Notes under the pieces: generated by a model
What the model was told of the DNA's origin: nothing
The model's input: only the letters and a program-made list of their open reading frames with translations
Databases searched by the model: none
Shown: positions 1 through 64,000 of the stretch, piece by piece
Position numbering within the stretch: the stretch's first letter is position 1
Layout of the letters: each line of letters opens with the position of its first letter
Program-made: the position numbers and the translations under genes
Assembly (NCBI GenBank): GCA_000697055.1
Contig: JNDT01001937.1
Span: 248,001-312,000 of the forward strand
Direction of reading: 5' to 3'
Source of the DNA: Saksenaea vasiformis B4078
Taxonomy: Eukaryota > Mucoromycota > Mucoromycetes > Mucorales > Saksenaeaceae
Length of the DNA: 64,000 bases

Positions 1-1196
1 CTTTTAACTATCAAACGACAGATCGAAGCACTTCCACAGGATAGGATCTACGAGATAGGGCTACAACTTGTGGAGGTTATTCAGGAATGCAGACCAGTTC
101 AGCCAACCCTATTCGAACTGCTACCAAAGATATGGAATACCTTGTCTGTGGTTGATGCCAAGGATAAAATCCTTGATATCCATGAAAAGATACTACATTC
201 AAAATGGTATCCAACACTAGCCGTCAGCCTTGCATCGGCTTTCAATGAAATAGAACTTACTACAAGACAGATGGAATCCGTTGTCAAGCGTATGCTGAGG
301 TTTGGATCAGTCACGGACATGCCATTCTCGCTCTTTGACTGACATTATCCTAGACAACTTGATGAGCTGGATTTTGAGGAGATTCCACCATATGTATATC
401 AATTACTTCTACTCTCTCGCAAGGTACACAACAATCACATCCCTGTTTTCAACTTGTCTTATTCGATACATGTAGGGCTACAAACAACAGATACTCGCTG
501 GTATCTGCGATCATTTCAATAGCTTGAAAAAGTCTGCCACCGAAAATGTGTCTTCAAGGTATATTCTATCAGTCTTCGACGGTAAGTTATGTTAACATGC
601 TAATGAACAGAAACCGAATGGAAGGGACGGTCATGATTCACCTATTGTTCTCCATCAAACAGGATCAAGTAAGATAAAGATTACGGCTCATAATCATAGT
701 GACACTGCTATAGGATCTAGGAAGTGAATTTTTAAAATACATGCGATCTGACAAGGCACATCTTTTCAAGACATTCAACATGGCCTGCCTTTTGTCTGCA
801 GCTCGTATTCATCGGTTAGAGGATAGTGTATGCTATTATCTTGATTATAATGAAGGGATTACTAAAATATTTTCTTCAGATATTCGATCTGCTAAAACGA
901 TCCATTATATCCATTTACAAGGATACGGACAGATTGAGAAAATGTGTATGGATTGCAGGTATGAAAATCCAGAAGGTTCCCAACAGTCTCTGATGCTCCA
1001 ATGTACAGAGTTCTCGAATACAGATCATGAGCTTGTGCAACGAGTCCTGTTGGATATTGCCGAGAAATCGGCCTCTGGATGGGATCAAGTTATTCAGAGC
1101 CTTACCCAGTTGGCTATGATTTTAGTCGATACCGCGACCAGTCAGGGCAGCGCATTTAAAACATCAAGTGCGTTGAAACTAAGGAAATTGAAGATT
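1..1196 (+). repeat. Inverted duplication arm A (FANCI segment)
   Basis: Reverse-complement partner of 19285-20490. The arms are about 18 kb apart in inverted orientation. Homology begins left of the window edge and ends near 1196. Confidence 0.85.
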
Positions 1197-4100
1197 TACT
1201 AATGATTGCATATTCATGATGGTTCTAGACACTGTAACCAGCAGAAGTTCCAGCCAAAGATCAGGCCCACTGGACAAAGTCGCAGCGCTTGGAGTTCATG
1301 TCTTGTTAAGGATGTTCAAGGTATTGCAGCATTTCAATGGTACTCTTTGCTGACTTTATCGTAGCTGCATGATAACGTTCGTTCCGAAATTCTGGAGCAA
1401 ATAATGTCTCGCATTGTGTCGCGCTCGAGTAGCGCTATGAGTTTCTTGGAATTATTACACGATATCATCAAAGAATCCCCACATGCTTTCGAAGACTATG
1501 TGAGCAACGTAAGTGTCTTGTGAATCGATGGATTAATAGATTTTGACTTGCAGTTGTTACCATAGCTTAAGAACATGTTAGACTGTCTACTATTTTTACC
1601 ATATTCTACGGCTGAACGGCTCCTTGAGGCAATACAGCCCATTGCCAATATGAACGAAGAGTTCCGTGATGGATTAATGCTTGTCTTACGAAAAAGCATG
1701 TTTGCCAAGTAATGTTTTCTAATAGAAAGCGATTTGCCGGCTAACATACGAGTGCTGTAGAGATCTAGATGGACGAAAGATATCTGTGAATGGATTCATC
1801 TGCCTTTTACGCAATCAAGCCATAACAGCAGAACAAGGCAAAGGAAGAAACTCGATGAAGTCTGAAGTAGTGGCATTTGAAATCCTTGGTACTTCAGATG
1901 TGAATTACTCTATTCAAACTTATGCTGTTGTTATCTGTTAGGTATCCTGAGGAGATGTTTTAATCAGCAATCCGAGATTCGTGCTGATGCATATAACGGA
2001 CTTTGTGTATTGGCACGGCAGCACCCTATGTTAGCGAGTGATGTGTACGATATATTCAGTGCTCAGGTATGTCTTATGGATCTTAGTTCTACTGATTTCG
2101 CAATAACCCAATTTGAGAGTAGTTTCCAAAAGTATATGAAATGGATATCAATAATACCTGCCCACTGAAGCTGGAAGCCTGCGTCGAAAATGCTACCAAT
2201 GGCGGTTACCCAAGGCTAGTGGAGCCAGTTCAGCTGTTATTGGTCAATCTATTCAAAGTGGTACGCACATTATCAGGTGCAGAACATAACTCTGGTAGGT
2301 GTTCTATATTATCACATTTAACCAAGATACGAATTCTTACCGTTTGCAGTAATCACTGCGTCTTTGGGTAACATCCGTGATCAGATTAGTTCCTTGATCT
2401 TCCGACTATCAAAAGCTGATCTGGAGGACTTTGAACTGGAAAAGACAGCAAGCTTCGATATGGCCACCAACATTGGAATAAGAAACAATATCTATGCGAA
2501 TACGTTGCTGGGTTGTTATGAGGTAAAGCGCGTGCCAACATGAACACACGGTTTACCGTAAAATTTTTAGGCTGCAATAGAGCACGAATACATCTCTAAA
2601 GGAGATTCTCTAGAATCCTTTGATACTGTCCTGAACTTGTTTAAGAAACGCAAAAATATTATCAATATCCTACGCGAAAACGCAACGAACGCCAAAGGTA
2701 ATCTAGAAAACGTGGGTTCGTCAGGGTATTCAGACAGTATTTGTGCAGGACGAAAGATCTCCGGAAACAATACGAATACAACACTCTTCACACTTTCCTT
2801 CTTAACACAAATTACGCAAGACATGTTCCTGCAGGGAGAGCAACAGAATCCTTCCCGAAGCCTTCGGTCAGATATCGATTTTATTCATTACATTGTGTCC
2901 AGCACGCAGTCGTGCTTGAAAATGGTTCGTACTTTCAGATTGTTACGATGACTTAACTGTGGTACAGGTGATGGAAACAAATGATGATGGTCGTGGTGAC
3001 GATCACTTCAAGAACTGCATTCAGCTTGGAAGGGTCTACATGCATATATTAATTACGGAAGATTCTGACAGTAGCTTCATTAATCACCAGCCGAAAAAGG
3101 TAAGGCCTCTTTACTGGTGAGCGATCCTTATCCATACATACTCGCTGTAGGGCAATTCCGTCTTAGGAGCTATCGGTGATGCTATGAAATCTCTTTTCGA
3201 TGCTGCAGCGCAAATGTGGCCTCAGAAGTTACTTCTATTTATATCGAAACTGCTTCAAGTCGCCGAAAAATCTTCTGGAGATACATTTGACAACTACAGT
3301 GTAAACAAAGCGATCTCAATAGTCGTAGGCCATTTCAATGTAAGTTAACAAGACAAACGTACAGGTAGCTGACCGGGCATTCTATAGGATATTATGACAA
3401 AATATCTATCTGATCGAACACCGCTGTACAAGGAGGCTGGAGGGATTATGCAGATCATTGGTTTCCTGACGGATAAAATGGATCGAAATGCGGACGATTT
3501 CTCTCAGTATAACAAGATAACCGTGGCATGGTTGGAGACGTTTGCAAGAGAACGACCACTCGAAGATCTTACGCTTGCTAAAGAGATTGTCTCCCTGTTG
3601 ATTCGTCTGTCTGCCGAGGCATCCCTGTTTGATGTGATCGTCAGATTCGCAAGAGATTTACATACTTTGCTTGGTGATGTTGATATTCCAGAAGACAGTC
3701 AGGAAGAAGAAGAGAAGGAATTAAACAACGCACTGATTAATCAAAAAACATGCAATACCGTTGCCATGCAAACGTTGTATTTTCTGGACCAGTCATTTGA
3801 TGATATGACATGGTGCATAGGGCACTTTAAGCAATACAGTAAGTCAAACTGCCGAACTGGAAAGAAACTAATACGGATAATCTCTTCTCTAGATCACGAT
3901 ATCATGCAATCTTTTGAAAACCGAGTTTGCAACCGCATACTGGCGCATCTTTCAGTGACAAGCGAGCTCACAAGATCAGTGCTGATCGGTAGTCATGCCG
4001 AATATTTGATCAAGGTCCTATCAAAGCTTTACAAGATGCTCAGCGCACTTGTTCAATATGTATGTAGCGACTGTGCCTCTTCGCTAACAAATGTTTTAAC

Positions 4101-4694
4101 GTGAACAACTAGAAAATGGCCAGTGCGAAAGAAATATCTTCCGAATTTCAATCTGTAGTCAAGAAGGCCGCTATAGATATCACAGATAAGATGTACAAAT
4201 TCCTGACGATCCATGGACAAAACCAGGAAGAAAGCATGATCGAAGGACAGAAAAAGAACAAGGGAAAGAATAAACAGACAATGAATGCTAAGGAAAAGGT
4301 AAATAGAGCTGCACTGAAGAAAAATCGCTGATGCAAATGAAGGCAAAAATCCAAAGGGAGTCCGTGATGATTCCTAATTTGATCTTTGTTGTCGAGCAAT
4401 ACGAACGTCGCTTGATCCAACTGACTCGTAAATCCAAAGTGGATCTCATGCAATACATGAAACGAAGCACATCTCGCGACTTCAAGATCAAACTTGAGTA
4501 CATTCAGGAAGATGAGAACTCAGCGGATGAAGAAGCAAATCTAAAGCATGTAAGTGAAAAGGAATCATACGCGGCAAGATAGCTTAGTGGATTCTTAGGG
4601 CTTGCCGCTAGACGGCGATGGAAGTGAGAATGAAGAAAATGAGGACGAGGATGAGGGCCAACAGCCCGACCGCAAAAGACAGCGTAATGCTTAA
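1..4694 (+). CDS. FANCI: FANCI (Fanconi anaemia group I) homologue, 5' end outside window
   Basis: DNA interstrand-crosslink repair protein; in the known pathway FANCI pairs with FANCD2, is monoubiquitinated and clamps onto DNA. Many short exons on the + strand translate to pieces that follow human FANCI in order: an [14 protein letters not shown] block near 375-420, a helical segment at 741-1196, a LEDFELEKT block near 2425-2455, and the C-terminal block [16 protein letters not shown] near 4445-4495. An acidic then basic tail (DRKRQRNA) ends at 4692-4694. Introns I could trace include 300-353, which removes an apparent TGA, and 424-475. The start codon and first exons lie left of the window, but the first half is visible in the inverted copy at 19.3-20.9 kb. 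The gene converges on chorismate synthase with about 78 bp between stop codons. No break was seen in this copy, though not every junction was checked. Confidence 0.85.
300..353 (+). other. FANCI intron that hides an in-frame stop
   Basis: The intron starts GTTTGG after ATGCTGAG, has a CTGAC branch-like site and ends TATCCTAG. Splicing it removes the TGA at 340-342 and joins RMLR to [14 protein letters not shown], which fits the FANCI family. The same TGA and the same splice signals occur in the inverted copy near 20.1 kb, so it is intronic and not a mutation. Confidence 0.7.
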
Positions 4695-4772
4695 GATGAT
4701 TGAGCTGTTTTTATTTAATGTTGTAATGTTCTATACCATCTGTTGTAATATGATTGGCACGCACGCTTTGAG

Positions 4773-6098
4773 TTATTGCTTTGGTGGTTTTCCTTGAAGA
4801 GAGTGATGGATATCGATTTCTGGTAATCGGGACATGGCAGCCTGACGTGCTTCTTGTTGCAAAGCAAGACTAGTCGAAAACTAGTTAAAAAAACTATAGA
4901 AAAATAGAACTTTGTACTTACTCCATAATAACCAATGATGCCATCGCTTCCACAATTGGCACAGCTCTTGGTACTACTGAGGGATCATGGCGTCCTCTTG
5001 CTGCCAAAGTTCCCCATACACCGTCGTACGAAGTGGTCTGTTGATCGCGAGAGATGGTTGCTGCAGGTTTGAATGCAACGCGGAAGTAAATGTTTTCACC
5101 GTTAGAAATGCCACCCTGAACACCTCCAGAGTTATTTGTAACCGTGCCGAATGTACCATCCGGTTTCTTGACAAAAGCGTCATTGTGCTTATGTCCCGAC
5201 ATCTTTGTTCCATTGAATCCAGATCCAAATTCGAAACCTTTGGTGGCGGGGATGGACAACATGGCATGAGCGAGCAATGCTTCAAGCTTATCAAAGCATG
5301 GTTCACCCAGACCAACTGGGCAATTTCGAATCACACAGGTAACAGTTCCACCTACTGAATCCTTTTCTTCCGACTTGGTAGTGATTACATTTTTAATTTC
5401 TTCAGCGGTCTCTGGATGAGGACATCTGGTGATATCTGCGTCGACTTTTTCTCGGCTGATGTTATCCAGGAACTCGTAGAACTCCGGCTTTACATTTTCA
5501 GTCTCCTCAAGATCGCGAATGAAAGGCATGGCAGCTTTACCCACACTTGACGTGAATGCGACAATTTCAACACCATAGGCCTGCTTAAGGTATTTCTCGG
5601 CAATGGCACCACCTGCAACGCGACCGATTGTTTCTCGTGCAGATGCTCTTCCTCCACCGGACGACGCTTTCAGTCCATACTTCTGCAAATAGGTGTAATC
5701 GGCATGACTCGGTCGAGGATAAACGTCTGTCTCGCTGTAATCGTGTGGACGCTGATCGAGATTTGGCACCTGCAGACCGATCGGCGTGCCCAAGGTCACA
5801 CCAAACTCTGTACCTGACATGATGGTGACTTTGTCTTTTTCGTCGCGCTAGTATTCAAAAATTAGCATGAGTTACAATAAGCTTAGTGCAATATTTTTTA
5901 TCGCCTTTAGTTTAATCAGAAATAACGTACAGGTGTTGTGAGTTTGCTTTGGCCAGGTCGTCGTCTGGACAGTTGTGGTTGAATGTCAGCTTCCGTCAGT
6001 GCCATTCCCGGGGGAACTCCGTCCACAATGGCACCAACGCCTTTGCAATGGGATTCGCCGAAGGTTGTAACACGATAAAGTTTGCCGAAGGTACTCAT
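4773..6098 (-). CDS. ARO2: Chorismate synthase
   Basis: Last enzyme of the shikimate pathway, converting 5-enolpyruvylshikimate-3-phosphate to chorismate with reduced FMN. The start ATG at 6098-6096 opens [18 protein letters not shown], the standard N-terminus with the GESHC motif. [12 protein letters not shown] closes exon 1 near 5933. Exon 2 resumes at about 5850 with RDEKDKV and contains [11 protein letters not shown], then [22 protein letters not shown], the FMN-site region. The apparent stop at 4920 is better read as a GTAAGT donor. Splicing to an acceptor near 4885 gives a tail [17 protein letters not shown] and a stop at 4775-4773. An upstream ATG in the same frame (near 6170) would add a hydrophobic stretch not usual for the family, so I prefer 6098. 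There is no sign of the bacterial-type or pentafunctional AROM fusion. A transposon boundary lies 110 bp upstream. Confidence 0.92.
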
Positions 6099-6198
6099 TC
6101 CGTTCACTGAAGAGAAGGTAGAAGACTCGGAAAAGAAAAAAAGGGAAAAAAAGGTGATCAAAATGGTCAACAGTCACATGCACGGCCGTTACATGGTG

Positions 6199-6205
6199 TG
6201 ACTCA
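6199..6205. promoter_or_regulatory. Gcn4/CPC1-type box TGACTCA upstream of ARO2
   Basis: A perfect TGACTCA lies about 100 bp upstream of the chorismate synthase ATG. This is the consensus for Gcn4-family bZIP activators, which in fungi control amino-acid biosynthesis including aromatic genes. That the box is used here is inferred from position and pathway. Its last six bases fall in the 9-bp target duplication of the adjoining transposon, so the element landed directly on the site. Confidence 0.5.
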
Positions 6206-6208
6206 TCC
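6200..6208 (+). repeat. Target-site duplication, left copy (GACTCATCC)
   Basis: Identical to 12345-12353 and directly abuts the terminal inverted repeat at 6209. Confidence 0.75.
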
Positions 6209-6241
6209 GGGTTTCGCTACACGCACCCCAGCGGCGCACCC
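6209..6241 (+). repeat. Terminal inverted repeat, left
   Basis: 33 bp beginning GGGTTTCGCTAC, matching 29 of 33 bases of the reverse complement of 12312-12344. Mismatches are at TIR positions 7, 13, 23 and 24. After a short length difference both ends continue with AAATGACGT. Confidence 0.75.
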
Positions 6242-6247
6242 CACAAA

Positions 6248-6255
6248 TGACGTCA
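6248..6255. promoter_or_regulatory. Palindromic CRE site TGACGTCA inside the left TIR
   Basis: A perfect ATF/CREB-type bZIP consensus lies just inside the transposon end and about 150 bp upstream of the ARO2 ATG. The right end has only the half-matching TGACGTAG. Function is untested: it could serve the element or influence ARO2. Confidence 0.4.
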
Positions 6256-6303
6256 GTACAACCAGCCAGCCAATCATTTTAATTTTCTCTCCTTCCGGAC
6301 GCC

Positions 6304-6489
6304 GTGGCGTTCCGGTTCCATCCGGAAACAGCAAAACCCGGGCCCGACGGATGGGCTGGATGGCAGGTCCCTAACTGCCGTACCATTAGAAATGGTTGGG
6401 AAGTCCCAGCTAGGTTTACACCCACATCCGAAATTTGGCTGAACCAATATGTGAGCTTCAAGGAGTCCCACATTGTTCAGTGGATCTAA
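6304..6489 (+). CDS. Short ORF in left subterminal region of the transposon
   Basis: 61 codons, GC-rich compared with its surroundings, containing HPETAKPGPDGWAGWQVP and several Trp residues. I recognise no domain. It lies 95 bp inside the left TIR and could be a coding exon or structured subterminal DNA. Nearby GGACGCC/GGCGTTCC palindromes favour the latter. Treat as hypothetical. Confidence 0.25.
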   Translation: MAFRFHPETAKPGPDGWAGWQVPNCRTIRNGWEVPARFTPTSEIWLNQYVSFKESHIVQWI

Positions 6490-6574
6490 TGGAAGAAAAG
6501 TCAGACTTTTGTTGAAAAACAAAAAAAAGGAGGAAGAAAGGAGGATACTTACGAAGAGATACCGGCTGGAACTG

Positions 6575-6637
6575 AACGGCTTGCAGAGACCCAACGAACT
6601 TGGGTCACAACTTGATTGGACGCCCCTGCAAGCCGTT
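6575..6637. repeat. Nested hairpin, 11-bp perfect inverted repeat
   Basis: AACGGCTTGCA at 6575-6585 is exactly reverse-complemented at 6627-6637. The loop contains a second small hairpin, ACCCAA/TTGGGT, at 6589-6605. It is a subterminal feature of the transposon, possibly a transposase-binding or recombination structure. Confidence 0.5.
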
Positions 6638-6869
6638 ATGATGTACTAAAATAAGAGCTGTGGTTAACTGCTTCTTCATATAAAATCGTACGTTCCTTTC
6701 AATTTTTTGGTGTTACATGATTTCTGTGTAATGATCGCTGCATAGATAAATAACCTTGGGTCACTTGAAAAGAAGAAGTACGTAATCTTGCGCCACGTGG
6801 AGGAGAGTAAATACTCTACTTTTTGAAGTTAGTTTTAATGATTATGGATGGCATCCGGGTCACAAATAC

Positions 6870-8330
6870 CTTGTCAAATTAGCATTGTGCTTTTTGGGAT
6901 GTTACCGCCACGTGCGTCTTTTCATGGATGCCTTTGAATGCACTGTATCAGAGAACAGAGTAAGTGAATATTGCGCACCCACTGATAAATACATTTGCTT
7001 GTAGATGATGAAGGAAAGGACGAAAGGAAAAATTGCCAGGGACCGGAATAAGGAAAGATTCTTTGAAGACATCACCACCCTGATCTGTCCATACTGCAGG
7101 AATAGAATTGGAAGTGTTCAGACATTTGTGACCAAGCGTCGACGTTTCGTTAACATGATCTACAGGTAAGTGTGCAATCCTCATCGAGAGTGTAGTGTTT
7201 GTACTTTTTCGTAAGAAGCATCGATTCGAAAGAAAAAAGAACAACGTACAAAATATAAAAACTGCGATCTGTGTCGCTGGTACCATTAAATACGAATATG
7301 ATATGTATAGGCTTCCCATGTCCTAAGTGCTGCCAAAAAGGTATGACCGTTTAGGCTTGAACAACGTTGAAAAATATAGAGATATATGACTGTGCTTCCG
7401 ACCTGTTGATCGGTCCCTTTTCTTACTTTCTTTCCTGCTTATTTCAGAGATGTCCACATTATATCACAAGACAACCAAAAAGGGCCGAAAAAGGGAACGA
7501 CGCAGAGAGCATTTAGAAGGGCAACTTCCTGATGAGTGTGTGATAATAGCCTACGGAGATGCAGATATCAAAGCTGGCTACAAAGGCCATGCACCCGTGC
7601 CTGTAAAAGTCGGTTTAACCGTCTTCCATAAACAAATACGATTAAATGGGAATGTAAACAATAGAAGTTCCGAAAGTATGTGGCCAGGGAGGCCCTTGTC
7701 ATCCTAGTGGATGAATTTAAGACGAGCAAAGTCTGCTCTTCTTGCGACTTGGTCACGAACCAGCACCGCGAAGAAACGACTTGCTGTCCGCACAGGTATA
7801 CATTCTTTATATTATACATTTGGTTATTCATAACGTCTTACAGAACCAAATTGAAGAGATTGCAAGGAGATCGTTGGCGACGATACTGTCTGCAACGAAA
7901 TAACGACGCAATTGTTCACCGGACGTCGCTGTGCCCAGAAAGGCGACCCATCCGTAAGTATTGCTGCTTATTGTACTTGAATATGAAACTCTCGCTCTTA
8001 TAGCTCTGAGCGACTATCGGAGCGAGGAATATCCTCTGAAAAATTGTAGCAACCATGTTCAACTTCTGGTGAGTTTATGATAACCAAGCGATTGTTGCTG
8101 ACATCTACATCGTTTCAGGTGTGGAATCATGACGTTAATGCCAGCTGTAACATGTGACGAATACCAACTTCATATATGGAAACTGACGGGGATGAGGCTT
8201 CAAGATCTGCAGCTATCCGGCGTCCCAACAATCGCTGATGATTATAATAACGACAAAAATAGCGTAAGCACGAGCAGGATCATAGTGTATTTCATGATGG
8301 TAATAAAGAATAGCGAGAAATAAAGATAAT
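6870..8330 (+). pseudogene. Fanzor/TnpB-like nuclease, C-terminal half (RuvC-II, Zn ribbon, RuvC-III), decayed
   Basis: Eukaryotic homologue of the RNA-guided nuclease TnpB. Exons on the + strand give, in order: a helical stretch FLGCYRHVRLFMDAF (about 6890-6935), GDADIKAGYKGHAPVPVK (near 7560-7605), VDEFKTSKVCSSC (near 7710-7748, first CxxC of the zinc ribbon), LKNCSNHVQLL (near 8034-8067), then after an intron WNHDVNASCNM (near 8122-8154), the RuvC-III aspartate motif usually seen as WNRDVNA. The frame changes between the GHAPVPVK and DEFKTS blocks (7607-7680). TGA immediately follows the RuvC-III block, where family members usually continue. Several GT-AG introns with good signals remain, for example 7797-7844 and about 8070-8118. 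The N-terminal half is absent here, but a matching half lies on the opposite strand just downstream. Family assignment is by motif memory, not by search. Confidence 0.68.
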
Positions 8331-8506
8331 GGAAGTCAGCAGAGCGAATCAGCAAAACGTGAAGGCTTCTATTCTAGCGGTGTCGTGCTAGTCTGGTTGC
8401 AAGCGTTGATAATGTACTTTCTCTTGCTGAGTGAAGCATTCGGCGCGTCACTCGATGTCTGAACGTGGTATTGAAGCCATGTAATCTTTTGAATCGGAAA
8501 ATAAGT
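8331..8506. other. Junction between the two Fanzor-like halves
   Basis: This 176-bp stretch separates the 3' end of the + strand half from the broken end of the - strand half. I see no ORF, TIR or obvious duplication here. If the 3' half was inverted in place, one breakpoint lies in or next to this stretch. Confidence 0.4.
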
Positions 8507-10773
8507 CAGAACGTAGCTTGGACTTTCGCTATTATATACCTGTCGTGTATCACACTTAAAGTTCCAATGTATAATAGGAATTCTCTTACTGATGCTACCG
8601 TCGGTGGCGCATTACCCAAAGCTTCGTATATTCGTTCCATATTCGCTTTATTTCTGACGTTTAGTTCACGCTGTTGTGCCCAATGAAACATCGAGCGAGA
8701 TCTGCCGAAGTTTTGGATAAAAAGCACAACAGTGTTTCACTTAACTGATAGTGGGAGTTCGTGATCGACAAGGGATTGTGATCGCGATCATTGGTACTCA
8801 CTGCTGTGATTAAAGATCTGATGCCTACATGGTGCATCTTCAGCGTTTTATCTGGAGTTGTCGACAGCGTACCTGGATCTACTCCTACGACTGTTGTTCG
8901 TTGAAGCCGCTCGGCTGTCAGCCCGGAAGGGTCTTTTCGCAGGTGATACATTCCTCGAACTTGATTACTGAGATCCATTTCTCGTGGCAAGCGATTAAAC
9001 TCTCGCCGCGACGAAGGATATCTCTCTGCGTGATATTAACTTACTGGTAAAGTCAGGTTTGAACTTACCCTGCCTGCGCTGATCAAACTGTACAGAAACA
9101 GATGCACCATCTGCCTGCAGATAATAAGCAAACTACATTAACCTATTCGGCTGACGCTCTATAAGATACCAAACGCATGCACATTAATACTATAATAATA
9201 TCGTTGTTTGCCTACCGTTTTGCCATCTCCATCTGTTCCTTTTTACGTAGTCGAGGTTGTAACAGCTCTTCCCAAATCTGTTCTTTATATACAGAGTCCC
9301 TGCAATTTCGTTCATATATGTACTGTGATATCAATGTCTGATTATCCTGCTTAAGTAACAAATTAGTCTTGCCCGTTTATATTTTTTTTCTCTTACCATT
9401 AAGCGTTCAGGAACAGGCCAGTGCTTCTCATAGGCATTTCGCAAGATATAATAGAGCACACGGTTTGGTATCCGATCTGGTGGTTGGCGATGGGAAGTAG
9501 TGACCAGCGCTTTCCGTTGTACTGCACGGAGAACGGGTGTAACTTGTAAATGTACCGCAACACTTTCGGCACCCAGATATCTTGGGAGATATCCTCCTCA
9601 ATATCATCCGGAACAATATTGCCCATGTTCTCTTGGTAGAGTTGCCGTTGATTACTGTTGAAAAGAAGAGAAAGAAGATGAGATACTTTTCCATATGTAC
9701 CTGGAAAGTAAAAGTGCTTTCCACTCAACATACTTGTAAAAAGTTACTGTCATACGACGCTCGGGTAACTCCGGCCAGTCATTTTGTGTGAGCTGGCGCC
9801 CGGAAACAATCCATCTTATGGCTTGATCCGCTAAATTGTGCACCAATTTAAAAAAATGAGTGATCGTTACTTCAAGTCGGTTAAAAACGACAACGTACCC
9901 AGACTCACGACGCCCGCAGGGAGTCTGCCACCGTTTCTCAACTTCAATCCAGCAAAGAACGCCTTCCATACATATCGCATGTATGTGACAACGTTGCGCA
10001 TCAAATGTTGCACGACATCTAATGAAGGAAATTGACAACACTTTCACCATCACTATTCTGACTTGTAACTTAATTGTCACGACAGCTGTATGGAATAGAT
10101 CCCGTTCTATACTTAGGACGCGAGAATCGCCCGAAAGTGCATACAGAGCTAGTATAAGGATACATTAACGACAGAAACATCAGTACTCAACTGCCATTTG
10201 TGCGTACCTTCGCCCGTGAAAGGGTTCCTTCGGAACGTCCTATACAGCTCGTCTTTCCATTCCTGTATGTATGAAGTAAATACGGGTTAATAAGATCCCG
10301 TAGGAAAGAGTGATGCTACTTTGTGCAAACGAACGCGGATTCCTCCTCTCTTGAATGATATGGTAGGAAAAACATACCGTATCCGTTTGTTCCATAAGGA
10401 ACTCATGATTTGCGGTTAACGTAAATGCGAATGTCCAAAACTCCCTCTGCAGAATAACGAGGAGATCCTGGTCAGATGCGTCGCGCTCTAGGAGCACTCG
10501 GACGTGTAAATTAGCTGGGTTTACTGTGTCCCTTCTTCTTATGTGATATTGCTCTGTAATCATTCGAATATCATTCTACCCTAAAAGTTTAAAAGGGGGG
10601 CATTTCCATGATAGCAAAACGCGTACCTGAAGATATTTGAACGGTTCAAGCAAGAAGTGCCGCAGGTTCCCTTTAACGGTTACGCGGTGTTTCGGGTCGT
10701 TGGTCCGAGGGATGATATCCTGTCGGTACCTTGTTCTCTGACGTTGGGTTGGTTGTTCGTGAACTTCTTGCAT
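8507..10773 (-). pseudogene. Fanzor/TnpB-like nuclease, N-terminal half including RuvC-I
   Basis: Minus-strand exons from an ATG at 10773 give TVKGNLRHFLLEPF, RMITEQYHIRRRD, an FSVQYNGKRWSLLP block (near 9545-9490), a helical exon at 9336-9210, then LQADGASVSVQFDQRRQ (about 9120-9070). TERLQRTTVVGVDPG follows and, after a 48-nt intron (about 8876-8829), IRSLITAV: together the RuvC-I motif with its catalytic Asp in GVDPG. The ALGNAPPTVASVREFLLYIG block at 8610-8560 is typical of the family. The reading frame across 8690-8760 could not be joined cleanly and a stop ends it at 8507. RuvC-II, the zinc ribbon and RuvC-III are missing from this strand and are found inverted at 6.87-8.33 kb. This looks like one gene whose 3' half was inverted, or two truncated copies. 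Not expected to be active as it stands. Confidence 0.65.
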
Positions 10774-10794
10774 GCGTGATAAAGGGAAATGCTT

Positions 10795-10857
10795 AAGTGA
10801 CTGTACGAGCGGAAAAGAAAAAGGGAAACGGTGAAGTGATTGTACGAGTGAAAAAGA
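10795..10857. repeat. 39-bp imperfect tandem duplication
   Basis: AAGTGACTGTACGAGCGGAA at 10795 is repeated as AAGTGATTGTACGAGTGAAA at 10834, both followed by purine-rich DNA. It lies just upstream of the N-terminal Fanzor-like half, in its possible promoter. The rest of 10858-11180 shows no feature. Confidence 0.45.
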
Positions 10858-11179
10858 AATTATTTCATGGATGAGATGAATAACCTCACACAGGAAATGT
10901 TTCAGATAACGAGATGTGATGGGTGTAAGTGGAAGACTGATCTCCTTCTTTGTCTTCGACAGTCCTCAACAATGTATCCGGATTACCTGTGAAATTATGG
11001 AATACAATCTGCTGTATCAGGCTTCGATTATGGTATTTAAGTGAATTAGTCAAAGGGAAACAGATAAGATCCTTCGAAAACGTTTGGTGCCTTTATTTCA
11101 TTGAGTTTGTCTGCCTATTTATATTTGTTGTCTTTTGAGGATTTAATTTTAAGTGAATGTTCTTCTCAGTGATAGGTAT

Positions 11180-11372
11180 TCATGATAGTAAGTACAGTGA
11201 TCGCTCGATATAACGATATTCGATATAGCGATATTCCTGATATTACGATATTTTTTCTTTGGAACAGAATCGGTAGGCTATAAATATTGCATGTCTGCTT
11301 AAACGATATTGTCGATATAGTGATGAATTTACTTTCCACCGAGGGTATCGTTATATCGAGCGACCAGGTCAG
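11180..11372. mobile_element. Pogo/Tigger-like TIR element remnant (MITE-size)
   Basis: About 190 bp flanked by TCGCTCGATATAACGAT (near 11200) and its inverse ATCGTTATATCGAGCGA (near 11346-11362), with internal CGATAT repeats. The left end follows TA and begins CAGTGATCG, the pattern of pogo/Tigger termini. The right end lacks a matching CACTG, so that end is decayed or displaced. No coding capacity. It interrupts the 3' end of the transposase relic on the minus strand. Confidence 0.55.
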
Positions 11373-12140
11373 AATCCCGCGTTGCAAGAAGCTTTTCCAG
11401 CTTTTTCAGAATTATATCGAGTTTACTAACTAAATGCCTATTCAATGGTGATTCTGAGATAACTAAGTCTTCAAACATTTCACATAAGCTCCTTTTTATA
11501 TCAGTCAGGATAGCAGACGGATTTCTGTCAATGTAATCTGCAAAAAGCTGGGAATGAGTTCCGGTCAGCTTATCATAACAACTAGTACGAGGCTTCCTCT
11601 GAATACCGTTAGACATCCTTCTTCATCCCGGTTGTACGTTTTGATATAACGTTGAGTGGTTGGAATATCTATACCTGTAATAAGTGGCGCTTCCTTTGCT
11701 GTTCTAACTTCTTTCTCACGAGATACACATGGCCTACTTCGAAGGCGGACAAAGTCTGTTAACCTTTCATATTCAGTATCACCAGCAAATAATGAGGCGT
11801 CTGCCAATGTACACATCCGCATAAAGCTATCGTTTACGTGACTACCTCTTTCCCATCATCTTTCAGTCAAAACGGCTGGATTTGAACGAGAAAATTCCAC
11901 CCACCCATTTTGCGTATCGTCCTCAGACATATCAACATCCAATTAGGTGATATCATCCACATTCAGTGGAGTGCCTTCAGCCCCCATGTGGTCACGTAAG
12001 TCGTTCATATCGAAGCAAGTAAAATATGAGTTTGCACAAAAACAACGCAAAACTCTGGTTACTGGCACAAAATTCATTTCCCATTCTGTTGTAGAAGGTA
12101 TCTGACACTTTTTTTGCAAGCAATTTTTCTTAGGGACCAT
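11329..12140 (-). pseudogene. DDE-type transposase relic, N-terminal helix-turn-helix part
   Basis: Minus-strand pieces in shifting frames run from a short ATG-initiated stretch at 12140 through MSEDDTQNGWVEF (about 11930) and ITGIDIPTTQRYIKTYNRDE (about 11670) to FADYIDRNPSAILTDIKRSL and ISESPLNRHL. This resembles the two-HTH N-terminus of Tc1/IS630-like (DDE_3) transposases abundant in Mucorales. It has an in-frame stop near 11945, a frameshift near 11600 and no catalytic domain. It ends at the Tigger-like remnant, whose TIR supplies the last codons of the open frame. The DDE_3 relic at 23.2 kb is the complementary catalytic part of a similar family. Confidence 0.5.
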
Positions 12141-12311
12141 ACCACTCCCGACTCTGGAAAGAAAATATATTATTTACCACGCCTCGTTCGTGATCTTCCG
12201 TTCTTCACTGACGCTGCTGCCATACACAGTACGTACATAAATCACAGATACGCGCTCCTTGTTAGATAAGCTACATCACTTAAGCCTTAAACTACGTCAT
12301 TTTTGGGGTGT

Positions 12312-12344
12312 GGGTGCGCCAGTGGGGTGCGCGTAGCCAAACCC
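12312..12344 (-). repeat. Terminal inverted repeat, right
   Basis: Reverse-complement partner of 6209-6241, ending GTAGCCAAACCC on the + strand. The AAATGACGT tail follows after a 7-bp longer C/A-rich stretch than in the left end. Confidence 0.75.
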
Positions 12345-12353
12345 GACTCATCC
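12345..12353 (+). repeat. Target-site duplication, right copy (GACTCATCC)
   Basis: Direct repeat of 6200-6208, immediately after the terminal AAACCC of the element. Here it is preceded by C instead of T, so the full TGACTCA box exists only on the left, ARO2-proximal side. Confidence 0.75.
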
Positions 12354-12728
12354 TGAATGGCTGATGGCCGTGCGATAAGCCACGTTTCGTGTTACGAGCG
12401 AGTTCGGGCTTTTGATCGACATTCTCAAATAACTCGGGAGAAATTGGACGATAATCCGTTGATGAACGCCGACACTCAGTGCCTGTACCATGTCTTCGTC
12501 ATCTATAATAATCTGAAGACTGCAACTATTTACTACATTAACATAATTCACCATTCCTAATGCCGTATCATGGGGTTACTCCACTATTTTGTGAACCTTG
12601 CTACTCGGAACATCCCGCCTTCTTGGGACGTTCAACTTTCGAGACGTTTCACCGTTTTACAACGGTCCGATGTCGAGCACCCATGGCCTCGAAGAATCAC
12701 TGTCCACTTGTTGTATCGCTGAGGATTA
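12354..12728 (+). other. Former ARO2 upstream DNA with an unrecognised open frame
   Basis: Lies between the Fanzor-bearing element and the Tc1 element. A + strand frame at 12357-12560 and another from 12560 that is cut by the Tc1 left TIR show no recognisable domain. By the target-site reconstruction this DNA was once contiguous with the ARO2 promoter at 6199. Confidence 0.35.
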
Positions 12729-12759
12729 CACTCCAAAGTAGCAAGTCTGTGGACGGTAG
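12729..12759 (+). repeat. Tc1 element left TIR
   Basis: 31 bp, exact reverse complement of 14037-14067. Similarity continues more weakly inward (CTCCGCTA in both ends). Confidence 0.93.
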
Positions 12760-12838
12760 TGCAAACTCCGCTACTTTCAGTTCATACTTCAAAATCTTTT
12801 ACAGTTGTTTTCCTTCTTTTTCTTATAAAGTTATTTCT

Positions 12839-13896
12839 ATGCCATTTGGAGATATTTCCAATACTACTCGAAAGCATAACTGTGAATTTTCTGAGGCGGA
12901 GCGCGCGATGATTTTCGGAATGAAGGCAGCAGGAATGTCATATGGTGCTATCGCCAAGGCCAAAGGACTTGGAAAATCGAGTGTGCATCGTATTGTAAAG
13001 CACGTTAGTGAGTATGGCTCTCCGACTTCTAAACCAAGAGAAGGAAGACCCAAGAAGATTACGAAACGATCATGTCGAGCCATTGAACGCAGCATCCGCG
13101 ACAATCCGCGTACACCCCTGAAGGTTCATCACGCGACTTTCTCCGAAACATGCATGAAGGTTTCATTGAGCACATTCGCCAAAACTGTGCACGAACTTGG
13201 GTTCTCTTCACGCCGCCCTATTCGTAGACCTAGGTTAACAGAAAACCACAGAACCAGACGGCTAAAGTGGGCAGAGGAACGCGTGAACTGGACTCCTGAG
13301 AGATGGCAGAAGGTAATCTGGAGCGATGAGTCCAGATTCCGTGTCATTGGTAACGATGGTCGGGTACGTGTCTTGCGGAAGGATGGCGAAGGTCTTCTGG
13401 AACAGCACATCACCGAAACTACAAAGTTCGGCGGTGGCTCGGTAATGGTATGGGGCTGCTTCAATGCAGATGGGGTTGGCCCATTCAAGTGGTAGATGGC
13501 AGGATGGATGGGAAGGAGTACATCAAGGTTTTGCAGAGAAACTTGATACCATTTTTGAAGGAGAACAAGTTAGATGACCACATCTTTCAGGAAGACAATG
13601 CCCCATGTCATAAGAGCACGGCCGTGCAGCGATGGAAGAGCAAACATGGTGTCTCCTTCATGCAAGACTGGTCTGCACAAAGTCCAGATCTCAATCCTAT
13701 TGAGCATCTCTGGGACGAGCTGGAGCGCCGTCTGGTAAAGAGGAGACACCTGATTCACAAGCCAGAACAGTTGGAGGCAGTACTCATGGAAGAGTGGCAT
13801 GCCGTCCCTGCAAGCATCTGTGAAAGCCTGGTTGTTTCCATGCCAAAAAGGTGTCAAGCCGTGATTGAGGCGTGTGGGGGGCACACACCTTACTAA
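12839..13896 (+). pseudogene. Tc1-type transposase with one -1 frameshift
   Basis: Cut-and-paste transposase. The start ATG at 12839 gives MPFGDISNTTRKH, followed by an HTH (AERAMIFGMKAAGMSYGAIA), a GRPKKI linker and a second HTH. The catalytic residues are present: IWSDESRF, then FQEDNAPCHKS and NPIEHLWDELERR. By my count 35 residues separate the second Asp and the Glu, against 34 in classical Tc1. The frame shifts near 13485: reading ADGVGP in one frame and IQVVDGRMDG in the next implies one lost base in CCCATTCAAG. Everything else is open to TAA at 13894-13896. An isolated indel in otherwise intact coding DNA points to recent inactivation or a sequencing error. Confidence 0.88.
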
Positions 13897-14036
13897 ATTC
13901 ATACGACAATGGAAATAAATATGCTCCATATCTAACTTGTTCTACGTCTAGCATCTTTAAGTGCATTAAGTAGCATTTATCAAATGCATATGAAGTATAC
14001 AGTGTTGTCAGGAAATCAGATTAGCGGAGATTAGTG

Positions 14037-14067
14037 CTACCGTCCACAGACTTGCTACTTTGGAGTG
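14037..14067 (-). repeat. Tc1 element right TIR
   Basis: 31 bp, exact reverse complement of 12729-12759, followed by TA. Confidence 0.93.
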
Positions 14068-14316
14068 TATCTCTGCTCTACGGAATATGATAGTACTAGA
14101 TTTGTAAGAGCCACCAACTCCAAAAGAATTTCTGGAGGATGCACGCTATTACTGTTTATTGAGCGTAACATTTATTTGATGCAGAGACTCATCCAAAACC
14201 CAGTGTTCACTAGAATAGATATCTCCCCTTCCACAAGAGCAATGACCGACTCCATTGGTTTACCGAATTTACTGGTTGTCAATCGCACTACTGTACGTAT
14301 CGCCTTCATAACTCCT

Positions 14317-17300
14317 TCAAAGTGATTGAAATATCTTGGCCTGAAGTGAATCACATGTCTCCATGTTGAGCAATTGTTTGACTTGTTGTAGAGCTTCAGC
14401 ATTCCCCTGATCAGCGGATTTGTGGTACCATTTCAGCGCTTCAGCATAATTTTGTTCCACACCTTTTCCGTCTCTGTACGCATCTCCAATGCAACGTTGC
14501 GCAATAGCGCGGCCTTGACATGCGGACCTGCAGAACCAATCGAATGCCTTAGCATAATCCTGCTTTACTCCTTTTCCATCTCTGTATGCACACCCAAGGC
14601 AACCTTGCGCAATAGCATCATTTTGGTCAGCCGCCAAGTTGAACCATTCAACTGCCTTTACATAATCTTTGTCTACTCCTTTCCCGTCGCGGTACGCAAA
14701 CCCAAGCCGACGTTGTGCAGAACAGTTCTTCTGATCTGCAGACTTCTGATACCATTGCAACGCTTTGGAATAACTGTGGCTCACTCCTTTCCCTGTTCGG
14801 TATGCGTCCGCAACACATTTTTGTGCAATAGTGTGATTCTGATCAGCCGCTAGATGGAACCATTGAAATGACCTTTCATAGTCTCGATCCACTCCTTTTC
14901 CATCTTTATAAGCAATCCCAAGCTGATATTGTGCTTCAGAGTGACTCTGATCAGCAGACCGCTGATACCACTCAAATGCCTTAGTGAGATCCTTGTTCAC
15001 TCCTTTTCCATCCTTGTATGCGGTGCCGAGATGCCATTGGGCATCAGCATCATTCAGTTTAGCTGCCTTTTCAAACCACTTGAATGCAGCACCGTCGTCT
15101 CTAGCTATCGGCCCCCCTTTTTGATAGATAAGTGCGGACTTTATCTGTGCCTTGGTATATCCTAGTTCAGCTGCTTTGTTGAACCATCTAAATGATTTTC
15201 TTAGATCCGCGTTGATGTTACTCCTGCCTTTGATTCTCATCGCTAGTGTATATAGCGCCTCAGGATCATCAGTAAAAGCTGTCAGTTTGTACTGCTCGAA
15301 CGCGTTGTTGTGCTTGTCGCTGGTGTGGTGAATGTATCCCTGCGCCAAAGATTGGTTCGTAATATCTAACTTGAAGAGATTCTGTATAGCTGTTTTCAAA
15401 TTACGTGGCAGTAACTGATAGGTAGGAACGATGTGCGTAAATCGAATAACCATTGGATTGCGTTGAACAGACTCCAACCAATATTCGATGTTAGATTCTT
15501 CGACAGGCAATTCAGAGCCATCATACGACACGGGAAACAATGAAGCATCACCACCTTTATGTAAAACAATTCATCACGCGTTCCTTCATAAAAGTCGGTT
15601 ACAACTCACCTAGGACGCTATAGCAACACTTTTTACGAAGAACTGTCGCAATCGTTGATTTGACATTGTCAAATTCCACATTCTCTTGAGAAAGGTTCCC
15701 AGCTTCTTCTTTGTCGTCCCATTCGATAACAATTCTTCCTCCTATAACATCTTAATGCCCAAATATTCTCGTATTAGTTTGAATCTTTCTTTTTTACCAA
15801 GTCTTATTACAGAAGGGTAGTAATAACCGAACGTTTCAAAAACCCGTTCAAGGCTACGGAATCGCTGTTCATTACAAGAGTGACCCAGGGATTGTCTGAT
15901 GTTATCAATAAACTTCGGACTTGCTTCGATATTTCCATGTGCCTTGAACTGGTAACATTTCGCTTAGTATAGGGTTGACGTCGCATCGTACCAACCTCGT
16001 AGCGTACAACATACAACACCAAGATATGTTTCATTGTCTCTTCCTCCTCTTGCAAAGTCCCGCTCTTCTCTTTACATCTCAGTTCCTGGTTGAGCATTTC
16101 TCGAGAGACTCTGTCAAATGTCGCAACAAAGAGCTGGTTGTCCTCATCCATACTCAGAATGTCAAATGCTTGTATATCGATTGTGTCTATGCAATGGATA
16201 TTCTGATTCACAGGTAGGATGATGGTAGGCTGTGGCTGCAAACTCTTGTCCGGGCAATATGCTCGTAGCGGAGACGATGTAGCCAGATTCCCATCAAGAA
16301 GTATTCCGCTATCCAATTCATTAAATGCGTATCTGTGTACGTTAGATGGTCGAACATCATCCAGTTCAAATTGCCAGCAATTATTCCAATCATTGAGACT
16401 GTTATACACTTTAGCAGCGACGACATTTTTGCAAGCTCCTTGTAGTATCGGGTTGGTTGCTCTTTGTAAAAAGATATCCATGTCATCTAGAGATTCGAAT
16501 GGTACTGTGCATAGGCACACAGGTATCCGACGTCCTTTACTACCAACCACTTCACTTTGTAAGACTAGACGATCGCCGTATCGAACATAGTTATCTCCAC
16601 TTTCTACGAACTGCTGAAGAGCCAACCGGCGAGCAACGTCATCGGTAATATAGCGAGTAATTTTCCTAGCGGTTGCATTAGTGAGCACCGAGCTATGCGC
16701 TGATGATAAATCTTGCCATTTCTGAGATAAGCTTGCTGATAAGTGTGAAGCAACAACTGCAACGTATTGACTTTCACATTCGGTGGCTGCGCTGTCCCTT
16801 TCCATAATGGCTGAGATGGCAAAAGGTGGTATTGAGAGAAATTTCTTGATGTTTTTTTCAGGGAAGGACCCGCAAGAAGGATTTGTCAATTGCAAGTAGA
16901 CTATATCGCCATATTGTAAGCGGCGATAGCTATAACTTTTGTCTTCGGCAATAAAAGCAATTTCCATTGTGTGTACGCGATCTTCCAGTCTATCCTTTTT
17001 GACTTTGGGATCAATCCAACATAACATCTGGCCTACGTTTAAAGAAGTTAGATATAGTAGCAATTTCTTTAAATAAATAGATTGACCGTTGATCTCCTAC
17101 CTTCCTGGTTTTCAATCGATCCTATAACGGCGCCAATTCTCAGGTACGGAAAAGTGCATAAGCGTGATCTTTGTTGATTGGAGTCTTGAAAAGCAGGTGT
17201 AGCTGTGCTTGGATAATTGTATGATAGGCAGTTGTCGTACACGAACTTGGAATAGTAGATACTCTCTACTACCGAGCGTTCAGTTCTGTCGTGTAGCTCG

Positions 17301-18279
17301 TAGATGGGCCTCATGCTTCTGTACTGAATTATGTGGGAAGAAGAGCTAAGAGTTTCCTTCCATTTCCGGAAGCCATCACGGAATAGTACTCTAACATCTC
17401 CACCTATTGGGTGTGACCCTCATGTAGCTCGGATAATGCGTATAGCTATGACATTCCATTTTTCGTCATTGCCAGTTGATTGATTAATCTTCTCTGTTAC
17501 TATGTCACCCGAAAGAGGTTTCCGATCTTTTTCATCTCCACTTTCATTCTCGACATGCTTATCTTCAAAAGTAAGCCTACCACCTAAGTGTCCAACTATG
17601 AATAAAACCTATGCTGACCAATTGTATCACATCATACCTAATAGAATTCGTGAGGGATAATAGTAGCCAAACCTTTCGAATACCCTCTGCAAAGCATGGT
17701 ACGTTTCCCAACGCTCAGTCGTTGAGCCTAAAGCGCATTTGATAGCTTCTTTGAATTTTGAGTTCCCTTTGACATTTTCTGAAGGTGTATCTAGGCCAAG
17801 TTTGTGAATCCATAACAAGAACACCAAATACTTTGTTATCACGCACCTCTTTACATGAGACGTATGAAACAAGATACGCTGGTTCTACATTTTCGCAACG
17901 ACGTAGGTTCCTTGATTTACAGTTTTCCTCTGCGCTGATACTATATCCGATCATTTCAGCGGAATTAGAATCATGAAACCGTTCGTTACTGAATGTGATC
18001 CCTTCGGCACTCTTTCTACAAGCAAATTTCAGGAAGGGCTTGTCGGATGGGTACTGGTAGGCCAAGTGAGTCATATCGGTCTCGCTTAATTCAAGCGAAG
18101 GCGCGCTAGCTACTCTTCCGTCAAAATGAAATCCGAAAGCGTATATGTCGATATCTCCACTTTCTGCACTAACTGGAGAACAGGCAGAGCTTCCCTTGAA
18201 AGAAAATATGAGATAACTACAGACGATATCCCTTACTTACTGTTGATGTGAAATTGTTACTACTTCTTGAAAAATGCAT
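14317..18279 (-). CDS. Large modular protein: two FGYYYPS/IGGD modules followed by Sel1 repeats
   Basis: Joined from minus-strand exons; ATG at 18279 (MHFSRSSNNFTST), intron 18240-18195, then GFHFDGRV. Module 1 has FGYYYPSRILLGG (about 17660-17600) and VIGGDVRVLF with W..IIQY..M.PIYEL (17390-17270). A unique region follows (17040-15980). Module 2 repeats the pattern: LERVFETFGYYYPSVIRLGG (about 15840-15790, frame restored by a 47-nt intron near 15975-16020) and LGGDASLF (about 15550), then a similar PTYQLLP segment. The C-terminus (about 15270-14350) is 8-10 Sel1-like repeats of 36 residues, typical unit AYRDGKGVxxDYxKAxxWFxxAADQ. Sel1 repeats are protein-interaction superhelices. The FGYYYPS..LGG module loosely resembles MACPF-like regions of fungal proteins, but I see no clear MACPF signature, so function is unknown. 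One junction needs a GC-AG intron. Paralogue at 24.7-27.7 kb. Confidence 0.6.
17416..17458 (-). other. Probable GC-AG intron
   Basis: Direct translation across this point meets a TGA. Removing a 43-nt segment starting GCTATACG and ending CCCAATAG joins WNVI to GGDVRVLF and reproduces the IGGD pattern seen in module 2 and in the paralogue. The donor is GC instead of GT: either a genuine GC-AG intron or a mutated donor. Coordinates are approximate to a few bases. Confidence 0.45.
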
Positions 18280-19284
18280 TGGTGGAGAGAAAAAAAGAGA
18301 TGACCGCAAGGCATCCTCACAATTTAAGTAAACTCGGATTTGCCCGAATAGGTGGGGATTCTGGAATAAAGTAACAGGATTTTCGGAATGTCTCGCCCAA
18401 CAAAGCCAAACTTTATTCTCAGTGATTAGTCGACTTGCACTAGGTAGATTCAAGCAGGAAAAGATATTTCGAACACGCCGCCGCGCAAGACAATCGGTGG
18501 TGTAACTAATAGTACGATGGGCAATTTTATAGGAAGTCGCAGCAGTGAAAGCTATTACGTATGGCTAAGTATTGTGCACCATGTTGAGCGTCTTATATCT
18601 ATTTGTTTATAGGTATTTCGGACACATGATGTCAACGGAACGTAAACGGGCACCTCTATCTACATTGTTCGACATCTTTGAAAGAATCTAGCGTTATTTG
18701 TAGACCTCTGTATGAAATACACTTATACCTGTTCACGATACAAGTACACCTGTTTATAGCGACACTTGAGGCAACTTTAGTTATTTCTGTTTGTTGTAAC
18801 AAATAACTGGCTTTTTCAGCTAGTTTCAGAGAACAATCGGATTACAAAAAACAAGAAACCATCGCAGCAGGTAGATAACTCGAAATCGGAAAGTATAGCC
18901 AGATACCGTCTATCGAATTATTTTTTATCCTACTTTAAATAGATCTTGCGTTCATCAAGGGCGACGTGAAGTAAGCGAGACTCAAAAAAGGATTGTTTTA
19001 TTAAAATGATTGTTCTATTGTTTAAATAATTCACGGTGCTTGTGGGTAACAGCAGGATAGAGGAGTTTAGAGATATCTTTAGATGATCCTTTACTAGATC
19101 GGGGTTATTATGTTTATCCTGGTTAATGTGTATTCTGTGTCTGCTGGTATCTCAGCAACAGATAGATGGGATAAGACATGTCCAGAACCGTGTTCTAATA
19201 AAGTAATTACCCTTGGTACATTTTGCCGTGTTCTGACGTATTGTTTTAATCACTGTAATAATGTAACTATGTCGGATACTACAA
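18280..19284. other. AT-rich intergenic stretch
   Basis: Upstream region of the modular Sel1-repeat gene and downstream edge of the inverted FANCI copy. No convincing ORF, RNA gene or repeat boundary was seen. A 73-codon + strand ORF at 19110 overlaps the FANCI-copy border and has no recognisable content. Confidence 0.4.
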
Positions 19285-20490
19285 TAAGTAAACCTCCATT
19301 TTCCTCAGTTTCAACGCACTTGATGTTTTGAACGCGCTGCCCTGACTGGTAGCTATATCGACCAAAATCATAGCCAGCTAAGTAAGACTCTGAATCACTT
19401 GATCCCATCCAGAGGCCGATTTCTTGGTAATATCCAGCAGGACTTGTTGCACAAGCTCATAATCTGTGTTCGATAACTCTGTATATACATTGGAGCACCA
19501 GAGACTATTGGGAATTTTCTGGATATTCGTACCTGCAATTCATACACATTTTCTCAATCTGTCCGTATCCTAGTAAACGGAAATAATGGATAGTCTTAGC
19601 AGATCGAATATCTGAAGAAAAATTTTTCAATAACCCCTTCATTACAATCAAGAAGATAGCATACAATATCCTCTAACCGATATATACGAGCTGCAGACAA
19701 GAGGCAGGCCATGTTGAATGTTTTGAAAAGATGCGCCTTGACTGATCGCATGTATTTTAAAAATTCACTTCCTAGATCCTATAACAGTGTCACTATGATT
19801 TTGAGCCGTATCATTTATCTTACTTGATCCTGTTTGATGGAGAACAATAGGTGAATCATTACCGTCCCTTCCATTCGGTTTCTGCTCATTAGCATGTTAA
19901 CATAACTTCCCGTCAAAGACTAATAGAATATACCTTGAAGACACGTTTTCGGTGGCAGACTTTTTCAAGCTATTGAAATGATCGCAGATATCAGCGAGTA
20001 TCTGCTGTTTGTAGCCCTACATGTATCGAATAAGGCGAGTTGGAAGCAGGGATGTGATTGTTGTGTACCTTGCGAGAGAGTAGAAGCAATTGATATACAT
20101 ATGGTGGAATCTCCTCATCAAGTTGTCTAGGATAATGTCAATCAAAGAGCGAGAATGGCATGTCCGTGACTGATCCAAACCTCAGCATACGCTTGACAAC
20201 GGATTCCATCGGTCTTGTAGTAAGCTCTATTTCATTGAAAGACGATGCAAGGCTGACGGCTAGTGTTGGATACCATTTTGAATGTAGTATCTTTTCATGG
20301 ATATCAAGGATTTTATCCTTGGCATCAACCACAGACAAGGTGTTCCATATCTTTGGTAGCAGTTCGAATAGGGTTGGCTGAACTGGTCTGCATTCCTGAA
20401 TAACCTGCACTAGTTGTAGCCCTATTTCGTAGATCCTATCTTGTGAAAGTGTTTCAATCTGTCGTTTGATAGTTAAAAGGGTTTGTCATT
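19285..20490 (-). repeat. Inverted duplication arm B (FANCI segment)
   Basis: Reverse-complement partner of 1-1196. The true arm is longer, because 20490-20943 carries FANCI exons that precede the left window edge in copy A. Confidence 0.85.
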
Positions 20491-20943
20491 TGTCCCTGGT
20501 AAGGTGTCCCTCCGGCAACAGCAAAGTAATAAAGTTTGAAGCAGTTTTGAATTGGCGTTTATATCAGACGCAAGCATTCAGGCCATAAGTAGGTCGTTAC
20601 ATTTACCCGCATGAACATGCATACCAACGTATCACATGTTCAAACACAATGACTCTCCGCTGAATACATGCATCATCCCGTTTTGGGAGAGAGCCTAACG
20701 AAGAACATAATTTGACCGCTTACCTACCAGAATGCCTCTCACAAGAAGCAGAGGATCACCATCATCACTGAAGCCATTAGCATTGAGGCAGGTATCGATC
20801 GTGTCCGAGATCTGACATAGTCTTAAGAAAAAAGGAGACAAGCACAGGTTTAACAAACCTCATCGAGCGTTCGTTCGCCAAGGAAGGTAGTGAGCTGGCT
20901 GTGATCGCGTTGTTTTGTTAATTTAAGGATATCGGTATGCATC
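19285..20943 (-). pseudogene. FANCI: Inverted partial duplicate of FANCI (5' half), decayed
   Basis: The minus strand from 20490 to about 19285 matches 1-1196 at roughly 90-96% by eye, introns included. It continues upstream beyond the part visible in the first copy: a plausible start ATG at 20943 (MHTDILKLTKQRDHSQLTTF) and exon ISDTIDTCLNANGFSDDGD near 20800. Lesions relative to the first copy are a 12-bp in-frame deletion removing LDFE after QLDE (near 20121), CAA CAG to CAA TAG (near 19511), a 4-bp insertion (near 19485) and CAG to TAG (near 19382). Similarity stops near 19285, mid-gene, with no C-terminal part. It is a truncated pseudogene, although its 5' end and promoter look intact and it could still be transcribed. 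Confidence 0.85.
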
Positions 20944-20971
20944 GCGGAACAACGCGCATGGTTTCAGGTTA

Positions 20972-20977
20972 CGCGTT
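20972..20977. promoter_or_regulatory. ACGCGT (MCB-like) box upstream of the FANCI-copy start
   Basis: A palindromic ACGCGT lies about 30 bp upstream of the ATG at 20943. In other fungi MCB boxes bound by MBF drive G1/S genes, including DNA repair. A six-base match is weak evidence alone. The divergent gene at 21418 shares this intergenic region. Confidence 0.3.
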
Positions 20978-21417
20978 TCGATATGATGCGCTGGCAACCC
21001 AGCGAAGTGAATCGCTTCGCGGGTGGCATGAACCTGATGGTTTGACGTTTGACATTTAAGGGCGAAGTCTCACGTTAAGCAGCTGTAGAGACATCAAAGC
21101 CAGTAGCGTTTACCTCTCTTAGTCAGGTAACGTTGCCTCTTGACACCAATATGCAATCTCGATGGTTCTATGCAACCAAAAAGATACCTTTTTCTAGAAT
21201 TCGAAGAAGCGTCTCAGGTCATTGGTACATGTCCTTGTACCACATCTTTTTCCTTCTCTATTTGCTTTTTACAGGAGACTTGTTTAATTTTACGCGAACT
21301 TAAAATGTGCTCTGTGCCACTACACATGCAGATACAGCAGCATATGTTGTTGTCCGCTATAAAACGACAAAAAGGTGAGATTGACACCACTCGACTCTCA
21401 ACTAGACTCTCAACCAC

Positions 21418-22611
21418 ATGGAAGAGATAACTGTCGGTAACGCAGCAGCAGTAGTTAAAGCTCTGGCTAGAGAATTGCAGAAAACAATTGATGACTGGAA
21501 GCATGTCATTGTTGAAGGAATGGCCCTCAAACAGCATTGCGACGTTATCATGAGAAGCATTTTACCTCATCTTGAAGAGACTAGTTTGGTCGAGTCGTCC
21601 GTAGAATATAGGATACTGAAACATATGCATGACATCCTTTGCGAGGCTAAGACAGAAGTAGAGACGTTCGTGTTAATGGACAGGAAACAGCGAAACTTAT
21701 GGGGCCATCTTATGTGGAAGACAAAGCGCGTATATTTGGCGACTCAATACCGTGAAATATTTATTTCTAAGTCAAAGGCCATTGAAGGAACGATGAACCA
21801 GATGGTGATAACGTTAAACTTGGACAAGGCCTTAGGCAAACCCAATCCCGCGTGGTTCCAACAGGAAATGAGTGAGCCAAGCTATCGATTCTGGTGTGAT
21901 CATTTTGGCGAAAAGGTTGAAGTCCAGGATGGTTGGGACGTTTTCTCACGAAGATATCAAACCTTTTTCGGAACATGGGACAGTAAAAGTATGGAAAGCA
22001 TCCGCCGAATTGTGTGTACAAGAGAGAAAAGCATGAATATATATGGATTTATAGAGCTTACCAGAGAGTACGGGTTCCCGGTCGATGTGGAGAAGCTCCC
22101 CCCATTGCCACAAATCGGCTCTCAAGTATCCGAAGAAGGAAGAATACGTATCACGGAGATTGTTATGGATCTTGTACAAGATTATTCATCTGATGAAATG
22201 AGAAAATGCTTGATTATGATGCATGAGTGGTATGTAGGTATCAATCGGGGGGATAAAGAAGCAATTCAGAAGCGAGCGGACCATTGGGGAACCATCGTCA
22301 AACGCTCCCGAGACAAACAGCAGGCGGCCGAGATGGATCAGAAAGAAATTGAGACATGTAATGAACTCGATATAGCACGGCGAAGGATCGCGTTCTTCTA
22401 TCAACGCTACATGGTTTTGTGGCGGGTCGGTCAGGTATCCCGCGATATATTCATGGATGTCAGCTTCCCTGGAAGAAGCCGCATAGGGGACTTCATTGGA
22501 TATATTCTTCCTCTTGATTATGCAAATTTTCGCATTGTCATGGGAAAAAAAGCATCTGAATGGTATCACAAGGAGCCGAAGGTGTACAAGTTCTTGCAAG
22601 AATTTGTGTAA
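21418..22611 (+). CDS. Unidentified alpha-helical protein, possible adaptor-type N-terminus plus EF-hand-like segment
   Basis: 397-codon uninterrupted frame, ATG at 21418. No transmembrane segment or signal peptide. Residues 1-130 are strongly helical. Residues 160-215 contain WCDHFGEKVEVQDGWDVF and a following MNIYGFIELTREYG, a spacing like the degenerate EF-hand pair found after four-helix adaptor domains in some fungal cell-death-related proteins. Residues 220-397 are helical with many Arg, Trp and Tyr residues. I could not assign a family; the adaptor/EF-hand reading is a guess. It is transcribed divergently from the FANCI copy and is likely a real gene given its long, codon-balanced frame. 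Confidence 0.55.
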   Translation: MEEITVGNAAAVVKALARELQKTIDDWKHVIVEGMALKQHCDVIMRSILPHLEETSLVESSVEYRILKHMHDILCEAKTEVETFVLMDRKQRNLWGHLMWKTKRVYLATQYREIFISKSKAIEGTMNQMVITLNLDKALGKPNPAWFQQEMSEPSYRFWCDHFGEKVEVQDGWDVFSRRYQTFFGTWDSKSMESIRRIVCTREKSMNIYGFIELTREYGFPVDVEKLPPLPQIGSQVSEEGRIRITEIVMDLVQDYSSDEMRKCLIMMHEWYVGINRGDKEAIQKRADHWGTIVKRSRDKQQAAEMDQKEIETCNELDIARRRIAFFYQRYMVLWRVGQVSRDIFMDVSFPGRSRIGDFIGYILPLDYANFRIVMGKKASEWYHKEPKVYKFLQEFV

Positions 22612-22887
22612 GCGCGTCTACAATAAAAGAACCCATTAGCAGAGTACTGAAGAGAAATTATCATATTGATACTATGCTTTTTACTGGAGTGTGGTAGCAT
22701 TCTAATGATAAATAACCCTCGGTTGAATACGATAAAGTGTTTATCAATTGAAAGCACGTACACTAATATATATTGAATTCTCTCTCTTCTGTACTAAAAT
22801 CATCCAAAACAGGCGCAAACTTTGACCTTGCAGCTATCCAGACATTACCCACGCTAGTACAAGTAAGTACAGGATTTTCAGATCAAC

Positions 22888-23005
22888 TCCGTGCATCTGC
22901 ACAACTCTTCCGTGCATGCCACAAAGTAATTCCATGCATTCACACAGCTATTCAGTGCATGTTCCATAAACAATTCCGTGTGAATCACGGTACTATTTCA
23001 TGCAT
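22888..23005. repeat. Degenerate 21-23 bp tandem repeat, core TTCCGTGCAT
   Basis: Cores at 22888, 22909, 22931, 22952, 22975 and 22997 read TCCGTGCAT, TCCGTGCAT, TCCATGCAT, TCAGTGCAT, TCCGTGTGA and TTCATGCAT. Spacers are A/C-rich. Spacing is 21, 22, 21, 23 and 22 bp, about two helical turns, so all cores would face the same side of the DNA. No TIR accompanies them. Confidence 0.6.
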
Positions 23006-23165
23006 CGCACGGTCTTCGTGTTTAATTAATAGCGATTGACAATTATGTATTTGTTGGCCTTTTTCCTCCAAATTTTATTTTTAAATAAAAGACTTCCTTT
23101 CGATGCAAGTATGGAAATGGCTCATGGCATGTCGAATCCATCCTTGACAGTCATTTGCTGTAATA

Positions 23166-23519
23166 TTAACAAATGATTCTTCCAATTCTGCAAATGCATC
23201 TCTGTGCCGCTGAGGGAACTGCGCTTAACAAAGCCCTTATATTTGAGAAACGTTCCTCAACTGGGTTCAGAAATGGCGAGCAAGGTGGCAGATAGGCAGT
23301 TGTGTTTCTTGACTGCTCAATTACATCTTTCACGTCGTCTGTTTTATGCATAGAGGCATTATCCATGATGAGAAACTGTGGAGGCGCATTTTGTTCATCC
23401 AGAAATCTCAGCAGATCTCGTAAAACTCCGGCACAGTCCTCTCCAGTGGTCCCTCCGAAGTTCACGTGAAACACAAGTGGAGCAGGAAACAGCCCTGCCA
23501 GCCGCGGTTCCAGAGCCAT
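23166..23519 (-). pseudogene. DDE_3 (Tc1/IS630-like) transposase relic, catalytic C-terminal part
   Basis: The minus-strand frame contains FLIMDNASMHKTDDV, with the second catalytic Asp, and YLPPCSPFLNPVEERFSNI, with the catalytic Glu. The N-terminal HTH part and first Asp are absent: upstream sequence (23520-23640) has stops in all frames. It is complementary in content to the N-terminal relic at 11.3-12.1 kb, so both may derive from the same family. No TIR was recognised around it. Confidence 0.7.
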
Positions 23520-24061
23520 CTATGACCTCAGACAGTGCTGACAAGCCATCTCCACCTCCAATCTCTGTCCGTAAAGCGAAAAATTAAAAATCAAGGTGGG
23601 AGACCAAAAAGATCAAAGAAGTAACGTGGACATTGATAGTATGTGTAGTCTGATTGCTTTTTGATCCAATAAAGCAGTACTAAATGTGTAAAAGTCCACT
23701 ATATAAATGAAGCGTATAGTATCTGTAAAGGTTATTATATAGAAGCAGATGGAGGAGGAACCCTTTGGAATTATACAGGATTCACTTGGATGCGTTAAGA
23801 TATGAGTGAAAGCAGCTGGGATCCTACCAGTCCCATCCGCAGGATTGCTGCTGAATCTATACAAATAGTATAGGATATAAACGAATTGCGTAAGATTCGA
23901 AAGGACAGAGAAGGATAGGGATGTAAAGGGGTTCAAATGGATACTAAAGGATGTTGGGATTCAAATGGATGATGTTTTATTAGGGCGAAGTTATACCAGT
24001 CTGATCCTAGTCAAAACTGAATCCTTCTGAATCCAGTTTCCCATGGTGGCGTTAGGAGCCT
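23520..24061. other. AT-rich, gene-free stretch
   Basis: No supported ORF. Short direct repeats of a TTCAAATGGAT motif occur near 23933-23970. Confidence 0.4.
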
Positions 24062-24108
24062 TAATCAAGAAATGGGGTTTTACAGTGTAAAACCCCATTT
24101 CTTGATTA
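24062..24108. repeat. Perfect 23-bp palindrome with 1-nt spacer
   Basis: The arm beginning TAATCAAGAAATGGGG (24062-24084) is followed by a single G and then its exact reverse complement (24086-24108). Such a structure can extrude as a cruciform or fold as a 23-bp RNA hairpin. It lies in gene-free DNA about 590 bp downstream of the Sel1-repeat gene end. Confidence 0.9.
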
Positions 24109-24695
24109 GCTTGTTGTAATGCAAGTCTTATTTTTGCTTTTGGGCAAGCCATTTGAAGTAGCAATAGTAAAGAGTAAGTAAGGAAGGCGATTTTCGAAAA
24201 AAAAGCTTTCAGGTACGCAATGGCTTATACAGAGATAAATATTTAGCTACGTAGATATACAGCCAAATCTTGTCTGCCCATGATACCACTTCAAGTCTCT
24301 GTCTCTATACCAAGCTTTAGCAGAATTTGAAATTTTTGGATACCTAGAACTTTTTTTGAGAGCAAAACCAATTCTACTGAGATCATTATGTTATATTTGA
24401 TGCTCTCCATGGTGTAATCTCATTTTTTTTGATGGTTGAAGCTTATTGTCTTTGCCTAACAACGTTGTAGTTATAATCCATGAGAATGTCAGCCAAACAA
24501 TTTTTGTCCTATAATCGGTATCAATAACCTGATTCAACGAAATTGATCTTTATTTGGCGGTTCTCTCCTTCCTATGTCATTGCTTCCACAGTTGATAAGA
24601 AAGAAAGAGCGTGAAAAAAAATCTACAAATGGAATTGCTTGATTCAAGAAAGAGAGAAAAAAAGAACACGGAGAACAGCTATTTCAATTCATTGT

Positions 24696-27600
24696 TCATC
24701 CTTGTCTCTTTAAATCATAAACTTCCCCTCGCGCCAAAATATCTAATTGATCTTCCGCCTTTTGGTACCACTCAATTGCTTTGTCGATGTCTTCCTTTTC
24801 ATCTTTGTAAATATTCACAAGCTCCATTTGCGCCCATATATTTCCTTGATCTGCCGCTTTCTGGTACCATTCAATTGCTTTGTCGATGTCTTCCTTTTCA
24901 CCTCTGTAAATATTCACAAGTTCCATTTGCGCCCATACATTTCCTTGATCTGCCGCTTTCTGGTAACATTCAATTGCTTTGCCTATATCTTCCTTTTCTT
25001 TTCTATATATATCGCCAATTTCCGCTTGCGCCCATATGTTTCCTTGATGTGCAACTTTCTGGTACCATTCAATTGCTTTATCGATGTCTTTCTTTCCATA
25101 TCTGTAAGTATACCCAAGTTGGCGTTGTGCATATTCATTTCCTTGATCTGCCACTCTCCGGTACCATTCAACTGCTTTGTCGATGTCCTCCTTTTCATCT
25201 CTGTACATATCACCAACTTTGATTTGTTCATCTTCAAGTCTGCATTGCGCATCCCAATTTCCTTTATATGCTGCTTCTTTATACAATCTCATTGCTTGGT
25301 GTATGTCTTTCTCCATCCCATCTCCGTCTCTGTACATATCCCCAAGCATCATTTGCGCAACTCCAAGTCTCCATTGCGCACCCCAATGTCCTCTTTCTGC
25401 CGCTTTTTCGTACCATTCGATCGCCTCAATGATATTTTTTCCCACTCCATCCCCATCTCTGTACATATCACCAACTTTGGTTTGCGAATCTTCGAGTTTC
25501 CATTGCGCGATCCAGCTTCCATGAGTCATCGCTTCTTTGTAGCATTCAATTGCCTTGATCAGATCTTTTTTCTTTCCGTCCCCATCTCTATACATATCTC
25601 CTAGTTTGTTTTGCGCATCTTGAAGTTTCCATTTGCCATCTACGTTCTGTTGATCTACCAGTTCTTTATAGCATTCAATTGCCTTGTTTACGTCTTTCTC
25701 CACTCCATCTCCATCTCTGTATGTATCTCCAAGTTTGGTCAGAGCATGTGCAAGTCTTCGCCGACCATAGCTTTTCATTTCATCTACATCAATATATATA
25801 TCTCTAAATGTCATTGGCACATCTTCGTTTCCTTGATCCACCGCTTTTTGATACCATTCAGTTGCTTTTTCGAATTCTTTCTTTTTATCCATGTAAATAT
25901 CTCCAAGTTGGATTTGCGCATCTTTATTTCCTTGATCCGCCGCTTTCTGGTACCACTCAATTGCTTTGTCGACGTCATTCTTGTCCCATCTGTAAATATC
26001 TCCCAGCTGGACTTGCGCATCTTGATTTCCTTGGTCTGCCGCTTTCTGGTACCATTCAATTGCTTTGTTGATGTCTTCCTTTTCAAATCTGTAAATATGC
26101 CCAAGTTCCATTTGCGCATCTTTATCTCCTTGATCTGCCGCTCTTTGATACCATACAGCTGCTTCGTCGATGTCTTTCTTTTCATATCTACAGATATCTC
26201 CAAGGATGGATTGCGCATATCGCTCCCCTTTATCCACCAATTCTCGACATAATGCAATTTTTGTGTTAAGCCTCCCTTCCGTCCCACTTCCAGGATAGAA
26301 CCCAAATAAATGTTTGAATTGCCAAGCAGTTCTCCTGTGATATACTGCGTTTGTATGCAGATTGACGCTTTGTCGGTCTCTGCGCAAACAGCCGTTACAG
26401 CTGGGTACTTTGTGCGAATCCTTTTGTGTCTCTCTATTTCCTTGAAAAATAGCTTCCCCGTCTACGTTAATATTGTTGGTATCGTCATTCCTATCGGGAA
26501 CCTTGTCGCTGAATATTTCTTTCTCAGGTTCATTTTGCAAATTTTCATGTCCATTATCCATCGCTCTGCTGCTGCTCTGATTTAGAACTGGGAACCAATT
26601 CCTGCATTCAACGTTATCGCGCACGTCCCTCTCTCTTTCGCCACACTTTTCGAAAGAGTCTGTGGGGCGCTTTTCTATAACGCGCGCAGGTCCGCTATCT
26701 GAAAATACCATGTCATAAACTTGCTCGACTTGGAGACGCTCACGATCGTCAAGGATATTATACAGCGGTTTTGCGTCTTTGAACTGGATAATTGCCGCTT
26801 CTGATTTTGTCGTTTGCTTCCAATTTTCTAGCCCATCCACGAAAAATGCCCCAGGATCACCGCCTGTTGGAAGTTAATCTAGTTGCTATTACAAGTACCG
26901 AATGAAAGTTACCTATGATTTTCCAATATTTGTGATTTTTGATTGCGTTTATAACATTCTCTGCTACGTGTTCGCTGGAATGACTATTTTCTAATCCACA
27001 CTCGTTTCCATCTTGTATCTTTGAACACTCTTCCTTACAAGCAAGTAGACCACCTAAATGAGTAGACAGTTAACTTCAGCTGTATCCGAGAAACAGAGTA
27101 CCAAGTAAAATTTTTGACGGGTAGTAATAACCGAATCGCCCAAACACAGTTTGCAGTCCTTCGTACTTCTTCTTGTTAGTGTCTTCCTTCAAGGCATTTT
27201 GTATAGCTTGCTTGAAATGAGTAGTTGCCTGGAGAAATTTGGAAGACAGATGCACCTGGTGCGACCTCCTTTTTAGTCATACCACTCCGATAAAATTCGT
27301 GTGGGTGCCTACTTCTCCCCAAGAAACATAAGAAGCGTTGTATTTTACTGTGTCGTTTACAAAAGCCTTCTGGTTCTCTTTACGTGCATAGAAACTATCT
27401 TTAGCAGCAATATCATAAGCAGACGCTTTACATGACAGCTTGCGGAAGCTGTCATCCATCAATACGTCCATAAAGTTATCTGCCTCGACGGTCTTCGTAT
27501 ACGTCTGTTCTGTGAATGGCTCTTTGCAAGAATATTCATGAACCAGTTTCAAAATGTTATCCTTTCCCTCTCCAATTTCTATTGCAGAGTGCTCGGCGAT

Positions 27601-27705
27601 GTATCCATCGAAATGGAGACCCCGCGTGCATCGAGTGGCAACGTCATACGTCAAAAACTGACTAAGCTGTTGAAAGTGTCAGATAACAGCATATGTAATA
27701 GAAAA
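24696..27705 (-). CDS. FGYYYPS/IGGD module fused to a long Sel1-repeat tail (paralogue of the 14.3-18.3 kb gene)
   Basis: The minus-strand exon near 27620 begins RGLHFDGYIAEHSAIEIGE, matching GFHFDGRV in the paralogue. SYVSWGE follows and, after a 60-nt intron ending CGCACCAG, VHLSSKFLQATTHFKQAI. VFGRFGYYYPSKILLGG spans the next intron (about 27112-27060). A Cys-rich exon leads to KYWKIIGGDPGAFF, with the IGGD core split by the intron at about 26925-26875. The large last exon (26840-24696) carries PLYNILDD, a low-complexity linker and roughly 16-18 Sel1-like repeats with unit DIDKAIEWYQKAADQGN. Neighbouring repeats are nearly identical in DNA, implying recent unit duplication or gene conversion. 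The true start is uncertain: no clear ATG in frame precedes 27620. One module here versus two in the paralogue. Function unknown. Confidence 0.6.
24760..26230. repeat. Tandem ~108-111 bp coding repeats (Sel1 units)
   Basis: On the + strand the motif CTTTCTGGTACCATTCAATTG and close variants recur every 105-140 bp from about 24760 to 26060. The regular 36-codon period and near-identity of several units show array expansion inside one exon, a substrate for slippage and for allele length variation. Confidence 0.7.
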
Positions 27706-27719
27706 TGCGTTCCTCTTAT

Positions 27720-27995
27720 TACATTGAACGATAAATCCTCTTTGGCGCTGTAGGAACTCATTGAAGTTAAAAAACAAAAGATTGTAGTGTTTGTCGATCT
27801 TTATTAACCTAACTTTCGGAACTGCTCCGTTTGAATCTCGTAAGGTTCATGCTTACCCAACGTCACCGCCAAGGGCGAAGTTTCATGGGCGCAAACCCTA
27901 TTTGTTTTTGGCATACCAATTGAGATAGTGGTGAAATTCGAAAACGGGAAACAGGTAGTTCTGTCGGACTCAAATATACAGATTAAAGAAAGTTT
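27720..27995. other. Upstream region of the Sel1-repeat gene, no separate feature
   Basis: No supported ORF, repeat boundary or RNA motif seen. Confidence 0.3.
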
Positions 27996-27999
27996 TTAT

Positions 28000-28390
28000 T
28001 GAATGACGCTGAGCGCAGCGCTTTTCAGTATGTCCGCTCTCGCCCGGTCCAAAAGATGAGGGAAATGAAAAACCCTGGAACGGCACCAGGGGAAAAAAAG
28101 GAAAAGGGAAAAGAAAAGGAAAGAGGGAACGGAGAGGGTAGGTGTCGGTGGAGGGTTTCGCCGGAAATAGCAATGGAGACTGGTGGAAAGGGAAGTACGA
28201 GGGGAAAAGAAAGGAAGTGGGCTAGGCTGTGGATGTGAGTCAGAGGGATGGAGTTTGACAGCTTGGATCAACCTTTTTCTACTTTCTAAGGAAAAGCAGT
28301 GAGGACGAAGAAATGTAGGTCGGGATAGAAGTCAATGACTGTCTTATGGAGACCTGGGACAGTCCAAATAGCTACGTCAATGGTGTCCGT
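28000..28390. repeat. Polypurine/polypyrimidine tract and 3' part of the LINE relic
   Basis: 28060-28215 is strongly purine-biased on the + strand (runs of GGAAAAGGGAAAAGAAAAGG type). It follows the ORF1-like relic on the minus strand and may be its 3' untranslated part. ORFs drawn through it are low-complexity artefacts. Confidence 0.4.
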
Positions 28391-28391
28391 G

Positions 28392-29499
28392 CTAGTTGTG
28401 ATGATGGTATTGGTTTTGTGGGGTCGAGGGGGCAACAGGGTCATCTGGCAGAGAGAAGGTAAAGAAAGCAATTTCTCTCATTGTTTCATCTTCATTGAGG
28501 CGTGAAGGAGGCTTTTCGAAATACTTAGCTGCCGAATAGGCAGGATGACCGGGTCGATTAATTTGGGTTGACCTTGAAGTCAAAATGGTGCGTAGGCGTT
28601 CGATGGTCAGCCAGCCTAATGAGGTAAAGTGTCGGGCCACGACATAGCGGACCGAGGTACGTATGAAGACGTCTGCAGTCAAGCTGTCATACTTCGGGTC
28701 GCGTAGTCGAGTAGGATCAAGATTTGTTAATGGTGTCACGTCAAATTTTGTGAGAGTGGCAGGGAGATCGGTGACAAAGTCGTTGTGGATTAGCAGTGCA
28801 ATTACCTGTCGGTCGGAGTAGTGAATGTCAAGCACTCTGCTGCTGTCAATTCCGAGGCGTCGCAGCCTGGCACGCATTTGGCCTGTCGGGGTGCGTGCTC
28901 GGGGCAGTGAGGTGGATATACTGGAATCCGTGAATCGCGGATGTCGGGAAAAAGGTACGTGCAGCTGCTTGTTGTTTGCGAATATTGGGCGCAGAAGGAA
29001 CTTGGCTGCGCAGGCGTTTGGTACGGGCATTGTCATTCCAGGGGTTGGTTGGAATATCAGCCTGGGCGTACGGTAGTGAGGTTGCCGCTGGCAAGGAAGC
29101 TCGGAGGGTGTCTTGACGCGTGTCAGTTGGAGCATGAGTCGGGGCGAACATGCCCTGAGGCGGAACTTGGGGCTTTAATTGGCGCGTTAAAGTTGCGTTT
29201 GCGACTTCAAGCTCCACGACGCGTTCGTTGGACTCAGTAAGTTGTTGTTGAAGACATTGGATGTGTCCGTATAGTTCATCATGCTGGTCGATGCGACGGC
29301 GCTGGGTGTTCACCGCATCCGTAAGCTTAGTCATGAGCTCGGGAAGGGCTGAGTGATTTTCAAATGTCAGTGGTAGAGAAGGTGTGGTATGTTCAGTCTC
29401 ATCCATTTGAGAGGACCAGTCGAGGGTAGAGGCCGAGGTTCGGGTCGCACTAGTGAGGGTTTGGCTCATTGAGCAATTCACTGTGTTCTGGGGTGTCAT
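28392..29499 (-). pseudogene. LINE-type retrotransposon ORF1-like (gag-like) gene, frameshifted
   Basis: The first frame starts with an ATG at 29499 and has a coiled coil (ELYGHIQCLQQQLTESNERV, about 29270-29210) and NPWNDNARTKRL (about 29045). The second, overlapping frame continues with GQMRARLRRLGIDSSRVLDI and ALLIHNDFV (about 28890-28770), then RDPKYDSLTADV. I recognise this order (coiled coil, NPW motif, RARLRRLGI..SRVLDIHY block) from retroelement-associated proteins of Mucorales. The frames must switch near 28900, which implies a one-base indel. No reverse transcriptase or endonuclease follows, so this is a 5' fragment. Confidence 0.55.
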
Positions 29500-29890
29500 T
29501 GGACTTACGGCAGTCCGTGGGCAGTGGTACTAGGAGTGGTTGAAGATACGTGATTATACATTCCCGCGTGGTTGAGGACCTTGGCGCATGTCGAGTAACG
29601 GGAAACTGGCATCAGAGGGGCTGTCTTGGTCGTGCCATGGTGATGGATACTTACAACGGGGTTGGGCATGCGGAGCAACGTTAAATTGTTACAATGGGCA
29701 TTGAACTTTTTTGAGTTCACTGAGATTGGCGTCTGACAGCACCGGTATCTTGGATCTACCGGGTCGTATGGACCGAGAAGCAGAGGATGTAAGGGCTGGT
29801 ATGCACCCGAGTAGCCGGTGGATGGATTGGGTCTTATTGGAAGACGCCTGTCGCTGTTATGATTTGTAACAGTATTGCTACATGATGTAT
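29500..29890 (-). other. Probable 5' flank of the ORF1-like relic
   Basis: Locally GC-richer than the neighbourhood and without a supported ORF. Possibly retroelement 5' UTR. Confidence 0.3.
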
Positions 29891-29893
29891 CAG

Positions 29894-30191
29894 TATTTCA
29901 AATAGATACATCTGGGATGATGCAGCAGTATCCTTGAAAGATAACATCAGATGAGTACAAGTAATATATGTTTACTTGCTGTTGACGTAAATATGCTGTA
30001 GTCTCTTGAAAACGACATTGAAAGACCTGCAAAAGGGTTTGTCGTACAGTTCTTTTTGCTTTAAAGGAAGACTGGTTCACCAAAAATAGGTCAGACGCAT
30101 GATATTCTTGAGTAACGTGAAGGATATCGGGATACCTCTGGTAAAATTTATACTTCTTCTCGGTCTGGCTGTAGCGGGGACTGGGTGTTGA
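29894..30191 (-). CDS. Hypothetical exon, unknown protein fragment
   Basis: The minus strand holds an open frame of about 98 codons following a good acceptor (CCTAATTAG, 30192-30200). It is basic, with Tyr and Gln richness: KKYKFYQRYPDIL, then FQCRFQETTAYLRQQQVNIYY. No known domain. It may be an exon of a degraded gene or element ORF; no upstream exon could be joined. Confidence 0.25.
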
Positions 30192-30222
30192 ACCTAATTA
30201 GGAAAAAAGAAGAAAGATACTA

Positions 30223-30504
30223 ATGCTAACAGCGCTACCTCGAGCTGTCATTGGTCGAATAAGCATGGCTAAGCCAAGAACACAAGATGGAACAAATCCG
30301 GATTCTGCTAGTGATGATCATATTCATATTGAACGTGCAACGACCGTGCAACCTGAAGTAAACCTATTATTTCACATTCGTAATGACAATCAACCATTGG
30401 TTCATCTTCTTTTCCCATGTACCACTGTCTGCTGGGAACTTTCGGATGTTGATTACTACTTACACAGTATGCTAGTACATGCCCACAAGCTTTTATATGG
30501 ATAA
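30223..30504 (+). CDS. Hypothetical short ORF
   Basis: 93-codon frame with no recognisable motif, between the LINE relic and gene-free DNA. Possibly a remnant; coding status unproven. Confidence 0.2.
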   Translation: MLTALPRAVIGRISMAKPRTQDGTNPDSASDDHIHIERATTVQPEVNLLFHIRNDNQPLVHLLFPCTTVCWELSDVDYYLHSMLVHAHKLLYG

Positions 30505-32300
30505 GCCTGTATGGAATATTAAATCGAAGTTTCCTGTTATGATGATTGTGGTAAGCTTTCCTGTTAGCGAGTTGCTTAGACAGCTGACAAGACCCTGATT
30601 CAATTGACTGAGACTGATATCAGTATCCCACTTTTACTTCTCTCTGCGAAACAAAGAACTTCTCCTTGTTACTCGCTGAGTTTGCCAAATGATCTTCCCA
30701 AATTTTCACTGGACATCGTTAAACTTGCACCTGATCTTTTTCCGCCCGCTCAACAGAAATGATAGCAACCCAGTTAGTGAATGATGCGAGTGGGTAATGC
30801 AATGTAAACTATTTATCTAGACGTACTAAAGAAATTGTCTTGGTGAATCTGTACTCCGTAACCGCAAGCATGAGAGTGGCCAACGCTTGGTCTACTAAAA
30901 ATTCTACACCAATGACCAAAAATGACCAAAAAACAGTGTCGTATGTTCTCCTTGGTGCAATATCAGCCCAAGATTCCTGATGATTGAAGCCCAGAAGCCC
31001 AAAACGCTCCAGAGTCGAGAAAAGAAAAGGGAGGCAGCGGCCGGCGCAGCTAGATTCAGGCCAAAAAAAAAATAGTGGTTCACCACCTTTCGCCACTTCC
31101 TATCGTACCCCAGAACCCGCCAGTCACCAGCATTTTAGCACCAGTTCTGACCGACAACTCGAAGCGTTTCCAACCACGGTTTGTCTTCACCTTGATGGCG
31201 CCCTCCGATCTCACTTGGAATAACACCGTTGATTTATCTGCGCAATCATCGAGAAATGCTCTGTTATGCGCGAAGCAAGCAAATTGGTGATGAAAAACCA
31301 GTAACGCTCAAAAACGACAATAGCCTCGCCGTATCAGGTCGCGTACTTTGTTACAAGAGTATCCGCCTATGCGTGGTTGATCCTGGTTAATCAGAGTAAC
31401 GCTATTATGAGAATTGAGGGAAAACAATTCTTACCTCTATACACTTACAATTATAAGCTGCGGCAGGTGAAATAGTTCGCTGACTGCAGCCGACCACGTT
31501 GAGAATACACTCCCCGATAGAAAATGCGCATGCAGTTTGGGCACTCCAAGTCCAAACTAATGATGCCGACTTCTCAACATAAGCTGCCATAGATCATTGA
31601 CTTCTGCTGTTCTGATAGTTCAGTTCTAGATTCTCTCACAATATGGAAAACGTCTGTAAACGCCATAAGGTAAGTCTATAAAGCAAAAAGGAAAAGCTAC
31701 AACAGTAAGTTTATGATGCATAAGTGTAATTTTCGGAGTTCTCCAAACTAAATCTACATTTTCTTTCAGGGAGAGTGTATTCACAAGAGTTTCATTGTTT
31801 AACTATCAATAGTTTTGTGTGGGATATGGAACCGAAGAAAACAAAAACAAAAAAAAAGGGTTCATGCGTTCATTTAAATACGGGCTATTAGACGATCTTC
31901 GGGCTTATTCAAGTATAATCCACAGGCTTATCCAAGGAACAATCACTCCATCCAAGACTACCAAGATGTAGAAGCAAGTACTATTCAATCTGATCGCTGA
32001 TTCAAAGCTTCAAAACGTTTTATTTCTCGAAATTACGTTTTCATAGAAATCACATTAAAGATTCCCGGATGCGATAAATAGGAAGCTTTTAAACTGCCAT
32101 CTCAGTCGCTTCCGTGCACATTCGCTGAAAAACTGTTCTCACCTCTTTCCGTAACGCAAGCGTACAGCTACCTTTGTCGCATTGCGCAAATGACCAACAT
32201 GTCGCATAAAAGAATAGTTGATCCTACCAAACAGATGTATTAATTAATCATATAAAATGGAACATTGCAAACACTCAACTAATCAACTATACCACGCGAC
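30505..32300. other. Gene-poor stretch
   Basis: Only short, unsupported ORFs on both strands. Direct AATGACCAAA repeats lie near 30912-30935. No tRNA, LTR pair or TIR was recognised. Confidence 0.4.
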
Positions 32301-32304
32301 GACA

Positions 32305-32389
32305 CCAGGCAAAAACATCTTTCCGCATCCGCTTTTCTATTGCACGTAACCAAGCCCTTAGATGTTAGGGCGTGCAATCCATTGCCTGG
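32305..32389 (+). ncRNA. Candidate structured RNA with nested hairpins
   Basis: CCAGGCAA (32305-32312) pairs with TTGCCTGG (32382-32389). Inside, ATTGCACG (32339-32346) pairs with CGTGCAAT (32371-32378), and GCCCT pairs with AGGGC around TAGATGTT. Three co-axial stems in 85 nt of non-coding DNA exceed casual expectation. No snoRNA C/D boxes, tRNA or known snRNA motifs were seen. It could also be a transposon end structure. Confidence 0.3.
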
Positions 32390-32990
32390 CATCTGAACGA
32401 CATCACTTTTTGCGTCTTCGGTCAATAACATCCTATTCATACTCCAATGATTCGATCGACATTGTTACTCTGCGGCGGCACTTCCAAGCCAACCATCCTA
32501 CGTCGATCGCCCAATAAATGGACACCCTCCTTATATCAGACTTAGTAAGTATCCTCTGCTTTTCTCTTCTCTTTCTTTTGCTGCTTTCGGTCAAGCGATT
32601 TTTTCTCTCCGATATCGGAAAAGCTCGACACGCTCAGGATGCTCTAGGAAATGAACAGATGCATCCGCTGATGATCGTCAGAAAGTAACTTGTAAATAAA
32701 TATGTGTTGATTGCCGATGCCCTGATTCCTTCAATAAAACAAGTTCATTAAAGAGCAGACACCAAGATTCAGTCTGAAAGGATTTACCATGCCTGCATTT
32801 GGAGAAACTACATCACAGTAATATAACCCACAAATCGGCTTTGGCGGTGTCCCGACCACATCTTGTTCTCTTTATGCCAAAACCCCCGCCGTATTGCTGT
32901 GGAAATGTGATATGGCATTCAAGTCAGGGACACGACGGCTGTCGTTGCGATTGGCGATTGGATTAGCAGGGATTTCGTAATGAAAAATGG
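32390..32990. other. No gene seen
   Basis: Pyrimidine-rich patches (around 32570) and scattered short ORFs only. CTGATGATCGTCAG near 32668 is a small imperfect palindrome. Confidence 0.35.
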
Positions 32991-32991
32991 G

Positions 32992-33438
32992 TCACCTCTT
33001 CCGCCATTTAGGTCTCTTGCAAACATCAGCCAATTCGACGCTGAATTGGAAAAAGAAATTGAATACAGCCACTCTGTCTGCTTGTTGACACGACAGTACG
33101 GCACCTGGCATAGGCCAGGACAACAACTTCGGCTGGTAAGCCCATTTTAAGTTTCTTCGTCCAATATCATTCTTAAACCCGAGATTATTTGATACCTTCA
33201 CAGCATTTACCAGAGAGGCACCAAAACTTGTGGGACAAGAAATGCTTGAGATGCGACATCCATTCTTGGATGTGTGCGACGTCAATTTCAACTCGTGCGA
33301 CTTTACACTGTACGCAGTTACTGGGTATGAATTATTGATCATGTCGTTCTGGAAACGTGGCATGGTCACACAAACGAATTCACTCCGCATATGCAGCAAC
33401 GTTACCAGAAAGGTAGCAGCCGTCCAAAAGAAAAAAGA
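32992..33438 (-). CDS. Hypothetical ORF with a hydrophobic N-terminus
   Basis: The minus-strand open frame continues upstream of 33399 to about 33438, giving SVFCSFFFWTAATFLVTLLH before HMRSEFVCVT. That looks like a signal peptide or membrane anchor, followed by about 110 residues with several Cys and Ser. No ATG initiates this frame before the hydrophobic stretch, so an upstream exon would be needed. Could be part of a small secreted protein gene or chance. Confidence 0.25.
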   Translation of the reverse strand, partial: SFFFWTAATFLVTLLHMRSEFVCVTMPRFQNDMINNSYPVTAYSVKSHELKLTSHTSKNGCRISSISCPTSFGASLVNAVKVSNNLGFKNDIGRRNLKWAYQPKLLSWPMPGAVLSCQQADRVAVFNFFFQFSVELADVCKRPKWRKR

Positions 33439-33439
33439 G

Positions 33440-35347
33440 CAGAAAACTGACTGAAACTACTTCTGAAATGGCTGTTTCTTTTCTTGACCATGACTATAAC
33501 TGTTGACAATAGAAAAGTTGGAAATGTGAACAACTTACGTAGATTCAGTAACCTTCAGGCGGAATACGAAAAATTCACCTTGATATTCATTTTGTGGGGT
33601 AAACGACAATGTCATTGTTGCTGCACACTTGACTGTAAAGTATACCATAAAACAGGAGATATCTCAATCATTTTTCCGCAAGTGATTAACTACCAATCGT
33701 TCTGGTTCTAGCATTTTCGTATGGACCCGATACGGTAGTCAAGTGAAATTGCACACCATCAAGCCGGGTATCCAGAGAGAAAGAACGATATACCTTTCAC
33801 CAAGCGTATATACAGGATAATGCGTATCTACCGTTCGCCACATCAGCATTCGCCTTGCGCTTTGACTCAGACGTGCTATTTCAGACAATCAACAAAGGTA
33901 ATGTCCTCAGATCTTACTGTTTATTGAGTCTGTGGGGAGCCAGGTTTATGGCAAAGGAGAGTCGAATATGTGGTGATTAGCGCATAAATCGGGAATAATG
34001 GATTTAGAATAGGTGTTTGCGTCAGGTAGATGTCCTTTTACGTTCAAATTGAATGAATTCTGCGCTGGAAAGTGATACGACTTGGCGCTGAGAATGATTT
34101 TTTTATATTGCTCTAATATATTATGCGTCCGCTGAGGGCCAAGTTGATGTAATTAAACGAATGATTTTGTTGCCATGTCATCAACTAAAGACCGCACATT
34201 TTGTTTCTCTCTCAGCGCAAACATGGCTCTTCAAGACGCATAATTTGTTTAGAGTAGCGTAAAAAATCGATCAATAAACAGTAATGTTATACTTCACTTA
34301 CATTAATCGGGGCACCTGGAGAATGCCAAATTTGTGTGGGGTAGTGTGAAGATCCGTTCAAGCTTAGCAGGTCACTAAAGGGTAACACCGCCAACAGTTG
34401 TGGGCGAATCCACACTGTGTTCGGTGGGGGGAAACATGACGACGATGGCCAACAGTATACGCGTTGTGGAGGTGTTAAAGCGACGCTGCGCCTCGCGTTC
34501 TATTGCAAAAAATGGACGGTGCTGAATGTGTGACCACATGTAGTTGTTTAAATGATGGGCGACGGCACCATCGCAGTCAAGACAGTTCGGGACAGAGATT
34601 TTGCACGCTAGCCGGCAGATAAACAGACGTGAGTGATCCTGTGATGATTTGACATTCTTACCGGGGTTATTTTTTTTCTTTTTGAGAAACATAGCCAAAG
34701 AAAAAAAGGAAGATGAGCCCCTTTAAATACCCACCACACCTTGTTTATCTAAGTTATCTAGAAACAAGTGTTGCAATTGCACACTGGAACGGTGTGTCAA
34801 TAATGTACCAGCGAGTTGATGCATAAAGATATACTGCCTCACGCAAGATTCAACAGCACAGTTAAAAGCAACGTAAGAATTGTAGGATGAATCCAAGAAA
34901 CTTTTAGATGATCGCGATGATTCATCATCAAAGACAAGAAATAGATCATCTTTTTCTTTCAGACGGAATATCCATTCTTGGAATATACGATCATGACAGG
35001 ATGAAGAGGTTTCCTGTTAGGGAAGCGTCATCAGACATATCCTATCGTATCCAAAGAGACGATGATTTTCCTTAACAATTAGGTAGAGAAGAAGGATGGA
35101 TGCAATTTGACAGGACGACGATGGACCGATCCCTCAATAGATTATGTCGTACAGCGCGGTTGTACCGTAACACGTTGTGATATCTAAAAATGAAAAGAAG
35201 TAGTTCATTGGATAGCGTTCTCATGTCAAGAATCCTTTTGTTTGATGATCTCATGCAGAATAAGTTCTTATACATACATACACAATGATATCACGGTTCA
35301 TGCGGTGAGTAAATCCAGCTTTATATTCGACTGTATATATAGTACAA
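33440..35347. other. Gene-poor stretch
   Basis: ORFs of 67-107 codons (for example 34375-34698 and 35072-35275 on -) lack recognisable domains and convincing splice partners. No repeats or RNA genes seen. Confidence 0.35.
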
Positions 35348-35915
35348 GTGAAACAACACTACGGTGAACGGGAAGAGCGTGAGCCTATGGCAAAACGGAA
35401 ATCCAATCGTGCACATCCATTGTGGATGAGTTTGTTTGTGTTCATTATTCTTTGTGATATGCAGAATATTCGTAGAGGATGGTTTAGACTGATGCTATCA
35501 TTAACGCATATCTTACAAAAAGATACAATTCCATCGACATGTGATCCGGGTCCTAAAAATTTGCCCGCTGGGCCGCCAAGTTTTTCTATCTGTCGCTTGT
35601 TTATCCCGTCCTTTCTACCCCAAAAACAGCTGAGCTATTTCCTTCCCGAAACCCACTCAAGCACAGACACCCCACGTATCATACATCTTATATTAATAAG
35701 AGGAAGAAGTGTGTGTGTGAGCTGAAGGAAAGAAAGTGTGAAGGAAAAACAGCAATAGAAAACAAAGGACCAACAACTATATCCGAAGTTTATTTTATCC
35801 ATCGATTTTCTTTGTCTGCTCTGGACCGACACTACCACTCTACAACAACCACCTGATAGTAGAGAGTTGCTTTGTTCCACCCATTCCATCCGTACTGTCC
35901 GTCCACTCATTCAGA
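35348..35915 (+). promoter_or_regulatory. Upstream/5' UTR region of the RRM gene
   Basis: A TATATATAG stretch near 35332-35342 and a pyrimidine/purine-rich leader precede the ATG at 35916. A 125-codon ORF at 35348 overlaps it without recognisable content and is more likely leader or spurious. Confidence 0.3.
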
Positions 35916-37891
35916 ATGACAACAAGCTTATCCTCCGATTCCACGCAGCAAGATACCTTACCATTGGAATCCAACCATCACCATTCCCAAGAAACGGACT
36001 CTCATGCATCAGCTACACCATCTTCAGAGCCTGAATCTTTGGTTGCAACACATACCTGTGATACAGAGAGTGCATCAGACGAACCGAGATCTGTTACCCA
36101 TGTTAGACAATTGTTTGTTGCTAATGTAAGATCTTGCTCACCAAAAGTGTATATCAGGCTACTTAACGCTTGGGTATTAGCTTCCTTTCCGTGTGCGCTG
36201 GCAGGATCTGAAAGACCTTTTCAGAAAGGCGGGAAATGTACAGAGAGCAGACGTCGCATTGAGTTACGATAACAGGTCAAAAGGGCATGGTACAGTGCTT
36301 TTTGCCACGGTACAAGATGCCCAGCACGCCATTGGTACGATCAAAGAGGCCTTTGCGATGCGATCTTTTGCCTCATCCAGTTCCTTTTTTAGATATGTTG
36401 CACAACTACAAATGGCAAGGACGGGTTTTAGAAGTCCGGGAGGATCGTGGGTTCGTTGAGCCACATCGTTTTCATCATCAACATCAACAAGTACAGCCAT
36501 CGAGAAATAATGGATCTATTCAACAGAATCGTCGGGTACCAGCATTATCTTCTTTCATGGGTTTTTATCTACCACAATCAGAGGTAATTTTGGCGGGGAC
36601 TCATTGTTCCGGGTACTCATAAACAATTAGTTTGTTGCACATACACAAGGAGGAAGACAATTATATGTTGGAAATGTAAGTATGTCGAATGACCGAGAAA
36701 AACGATGGTAATATAAATCATGTTATAGTTACCATTCCACTGCCAATGGCAAGACGTCAAGGATTTATTTCGAAACGCGGGTAATATTCTGCGCGCTGAT
36801 GTGGCGCAGGCACCTGATGGTCGAAGCAAAGGCTATGGCACAGTACTTTTTGCTACACATGATGATGCAAGAAAAGCAATGGGTAACATGTCCTTATTGT
36901 CTGGGTAATGCTTATAAGCAATGTCATAGCGATGTATAATGGATTTGAGTTTCACGGAAGACAACTACGCGTTCATTTCGACAAGTTCGCACCAGGAGCA
37001 GCGCCAGCAAATCAGCATTCATTTCAACCACAGCCCCCACCGCAACCGCAACCGCCACCACCACAGCAGCAGCCGCAACCACAGCCGCAACCACAGCCAT
37101 CCCAACATAGATATTCAACCATGGGTCTCGACTTGAGACCGACGCCGATGCCTTCCCTCGACAATTTAAATCAATCCTATGTACCGTCAGCCTATTCTAC
37201 GTCGACCGCAGCAGCAGCACTTTCGATGGCCAATGCTCCACCTTCTTATGCGACATCGTTACGACACCAGCCTCAATTGACACGTCGTTCATTCACGGAA
37301 GAAAATAGTACACTGGGATTCAATTCGTTTGTTGATCCATTTCATCCGACGAAAATGAGTTACCGCCGTATGCCGAGCTATGGAGACCTGCCCCCAGACC
37401 TATCGTCCAATGCATTTGGAACTCTAGGTTAGCAAATGTGAAAATAGGAGGTAATGATTTAATATCTTACAGGTGTGTCCATGGGCGATCCGGAAATGTA
37501 TTCGAGTGTCGAGATGGGCGCCAAAGTAGATCCAACACCCGTACACCAGCGGCCGTCGCTCTTTACGTACCAACATGCAGCGCAAACCCCACTCTCTTTC
37601 CCAGGATGGAATCCACCACCGTCGTCAGACCCTGTCACACCACTCCAGGAAGAACCAACGCCGAGCAGTCAATCATTATATCTGTCATCCCCCGATACCA
37701 TTCATGCGGCGACGACAATGACGACAACAACGGCAAGTAGCAATGGGGTAGTATTGCTCGCGGATGCAATGAACGCGATGGGATTAACAGACGGCTCAGC
37801 TGGACTGACCGGAGGGAGAAAGGGGTCTTCGGATAATATTTTGGATTCATCCAACGGTGTGTGGGATCCGCTGGGCGGATTGAAGATGTGA
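35916..37891 (+). CDS. Two-RRM mRNA-binding protein, Gbp2/Hrb1-like
   Basis: Six exons. A Ser/Thr/Glu-rich leader is followed by RRM1: RQLFVAN, intron 36127-36180, LPFRVRWQDLKDLF, then GHGTVLFATVQDAQHAI. RRM2 follows: GRQLYVGN, intron, LPFHCQWQDVKDLFRNAGN, then KGYGTVLFATHDDARKA and a further intron before YNGFEFHGRQLRVHFD. The RNP-2-like (LFVAN, LYVGN) and RNP-1-like (GHGTVLF, GYGTVLF) motifs are clear. The WQDLKDLFR signature matches yeast Gbp2/Hrb1-type shuttling mRNA-export factors. RRM1 and RRM2 are split at the same position by introns, suggesting internal domain duplication. The tail is Pro/Gln-rich (37025-37105). An intron near 37432-37475 precedes the final exon ending GVWDPLGGLKM with TGA at 37889-37891. 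AATAAA lies near 38051. Confidence 0.85.
37025..37105 (+). repeat. CCA/CAG-rich Pro-Gln coding repeat
   Basis: Imperfect CCRCAACCR-type triplet/hexamer array encoding alternating Pro and Gln after RRM2; expected to be length-variable and disordered. Confidence 0.7.
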
Positions 37892-38500
37892 GGGACAAAT
37901 CTTTTTTGAGAGAAAGAGGAAAGAAAAGGCTGGTTAGCAAAGTTTAGGTTTTAGTAGTTTTTCCATAATTTAGTTTTTTTTTTCCTTCTTATTTTATTTT
38001 GCTGCGTCGTTTTCAATGGCTGTTATGAAACTCACAGATGTTAAATTACAATAAATCTTTTACGCAACTCTAGGTGATTATTGCATCTGTAAACGGCCAA
38101 ATTTGCGCTAAGGAAGATATTATGCATATGGTCATTGGTATAGTAATTGACAATGTTATCCTTTGCCAGTACAGATTCGATTGTATCATGCTTTTCTTTA
38201 TTTGTCGAATATTTTATACGGTGTCAAACAGGAACGGCCTCGACTACTGTCCTCCTCAGGCTTCCTTACTGCAAGTGTCGAGATGCCGTAACTCAAACTC
38301 CAGTGACAAGTAAATAGATGCTGCAGGGCTGAAAATTGTGGTTGTCTTACGCTAAAGCTAATATAGAGATCATAGGGTCATATTACAAGAAGCCTGTTTT
38401 GCTATTTTTCAGCGGGAGTGCGTATGAATGGCAGAGAATGATGATACGCAAGAGAAAGGGCAGGGAATGCGAGATATAGACAGGGTGGCACAATGGCTTA
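37892..38500. other. 3' UTR and spacer
   Basis: Contains the probable poly(A) signal of the RRM gene (AATAAA near 38051). ORFs here are short and unsupported. Confidence 0.35.
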
Positions 38501-38608
38501 AAGAAAACGTTTATGATGGATGTCGATTTTGTTCTCAAAGTAGTATTTATTCAATCATCTCTTCGTTCAGAAATATGCCGCTTCACGCTCTTCCAGTTGC
38601 TCTGTTTT

Positions 38609-39557
38609 TCAAACCGCCCTTTTTCTTCCATCCGCAACACATCTCTCCCAATTCATGCCTGTACCGCTATCCTTTCGATAGGTGTTGATGAACTGCTGGT
38701 CTTCATTTTTTTGTTCCCGGTGAGCAGCAGCAGCAATGGCAGTAGGAGTAGGAGTAGAAGTAGAAGTAGAAGTGGCGGCGGAAGCGTCGGAGCTGTTGGC
38801 AGAGCTGGTGGTGTCAGTGGGTTGCGAACCTGTCTTTGACGAACCACAAATCTTATTTCTCGTTCGTAGCTCTTCAGCAACCTGCACCACGACGTCAAGA
38901 CATTCAATTGTCCGCTTTCTGGACGATTCGGCTGGAACATCTTAGAGCAACGTCTCTTTAGCCATTTGTAACTGAGTAACTTAAAACCCTGTTCTTTCAA
39001 GAAGTCTGGCGGGAACGGCGGTAAAACATAGTGTAGGTTTTCAATCCTCAGTAAAATGGAAGTCAAGGTTATAAAGAACGTTGAAACTGCATTTATTCTC
39101 TTTCGTAGATCATCCCTGACTCTTCCATATTTCTCTTCAGCAAGGAAATTTACCACAGTGTCAATACGTGACAGTTCATCTTGCAGTGGAAGATATGGTG
39201 TCTCTTTCGAAACTTTAGATACTTACTGGATTAGCACAATTCCCTCCTCTTTTATAGGTTGCTTATTGGCTCTGGCGGACCATTACACTTTCGTTCCAAG
39301 ATTGTTGAAATTGACATCATGCTGGGTTCCTTTTTCGAGACCAAACTGGTTCTTCGCCCGAGCTGAGAGCTCTGAGAGCGTCGTTTGGAGTCTTTTCTCC
39401 TTCTCTTCGATCTCTGTGATTTGTTCCTGCAATTCACATCAATTACTTTCTTTATATTCTTATGTAATATGTAGGATCTTGCGCTGTACATCGTCAAAGA
39501 AAGCACGAACATTGACCAAAATCGATGCACGTATATGAAAAGACGAGTCTTCCATTT
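38609..39557 (-). CDS. Unidentified coiled-coil protein
   Basis: The ATG at 39557 gives MEDSSFHIRASILVNVRAFF. A 63-nt intron (GTACAG...TGCAG, about 39490-39428) leads to EQITEIEEKEKRLQTTLSEL, a clear coiled coil. A further exon has LQDELSRIDTVVNFLAEEKY and LRIENLHYVLPPFPPDF. After a 47-nt intron (about 38988-38942), TIECLDVVVQVAEELRTRN follows, then a Ser/Thr/Ala repeat tail ending at 38609. The exon joint near 39200-39290 is unresolved because a TAA sits in frame. No family recognised; the layout (short N-terminal helix, long coiled coil, disordered tail) would suit a structural or complex subunit. Confidence 0.4.
38722..38790. repeat. Trinucleotide-rich microsatellite (AGC/AGT/GAAGT)
   Basis: GAGCAGCAGCAGCAATGGCA followed by GTAGGAGTAGGAGTAGAAGT-type units; on the minus strand it encodes the Ser/Thr/Pro repeat of the coiled-coil protein tail. 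Confidence 0.6.
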
Positions 39558-40826
39558 TAAGGTTAAACAAAAAAAAAAGTTAAAGGCGAGAGAAGGGATG
39601 AGATGGAAGACAAGTGCGACCCGATTTTTCAAGACTGAGAACACAAGAAGATTTGGCAGGCGATGACAGCGCACCATAATGCAATATTGGGTAGCACGTC
39701 AGGATGTTTCACGAAGCAATAGATGATAAATAGACTACCATGTGATATTAATTCTTGATGCAACTAAAATGCTCCTTTACATGACGATTTTCTATATCGC
39801 TTGCCGTGCTTAACATAATCTCGGTTAACTCTGGTTCATTTTCAACAATGACATTGTCACGATCATAAGAAGTTCACTTCAGCAAATTTCCGAATCAAGC
39901 TGAAGTGTTTAGTGGAAACGTATCTCCTTTGTATGAAGAAATGGTTAATCCAATTCATTTTAGCAGATCATTAACCGCTGTGGAAGATGCCGTACCTAAG
40001 ATGTGGAACCCATAATTGGGGGAAATTGGCGCGAGCGGCCAGCCCTAGGTAGCGCCTTCTTCGTAAATACCCAAATGCCACAGCAGCAAACCCTTAGGCA
40101 GTCATGTAAAGACCGTCATACTAGCTGTCGTATTTCGACGTCTTTTTCATAATGTTTCAGCTATCACCAGACGAATTTCTTGCAAGATTTCTATTGTTAC
40201 ACGACTTTGCGGTAACCAAAATCCTGCTCCTGATTTTTATTAGTGATTGCCCAGGGCCATCGCTTGACGATTCACACTACCAATTATAGATCAATTATGT
40301 AATCCCACCATTGGTATCTTTAGACCCCGTTAGGTGCAAACTTCTATTCTCATCGTTACTGGTTTACAAGACGTCTCTCTTTCAGTGCCCTGATCATATC
40401 TTTGAAGCATATAAAAGAGGATACATTGAATTATAACAATGTTCATCTTAGTCTTGTTGACTTCCCCCGCTTCATTTTCATTTTGAGAAAGTTCTTCTGC
40501 AACCTTCTCCTTTTGCAAAGCTGTCACCCGGTCAGAATTCCTTGCTGCGGGAACCTGTTCCAATTTTCTGAATGTTATATGACATTTATTGACTTAGACT
40601 TCATACGCTTCACATAGGCTCACTTTTTGTGTCAGTCAGGATAGCTGTGGAACTTATACTGGTAGAGAATCACCATCTTACACCTAGCGGCACTGACTTT
40701 TCGTTTTTCCTTTTTTGGCTCATAATGGCACTGTGGCTTAGCATGACTCATTTTGCGTGTTTTCAAAAGTCCCCCTTTTCCCGCCCCTTTTTCTTTTTCT
40801 CTTTGTTTCCCGTTTGTAGACACAGC
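39558..40826. other. Intergenic region upstream of arginyl-tRNA synthetase
   Basis: No supported gene. The last 100 bp is pyrimidine-rich, with a probable acceptor TTTGTAG at 40813-40819 just before the start codon, suggesting a 5' UTR intron. Confidence 0.35.
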
Positions 40827-43017
40827 ATGCAGTTGACCGTCTCAACCAAGGATGTGCCTTTTGGCATCTTGGCCATTCTTACCGCCAACCCTCAGTTGAA
40901 GCAAAATATTGAACTGGTTGCTGGCACCGAAACTGTTTTGAAACTCGCCACTTTGGAATTCGTTGGTTCTGCCGCCGTTACCCGCTACCTTATTCGCGCC
41001 GGCCAACTTTTGGATGAACAGCTACCAGAAAACCAGCAAAAGGCACGTACTATTGACGCCATTTTGAGCGGCAACTACAATGCTGATCAACATGCGTACG
41101 CAAACGAGCCCTCCTTGATTGACTTGCTTGTCTGGGGTATCAAAGCACCTGCAGCCAATCCTCTTGGAAAAGACGCGCTTGCTCTTGCCGAAACCTTGTT
41201 GAAGCAGCAAGCTTCTGCTGCCGCCACAGTTCCTGAGATCCCCAACGTTGATTCCGATCCCAAGACCAATGTCATGGATGCATTCAAAAATGTCATTGCT
41301 AGTCAATTGAGTGGCATTGCTGGTGTTGATGCTGCCCTGATCTACGAAGCTTTGGATGTCCCTCGTTCGCTTGAACATGGTGACCTTGCCGTTGCTCTCC
41401 CTCGTTTGCGTGTCAAGGGTAACCCTGCTGCTTTGGCAAAGGAATGGTCTGAAAAGTTCCCACTCAACGACTATGTTGTCGGCGTTGTGGCCATTGGTCC
41501 CTTCTTGAACTTCAAGTTGAACGGTACCAAGCTGGTGCAGGACACAATTAAGATGGTTTCTAACCTGGGTGAGAAATATGGTCAAAACACCTTTGGCAAG
41601 GGCAAGACTGTCGTCGTCGAATACTCGTCGCCCAACATTGCCAAGCCTTTCCACGCAGGCCATCTTCGCTCGACCATCATTGGTGCTTTTATTCGTAACG
41701 TCTACCTCGCCAATGGCTGGACTGCCTACGGTATGAACTACCTCGGTGACTGGGGAAAGCAGTATGGTAAGTCAATGGCTGTTCAAAGAGAGATGATGCT
41801 TATTCATCATGATGTGGATAGGTCTTTTGGCTATTGGTTTCGGTCGTCATGGTAACGAAGAAGAGCTCAAGCGTGACCCCATTAAGCACTTGTACGACGT
41901 GTACGTCCAAATCAACCGTGATGCGGAAGAAGAGCCAACCATCCACGATGAGGCCCGTGCCTACTTTAAGAAGATGGAGGATGGTGACGAGACCGCCTTG
42001 GCTTTGTGGCGCCGATTCCGTGATTTGTCGATTGTCAAGTACCAGGAAGTGTATGGTCGTCTGAACATTGAATTCGACATCTACTCTGGCGAATCCCAGG
42101 TTAGCGACGGTATGGGACGCGCCATGGCTCTTTTGGAGAAGTGCAACCTGTTGACAGATTCCGAGGGTGCCAAGGTCATTGAGCTCGGCAAGTACAAGTT
42201 GGGTACCACTGTCGTGCAAAAGAAGGATGGTACTACTCTTTACCTGACTCGTGATTTGGGTGCTGCCATGGAGCGTTATGAAAAGTACAACTTTGATAAG
42301 ATGGTCTATGTTGTGGCCTCGCAGCAAGAATTGCATTTGAAGCAGCTTTTCAAGACATTGGAATTGATGGGCTTTGAATGGGCCAAGAAATTGGAACACA
42401 TCAGCTTTGGTATGGTTCAGGGCATGTCCACCCGTAAGGGTACCGTTGTTTTCTTGGAAGATATCCTGAACGAGGCCAAGGAGACAATGCACGAAGTGAT
42501 GAAGAAGAATGAAAAGAAGTATGCCGAAATCGAAGACCCAGATTATGTGGCAGATACCATTGGTATTTCTGCAGTGAAGGTTCAGGACAACGCTGCCCGT
42601 CGTATCAAGAACTACGAATTTAACCGCGAACGCATGTGCAGTTTCGAGGGTGATACTGGTCCATACATTCAGTATGCTCACGCCCGTCTGTGCTCCATTG
42701 AGCGCAAGAGTGGCCTCGAGGTCAACCACAAGGCCAACCTGGCTTTGTTGACAGAACAAGGCGCTGTGGATGTTGTCCGTACAGTGGCTCAATACCCCGA
42801 CTTGGTCAAGGGTCTCATGGCTGGTTATGAACCCTGCAACGTCGTCACCTATGCATTCAAGTTAGCACACGACATTTCCGCTGTGTTTGACCAATTGTGG
42901 GTCCGTGGTGCCGAACCTGATGTTGCTGATGCCCGTTTGTTGATGTACTGGTCTGCTCGCGTCACGCTTGGCAATGCCATGCGTTTATTGGGTCTGCGAC
43001 CTCTGGAGAGAATGTAA
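40827..43017 (+). CDS. RARS: Cytosolic arginyl-tRNA synthetase
   Basis: Class I aminoacyl-tRNA synthetase charging tRNA-Arg with arginine. The start ATG at 40827 (MQLTVSTKDVPFGILAI) follows a probable 5' intron acceptor. The N-terminal additional domain covers about residues 1-200. The class I signature appears as SSPNIAKPFHAGHLRSTIIG, with HAGH for HIGH. One intron, 41767-41821, has GTAAGT/ATAG borders and splits YG|LLAIGFG. The catalytic domain continues through LGTTVVQKKDGTTLYLTRD and ASQQELHLKQLFK. GMVQGMSTRKGTVVFLEDIL occupies the KMSKS-loop position. The C-terminal anticodon-binding DALR domain (TGPYIQYAHARLCSIERK) ends LGLRPLERM. Codon use is strongly biased to C/T-ending preferred codons, unlike the accessory genes, as expected for a highly expressed housekeeping gene. 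Confidence 0.96.
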
Positions 43018-43357
43018 AAACGAAAAGAGTTTCAATTTTCCGTACGCTCCATCATTTGTTTTTCATCTTGTACAAATTCCGTTTTCTTTTTTTTCTTATC
43101 GTTCTCATATTAAAAAAAAAGGAACAAACTGTATTATAAAGCGGCACAATGCATAACGCGATGTGTTTATCATTAAAAAACAATGGGGAAGAGAGAGAGA
43201 GCGAGGGAAAAAAAAAAAAAAAGGATGTGATATGGTTATTTTTTTTGTATGTATGTAAGCATCTGCGTCATGAAGGTATGCTGTGTATACATGGGAAATA
43301 CGCTTTCGCTTAACGCATGAGAAAAAGAAGTTGGGGGGAAAGAAAGGGGGTATTGGT
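43018..43357. other. Shared 3' region with simple repeats
   Basis: Between the convergent stop codons of RARS and AP-2 alpha. Contains poly-A runs and a GAGAGAGAGAGC tract at 43190-43215. Confidence 0.6.
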
Positions 43358-46300
43358 CTAAGCGCCATACGTCAATGTGCGTTCCAGTAGGACGCGCAAG
43401 AAACCTGATACCGTTTCGGTAGGTGTACGAATGGTCAATCGGTACATCTAAAGCAATTACCAATACGTAAGTCTTTTGTTTCTTTTTATCTCGTGTTCAT
43501 TTTGACTTACATTCTGCTCCAAGTTCGGTTCCAGCCGTAACAAAGCACCAATCTTGCCACCTTGTTTACCCGCATCCACTACACCGGCTCCGACAAAGTT
43601 GTTCGGGTTAGGATCGACACCTTGGAGCAGGCCAAAGCGGTAGCCCTGGAGGATTTGGGTTACTGTGGCAAGTTGAATGGGTACCTCGCTGCGGAAAATG
43701 ACCTGGTCTTCGCGTGGGGGTCCACCAATCTGGTTCCATCGTTTAAAGAAGTTGGCACCATCCATGGTTTCGATAGGCTCTTGGAATTTGGTAAGTACCA
43801 CTGGAAGTTTAAGGTGCAAGACCTGCGCCATATCAGTGCGGTACGAGATGTAAAAATCGGGTGCGCCGTTAAAGGCATCTGTGCATTCGACTTGGACGAG
43901 ACGCTGAATTTGCGCTGCAGGGCCGATACTACTGCCCATTTGCTGGTCCTGTGGGAGCTGGAATGTCAGACCCTCGTATGGGGCAAATCGCAAATTGAGG
44001 TCGTTCATCAGGTTTGCTGTTTTGTTGCTGATGTACAAAGCAATACGTCCGTAACGTCCATGGAACTCGGATTTAATAGACACTTGGAGATTGGCATCTT
44101 CGTAGAGAACACCTTCGGAATTGTACTGTAATCGATTAAATCCAAGCTCGTAGCCTGGTGCAAGTGGTACGTGATCAAAGGTAGGAACAACAGCCAACGA
44201 TTGCTGAGAGGGTGGCGGCGTGCTCACGTTATCGTTCAGCGAGAGACCTTCCAACTGCAATAAATCTGGCTCAGCAGAGTAGACAGGTGGTGTTACCGTT
44301 GCTGGTGGTTGTGCGCGAGGTGTGGATGGACTACCAGTGCCTCCTGAATCTGTCGAATTCATGCGCATGGATGCCATGCGTTTCAATCCTTCCTGACGCT
44401 CCAGGTTCGCTTCTTTACCACCAATGACCCACACTCGTTTATCCTCTGTATCGCCATGCTTCTGATTCAATTTCAACAACAATGTCGATTCACGTTCAGG
44501 GAATGGAGGCATCTCCTCGCAAACGGTTTGCAGCATATCGTCGGTAGGCATCGTTGAAATAGCAAGGTACTCACACGCACGTTGTTGAAGTTCCGAATCC
44601 AGTACGTAGCGGTACTGATTGAATACAGCGAGAACCTGGCCCTTGATTTCTGGGAAGAGATTGACAAACTTGACGTACGTCGTCAGAAGAAGAGCACGCG
44701 TCTGCAACGAACAAAGGTTGAATTTGGAATGGACGGCGTTGAATTGCTCAATGGGACTACAGCCAGGGTAATTCGCAATCAAGTGACCAAATTCACCAAG
44801 AATATAGCCGCCCACTTTCACCATAGTTTCGTTGTACTGTGGCGATCCTAGGTAGTTCAGCACTGTTTTCGCGGCATATTCTTGGAGCTCTTCGTTGTTG
44901 GTGACAATCTGCACCACACGGAACCACACTTCTTCACCCACTTGCTCTCCAGCTGTCGAAATAAGTTGAAGAATGATATCGACGTACCAGGAGTAGGCCG
45001 TAGCGAATTTCTCGGCCAAGATAGCGATCTTTAATACCATTTCCTCTCGCATGGCGTAGTCTGCCACTTGCAGGTATCGTAAAAGTTCGGACACGATGGT
45101 TTTCGCGTTGGACGTGTCACACATGGAATACAACAAGTCTAAACCGCGTCGTCGTACACTAATATCCTTATCACGTAAGGACATGAGAATAGTCTCTTGA
45201 TGGCGTTTAATTGGCTCTAGCGAATCAACGCACGCGGCCAAATGGGCCATTGTCTCCAAACCAAGATAACGGACATTGGTTTCTTTGCAAGAGATGAATC
45301 GACCAAGCAAAGCTGCAGCTTGCGCACAGATGGTAGAGTTGCTGTCAAGGTGAATGGCTAAATTGATGGCTTCGAACAAGACAGCATTCTGAGCATTACT
45401 ATGCTGGACATTTTTTGGTGTGTCTTGCGAATTGGTAATGATGATCTGCAACAGTTCGCTAATATCCGCTCGGAGTTTCGGCTCATCTGAAACCGCGTGT
45501 GAGATCGACATGCACTAATAAGGCACGCTCTCTTTTTTTTTTTCTTTTACCTGGAGGAGGATAGTACTGCAAAAGACGAAGACATTTGACTTGCAACCAT
45601 GGTGTTGGTACCTTGTAATAAATATAATCTAAGCTATAATCCCGGTCTACCAGTATCTATTTTTTTTCTGTTAAGCAAACCAAGGAATAAAAAGGAGATT
45701 AGCGAGAACGTTACCCTTCTTAGTCTATTCACTGCTTTTTCATAACATTGGGCGTATTCCATAGGATAACTCTGTGCTAGGGCGAGCACCAGCGTTGTTA
45801 CGGACAAGGCAACACCCTATCAACCATTCAATGTATCAGCACCGCCCACCGGTTTCCTCGTTTGTCTTACCAAATCATACTCGTCCATCAGGGCAATGAT
45901 ACGATCAGCCCAATCCGTCACAGGAATAACATCTGGATACTTGCGAAACAAACGCAACAGTGTAAGGGCTGCTTTTTTCTTGACAAAACTTTTCGATGTG
46001 CTAGTGTAGAAAATCGCGTCCATCAGTTTCGCACCGTTCAGAAGATGAACTATGTGTGATATTTACGGTGATATGAGTAATCGATGAACGTCTGTTGCCA
46101 GGGATTCTGCCATTTCGCGTCCACCAATATTAGCAATAGCATGCAAGGCCAAACAGTTGTTGATTTCATTCATGTCGTCGAGGTCCTTTTTCGTCGAGTT
46201 GACCACGAGGCGCACAAGGTCGGAATTCTCATGGAAAAGCAACGTAACTGCCAAATCCCCCTAACTTCACGTCAGTCCATGCTATAAAACAAAAACCCAA

Positions 46301-46633
46301 ACAAAAAAAAAAAACGTACAATTTGCTTTTCACTGTATTTTGTGCTCGAGATGAGGTTGACAGCTTCGAGATGACCAAAATCGATGTCCCAACCGAGAAT
46401 GTACATGTACAGCAGTTTACATACATACTTCTTCTTTTGATACCCATTGAGGTTGCCTTCTTTAAACTTCGAACGAATATTGGCCATCTCCTTATTGATC
46501 CGTTTCTCCTCGAGCTCACGTACTCGGCAATTTCTGATGTCGGCTACACCAAAGACATTTGTAAGCAACAAGAGCAAGAAAATACAATAGCCTGTTTACC
46601 GATGAACACCATCAACCCTCTCATGGACGACAT
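43358..46633 (-). CDS. AP-2 complex subunit alpha (alpha-adaptin)
   Basis: Large subunit of the clathrin adaptor AP-2, which binds PIP2 and endocytic motifs at the plasma membrane. The ATG at 46633 gives [11 protein letters not shown] and, after an intron, [20 protein letters not shown], then [20 protein letters not shown] and [16 protein letters not shown], the conserved alpha-adaptin trunk start. Later exons are [37 protein letters not shown] and [19 protein letters not shown]. The large exon 45511-43517 holds the rest of the trunk, a Ser/Pro hinge and the ear domain. The apparent end at 43457 is intronic: splicing GTAAGT...CTTTAG to 43450 adds [20 protein letters not shown], matching the family C-terminus, with TAG at 43360-43358. 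At least six introns. Convergent with RARS. Confidence 0.94.
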
Positions 46634-47737
46634 GGCGGATGCGTTTGCTTTTTCAGAAAAAGGAAAGATGACAAAGGCAGCTTGCCTTTATTTTTTGCCT
46701 TTGTGAAACGAAAATCAAATCGGAGTTCTAAAATAAATTATACGAGTGCGCAGGAGTTTGAGGATCCCCATCCGTAGTTACATGCCCTTGCCGTTGGAAC
46801 AATTAGAAAAGACATTGGAAGAGAAGCCATAGAAAGTGGGGAAAAGCTGTTATAATAAACTGGGCAAAAATCAGTAAACCAAATTGGATGGACAATGAAA
46901 GAGAACATATACAAAGAAAACGGATGTATAAAAACAAAATCAACAGCGAGGAGATAAAACCGCCACCGCCAGATATCTACTCGTGAAAAAAAAAAAAAGT
47001 GATTCAGAGGTAAGAGTTTCGGCAGTGACTATGGAGAACGGGCTACGGTGACGTGCCACACACAGGAAATGTGGATCATTGGTGATCAATTCCGCAATCC
47101 TAAGGTGTTCGTAGGACACTCCTCTAATCAATACAATGCAAAATGTTAAGCTCAGTTGCGATTGGTGTACCAAGTTATCTTTATTTCTGAGTTATATAAG
47201 TAGCAGCGCGTAATACATCTAGAACAACAATGGCCAGAGAGAGACCATGGTGTTACGCTGCTGGTGTATCCTATAACAACTAGAAAGGAGAAGAATGACA
47301 GATTGCCGGAGAAATGCCGCCTTGCGATCATTAACAAAGACTTGTTACATTGGTGTAATGCAAGATAATGGAAGATGCGCGCGGTCGACTCTACTGCAGG
47401 CTTCTATAAGCTGAATTTACTTGGTGGCACCACAAAGCCTTGATTCGGGCTTAGCGTTGAGCTATGTGAGCTGTATATTTCATATCGGCGTTGTCGGTTT
47501 CGTGCCCCCTTGCTTTTTCTGCTTCCCTTCACAGACCCTTCTTCATTAATCATATAAACTGTCTATATCGCTCGATCCACTGCGTCCCTGTCCACTACTC
47601 TAACATATTGACATAACCCAATCGCAATTAATACAACATATCGGATTAAGCGTAGTTTATCGGTTTTAATCAACAAAAAGCAGTTCAAAGTTATCTGTCC
47701 TCCGTTCCTGAAGAAAGACAAGCTACGTTTATTTAGG
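46634..47737. other. Intergenic region
   Basis: Upstream of AP-2 alpha and of the HET-domain gene, which are divergent. No supported ORF or RNA gene. Confidence 0.4.
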
Positions 47738-49405
47738 ATGTATATTAGATACGGGAGGTTGAAGTGGAAAGTGACCGATGGAGAAGGACGAAAATTATCT
47801 AGTGACACATACATGGATGTCGCTTTAGGCGAGTACCAGCACAGCGGTATGAATGTCTTTTTGACTACTAGTCTTTACTATACCAGAGCGAAATGCTTAT
47901 TTCCTTGTACTAACAGTACCAGGCTTTAAGCCTACAAGACTTGTCCGTACATCTGATATGCAAGTAATACAAGGAGCTGAAGTCGATGGGTCATATTATG
48001 CCTTATCCTATTCTTGGAACCAGTCCGGGAGAATCGAAAATGAGGGAGCCGAGGATGCGAAGCGGTTCGATGAGGGCAAGCACATGATACTAGATGAAAG
48101 CTATTCAAGCCGTCAGGTCCATTTTAAGGATCTTATCCAGCAGATCTGCAAGGACTTTGGTGTTCAGTATATCTGGTATGAACCAATGTGTATTAATCAA
48201 GACGACAAAGAGGACAAGAAGCGGGAGATAGGACAGATGCACAAAATCTACAAGAATGCGCATTGTACATTGGCGTTGGTGCCAGAATTCGAGTATGCTT
48301 ATGGGATGTCCGACGTCAATATCCATGTGCTACCAACTAACAGTGGGCTAAGCGTGCATGGACCCTGGAAGAAGCATACATGTCCAGAAGGGTCATTTTC
48401 GTTGGCCGTAATGTCTTCTTAGATTCCGCCGGTATTGAAGAGCGTATGTCGGACGCCCACCACAGCCAGTTTTTATACAGCCTATGCAAAAAATCGCGAT
48501 GATGGGGCGCCAGCACGGTCTTGTACCATGCGTGCACACGCACAAGCACCAGAGAGCATGACCAGTTTTTTGCCCTTGTCAATATATTTCCTGATATCTT
48601 GGATAGTATTGAAATCAGCTACCATCAAGATGTGTTGGATCTTGCTCTCCGGTTCTATGCGCTTTTAGCCGCACGAGACCTGTCGATACTGTTGTTCAGC
48701 CTCCCTCATCCCAAGCTCAACTCCTCCAGGGCACCTGTAGTAACTCGTCCGTGGCATGACTCCCTGCCATCCTGGACTGGTGTCCATGGAGTTCATATAC
48801 CACAGTCAACGACGAGAGAGCATAGACCTTTATCCATGTGCGACTACACTGTTGATGGAGAATTCTTGCGGGTTCAATGCAGATACATTCGCGTATGCAT
48901 CAAAGGACAAGAGTCCATGCAAGTCGAAGCTTCCATCAAGCGAGCCTTTGAAGATTCCAAGGGTGGCTACGGTCTTCCGCTGTTCAGGCTACTCTCTTCG
49001 GATGACAACTGTACAATTACTACCAGTGACGGCGACTGCCCAAGCTTTGTCCGTGTCATGGATGAAAAAGACAATGAAGACGGATATACGCGTTACGAAG
49101 TCTGCAGGTCAAAGATAACCCATGTGCTTCCAGTCGTGGTTAGTCCTGAAGACATCTTGACTAACACGCTAGTGTCGCCAATATTCGGCGCCGGCTTCCT
49201 GTCGCTTACAGATGACTGCTCGGAAGAGTGTTATATCCTTTCGGGAATAGCATATAACCGTGACCACAGCCAGTATATTGTCATGTCCGTCATCGCAAAG
49301 AAAGCAGGTCGTTACTACAAATCGATTGGTGTCTGTATCATAGAAGAGGATTTCAAATTCGATTCCAAACATGAAAGTCCAAAACAGGAATTTGTTATCC
49401 AATGA
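47738..49405 (+). CDS. HET-domain (heterokaryon-incompatibility-like) protein
   Basis: HET proteins mediate non-self recognition and regulated cell death in Ascomycota; in Mucoromycota they occur but their role is unknown. The 5' exon opens MYIRYGRLKWKV. An intron ending CTAACAG (near 47917) leads to FKPTRLVRTSDMQV, then GSYYALSYSWNQSG and DFGVQYIWYEPMCINQDD with QMHKIYKNAHCTLALVP: the three HET motifs (ALSY.W, ..W.D..CINQ, Q...M..IY..A). An intron ending CCAACTAACAG (about 48340) restores the frame to WAKRAWTLEEAYMSRRVIF. A further switch of frame near 48480-48520 leads to the long last exon with TREHDQFFALVNIFPDI and ends at 49405. That last joint may be an intron or a frameshift. The start is tentative. 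Confidence 0.72.
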
Positions 49406-49763
49406 TGTTATAAAAATTACAACATATAAAAGCCTTTATATTATTATAAACTCGTATTAGGAAAGGTGCTATTTAGCAGGCGCAAATATTTTTGAAGCTT
49501 CAGTAGGGGGTTTCAATACCTCTTATAATTATAAACTTATAAAGTCGGGAATTCAAAAAAATTAAATGGAGAGCTGTGATAGGCTAGCAGACACCCTATA
49601 GAATGACAACTTTTTTTATGAGTTTTTGAGTTTTATAAACTGCGGTGATTAAAATATATCCTTCTGCAATTGTGAGTAATGCACCATCAGATAACTGTCA
49701 TAACGTGTATAAAAGCATGGATCTACACACACTCTGTTTGGTTTTGTATTATTTTGAAACAAT
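49406..49763. other. AT-rich spacer
   Basis: Strongly A/T (TTATAATTATAAAC-like repeats around 49440-49540). No ORF supported. Confidence 0.4.
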
Positions 49764-50295
49764 ATGTCAAGCACCGCGCCTTTATCTACCCCTAAGAAGG
49801 TACAGGTGCTCTGGGAAAAGGATGCTGTTCTACCTTTTAATAAAAGCTCAATGGATATCCTTCTGGAATGGCTTACAAAACGTGGAAAATATGATCAATG
49901 GCGAGGAAGCAAGAACAGCCCAATGGCTAGCAAGCAGGTGTTGATTGGAGAAATTACCAAAAAGTTGCAAGAAGCTGGGATCCATCATCGAAAGTCGCAG
50001 GATGTATACGAACAGCAATCTACAATATTCAGGCTGAGTTTTCGAAGGCAACAGATTGGCTATGGAATACTGGCAATGGTGCCATTGTAGAGAGAATCAA
50101 TGAAGGCTGCAGTGCTGTAGACGCTGAAATCTACAACAAAGGTAAGAAACGCAAGTCTACTGATAAGGAAAACTGAGTGTGTCACATAGACGTAGTAAGA
50201 AGGAAATGCAAGTATTACTATGACCTTGAAGATGTATTTGGCGATTGTCCTTCAGCGCGCGCCGCCTTTCCTATGGATGTTAGAAAATGCAATTG
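49764..50295 (+). pseudogene. SANT/Myb-like DNA-binding protein fragment
   Basis: The ATG at 49764 opens MSSTAPLSTPKKVQVLWEKD. SSMDILLEWLTKRGKYDQWR and ITKKLQEAGIHHRKSQ follow: a trihelix/SANT-like arrangement widespread in Mucorales, often near transposons. The frame then changes near 49995 to IYNIQAEFSKATDWLWNTGN, so one indel is needed. A good intron (GTAAGAAACG...CACATAG, about 50142-50189) leads to DVVRRKCKYYYDLEDVFGD and a stop at 50293-50295. A following open frame (50287-50600) could be a later exon but was not joined. Probably a decaying gene. Confidence 0.45.
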
Positions 50296-50639
50296 ATACT
50301 GTATTCAATTGTCGTGCGTTTTAAACAGACAGTGCGCAACAGTTCTAGTTGGACGACTATAGGCTGCGCACGAAAACCAGTTTCTAGTGAATCTACGAAA
50401 AAACGTACAGCACTTTTACAGACAATGATAGAAACTCTGCATATCAACAATCTCTGCGAAAAAGTTTACGTATCGCTTACGTGTTCGACCAATTCAGAAT
50501 TGATGATACGAGATCACCATAGATCAGCTTCCACAATCACTGTTCTGGAACAATTACGATTCCAGGATGGCGACATGCAAGGTAAGAAAAAATGTTCAAA
50601 ATAGTGTATCCTGACTTATATTGCTCGTGTCAACCTTTT

Positions 50640-51106
50640 TTGATTCAATAGGTTTGATTGTAGTTGCCAAAACTACTACAATGGACATTCGTCTGTTGAT
50701 TTTAGACTACGCTGGATTAATAACAAACCCGGAGGATTTGCGCAAATTTGTGAAATAGGAACAACTAATAGATGATTTGTTCTTACTTTTTTTTTCATAG
50801 AACTATCAAATTCATAAAAGAGATCGTTGTGGACAAGGGACACAAACTGGAGTGCTTCACTCGGCACAAACTGTTGAATTCTGATGATATCCAAAACTTT
50901 AACTGCAGAACAGCTAATGTGAAACGGTCAACATTATGCTGACCAGCTATTTTTATTTATGTTACTTGATGTGTAATAAAGATAATAAAAGAAAGTACCA
51001 TCGCTACTTTGTTGTGAATGCGATTATTCTTTTTTAAAGGTTAATTTCGTACAGTATTTAGCTGACACTAACACTTTTTCAAGCTTCAGTAGCGACAAGG
51101 AAGCTA
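50640..51106. other. No gene seen
   Basis: AT-rich with short ORFs only. The closest supported coding block is the exon at 51107. Confidence 0.3.
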
Positions 51107-51515
51107 GTGTCATGTTGCAGCAGCAAAAGCGAAGAACCGGTTGCACGAGTGGTGTTTTCTACTGAGTCGCGTGCCTTGCGTTTAGTCTGCACGGCTTTCC
51201 ACTATGCCAATGGATTCAATGGTGTGAATCAAGAACAGCAGTTAATCAAGCGGGTATCGTCGTTATCCTATCTCTACAATGGTCAAGAAGTGTGTTTTGA
51301 TACATCTACCGGAGCGCAGCACCAATTGCTAGCAATGTGGCGATGTACTCTGCTGCGCGTCGATAGGTGAATGTTTGTGATCAAATCATGCAAGTCATTG
51401 ATAAGAGATTCCCATAAAAGGTGGCCAAAGTTCTATTATCTGGAGCGGGTATGCCTATCGCGTGCATGTTACTGCTCATCAGCACCCCTGGTCGTGGGTC
51501 ATGTTCTCCCGGTAA
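51107..51515 (+). CDS. Putative upstream exons, possibly the RdRP N-terminus
   Basis: Open frame with SEEPVARVVFSTESRALRL and HYANGFNGVNQEQQLIKRV, then MWRCTLLRVDR. A GTGAATG...AAAAG intron (51367-51421) continues to WPKFYYLERVCLSRACYCSS and a GTAATC donor near 51513. No ATG clearly starts it. Its position 140 bp before the RdRP frame, same strand and phase-compatible introns make it a likely 5' part of that gene, but I could not join it through 51515-51654. Confidence 0.35.
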
Positions 51516-51653
51516 TCAAATAGCTTCTTGGAAGAAACTTTTACACAATAAAAATAAGGTTTGTCAGCATGGATTCATTTACTAAGCGTGGTATACTAAG
51601 ACGCGTTCTTTCATTTTCGTGTCATGGAAAGACGCGTGAAAAAGCGTAAATAA

Positions 51654-54600
51654 ATGTGGCGGCGTTTCAATTCTCAGTGTGAGCTTGACCTCTTCATGAA
51701 TCAGCTTGACAAGGAAGTGATCCGATGCGCTAAACAGGTTTACAATCATCTCGGATTTCGTGACAGGATATGTGCTCTCAATCAGGGTATATCTTTTATG
51801 CCAATGGAGCTCCAGAAGATGCAGACACTGTATAGTGCGCATAAAGAAGAACTGGCGTCCATGGTAAAATGTTTTCTTCAATGGACTCCTGTCAATGGCA
51901 CCAGAAAAACGTTAAGGGATTTTAATCAGCGATTGGACGACGTACTATTAATAATGAACAGCTGTAAGCCTTTTCTAAAGAAAAAAAAGAAAGAAAAAGA
52001 GAGAAACAGCAAAGCTTGGAAACTTTTCATGTTGATGCATTCTTTCTTTTTGCTGGCAGATGACAATGATCTGGAACTGGACGAGCCCACACATACCAGT
52101 AGTAGTACCTCAGCAAAAAAACGAACTGCGGATGAATCAGACGTTGATACAAGTGACCTTAGTAAGAGACCACGCACTTACCGTGTCAATAGCAATGAGG
52201 GAGAGGATGCCCGCGTAGAGCCTACCACAGCTGCCATTCAGGATGTCGCAGGTTTTAATATCCTGTGCAGCCCTCCCATGCTGAAGCATTGTTCCGATAA
52301 CTTGCCATGGCCACTTCTGTTTGAGATGGCCCGATTTTTCATGTTGTGTGAAGTCCAATACCAAACGTTATCCTTGTCAACCTTGCAAAAATTCATCGAT
52401 GTTGGGCTTGTTGAACCCCGGCAACTTTTTACCACCATGGCCCAGTGGAACGAGAACCAACGTGGTATTTCTCAAAGTGCGACAAGTCATTCCTTACTGG
52501 AACGATGCAGTGAACATGTGTGGAGTTACCTCGAGAACCCAGAACAACAACCCATTGGGCGATTGGTCCATTATACAGGTGTCATGGCTCTTTCTGTTGG
52601 TAAACGACCAGTGATTCACCTGAGACCACCTAAAGTGGGCGCATCCAACCGTTTCTTTCGTAAATTCGGCTCTCACCGGTTTCTGGAACTGAAATTGAAC
52701 TCGGCCACCCATCCGTCCCTCATACGCGCACAACAAGAATTCTTCCTGAAACCGTTCTTATTGATGGATCGAGTCTACAAGTTTCTGTTTGTGAAGGACA
52801 GTACTGTTGTTTTGTTTGCCACCGAAGGAGGGGGACTGGAGCCCATGACTATCCGTCAGGTGATTGACTGGCACATTCCAATCATAGAAAACAGCAGCAT
52901 GACAGCCAGTAAATATGCAAGCCGTATGTCCCTCGGCTACAGTAACAGTACTCGCACCGTCGTTTTTTCGCCGGAAAATATCCAGTATATTGACGACGTC
53001 TATGCAAGTACGGGCAAAAGTGACGAAGCATGCATGACAGACGGATGTGGGATTCTTTCTTGTGCAGCGATGCGAAAAATTATGGAATATCATCATCAGG
53101 AAGACAAACAATTATGGTGCGCTGTCCAAGGGCGCATTGGTGGAGCAAAGGGCGTTTGGCTTCTTTCACCTGATATGGATTTCGATTCAGGAGAATGGAT
53201 TCAAATCCGTGCATCACAGAACAAATTCAAAACAGGTTTACACAATGATCCCATCCATTACACATTTGATCTCGTGAAACAGTCGATCTGTATCTATCCA
53301 TCCTACCTGAACACACAGTTTATTCAATGTCTTGCGGAGGGAGGTGTTCAACCGTCTACGTTTATCGAGTTGCTGGATGAGTATTTACGACGACTTGCTA
53401 CGATGGTGACAGAGAACCGAAACATTAGAGTGCTACGCGATTGGGTTGCCCGGTTAGGTAATGTGATGCGTATGCGGCAAGCATTGGAAGACTCGGATAA
53501 AAACGATGATAAGGAGCATGCGGCCCATTCAGATGAGGAGTACCTGGAATGTCGTTCGAATGAAAGTGAATCCTGCTCTGACATTGCTACAGCGACAGCG
53601 ACAGCGGATGGCCACTGGAAGATGAGTTCCTACTCAGGACTACCTACCTCTTTACACGAATCCACCGTGCGGATGCTTGATGCAGGCTTTGATTTATCCA
53701 ATCCCTATGTCGCCAACAAGGTGACAAGCATATTTCGTGACGCCATGCGGTCTATACGAACCAAGTACCGGATTGAGGTGGAGCAATCATGTACAGTAAC
53801 GTGTGTGCCTGATCCTACAGGTACTTTAGAGCCAGGTCAAATCTTTCTACAGCTATCCAAACGCCGAAAAGATGAAAAGTCCGGTATTCGAGCGGGAATC
53901 GTGCTGGGCGATGTATTAGTTGCCCGTAATCCTTGTGGTCTCAAGAGTGATATACAAAAAGTCAAGGCAGTGGATTGTCCTGCATTACGAATGTACACGG
54001 ATCTGGCGGTTTTTTCTGTCAAGGGGGAGCGGTCTTTGGCGAGTATGTTGGGCGGAGGCGATTACGACGGTGATATCGTAAGTTGACGACGACGACCCCT
54101 TTTTTTTTTTTTTTTGCTATCATCTTACGTCTAACGTCATCGTACTACTTAGATCTTTTGTTGCTGGGATCTGCGGCTTGTTGATCCTTTCCAAGCATCT
54201 CCTGTTGTACCTGAACCTAGTCGTGTTGCTGCGGCATTTAACAAAAGTACGGACACGGTGTGTCAAGTGGTGACCAAGTATGAAGCTTTCGAGGAACAGG
54301 AAAGGGCGTTGCAAAAGTGCTTTATTTCTGTTGTCTTACCGGATGGGACGCTTGGTCTTTATGAGAACTGGCGGACGGTGTTAACGGAGACGGCGTCGTT
54401 TGCGAATGAGGATGTTGCTTATTTGGCACACATGTGTGCGAAACTGGTGGATGCGCCAAAGCAGGGACTTGAACTGAAACCAGCGTTCCTTATGCGTGAC
54501 CGGAGTAGTTTTTCCAAAATCCCGCAGCCGGAGTGGTTTGCGGACAAACGAAGTTGGCAGCGTGCGAAAAATCTCAAATCCTATGAGGACAATGCGCCGG

Positions 54601-55340
54601 AAAGTAGCAGCCATGAAGACCGACTCCTGGTGACGGTGATGGATCATCTTTACGACAAGCTAATTAAAGAGACGGACGCGTTTACACGGTTTTCCAAAAG
54701 TATATTTGTGGAGGAGGATGTGATGTTTAAGGATGCAGACCTGGCGGGCCCATGGTTGAAAGCGGTGGAGATGGTGGAGGAGACGAAAGATGAGTTGTTA
54801 CGCAACGATCTTGCGGAGATTCGACAAGCGGTGGAGGATAATTACCAAGGGTATTTTAAAGATGCACGATATCTTTGGCAGCGACGGCGAAAGAAAATGG
54901 ACAGTCGATTAGATCCGGCACGACCTACAGAGGTGTTTCTAGAGGATCAAAGTGCATTCCAAACGGCATTTGAATTGGAAGATTATTATGCTCAACAATT
55001 TCACAGATATCCTTCGACGTTTTCGTCATCGATTCTGAACTTTGATATCCGGGTCAATAACGGGCAGATGATACAGAAAATCAAAGCCAGCTATGCGTAT
55101 CTTTTGACGATACAAACTGAGAAATATTCAAAATACTGCTATATTGTCGCGTACGACATACTTCGGCGAATGAAAGCAGATGCTTGTACCCCGAAGCCAC
55201 ATCATCTCAGCGAAACTGTTACCCCTAGTATGTATAACTCACTTAATCTGGATCGAGGATGGATTCGACGGATTAAAGAAGCTAAATCCGGAGATTCTCT
55301 TGGTTCTCATGTCCGTGTTGCCTATAGTTTAAGTACGTGA
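51654..55340 (+). CDS. Cellular RNA-dependent RNA polymerase (RNAi, QDE-1/RdRP family)
   Basis: Copies single-stranded RNA into dsRNA for Dicer in RNA silencing; a host gene, not viral. Two introns are supported: 51965-52061 (GTAAGCC...GGCAG), which removes a Lys-rich artefact, and 54078-54152 (GTAAGT...CTTAG). Motifs in order: VGASNRFFRKFGSHRFLEL, SENIQYIDDVY-like region, MTDGCGILS (about 53035-53061), WCAVQGRIGGAKGVW, VLVARNPC, then the catalytic GGDYDGDI with DYDGD at 54060-54074, the double-psi beta-barrel DbDGD site. The tail includes FCCWDLRLVDPFQASPVVPE and ends YSLST, stop at 55338-55340. Length (about 1,130 residues from this start) is somewhat short for the family, so the N-terminus may lie further upstream. 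A disordered acidic insert lies at 52075-52210. Confidence 0.9.
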
Positions 55341-56768
55341 ATAAAATATAAAATAAAATAAAAAGTTGATTACTGTAAGAACAACTAGGGCTCTTTAGTA
55401 AATAGAAAAAGAAAAAAAAAAGAGGCTATTGCGGGGTTTTTCCTTTAGATGAAAAAAAAAAAAATCCGCCTAACCCCTTGATAATCTACTGCTCAGAAAA
55501 AGAAAGAAAGGGGGGCTGTGCTTTAACCAAGTAGCCTAAGATGACTACTTTTTCGTAAGATTGCCTAATCTGTTTCAAAGATAAGCAATGACGGGTACGG
55601 AGGTTTGTTGTAACAAACAGGATAAAGCTATCCACGTGGACTAGAAAGGGGAAGGTAGGAATTATTTTTTTGTTTGTAAGTAAACATTTAGGGTTTATGC
55701 ACTTTTTGATCTGCATTCAATTTGAGTCATGGTGTCGGATAGAGAGAAAGAGAGATTGTATTATCCCTTGATGATTGACATAGCAAAAGTGAGAATTTTC
55801 GTCAGGTTTGTTTATCAAGTTCCAGTTTGGCTAGGTTGGGAAAATCATGCATTCTTTTTTGTGACGAATGGCTTTGACAGGCGTAGCATCATCATGATGG
55901 AAGATGAGTTGATTGGTTTAAATGGGGGGTTTTACATACACCGCTACTCCGAGGCCGGTCCGTTAGTTAGGTGTCCGAACCGGGAAAGAACATAGTGTGT
56001 ATGTGTGTGAGTGAGTGTGTGAGAGAGAGAGAGAGAGAGAAAAAGAGTGGTGGATAGAGAGGAGGTTAATTGTTTACCCCAAAGAGTGATGGAGTCGGAG
56101 TATGCGGCAAATGAAAAAAAAAACCCGTTTTCTTTTTTCTCACCAACAAAAAAGCAAGCAAGATCGTCACACTCCCTTTTTTTTTCTTATTTTATCAGAC
56201 AAGAAACTGCAAGTCAATCAGTTGAGAAATTTGAAAGTTACACATTTCTATTTTATCGGAAGCAATTATTGAAAAGGGAAGTTTCAAACGGTGAAAGGAC
56301 AGTTTTTGGCAGTTTTTCGTTTCTTCTTGGAATCGGAGTTGTATGAATTCGACCTCCGCTTACCGGGGTTCGTGTCTCTAGTAAAACGGCTGGTCTGTCC
56401 GTTGTCGCAGTAAAAATGAGCTAGGGCCTCTCATTACTTTTTGGGTTTATTCTTTGTACAACATCATTAGAGTAGGAAAAAAAAAAAAAAGAGAGAAAAG
56501 GAAGCCAAAAAAAAAAAAGGACAAGACAGTATTCTCTTTTTATCTTCTTTAACTCTTTACAATCACTTCTTTTTTTTTATCCACTTTCCTTAAACAACCC
56601 CTTCCTTTTTTCCCCACACCGCTCCCTAAAACACATACACACAACAACAAGTGAACATACTTATATACTCTCTCTCTCTCTCTGAATCACACTTATCTCC
56701 TTTTTCCCCTTTTTCGTCTCTTATAAACATCAATCTTAAACCTCTTTCATCTCTTTTTTATTATTACA
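55341..56768 (+). promoter_or_regulatory. Intergenic region and long CT-rich leader of the bHLH gene
   Basis: Contains a GT/GA simple repeat at 55994-56047, poly-A/T runs, and a pyrimidine-rich leader (56530-56768) with CTCTCTCTCTCTCTG at 56671-56685. Such leaders are common before fungal regulator genes. No supported ORF. Confidence 0.5.
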
Positions 56769-57858
56769 ATGGAAACAACCGATTTTGGATTTGACGAATA
56801 TATCATGCCACCTAACACCAAGTTTGGTTGCTTAGATGCTCAACTTTATCCTTCCGGTAAATAATATATCACATAAATAACCAATGTTTATGAAACTGAT
56901 GAAGATGAGGCTTAGGATTTAGTTATTATTCATCCAACGAAATCGCTTTTGATTCAGTACCTTATGTACCCATGATGCCTACACCAACCTTAGCTACTAC
57001 TACATTTGATTTGCAACCCTCGAGTCCCGACTCAATGTATTCCCGACTCTCTCCGGAAAGTTCTCCTTCATTGGCCTCTCCAATGACAACCTCTTTGAAT
57101 GCATCGACCCCCACTACTGCCACCACTAGTACTACTACTACTACTACTACTGCTCCTCCTGTTCCTAGTGTTGTTAGTACTAGTAATAGTACTGCTGCTG
57201 CTGCTGCTGCGCATTCAATTACCGAGAAAATTGAGAAAGCCAATCGGTTGCCTGAATCTTTCTTGCCGGAATTCCATCAGTATTCAAAAGAAACTTATGA
57301 GAATGGCTCACAAGGCAAGAAACGTAAGCGTCAACATAAGGATGATGAATCCGCAGGTACGACCTCCTCGCCAACTTCCACCTCTTCCTCCGACCCTGAA
57401 GACGAAGAAGGCATGTCCGCTGCCGAGATTAGAAGACAGATCCATATTCAGTCCGAACAAAAACGACGTGCACAGATCAAAGATGGTTTCGATGAACTTC
57501 GCCAACATTTACCTGGATGCGCAAACAAGAAAATGAGTAAAGCCGCCCTGCTCCATCGAAGTAAGGAACCCCCACAGATTACTTGTCCCTATGGCGGGGA
57601 TAATTAAACTTGTCTACATTCTTTTAGCGGTTCAACATATGCAGCATCTCAAGAATAACCAGGCGACACTTATGGCTGAACTGGAAAGATTGATTAGCGA
57701 AAATGAACAGTTGAAAAAGTAAATAACAGAAAAATAATGCGAGTCATGTGAGTAAAGGGTTTTACTAACCACCAATTTTTACCGCATAATATAGATTCCA
57801 AGAATCAGTGCTTCAGAAACAAGCGTTGGAAAGAATGTACCATATGGGTGCAATGTAA
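56769..57858 (+). CDS. bHLH-leucine zipper transcription factor (Max/Mlx/Mondo-type)
   Basis: Four exons: METTDFGFDEYIMPPNT (56769-56856), then after an intron of about 100 nt a Thr/Ser/Ala-rich region (57000-57215) with homopolymer ACT and GCT tracts, a basic KKRKRQHK patch, and the DNA-binding domain. The basic region RRQIHIQSEQKRRAQIKDGF has the H..E..RR pattern (HIQSEQKRR) expected for E-box binding. Helix 1 follows, then NKKMSKAALLHR, an intron (57560-57627), helix 2 VQHMQHLKNN and a short zipper LMAELERLISENEQLKK, with the last exon ending YHMGAM and TAA at 57856-57858. By analogy it regulates metabolic or lipid genes as a dimer, but the specific orthologue is not clear. Confidence 0.85.
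57110..57212 (+). repeat. ACT/GCT trinucleotide repeats in the bHLH gene
   Basis: Runs of ACT encoding poly-Thr (57128-57152) and GCT encoding poly-Ala (57190-57211). The same DNA encodes a spurious poly-Leu frame, which I did not call as a gene. Confidence 0.75.
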
Positions 57859-58415
57859 AAGATATATATACAGCCCCATTGACTCGTTTCCCCCCCCTTT
57901 CTGTCCAAACTTTCAACCTTACGCTCATACCCTGCCACGTCCCTTATATTTCTTGTGATTTTTTTTTCTTTTTCTTTTGCTTTTCTATTCTGTTCAAACC
58001 CCCATTGATACCATCTTGATCTTCCACCCTTTTTTTTTTCTTCTTTTTTACGGCGATACCTCGCGAGATTTCATAGACAAATTTTATTTATACTGTCTTC
58101 TATTTACGATGCAAGCACAAAACTCGTCAAACAACCTCCCTCCATTGCACATAGTAATTATTTGTTTTCTAAGGTCTCAAATTCTTATTTTATATGTTCT
58201 TTTTTTTCTTTTTTTGCTTTACAAACCAAATTAAAAAAGCAATTCTCTATGTCTGATTATATAATACTCGTTCTCCAAATTCAGTAAATGCGGGGGATTA
58301 GTACAGTAGCTGTACCCATTGGGACTTTGGCACTCCGAATCTCATGACAAAACGCGAATAGCCTTCAGAAGGATTATCCTCTCTACACTACCTTTTTTTT
58401 TTTGTTTTTCTTTGT
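57859..58415. other. Spacer between bHLH gene and PEX1
   Basis: Pyrimidine-rich; 3' UTR of the upstream gene and promoter of PEX1. No supported ORF. Confidence 0.45.
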
Positions 58416-62788
<4,373 letters not shown>

Positions 62789-62842
62789 AAAATGAAAAAA
62801 AAACGTTATGTACAGTTTTTTGCTTTAGAAATTAAAATAATA

Positions 62843-64000
62843 TTAACGTTTTACGCCGCTTTCCAACATATTGCCATCCCCTCCCTCAGCAGAGGAAGTG
62901 CCTCGTAGACCCAAATTCGCCACAGCACGCCATATCGCGTCGGCTGTATCTGAGCGCGCTGCTGCTTCTTCTTCTTCTTCTTCAACTTGTTGTGCATCGC
63001 ATGAAGTGGCTTCTAAGACACCCTCCTGTGATTTCTTGACACCGCCTAACATTAAGACCTCACGTGCGCGTTGGAACGCGAGATCGAAATTGCCGGGGAG
63101 ATGATCGAGAAGAATGGATTTTTGTACAACCACCTCTTCTGACACTTGTTTGCATGTGGACTCCTCGACAACAATTCGTGTTTGATTACTAGGGATCGGA
63201 TCCTAAATGCAATCGATTTTAACCAAATGAGACAAGAACGGGGAAAAAAAAACAAACGAACCAGCCAGAACTGATAGATCGTTCCTGCCACATAGAGCTA
63301 GATAACACGAGTTAATTCAGTGTGTGTATGTGTGTGTGGAATGTTCTACGTGTTGTGAGGCTTTACTTTTGGATTGGTGATGGAATCCAGACTCTTGCGG
63401 CGACGACATTCTGCAATACATGCAAACGCTTTTTTCCATTTTTCGGGTTCGATTTTTCCTGACCATAGTACTTGACTCATGCCGAGATCCTTTGCAGCCT
63501 CTGCGCTGGCAATAATAAGCTCTTTTAAATCCATCATTGATCCATAGCTCAATTTGCTAACAACATCATCGGCAAAGACAAAAGATTGGATAGAATCCTT
63601 TGTATATCCATGTGTTACCATCCCCTCCTATGTCTCTTTTTCTTTTTTTTTTTTTTTTTTTACCTTGTATTTTTCAGCCAGGTCGAGGCTAAGACAACAT
63701 GCTGGTGCATAGCTAAAACATTTCAGAGTGAAGTCGTCCATGTCTTCGTTACGGAACTCATCCATATAATCCATCAGCATGATGGTGAGAATAGCGGCGG
63801 TCGCTGCTCCCAGGCTGTGACCAACAATATAAAGAGCAGAGGTTCCATGTTCCTTGGTATAGGCTACTAACTGAGGGCCGACATGACGGAAAAACCACAT
63901 GGCACTCGACTGTAGATAGACATGTTTGTTTAACAGTCATGGATCAAAGCAGATCTTTCTTTTTTTTTTTTTTACCTTGATGCCTTTGTGTACTAATCCT
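62843..64000 (-). CDS. Class 3 lipase, sn1-diacylglycerol lipase-like, 5' part outside window
   Basis: Serine hydrolase of membrane diacylglycerol or related lipids. Minus-strand exons from the right edge: WFFRHVGPQLVAYTKEHGTS, then the nucleophile elbow IVGHSLGAATAAIL (GHSLG, about 63830-63800), FSYAPACCLSLDLAEKYK and, after an intron ending near 63621, DSIQSFVFADDVVSKLSYGS, whose DDVV holds the probable catalytic Asp. An exon with LYVAGTIYQFW follows (about 63300-63265). The last exon (from about 63200) has LDHLPGNFDLAFQRAREVLM and an acidic poly-Glu stretch, ending at a TAA at 62845-62843. The APxxLL and ADDVV.RLS pattern and the post-domain LYVAGTIY segment favour DAGL over secreted fungal lipases. 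The N-terminus, possibly transmembrane in this family, is beyond the window. Confidence 0.85.

Follow-up and report, generated by a model that had tools for sequence, protein, structure and literature searches.

A probable Mutator-type transposon of Saksenaea vasiformis with a Fanzor gene split over both strands

The stretch of DNA analyzed here (hereinafter the window; 64,000 nucleotides, C441:248001-312000 of the Saksenaea vasiformis B4078 assembly, which was searched over its 38.7 Mb and 666 contigs) contains an element with terminal inverted repeats (TIRs) and a target-site duplication (TSD), inside which the parts of a Fanzor-like nuclease gene lie on opposite strands. We denote the window element W and further genomic loci by L-numbers. 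In window coordinates, its features are:

6200-6208, no strand: left TSD, GACTCATCC (sequence and script)
6209-6241, plus strand: left TIR, 33 bp (repeat search; genome-wide TIR-pattern matches)
6209-12344, no strand: the whole element W, 6136 bp (its ends and two near-complete copies, L009 and L010)
~7100-8370, plus strand: putative inverted block with the Fanzor C-terminal part (exon strands in W, L009 and L010 versus collinear relatives; lower block divergence of W/L009 versus L010)
7450-8157, plus strand: C-half of the Fanzor (by-eye gene model, relatives, Pfam PF07282; exon edges predicted)
7450-7608, ~7662-7795, ~7844-7953, ~8004-8070 and ~8119-8157, plus strand: predicted C-half exons J, K, K2, K3 and L
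7713-7715, ~7735-7746 and 8131-8133, plus strand: RuvC-II E, first zinc-ribbon CxxC and RuvC-III D of the predicted C-half model
8155-8157, plus strand: stop codon TGA of the predicted C-half model
8369-10773, minus strand: N-half of the Fanzor, predicted as ~12-13 exons with the start codon ATG at 10773 and the stop codon TAG at 8371-8369 (similarity between the L010 copy and the protein P0121)
8871-8891, minus strand: RuvC-I motif VVGVDPG (N-half reading)
11060-12081, no strand: pieces of another repeat family inside W, resembling dozens of other places in the genome (best 40 of 267 candidates scored)
11198-11218 and 11346-11366, no strand: 21-bp inverted-repeat pair within 11060-12081 (repeat search)
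12312-12344, minus strand: right TIR, 33 bp (repeat search)
12345-12353, no strand: right TSD, GACTCATCC (sequence and script)

Directly to the right of W, a Tc1/mariner-type transposase (HTH_Tnp_Tc3_2 and DDE_3) occupies 12542-13896. Elsewhere in the window, a stretch of a chorismate synthase gene (4918-5847) shares 96% identity with a protein of Apophysomyces sp. BC1034 and 88% with the next best match, which places the host among the Mucorales close to Apophysomyces, and between 25000 and 30000 the GC skew is -0.35 at 25-26 kb and +0.34 and +0.29 at 28-30 kb.

The two TSD copies are identical as an exact 9-mer, and the repeat search recovered between them a 34-nt inverted repeat with 88% complementarity (6208-6241/12312-12345), which gives a TIR pairing of 29/33 once the outermost C-G pair is omitted. 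An earlier note, made from the letters of the window, had described a complete TIR element with base-exact boundaries, a 9-bp repeat and 33-bp TIRs pairing at 29 of 33 positions, and this description stands in full. A second pair of inverted arms follows (6237-6253/12294-12310). With up to three mismatches, the TIR core pattern occurs in the window at the ends of W only (mean expectation in shuffles 0.01), and genome-wide searches with GGGTTTSGCTACRYGCACCC (≤2 mismatches) recovered 81 matches as against 0 for the reversed control. A chance pairing of TIR and TSD is ruled out by the window shuffles, the reversed control in the genome and the TSDs of the further copies. Immediately inward of the TIR (6249-6275 in W), the majority of 16 aligned ends retain (T/C)GACGTCA and then a CCAATCA-like box, which may be a binding or promoter site.

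Further copies with the same ends, which the earlier note had proposed to look for, do exist. Counting the window's own, the genome has 24 left-end-like and 30 right-end-like places; near-complete copies of W are found at L009 (contig C626; 94-95% whole-element similarity) and L010 (C462; 87-88%). Perfect duplications of 9-11 bp, likewise anticipated, flank seven of the 11 two-ended intervals (W, L009, L010, L016, L018, L020 and L021), that of L010 being almost entirely A; L019 has a duplication with one mismatch, and the flank comparison yielded none for L017, L036 and a 14.8-kb interval on C577 whose ends are TIR-like. Two loci whose right TIR was not found, L013 and L014, were left out of this comparison. 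L018, L019, L020 and L021 are ~1-kb copies with both ends and little between them, i.e., MITE-like derivatives of the TIR family.

The length of these TSDs is Mutator-like (8-11 bp, in most cases 9 bp, for that type) and the TIRs are common to many copies, in keeping with the Mutator-like carrier that had been suggested for W. The earlier note had also seen no transposase of matching type; concordantly, none of the 62 genomic matches to the MULE domain (PF10551) falls inside an element with these TIRs, such that autonomous members of the family with a MULE-type DDE transposase were not found. Around the 81 TIR matches, the 15 kb to either side take in two MULE hits, each of them past the far end of a 1-kb copy. 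At the locus L035 (C531:65501-70500) and at C599:2383-3099, a MULE match lies ~0.3 kb from a zinc-ribbon match of another type of Fanzor on the opposite strand; L035:4009-4593 matches HTH_OrfB_IS605, and the 5 kb at L035 gave no long inverted repeat. The MULE and other-type Fanzor genes at these two places possibly belong to one element.

Fanzor1 elements of the MuDR superfamily have been described from Rhizopus oryzae (ROr-4), Phycomyces blakesleeanus (PBl-3) and Mucor circinelloides (MCi-4), with 9-bp TSDs and, in the available portions of that account, without a transposase (Bao and Jurka, 2013; PMC3627910). By their description they resemble W in their Mucoralean hosts, TIRs, 9-bp TSD, Fanzor1 cargo and lack of a MuDR transposase; the similarity of TIRs to confirmed MuDR elements has been published for other species. 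Because of the 9-bp TSD and this precedent, we regard W as probably Mutator-like by its TSD and non-autonomous; counting against the assignment are the want of a cognate transposase and the three of 11 two-ended intervals without a duplication. The carrier type is thus one already known since 2013. Unlike those elements, as far as the available portions of their description go, W has its Fanzor split over both strands by an inversion common to several copies, and the strand-split gene is what is new; our literature search, which reached its sources in part, returned no report of a naturally split Fanzor.

On the plus strand, the predicted exons J to L splice to a C-half of 167 residues, and the minus strand codes for an N-half of ~600 residues with the RuvC-I motif. 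The spliced C-half matches Pfam PF07282 (Cas12f1-like_TNB) with 27.6 bits (cut-off 26.3), a single exon stretch remaining under the cut-off with 23 bits. The motifs VVGVDPG, ILVDEFKTSK and WNHDVNAS contain what we take, by analogy and not from structure, to be the D-E-D residues of RuvC-I, -II and -III. The search with joined exons, proposed in the earlier note, hence places the cargo in the TnpB/Fanzor family and agrees with the RuvC-I, RuvC-II, zinc-ribbon and RuvC-III pieces read there. The claim of a Fanzor gene in the element holds as to family, but the gene is no longer whole: its parts are on different strands, and the frame of the N-half of W is broken in exons D/E and E2. For these two reasons W is also ill suited to studying how the nuclease benefits its element, the use the earlier note had foreseen for it. 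That note did not mention that the strands of the pieces differ. Genome-wide, PF07282 has at least 150 matches at E ≤1 (best 150 of 388 candidates scored).

NCBIfam gave only a chance-level match on the C-half, a search of the protein database found no stand-alone C-half (13 word-sharing candidates, none at E ≤0.001), and sequence searches of solved structures with three pieces and the relative P0121 matched no Fanzor. In a search for a guide RNA, Rfam had no match over 5800-12800, and the consensus structure at the left end was weak (15 pairs, five with a compensated change). An upstream exon I of the C-half (7005-7165) was rejected: together with an exon I0, its W-L010 substitutions fall 7/7/7 by codon position, leaving coding unsupported. 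In the portions of the sources available (PMC10711439; PMC10432273 gave no hits in a term search), Fanzor1 and TnpB RNA-guided nucleases share with W, when both of its strands are read, RuvC-I, RuvC-II, zinc ribbon, RuvC-III and the PF07282 match; unlike in those nucleases, the parts in W are on two strands.

Of the Fennellomyces proteins, P0121 (727 aa) covers 97% of the L010 N-half at 30% identity and P0122 (775 aa) covers 95% at 28%; a third hit, P0123, extends over 25% of it. In the gene model P0121, the N-half in its L010 reading corresponds to residues 33-619 and the C-half to residues 637-715 (76 residues at 44%), soon after which the protein ends, without RuvC-III. Pfam assigns P0121 to no family and gives a weak PF07282 match (14.3 bits) to P0122. 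Like W, both proteins have the Fanzor N-half, and P0121 part of the C-half as well; unlike W, each is a single continuous chain with no inversion. Because P0121 holds both halves in series, we take these to be complementary parts of one Fanzor chain, cut between RuvC-I and RuvC-II. At the border of the two halves, collinear relatives have a gap with stops, taken as an intron.

With RuvC-I of W read from the minus strand and the RuvC-II, zinc-ribbon and RuvC-III parts from the plus strand, a continuous single polypeptide was not found in W. We tallied strands across the genome using all 85 RuvC-I matches (84 loci, one gene having given two) and all 130 C-half matches, taking the nearest C-half within 2.5 kb: 62 of 65 loci with both parts have them on the same strand, and the three with opposite strands are exactly W, L009 and L010 (19 RuvC-I matches had no C-half match within that distance). 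Examples of a collinear gene are found in L017 and L028, with minus-strand exons, and in L016 and L015, with plus-strand exons. As the only strand exceptions are W and its two closest copies, a single inversion is common to the three and was multiplied by transposition. Its breakpoints would lie between ~7095 and ~7425 on the left and at ~8366-8385 on the right. Parts of the same arrangement recur in two further loci: L011 (C659) has the right junction, its C-half being on the strand opposite to that of exon H, and L029 (C303) has ~340 bp upstream of exon J in common, i.e., the left side. In a FastTree phylogeny of the C-half, W, L009, L010, L011 and L029 stand apart from ten other sequences (support 0.886). 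All five of these inverted-lineage copies have an ATG right after the splice acceptor of exon J, which is absent in L015 and L016, the collinear relatives where the codon could be aligned. Flip-flop through inverted repeats at the breakpoints was also considered and rejected, the best inverted match scoring 8, which was equalled in 48 of 60 shuffles. Among nine collinear elements with a Fanzor hit within 8 kb of a TIR match (from 84 of the 85 RuvC-I and 100 of the 130 C-half matches), six genes run toward a TIR, the C-half hit being separated from it by 0.5-3.0 kb, and three run away. If a guide RNA is read outward, one would expect the end of the gene to face that of the element; the inversion would turn this gene end inward.

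We assessed selection on the halves by pairwise maximum-likelihood codon tests, from which codons with gaps or stops were removed (two stop codons in L011; stop-bearing N-half codons, counted on a nearly identical exon set: three for W-L009, one for W-L010 and four for L009-L010), and in which part of exon E2 was taken in the broken frame of W, adding noise against the signal. Compared with L011, the C-half gave omega values of 0.174 for W (p=7 × 10–14, 159 codons) and 0.164 for both L009 and L010; compared with L029, over exons J and K only (90-92 codons), it gave 0.083 for W (92 codons), 0.099 for L009, 0.083 for L010 and 0.199 for L011 (90 codons). For the N-half, omega was 0.235 for W-L010 (p=6 × 10–18, 524 codons), 0.310 for L009-L010 and 0.567 for W-L009 (p=0.033). 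Among the three full inverted copies themselves, the C-half values (W-L009 0.92, W-L010 0.68, L009-L010 1.29) are indistinguishable from 1. As controls, wrong frames had omega values of 1.6-3.2, and the values for two noncoding stretches were 1.08 and 1.25; exon H, too short to be decisive by itself, gave 0.31-0.39 (p=0.035 to 0.17). The separated halves therefore show strong coding constraint in the older comparisons (omega 0.08-0.31), and the C-half none in the recent ones. Each copy has something broken: in W the N-half, in L009 exon J along with a Q in place of the RuvC-II E, in L010 exon K, and in L011 stops; L029 is a fragment only. By eye, the L010 N-half is open in the predicted exon model and has its own stop.

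The inverted block and its flanks differ in divergence: 6.3% versus 11.5% for L010-W (p=6 × 10–8) and 5.0% versus 11.6% for L010-L009 (p=7 × 10–13). Because the L010 block is far less diverged from W and L009 than are the flanks, an exchange of this block between elements is probable, and the L010 N-half may owe its constraint to a time when it was collinear. There are hints that L011 is mosaic too: relative to W, its exon H differs at 12 of 93 sites (12.9%) and its C-half exons at 137 of 498 (27.5%; p=0.003), the corresponding figures relative to L010 being 19/93 (20.4%) and 123/498 (24.7%; p=0.43).

Taken together, we judge it likely that W is a non-autonomous DNA transposon, presumably of the Mutator (MuDR) superfamily, whose Fanzor1 gene was split by an ancestral inversion, multiplied and is now decaying. 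In one ancestor of this Fanzor1-bearing element, ~1.3 kb with the C-terminal exons would have been inverted in place, giving the observed strand split. Split copies are present at three sites, each with its own TSD; a transposase supplied from elsewhere presumably moved them, none having been found inside the TIR family. In the collinear relatives, the Fanzor would, as published families suggest, be an RNA-guided nuclease that helps the element to be retained. In W, a full-length protein cannot be read from a single strand, and its gene is decaying. What counts against decay are the low omega values of the C-half (W-L011) and the N-half (W-L010, and to a lesser degree W-L009): simple decay since the inversion predicts no such constraint, unless the copies had diverged before they were inverted or had exchanged the block among themselves.

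These values are what one would expect if two convergent genes, functional after the inversion, yielded an N-piece of ~600 aa with RuvC-I and a C-piece of ~165 aa with the RuvC-II, zinc-ribbon and RuvC-III parts, the two forming one nuclease, and if the present copies were decaying descendants of working ones. The constraint is seen in the pairs that share junctions (C-half of W-L011, W-L029 and L011-L029; N-half of W-L010) with all wrong-frame and noncoding controls above 1, L011 having the right junction and L029 the sequence upstream of exon J; the open N-half of L010 with its own stop and the exon J ATG confined to the inverted lineage point the same way. Against such a two-piece Fanzor, the C-half has no codon signal among W, L009 and L010, none of these three nor L011 has both halves open, L029 is fragmentary, and a stand-alone C-half was not found in the protein database; moreover, the probable exchange of the L010 block allows its N-half constraint to be of collinear age, and exon H of L011, closer to W than are the C-half exons, hints at a mosaic, though not so for L010. 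We consider this account rather unlikely, and unlikely also the specific course in which the inversion created two convergent genes whose products both remained under purifying selection thereafter, assembling in trans and being spread by the Mutator-like element. A mosaic ancestry of the copies is a simpler account than a two-piece Fanzor that once worked. Decay after a shared inversion thus remains the most likely reading, and split function a real minority one. Distinctly less probable is a composite of two convergent Fanzor genes, each having lost the complementary part. Collinear elements do occur with either orientation of the gene to the ends (L017/L028 versus L016), and the two halves do not clearly have a nearest relative in common: exon K of the C-half is nearest to L017/L028 (60%) and L033 (64%), exon F with RuvC-I has several relatives at 40-59% identity, and the N-half tree puts the inverted clade in a mixed group (support 0.585-0.838). 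The halves, however, break at adjoining positions of one chain and no part is doubled. Finally, in an assembly of 666 contigs with many repeats, the inversion might be a misjoin of the window contig, but this is very improbable, as the same split recurs in three contigs with different flanks and ~5-12% divergence, and L011 and L029 have one junction each.

If the constraint truly came after the inversion, nature would have divided a compact RNA-guided nuclease between RuvC-I and RuvC-II, and the element would indicate where such enzymes tolerate splitting. For the question of how the nuclease helps its element, L017, L028, L016 and L036 would be better material, having the same TIRs and a collinear gene (in L017 with stops). 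W adds another Fanzor-bearing Mutator-like family, in a Mucoralean genome very rich in Fanzor-like genes; what is unusual is the inversion, which shows a Fanzor element occupying several sites although its nuclease gene is in two parts.
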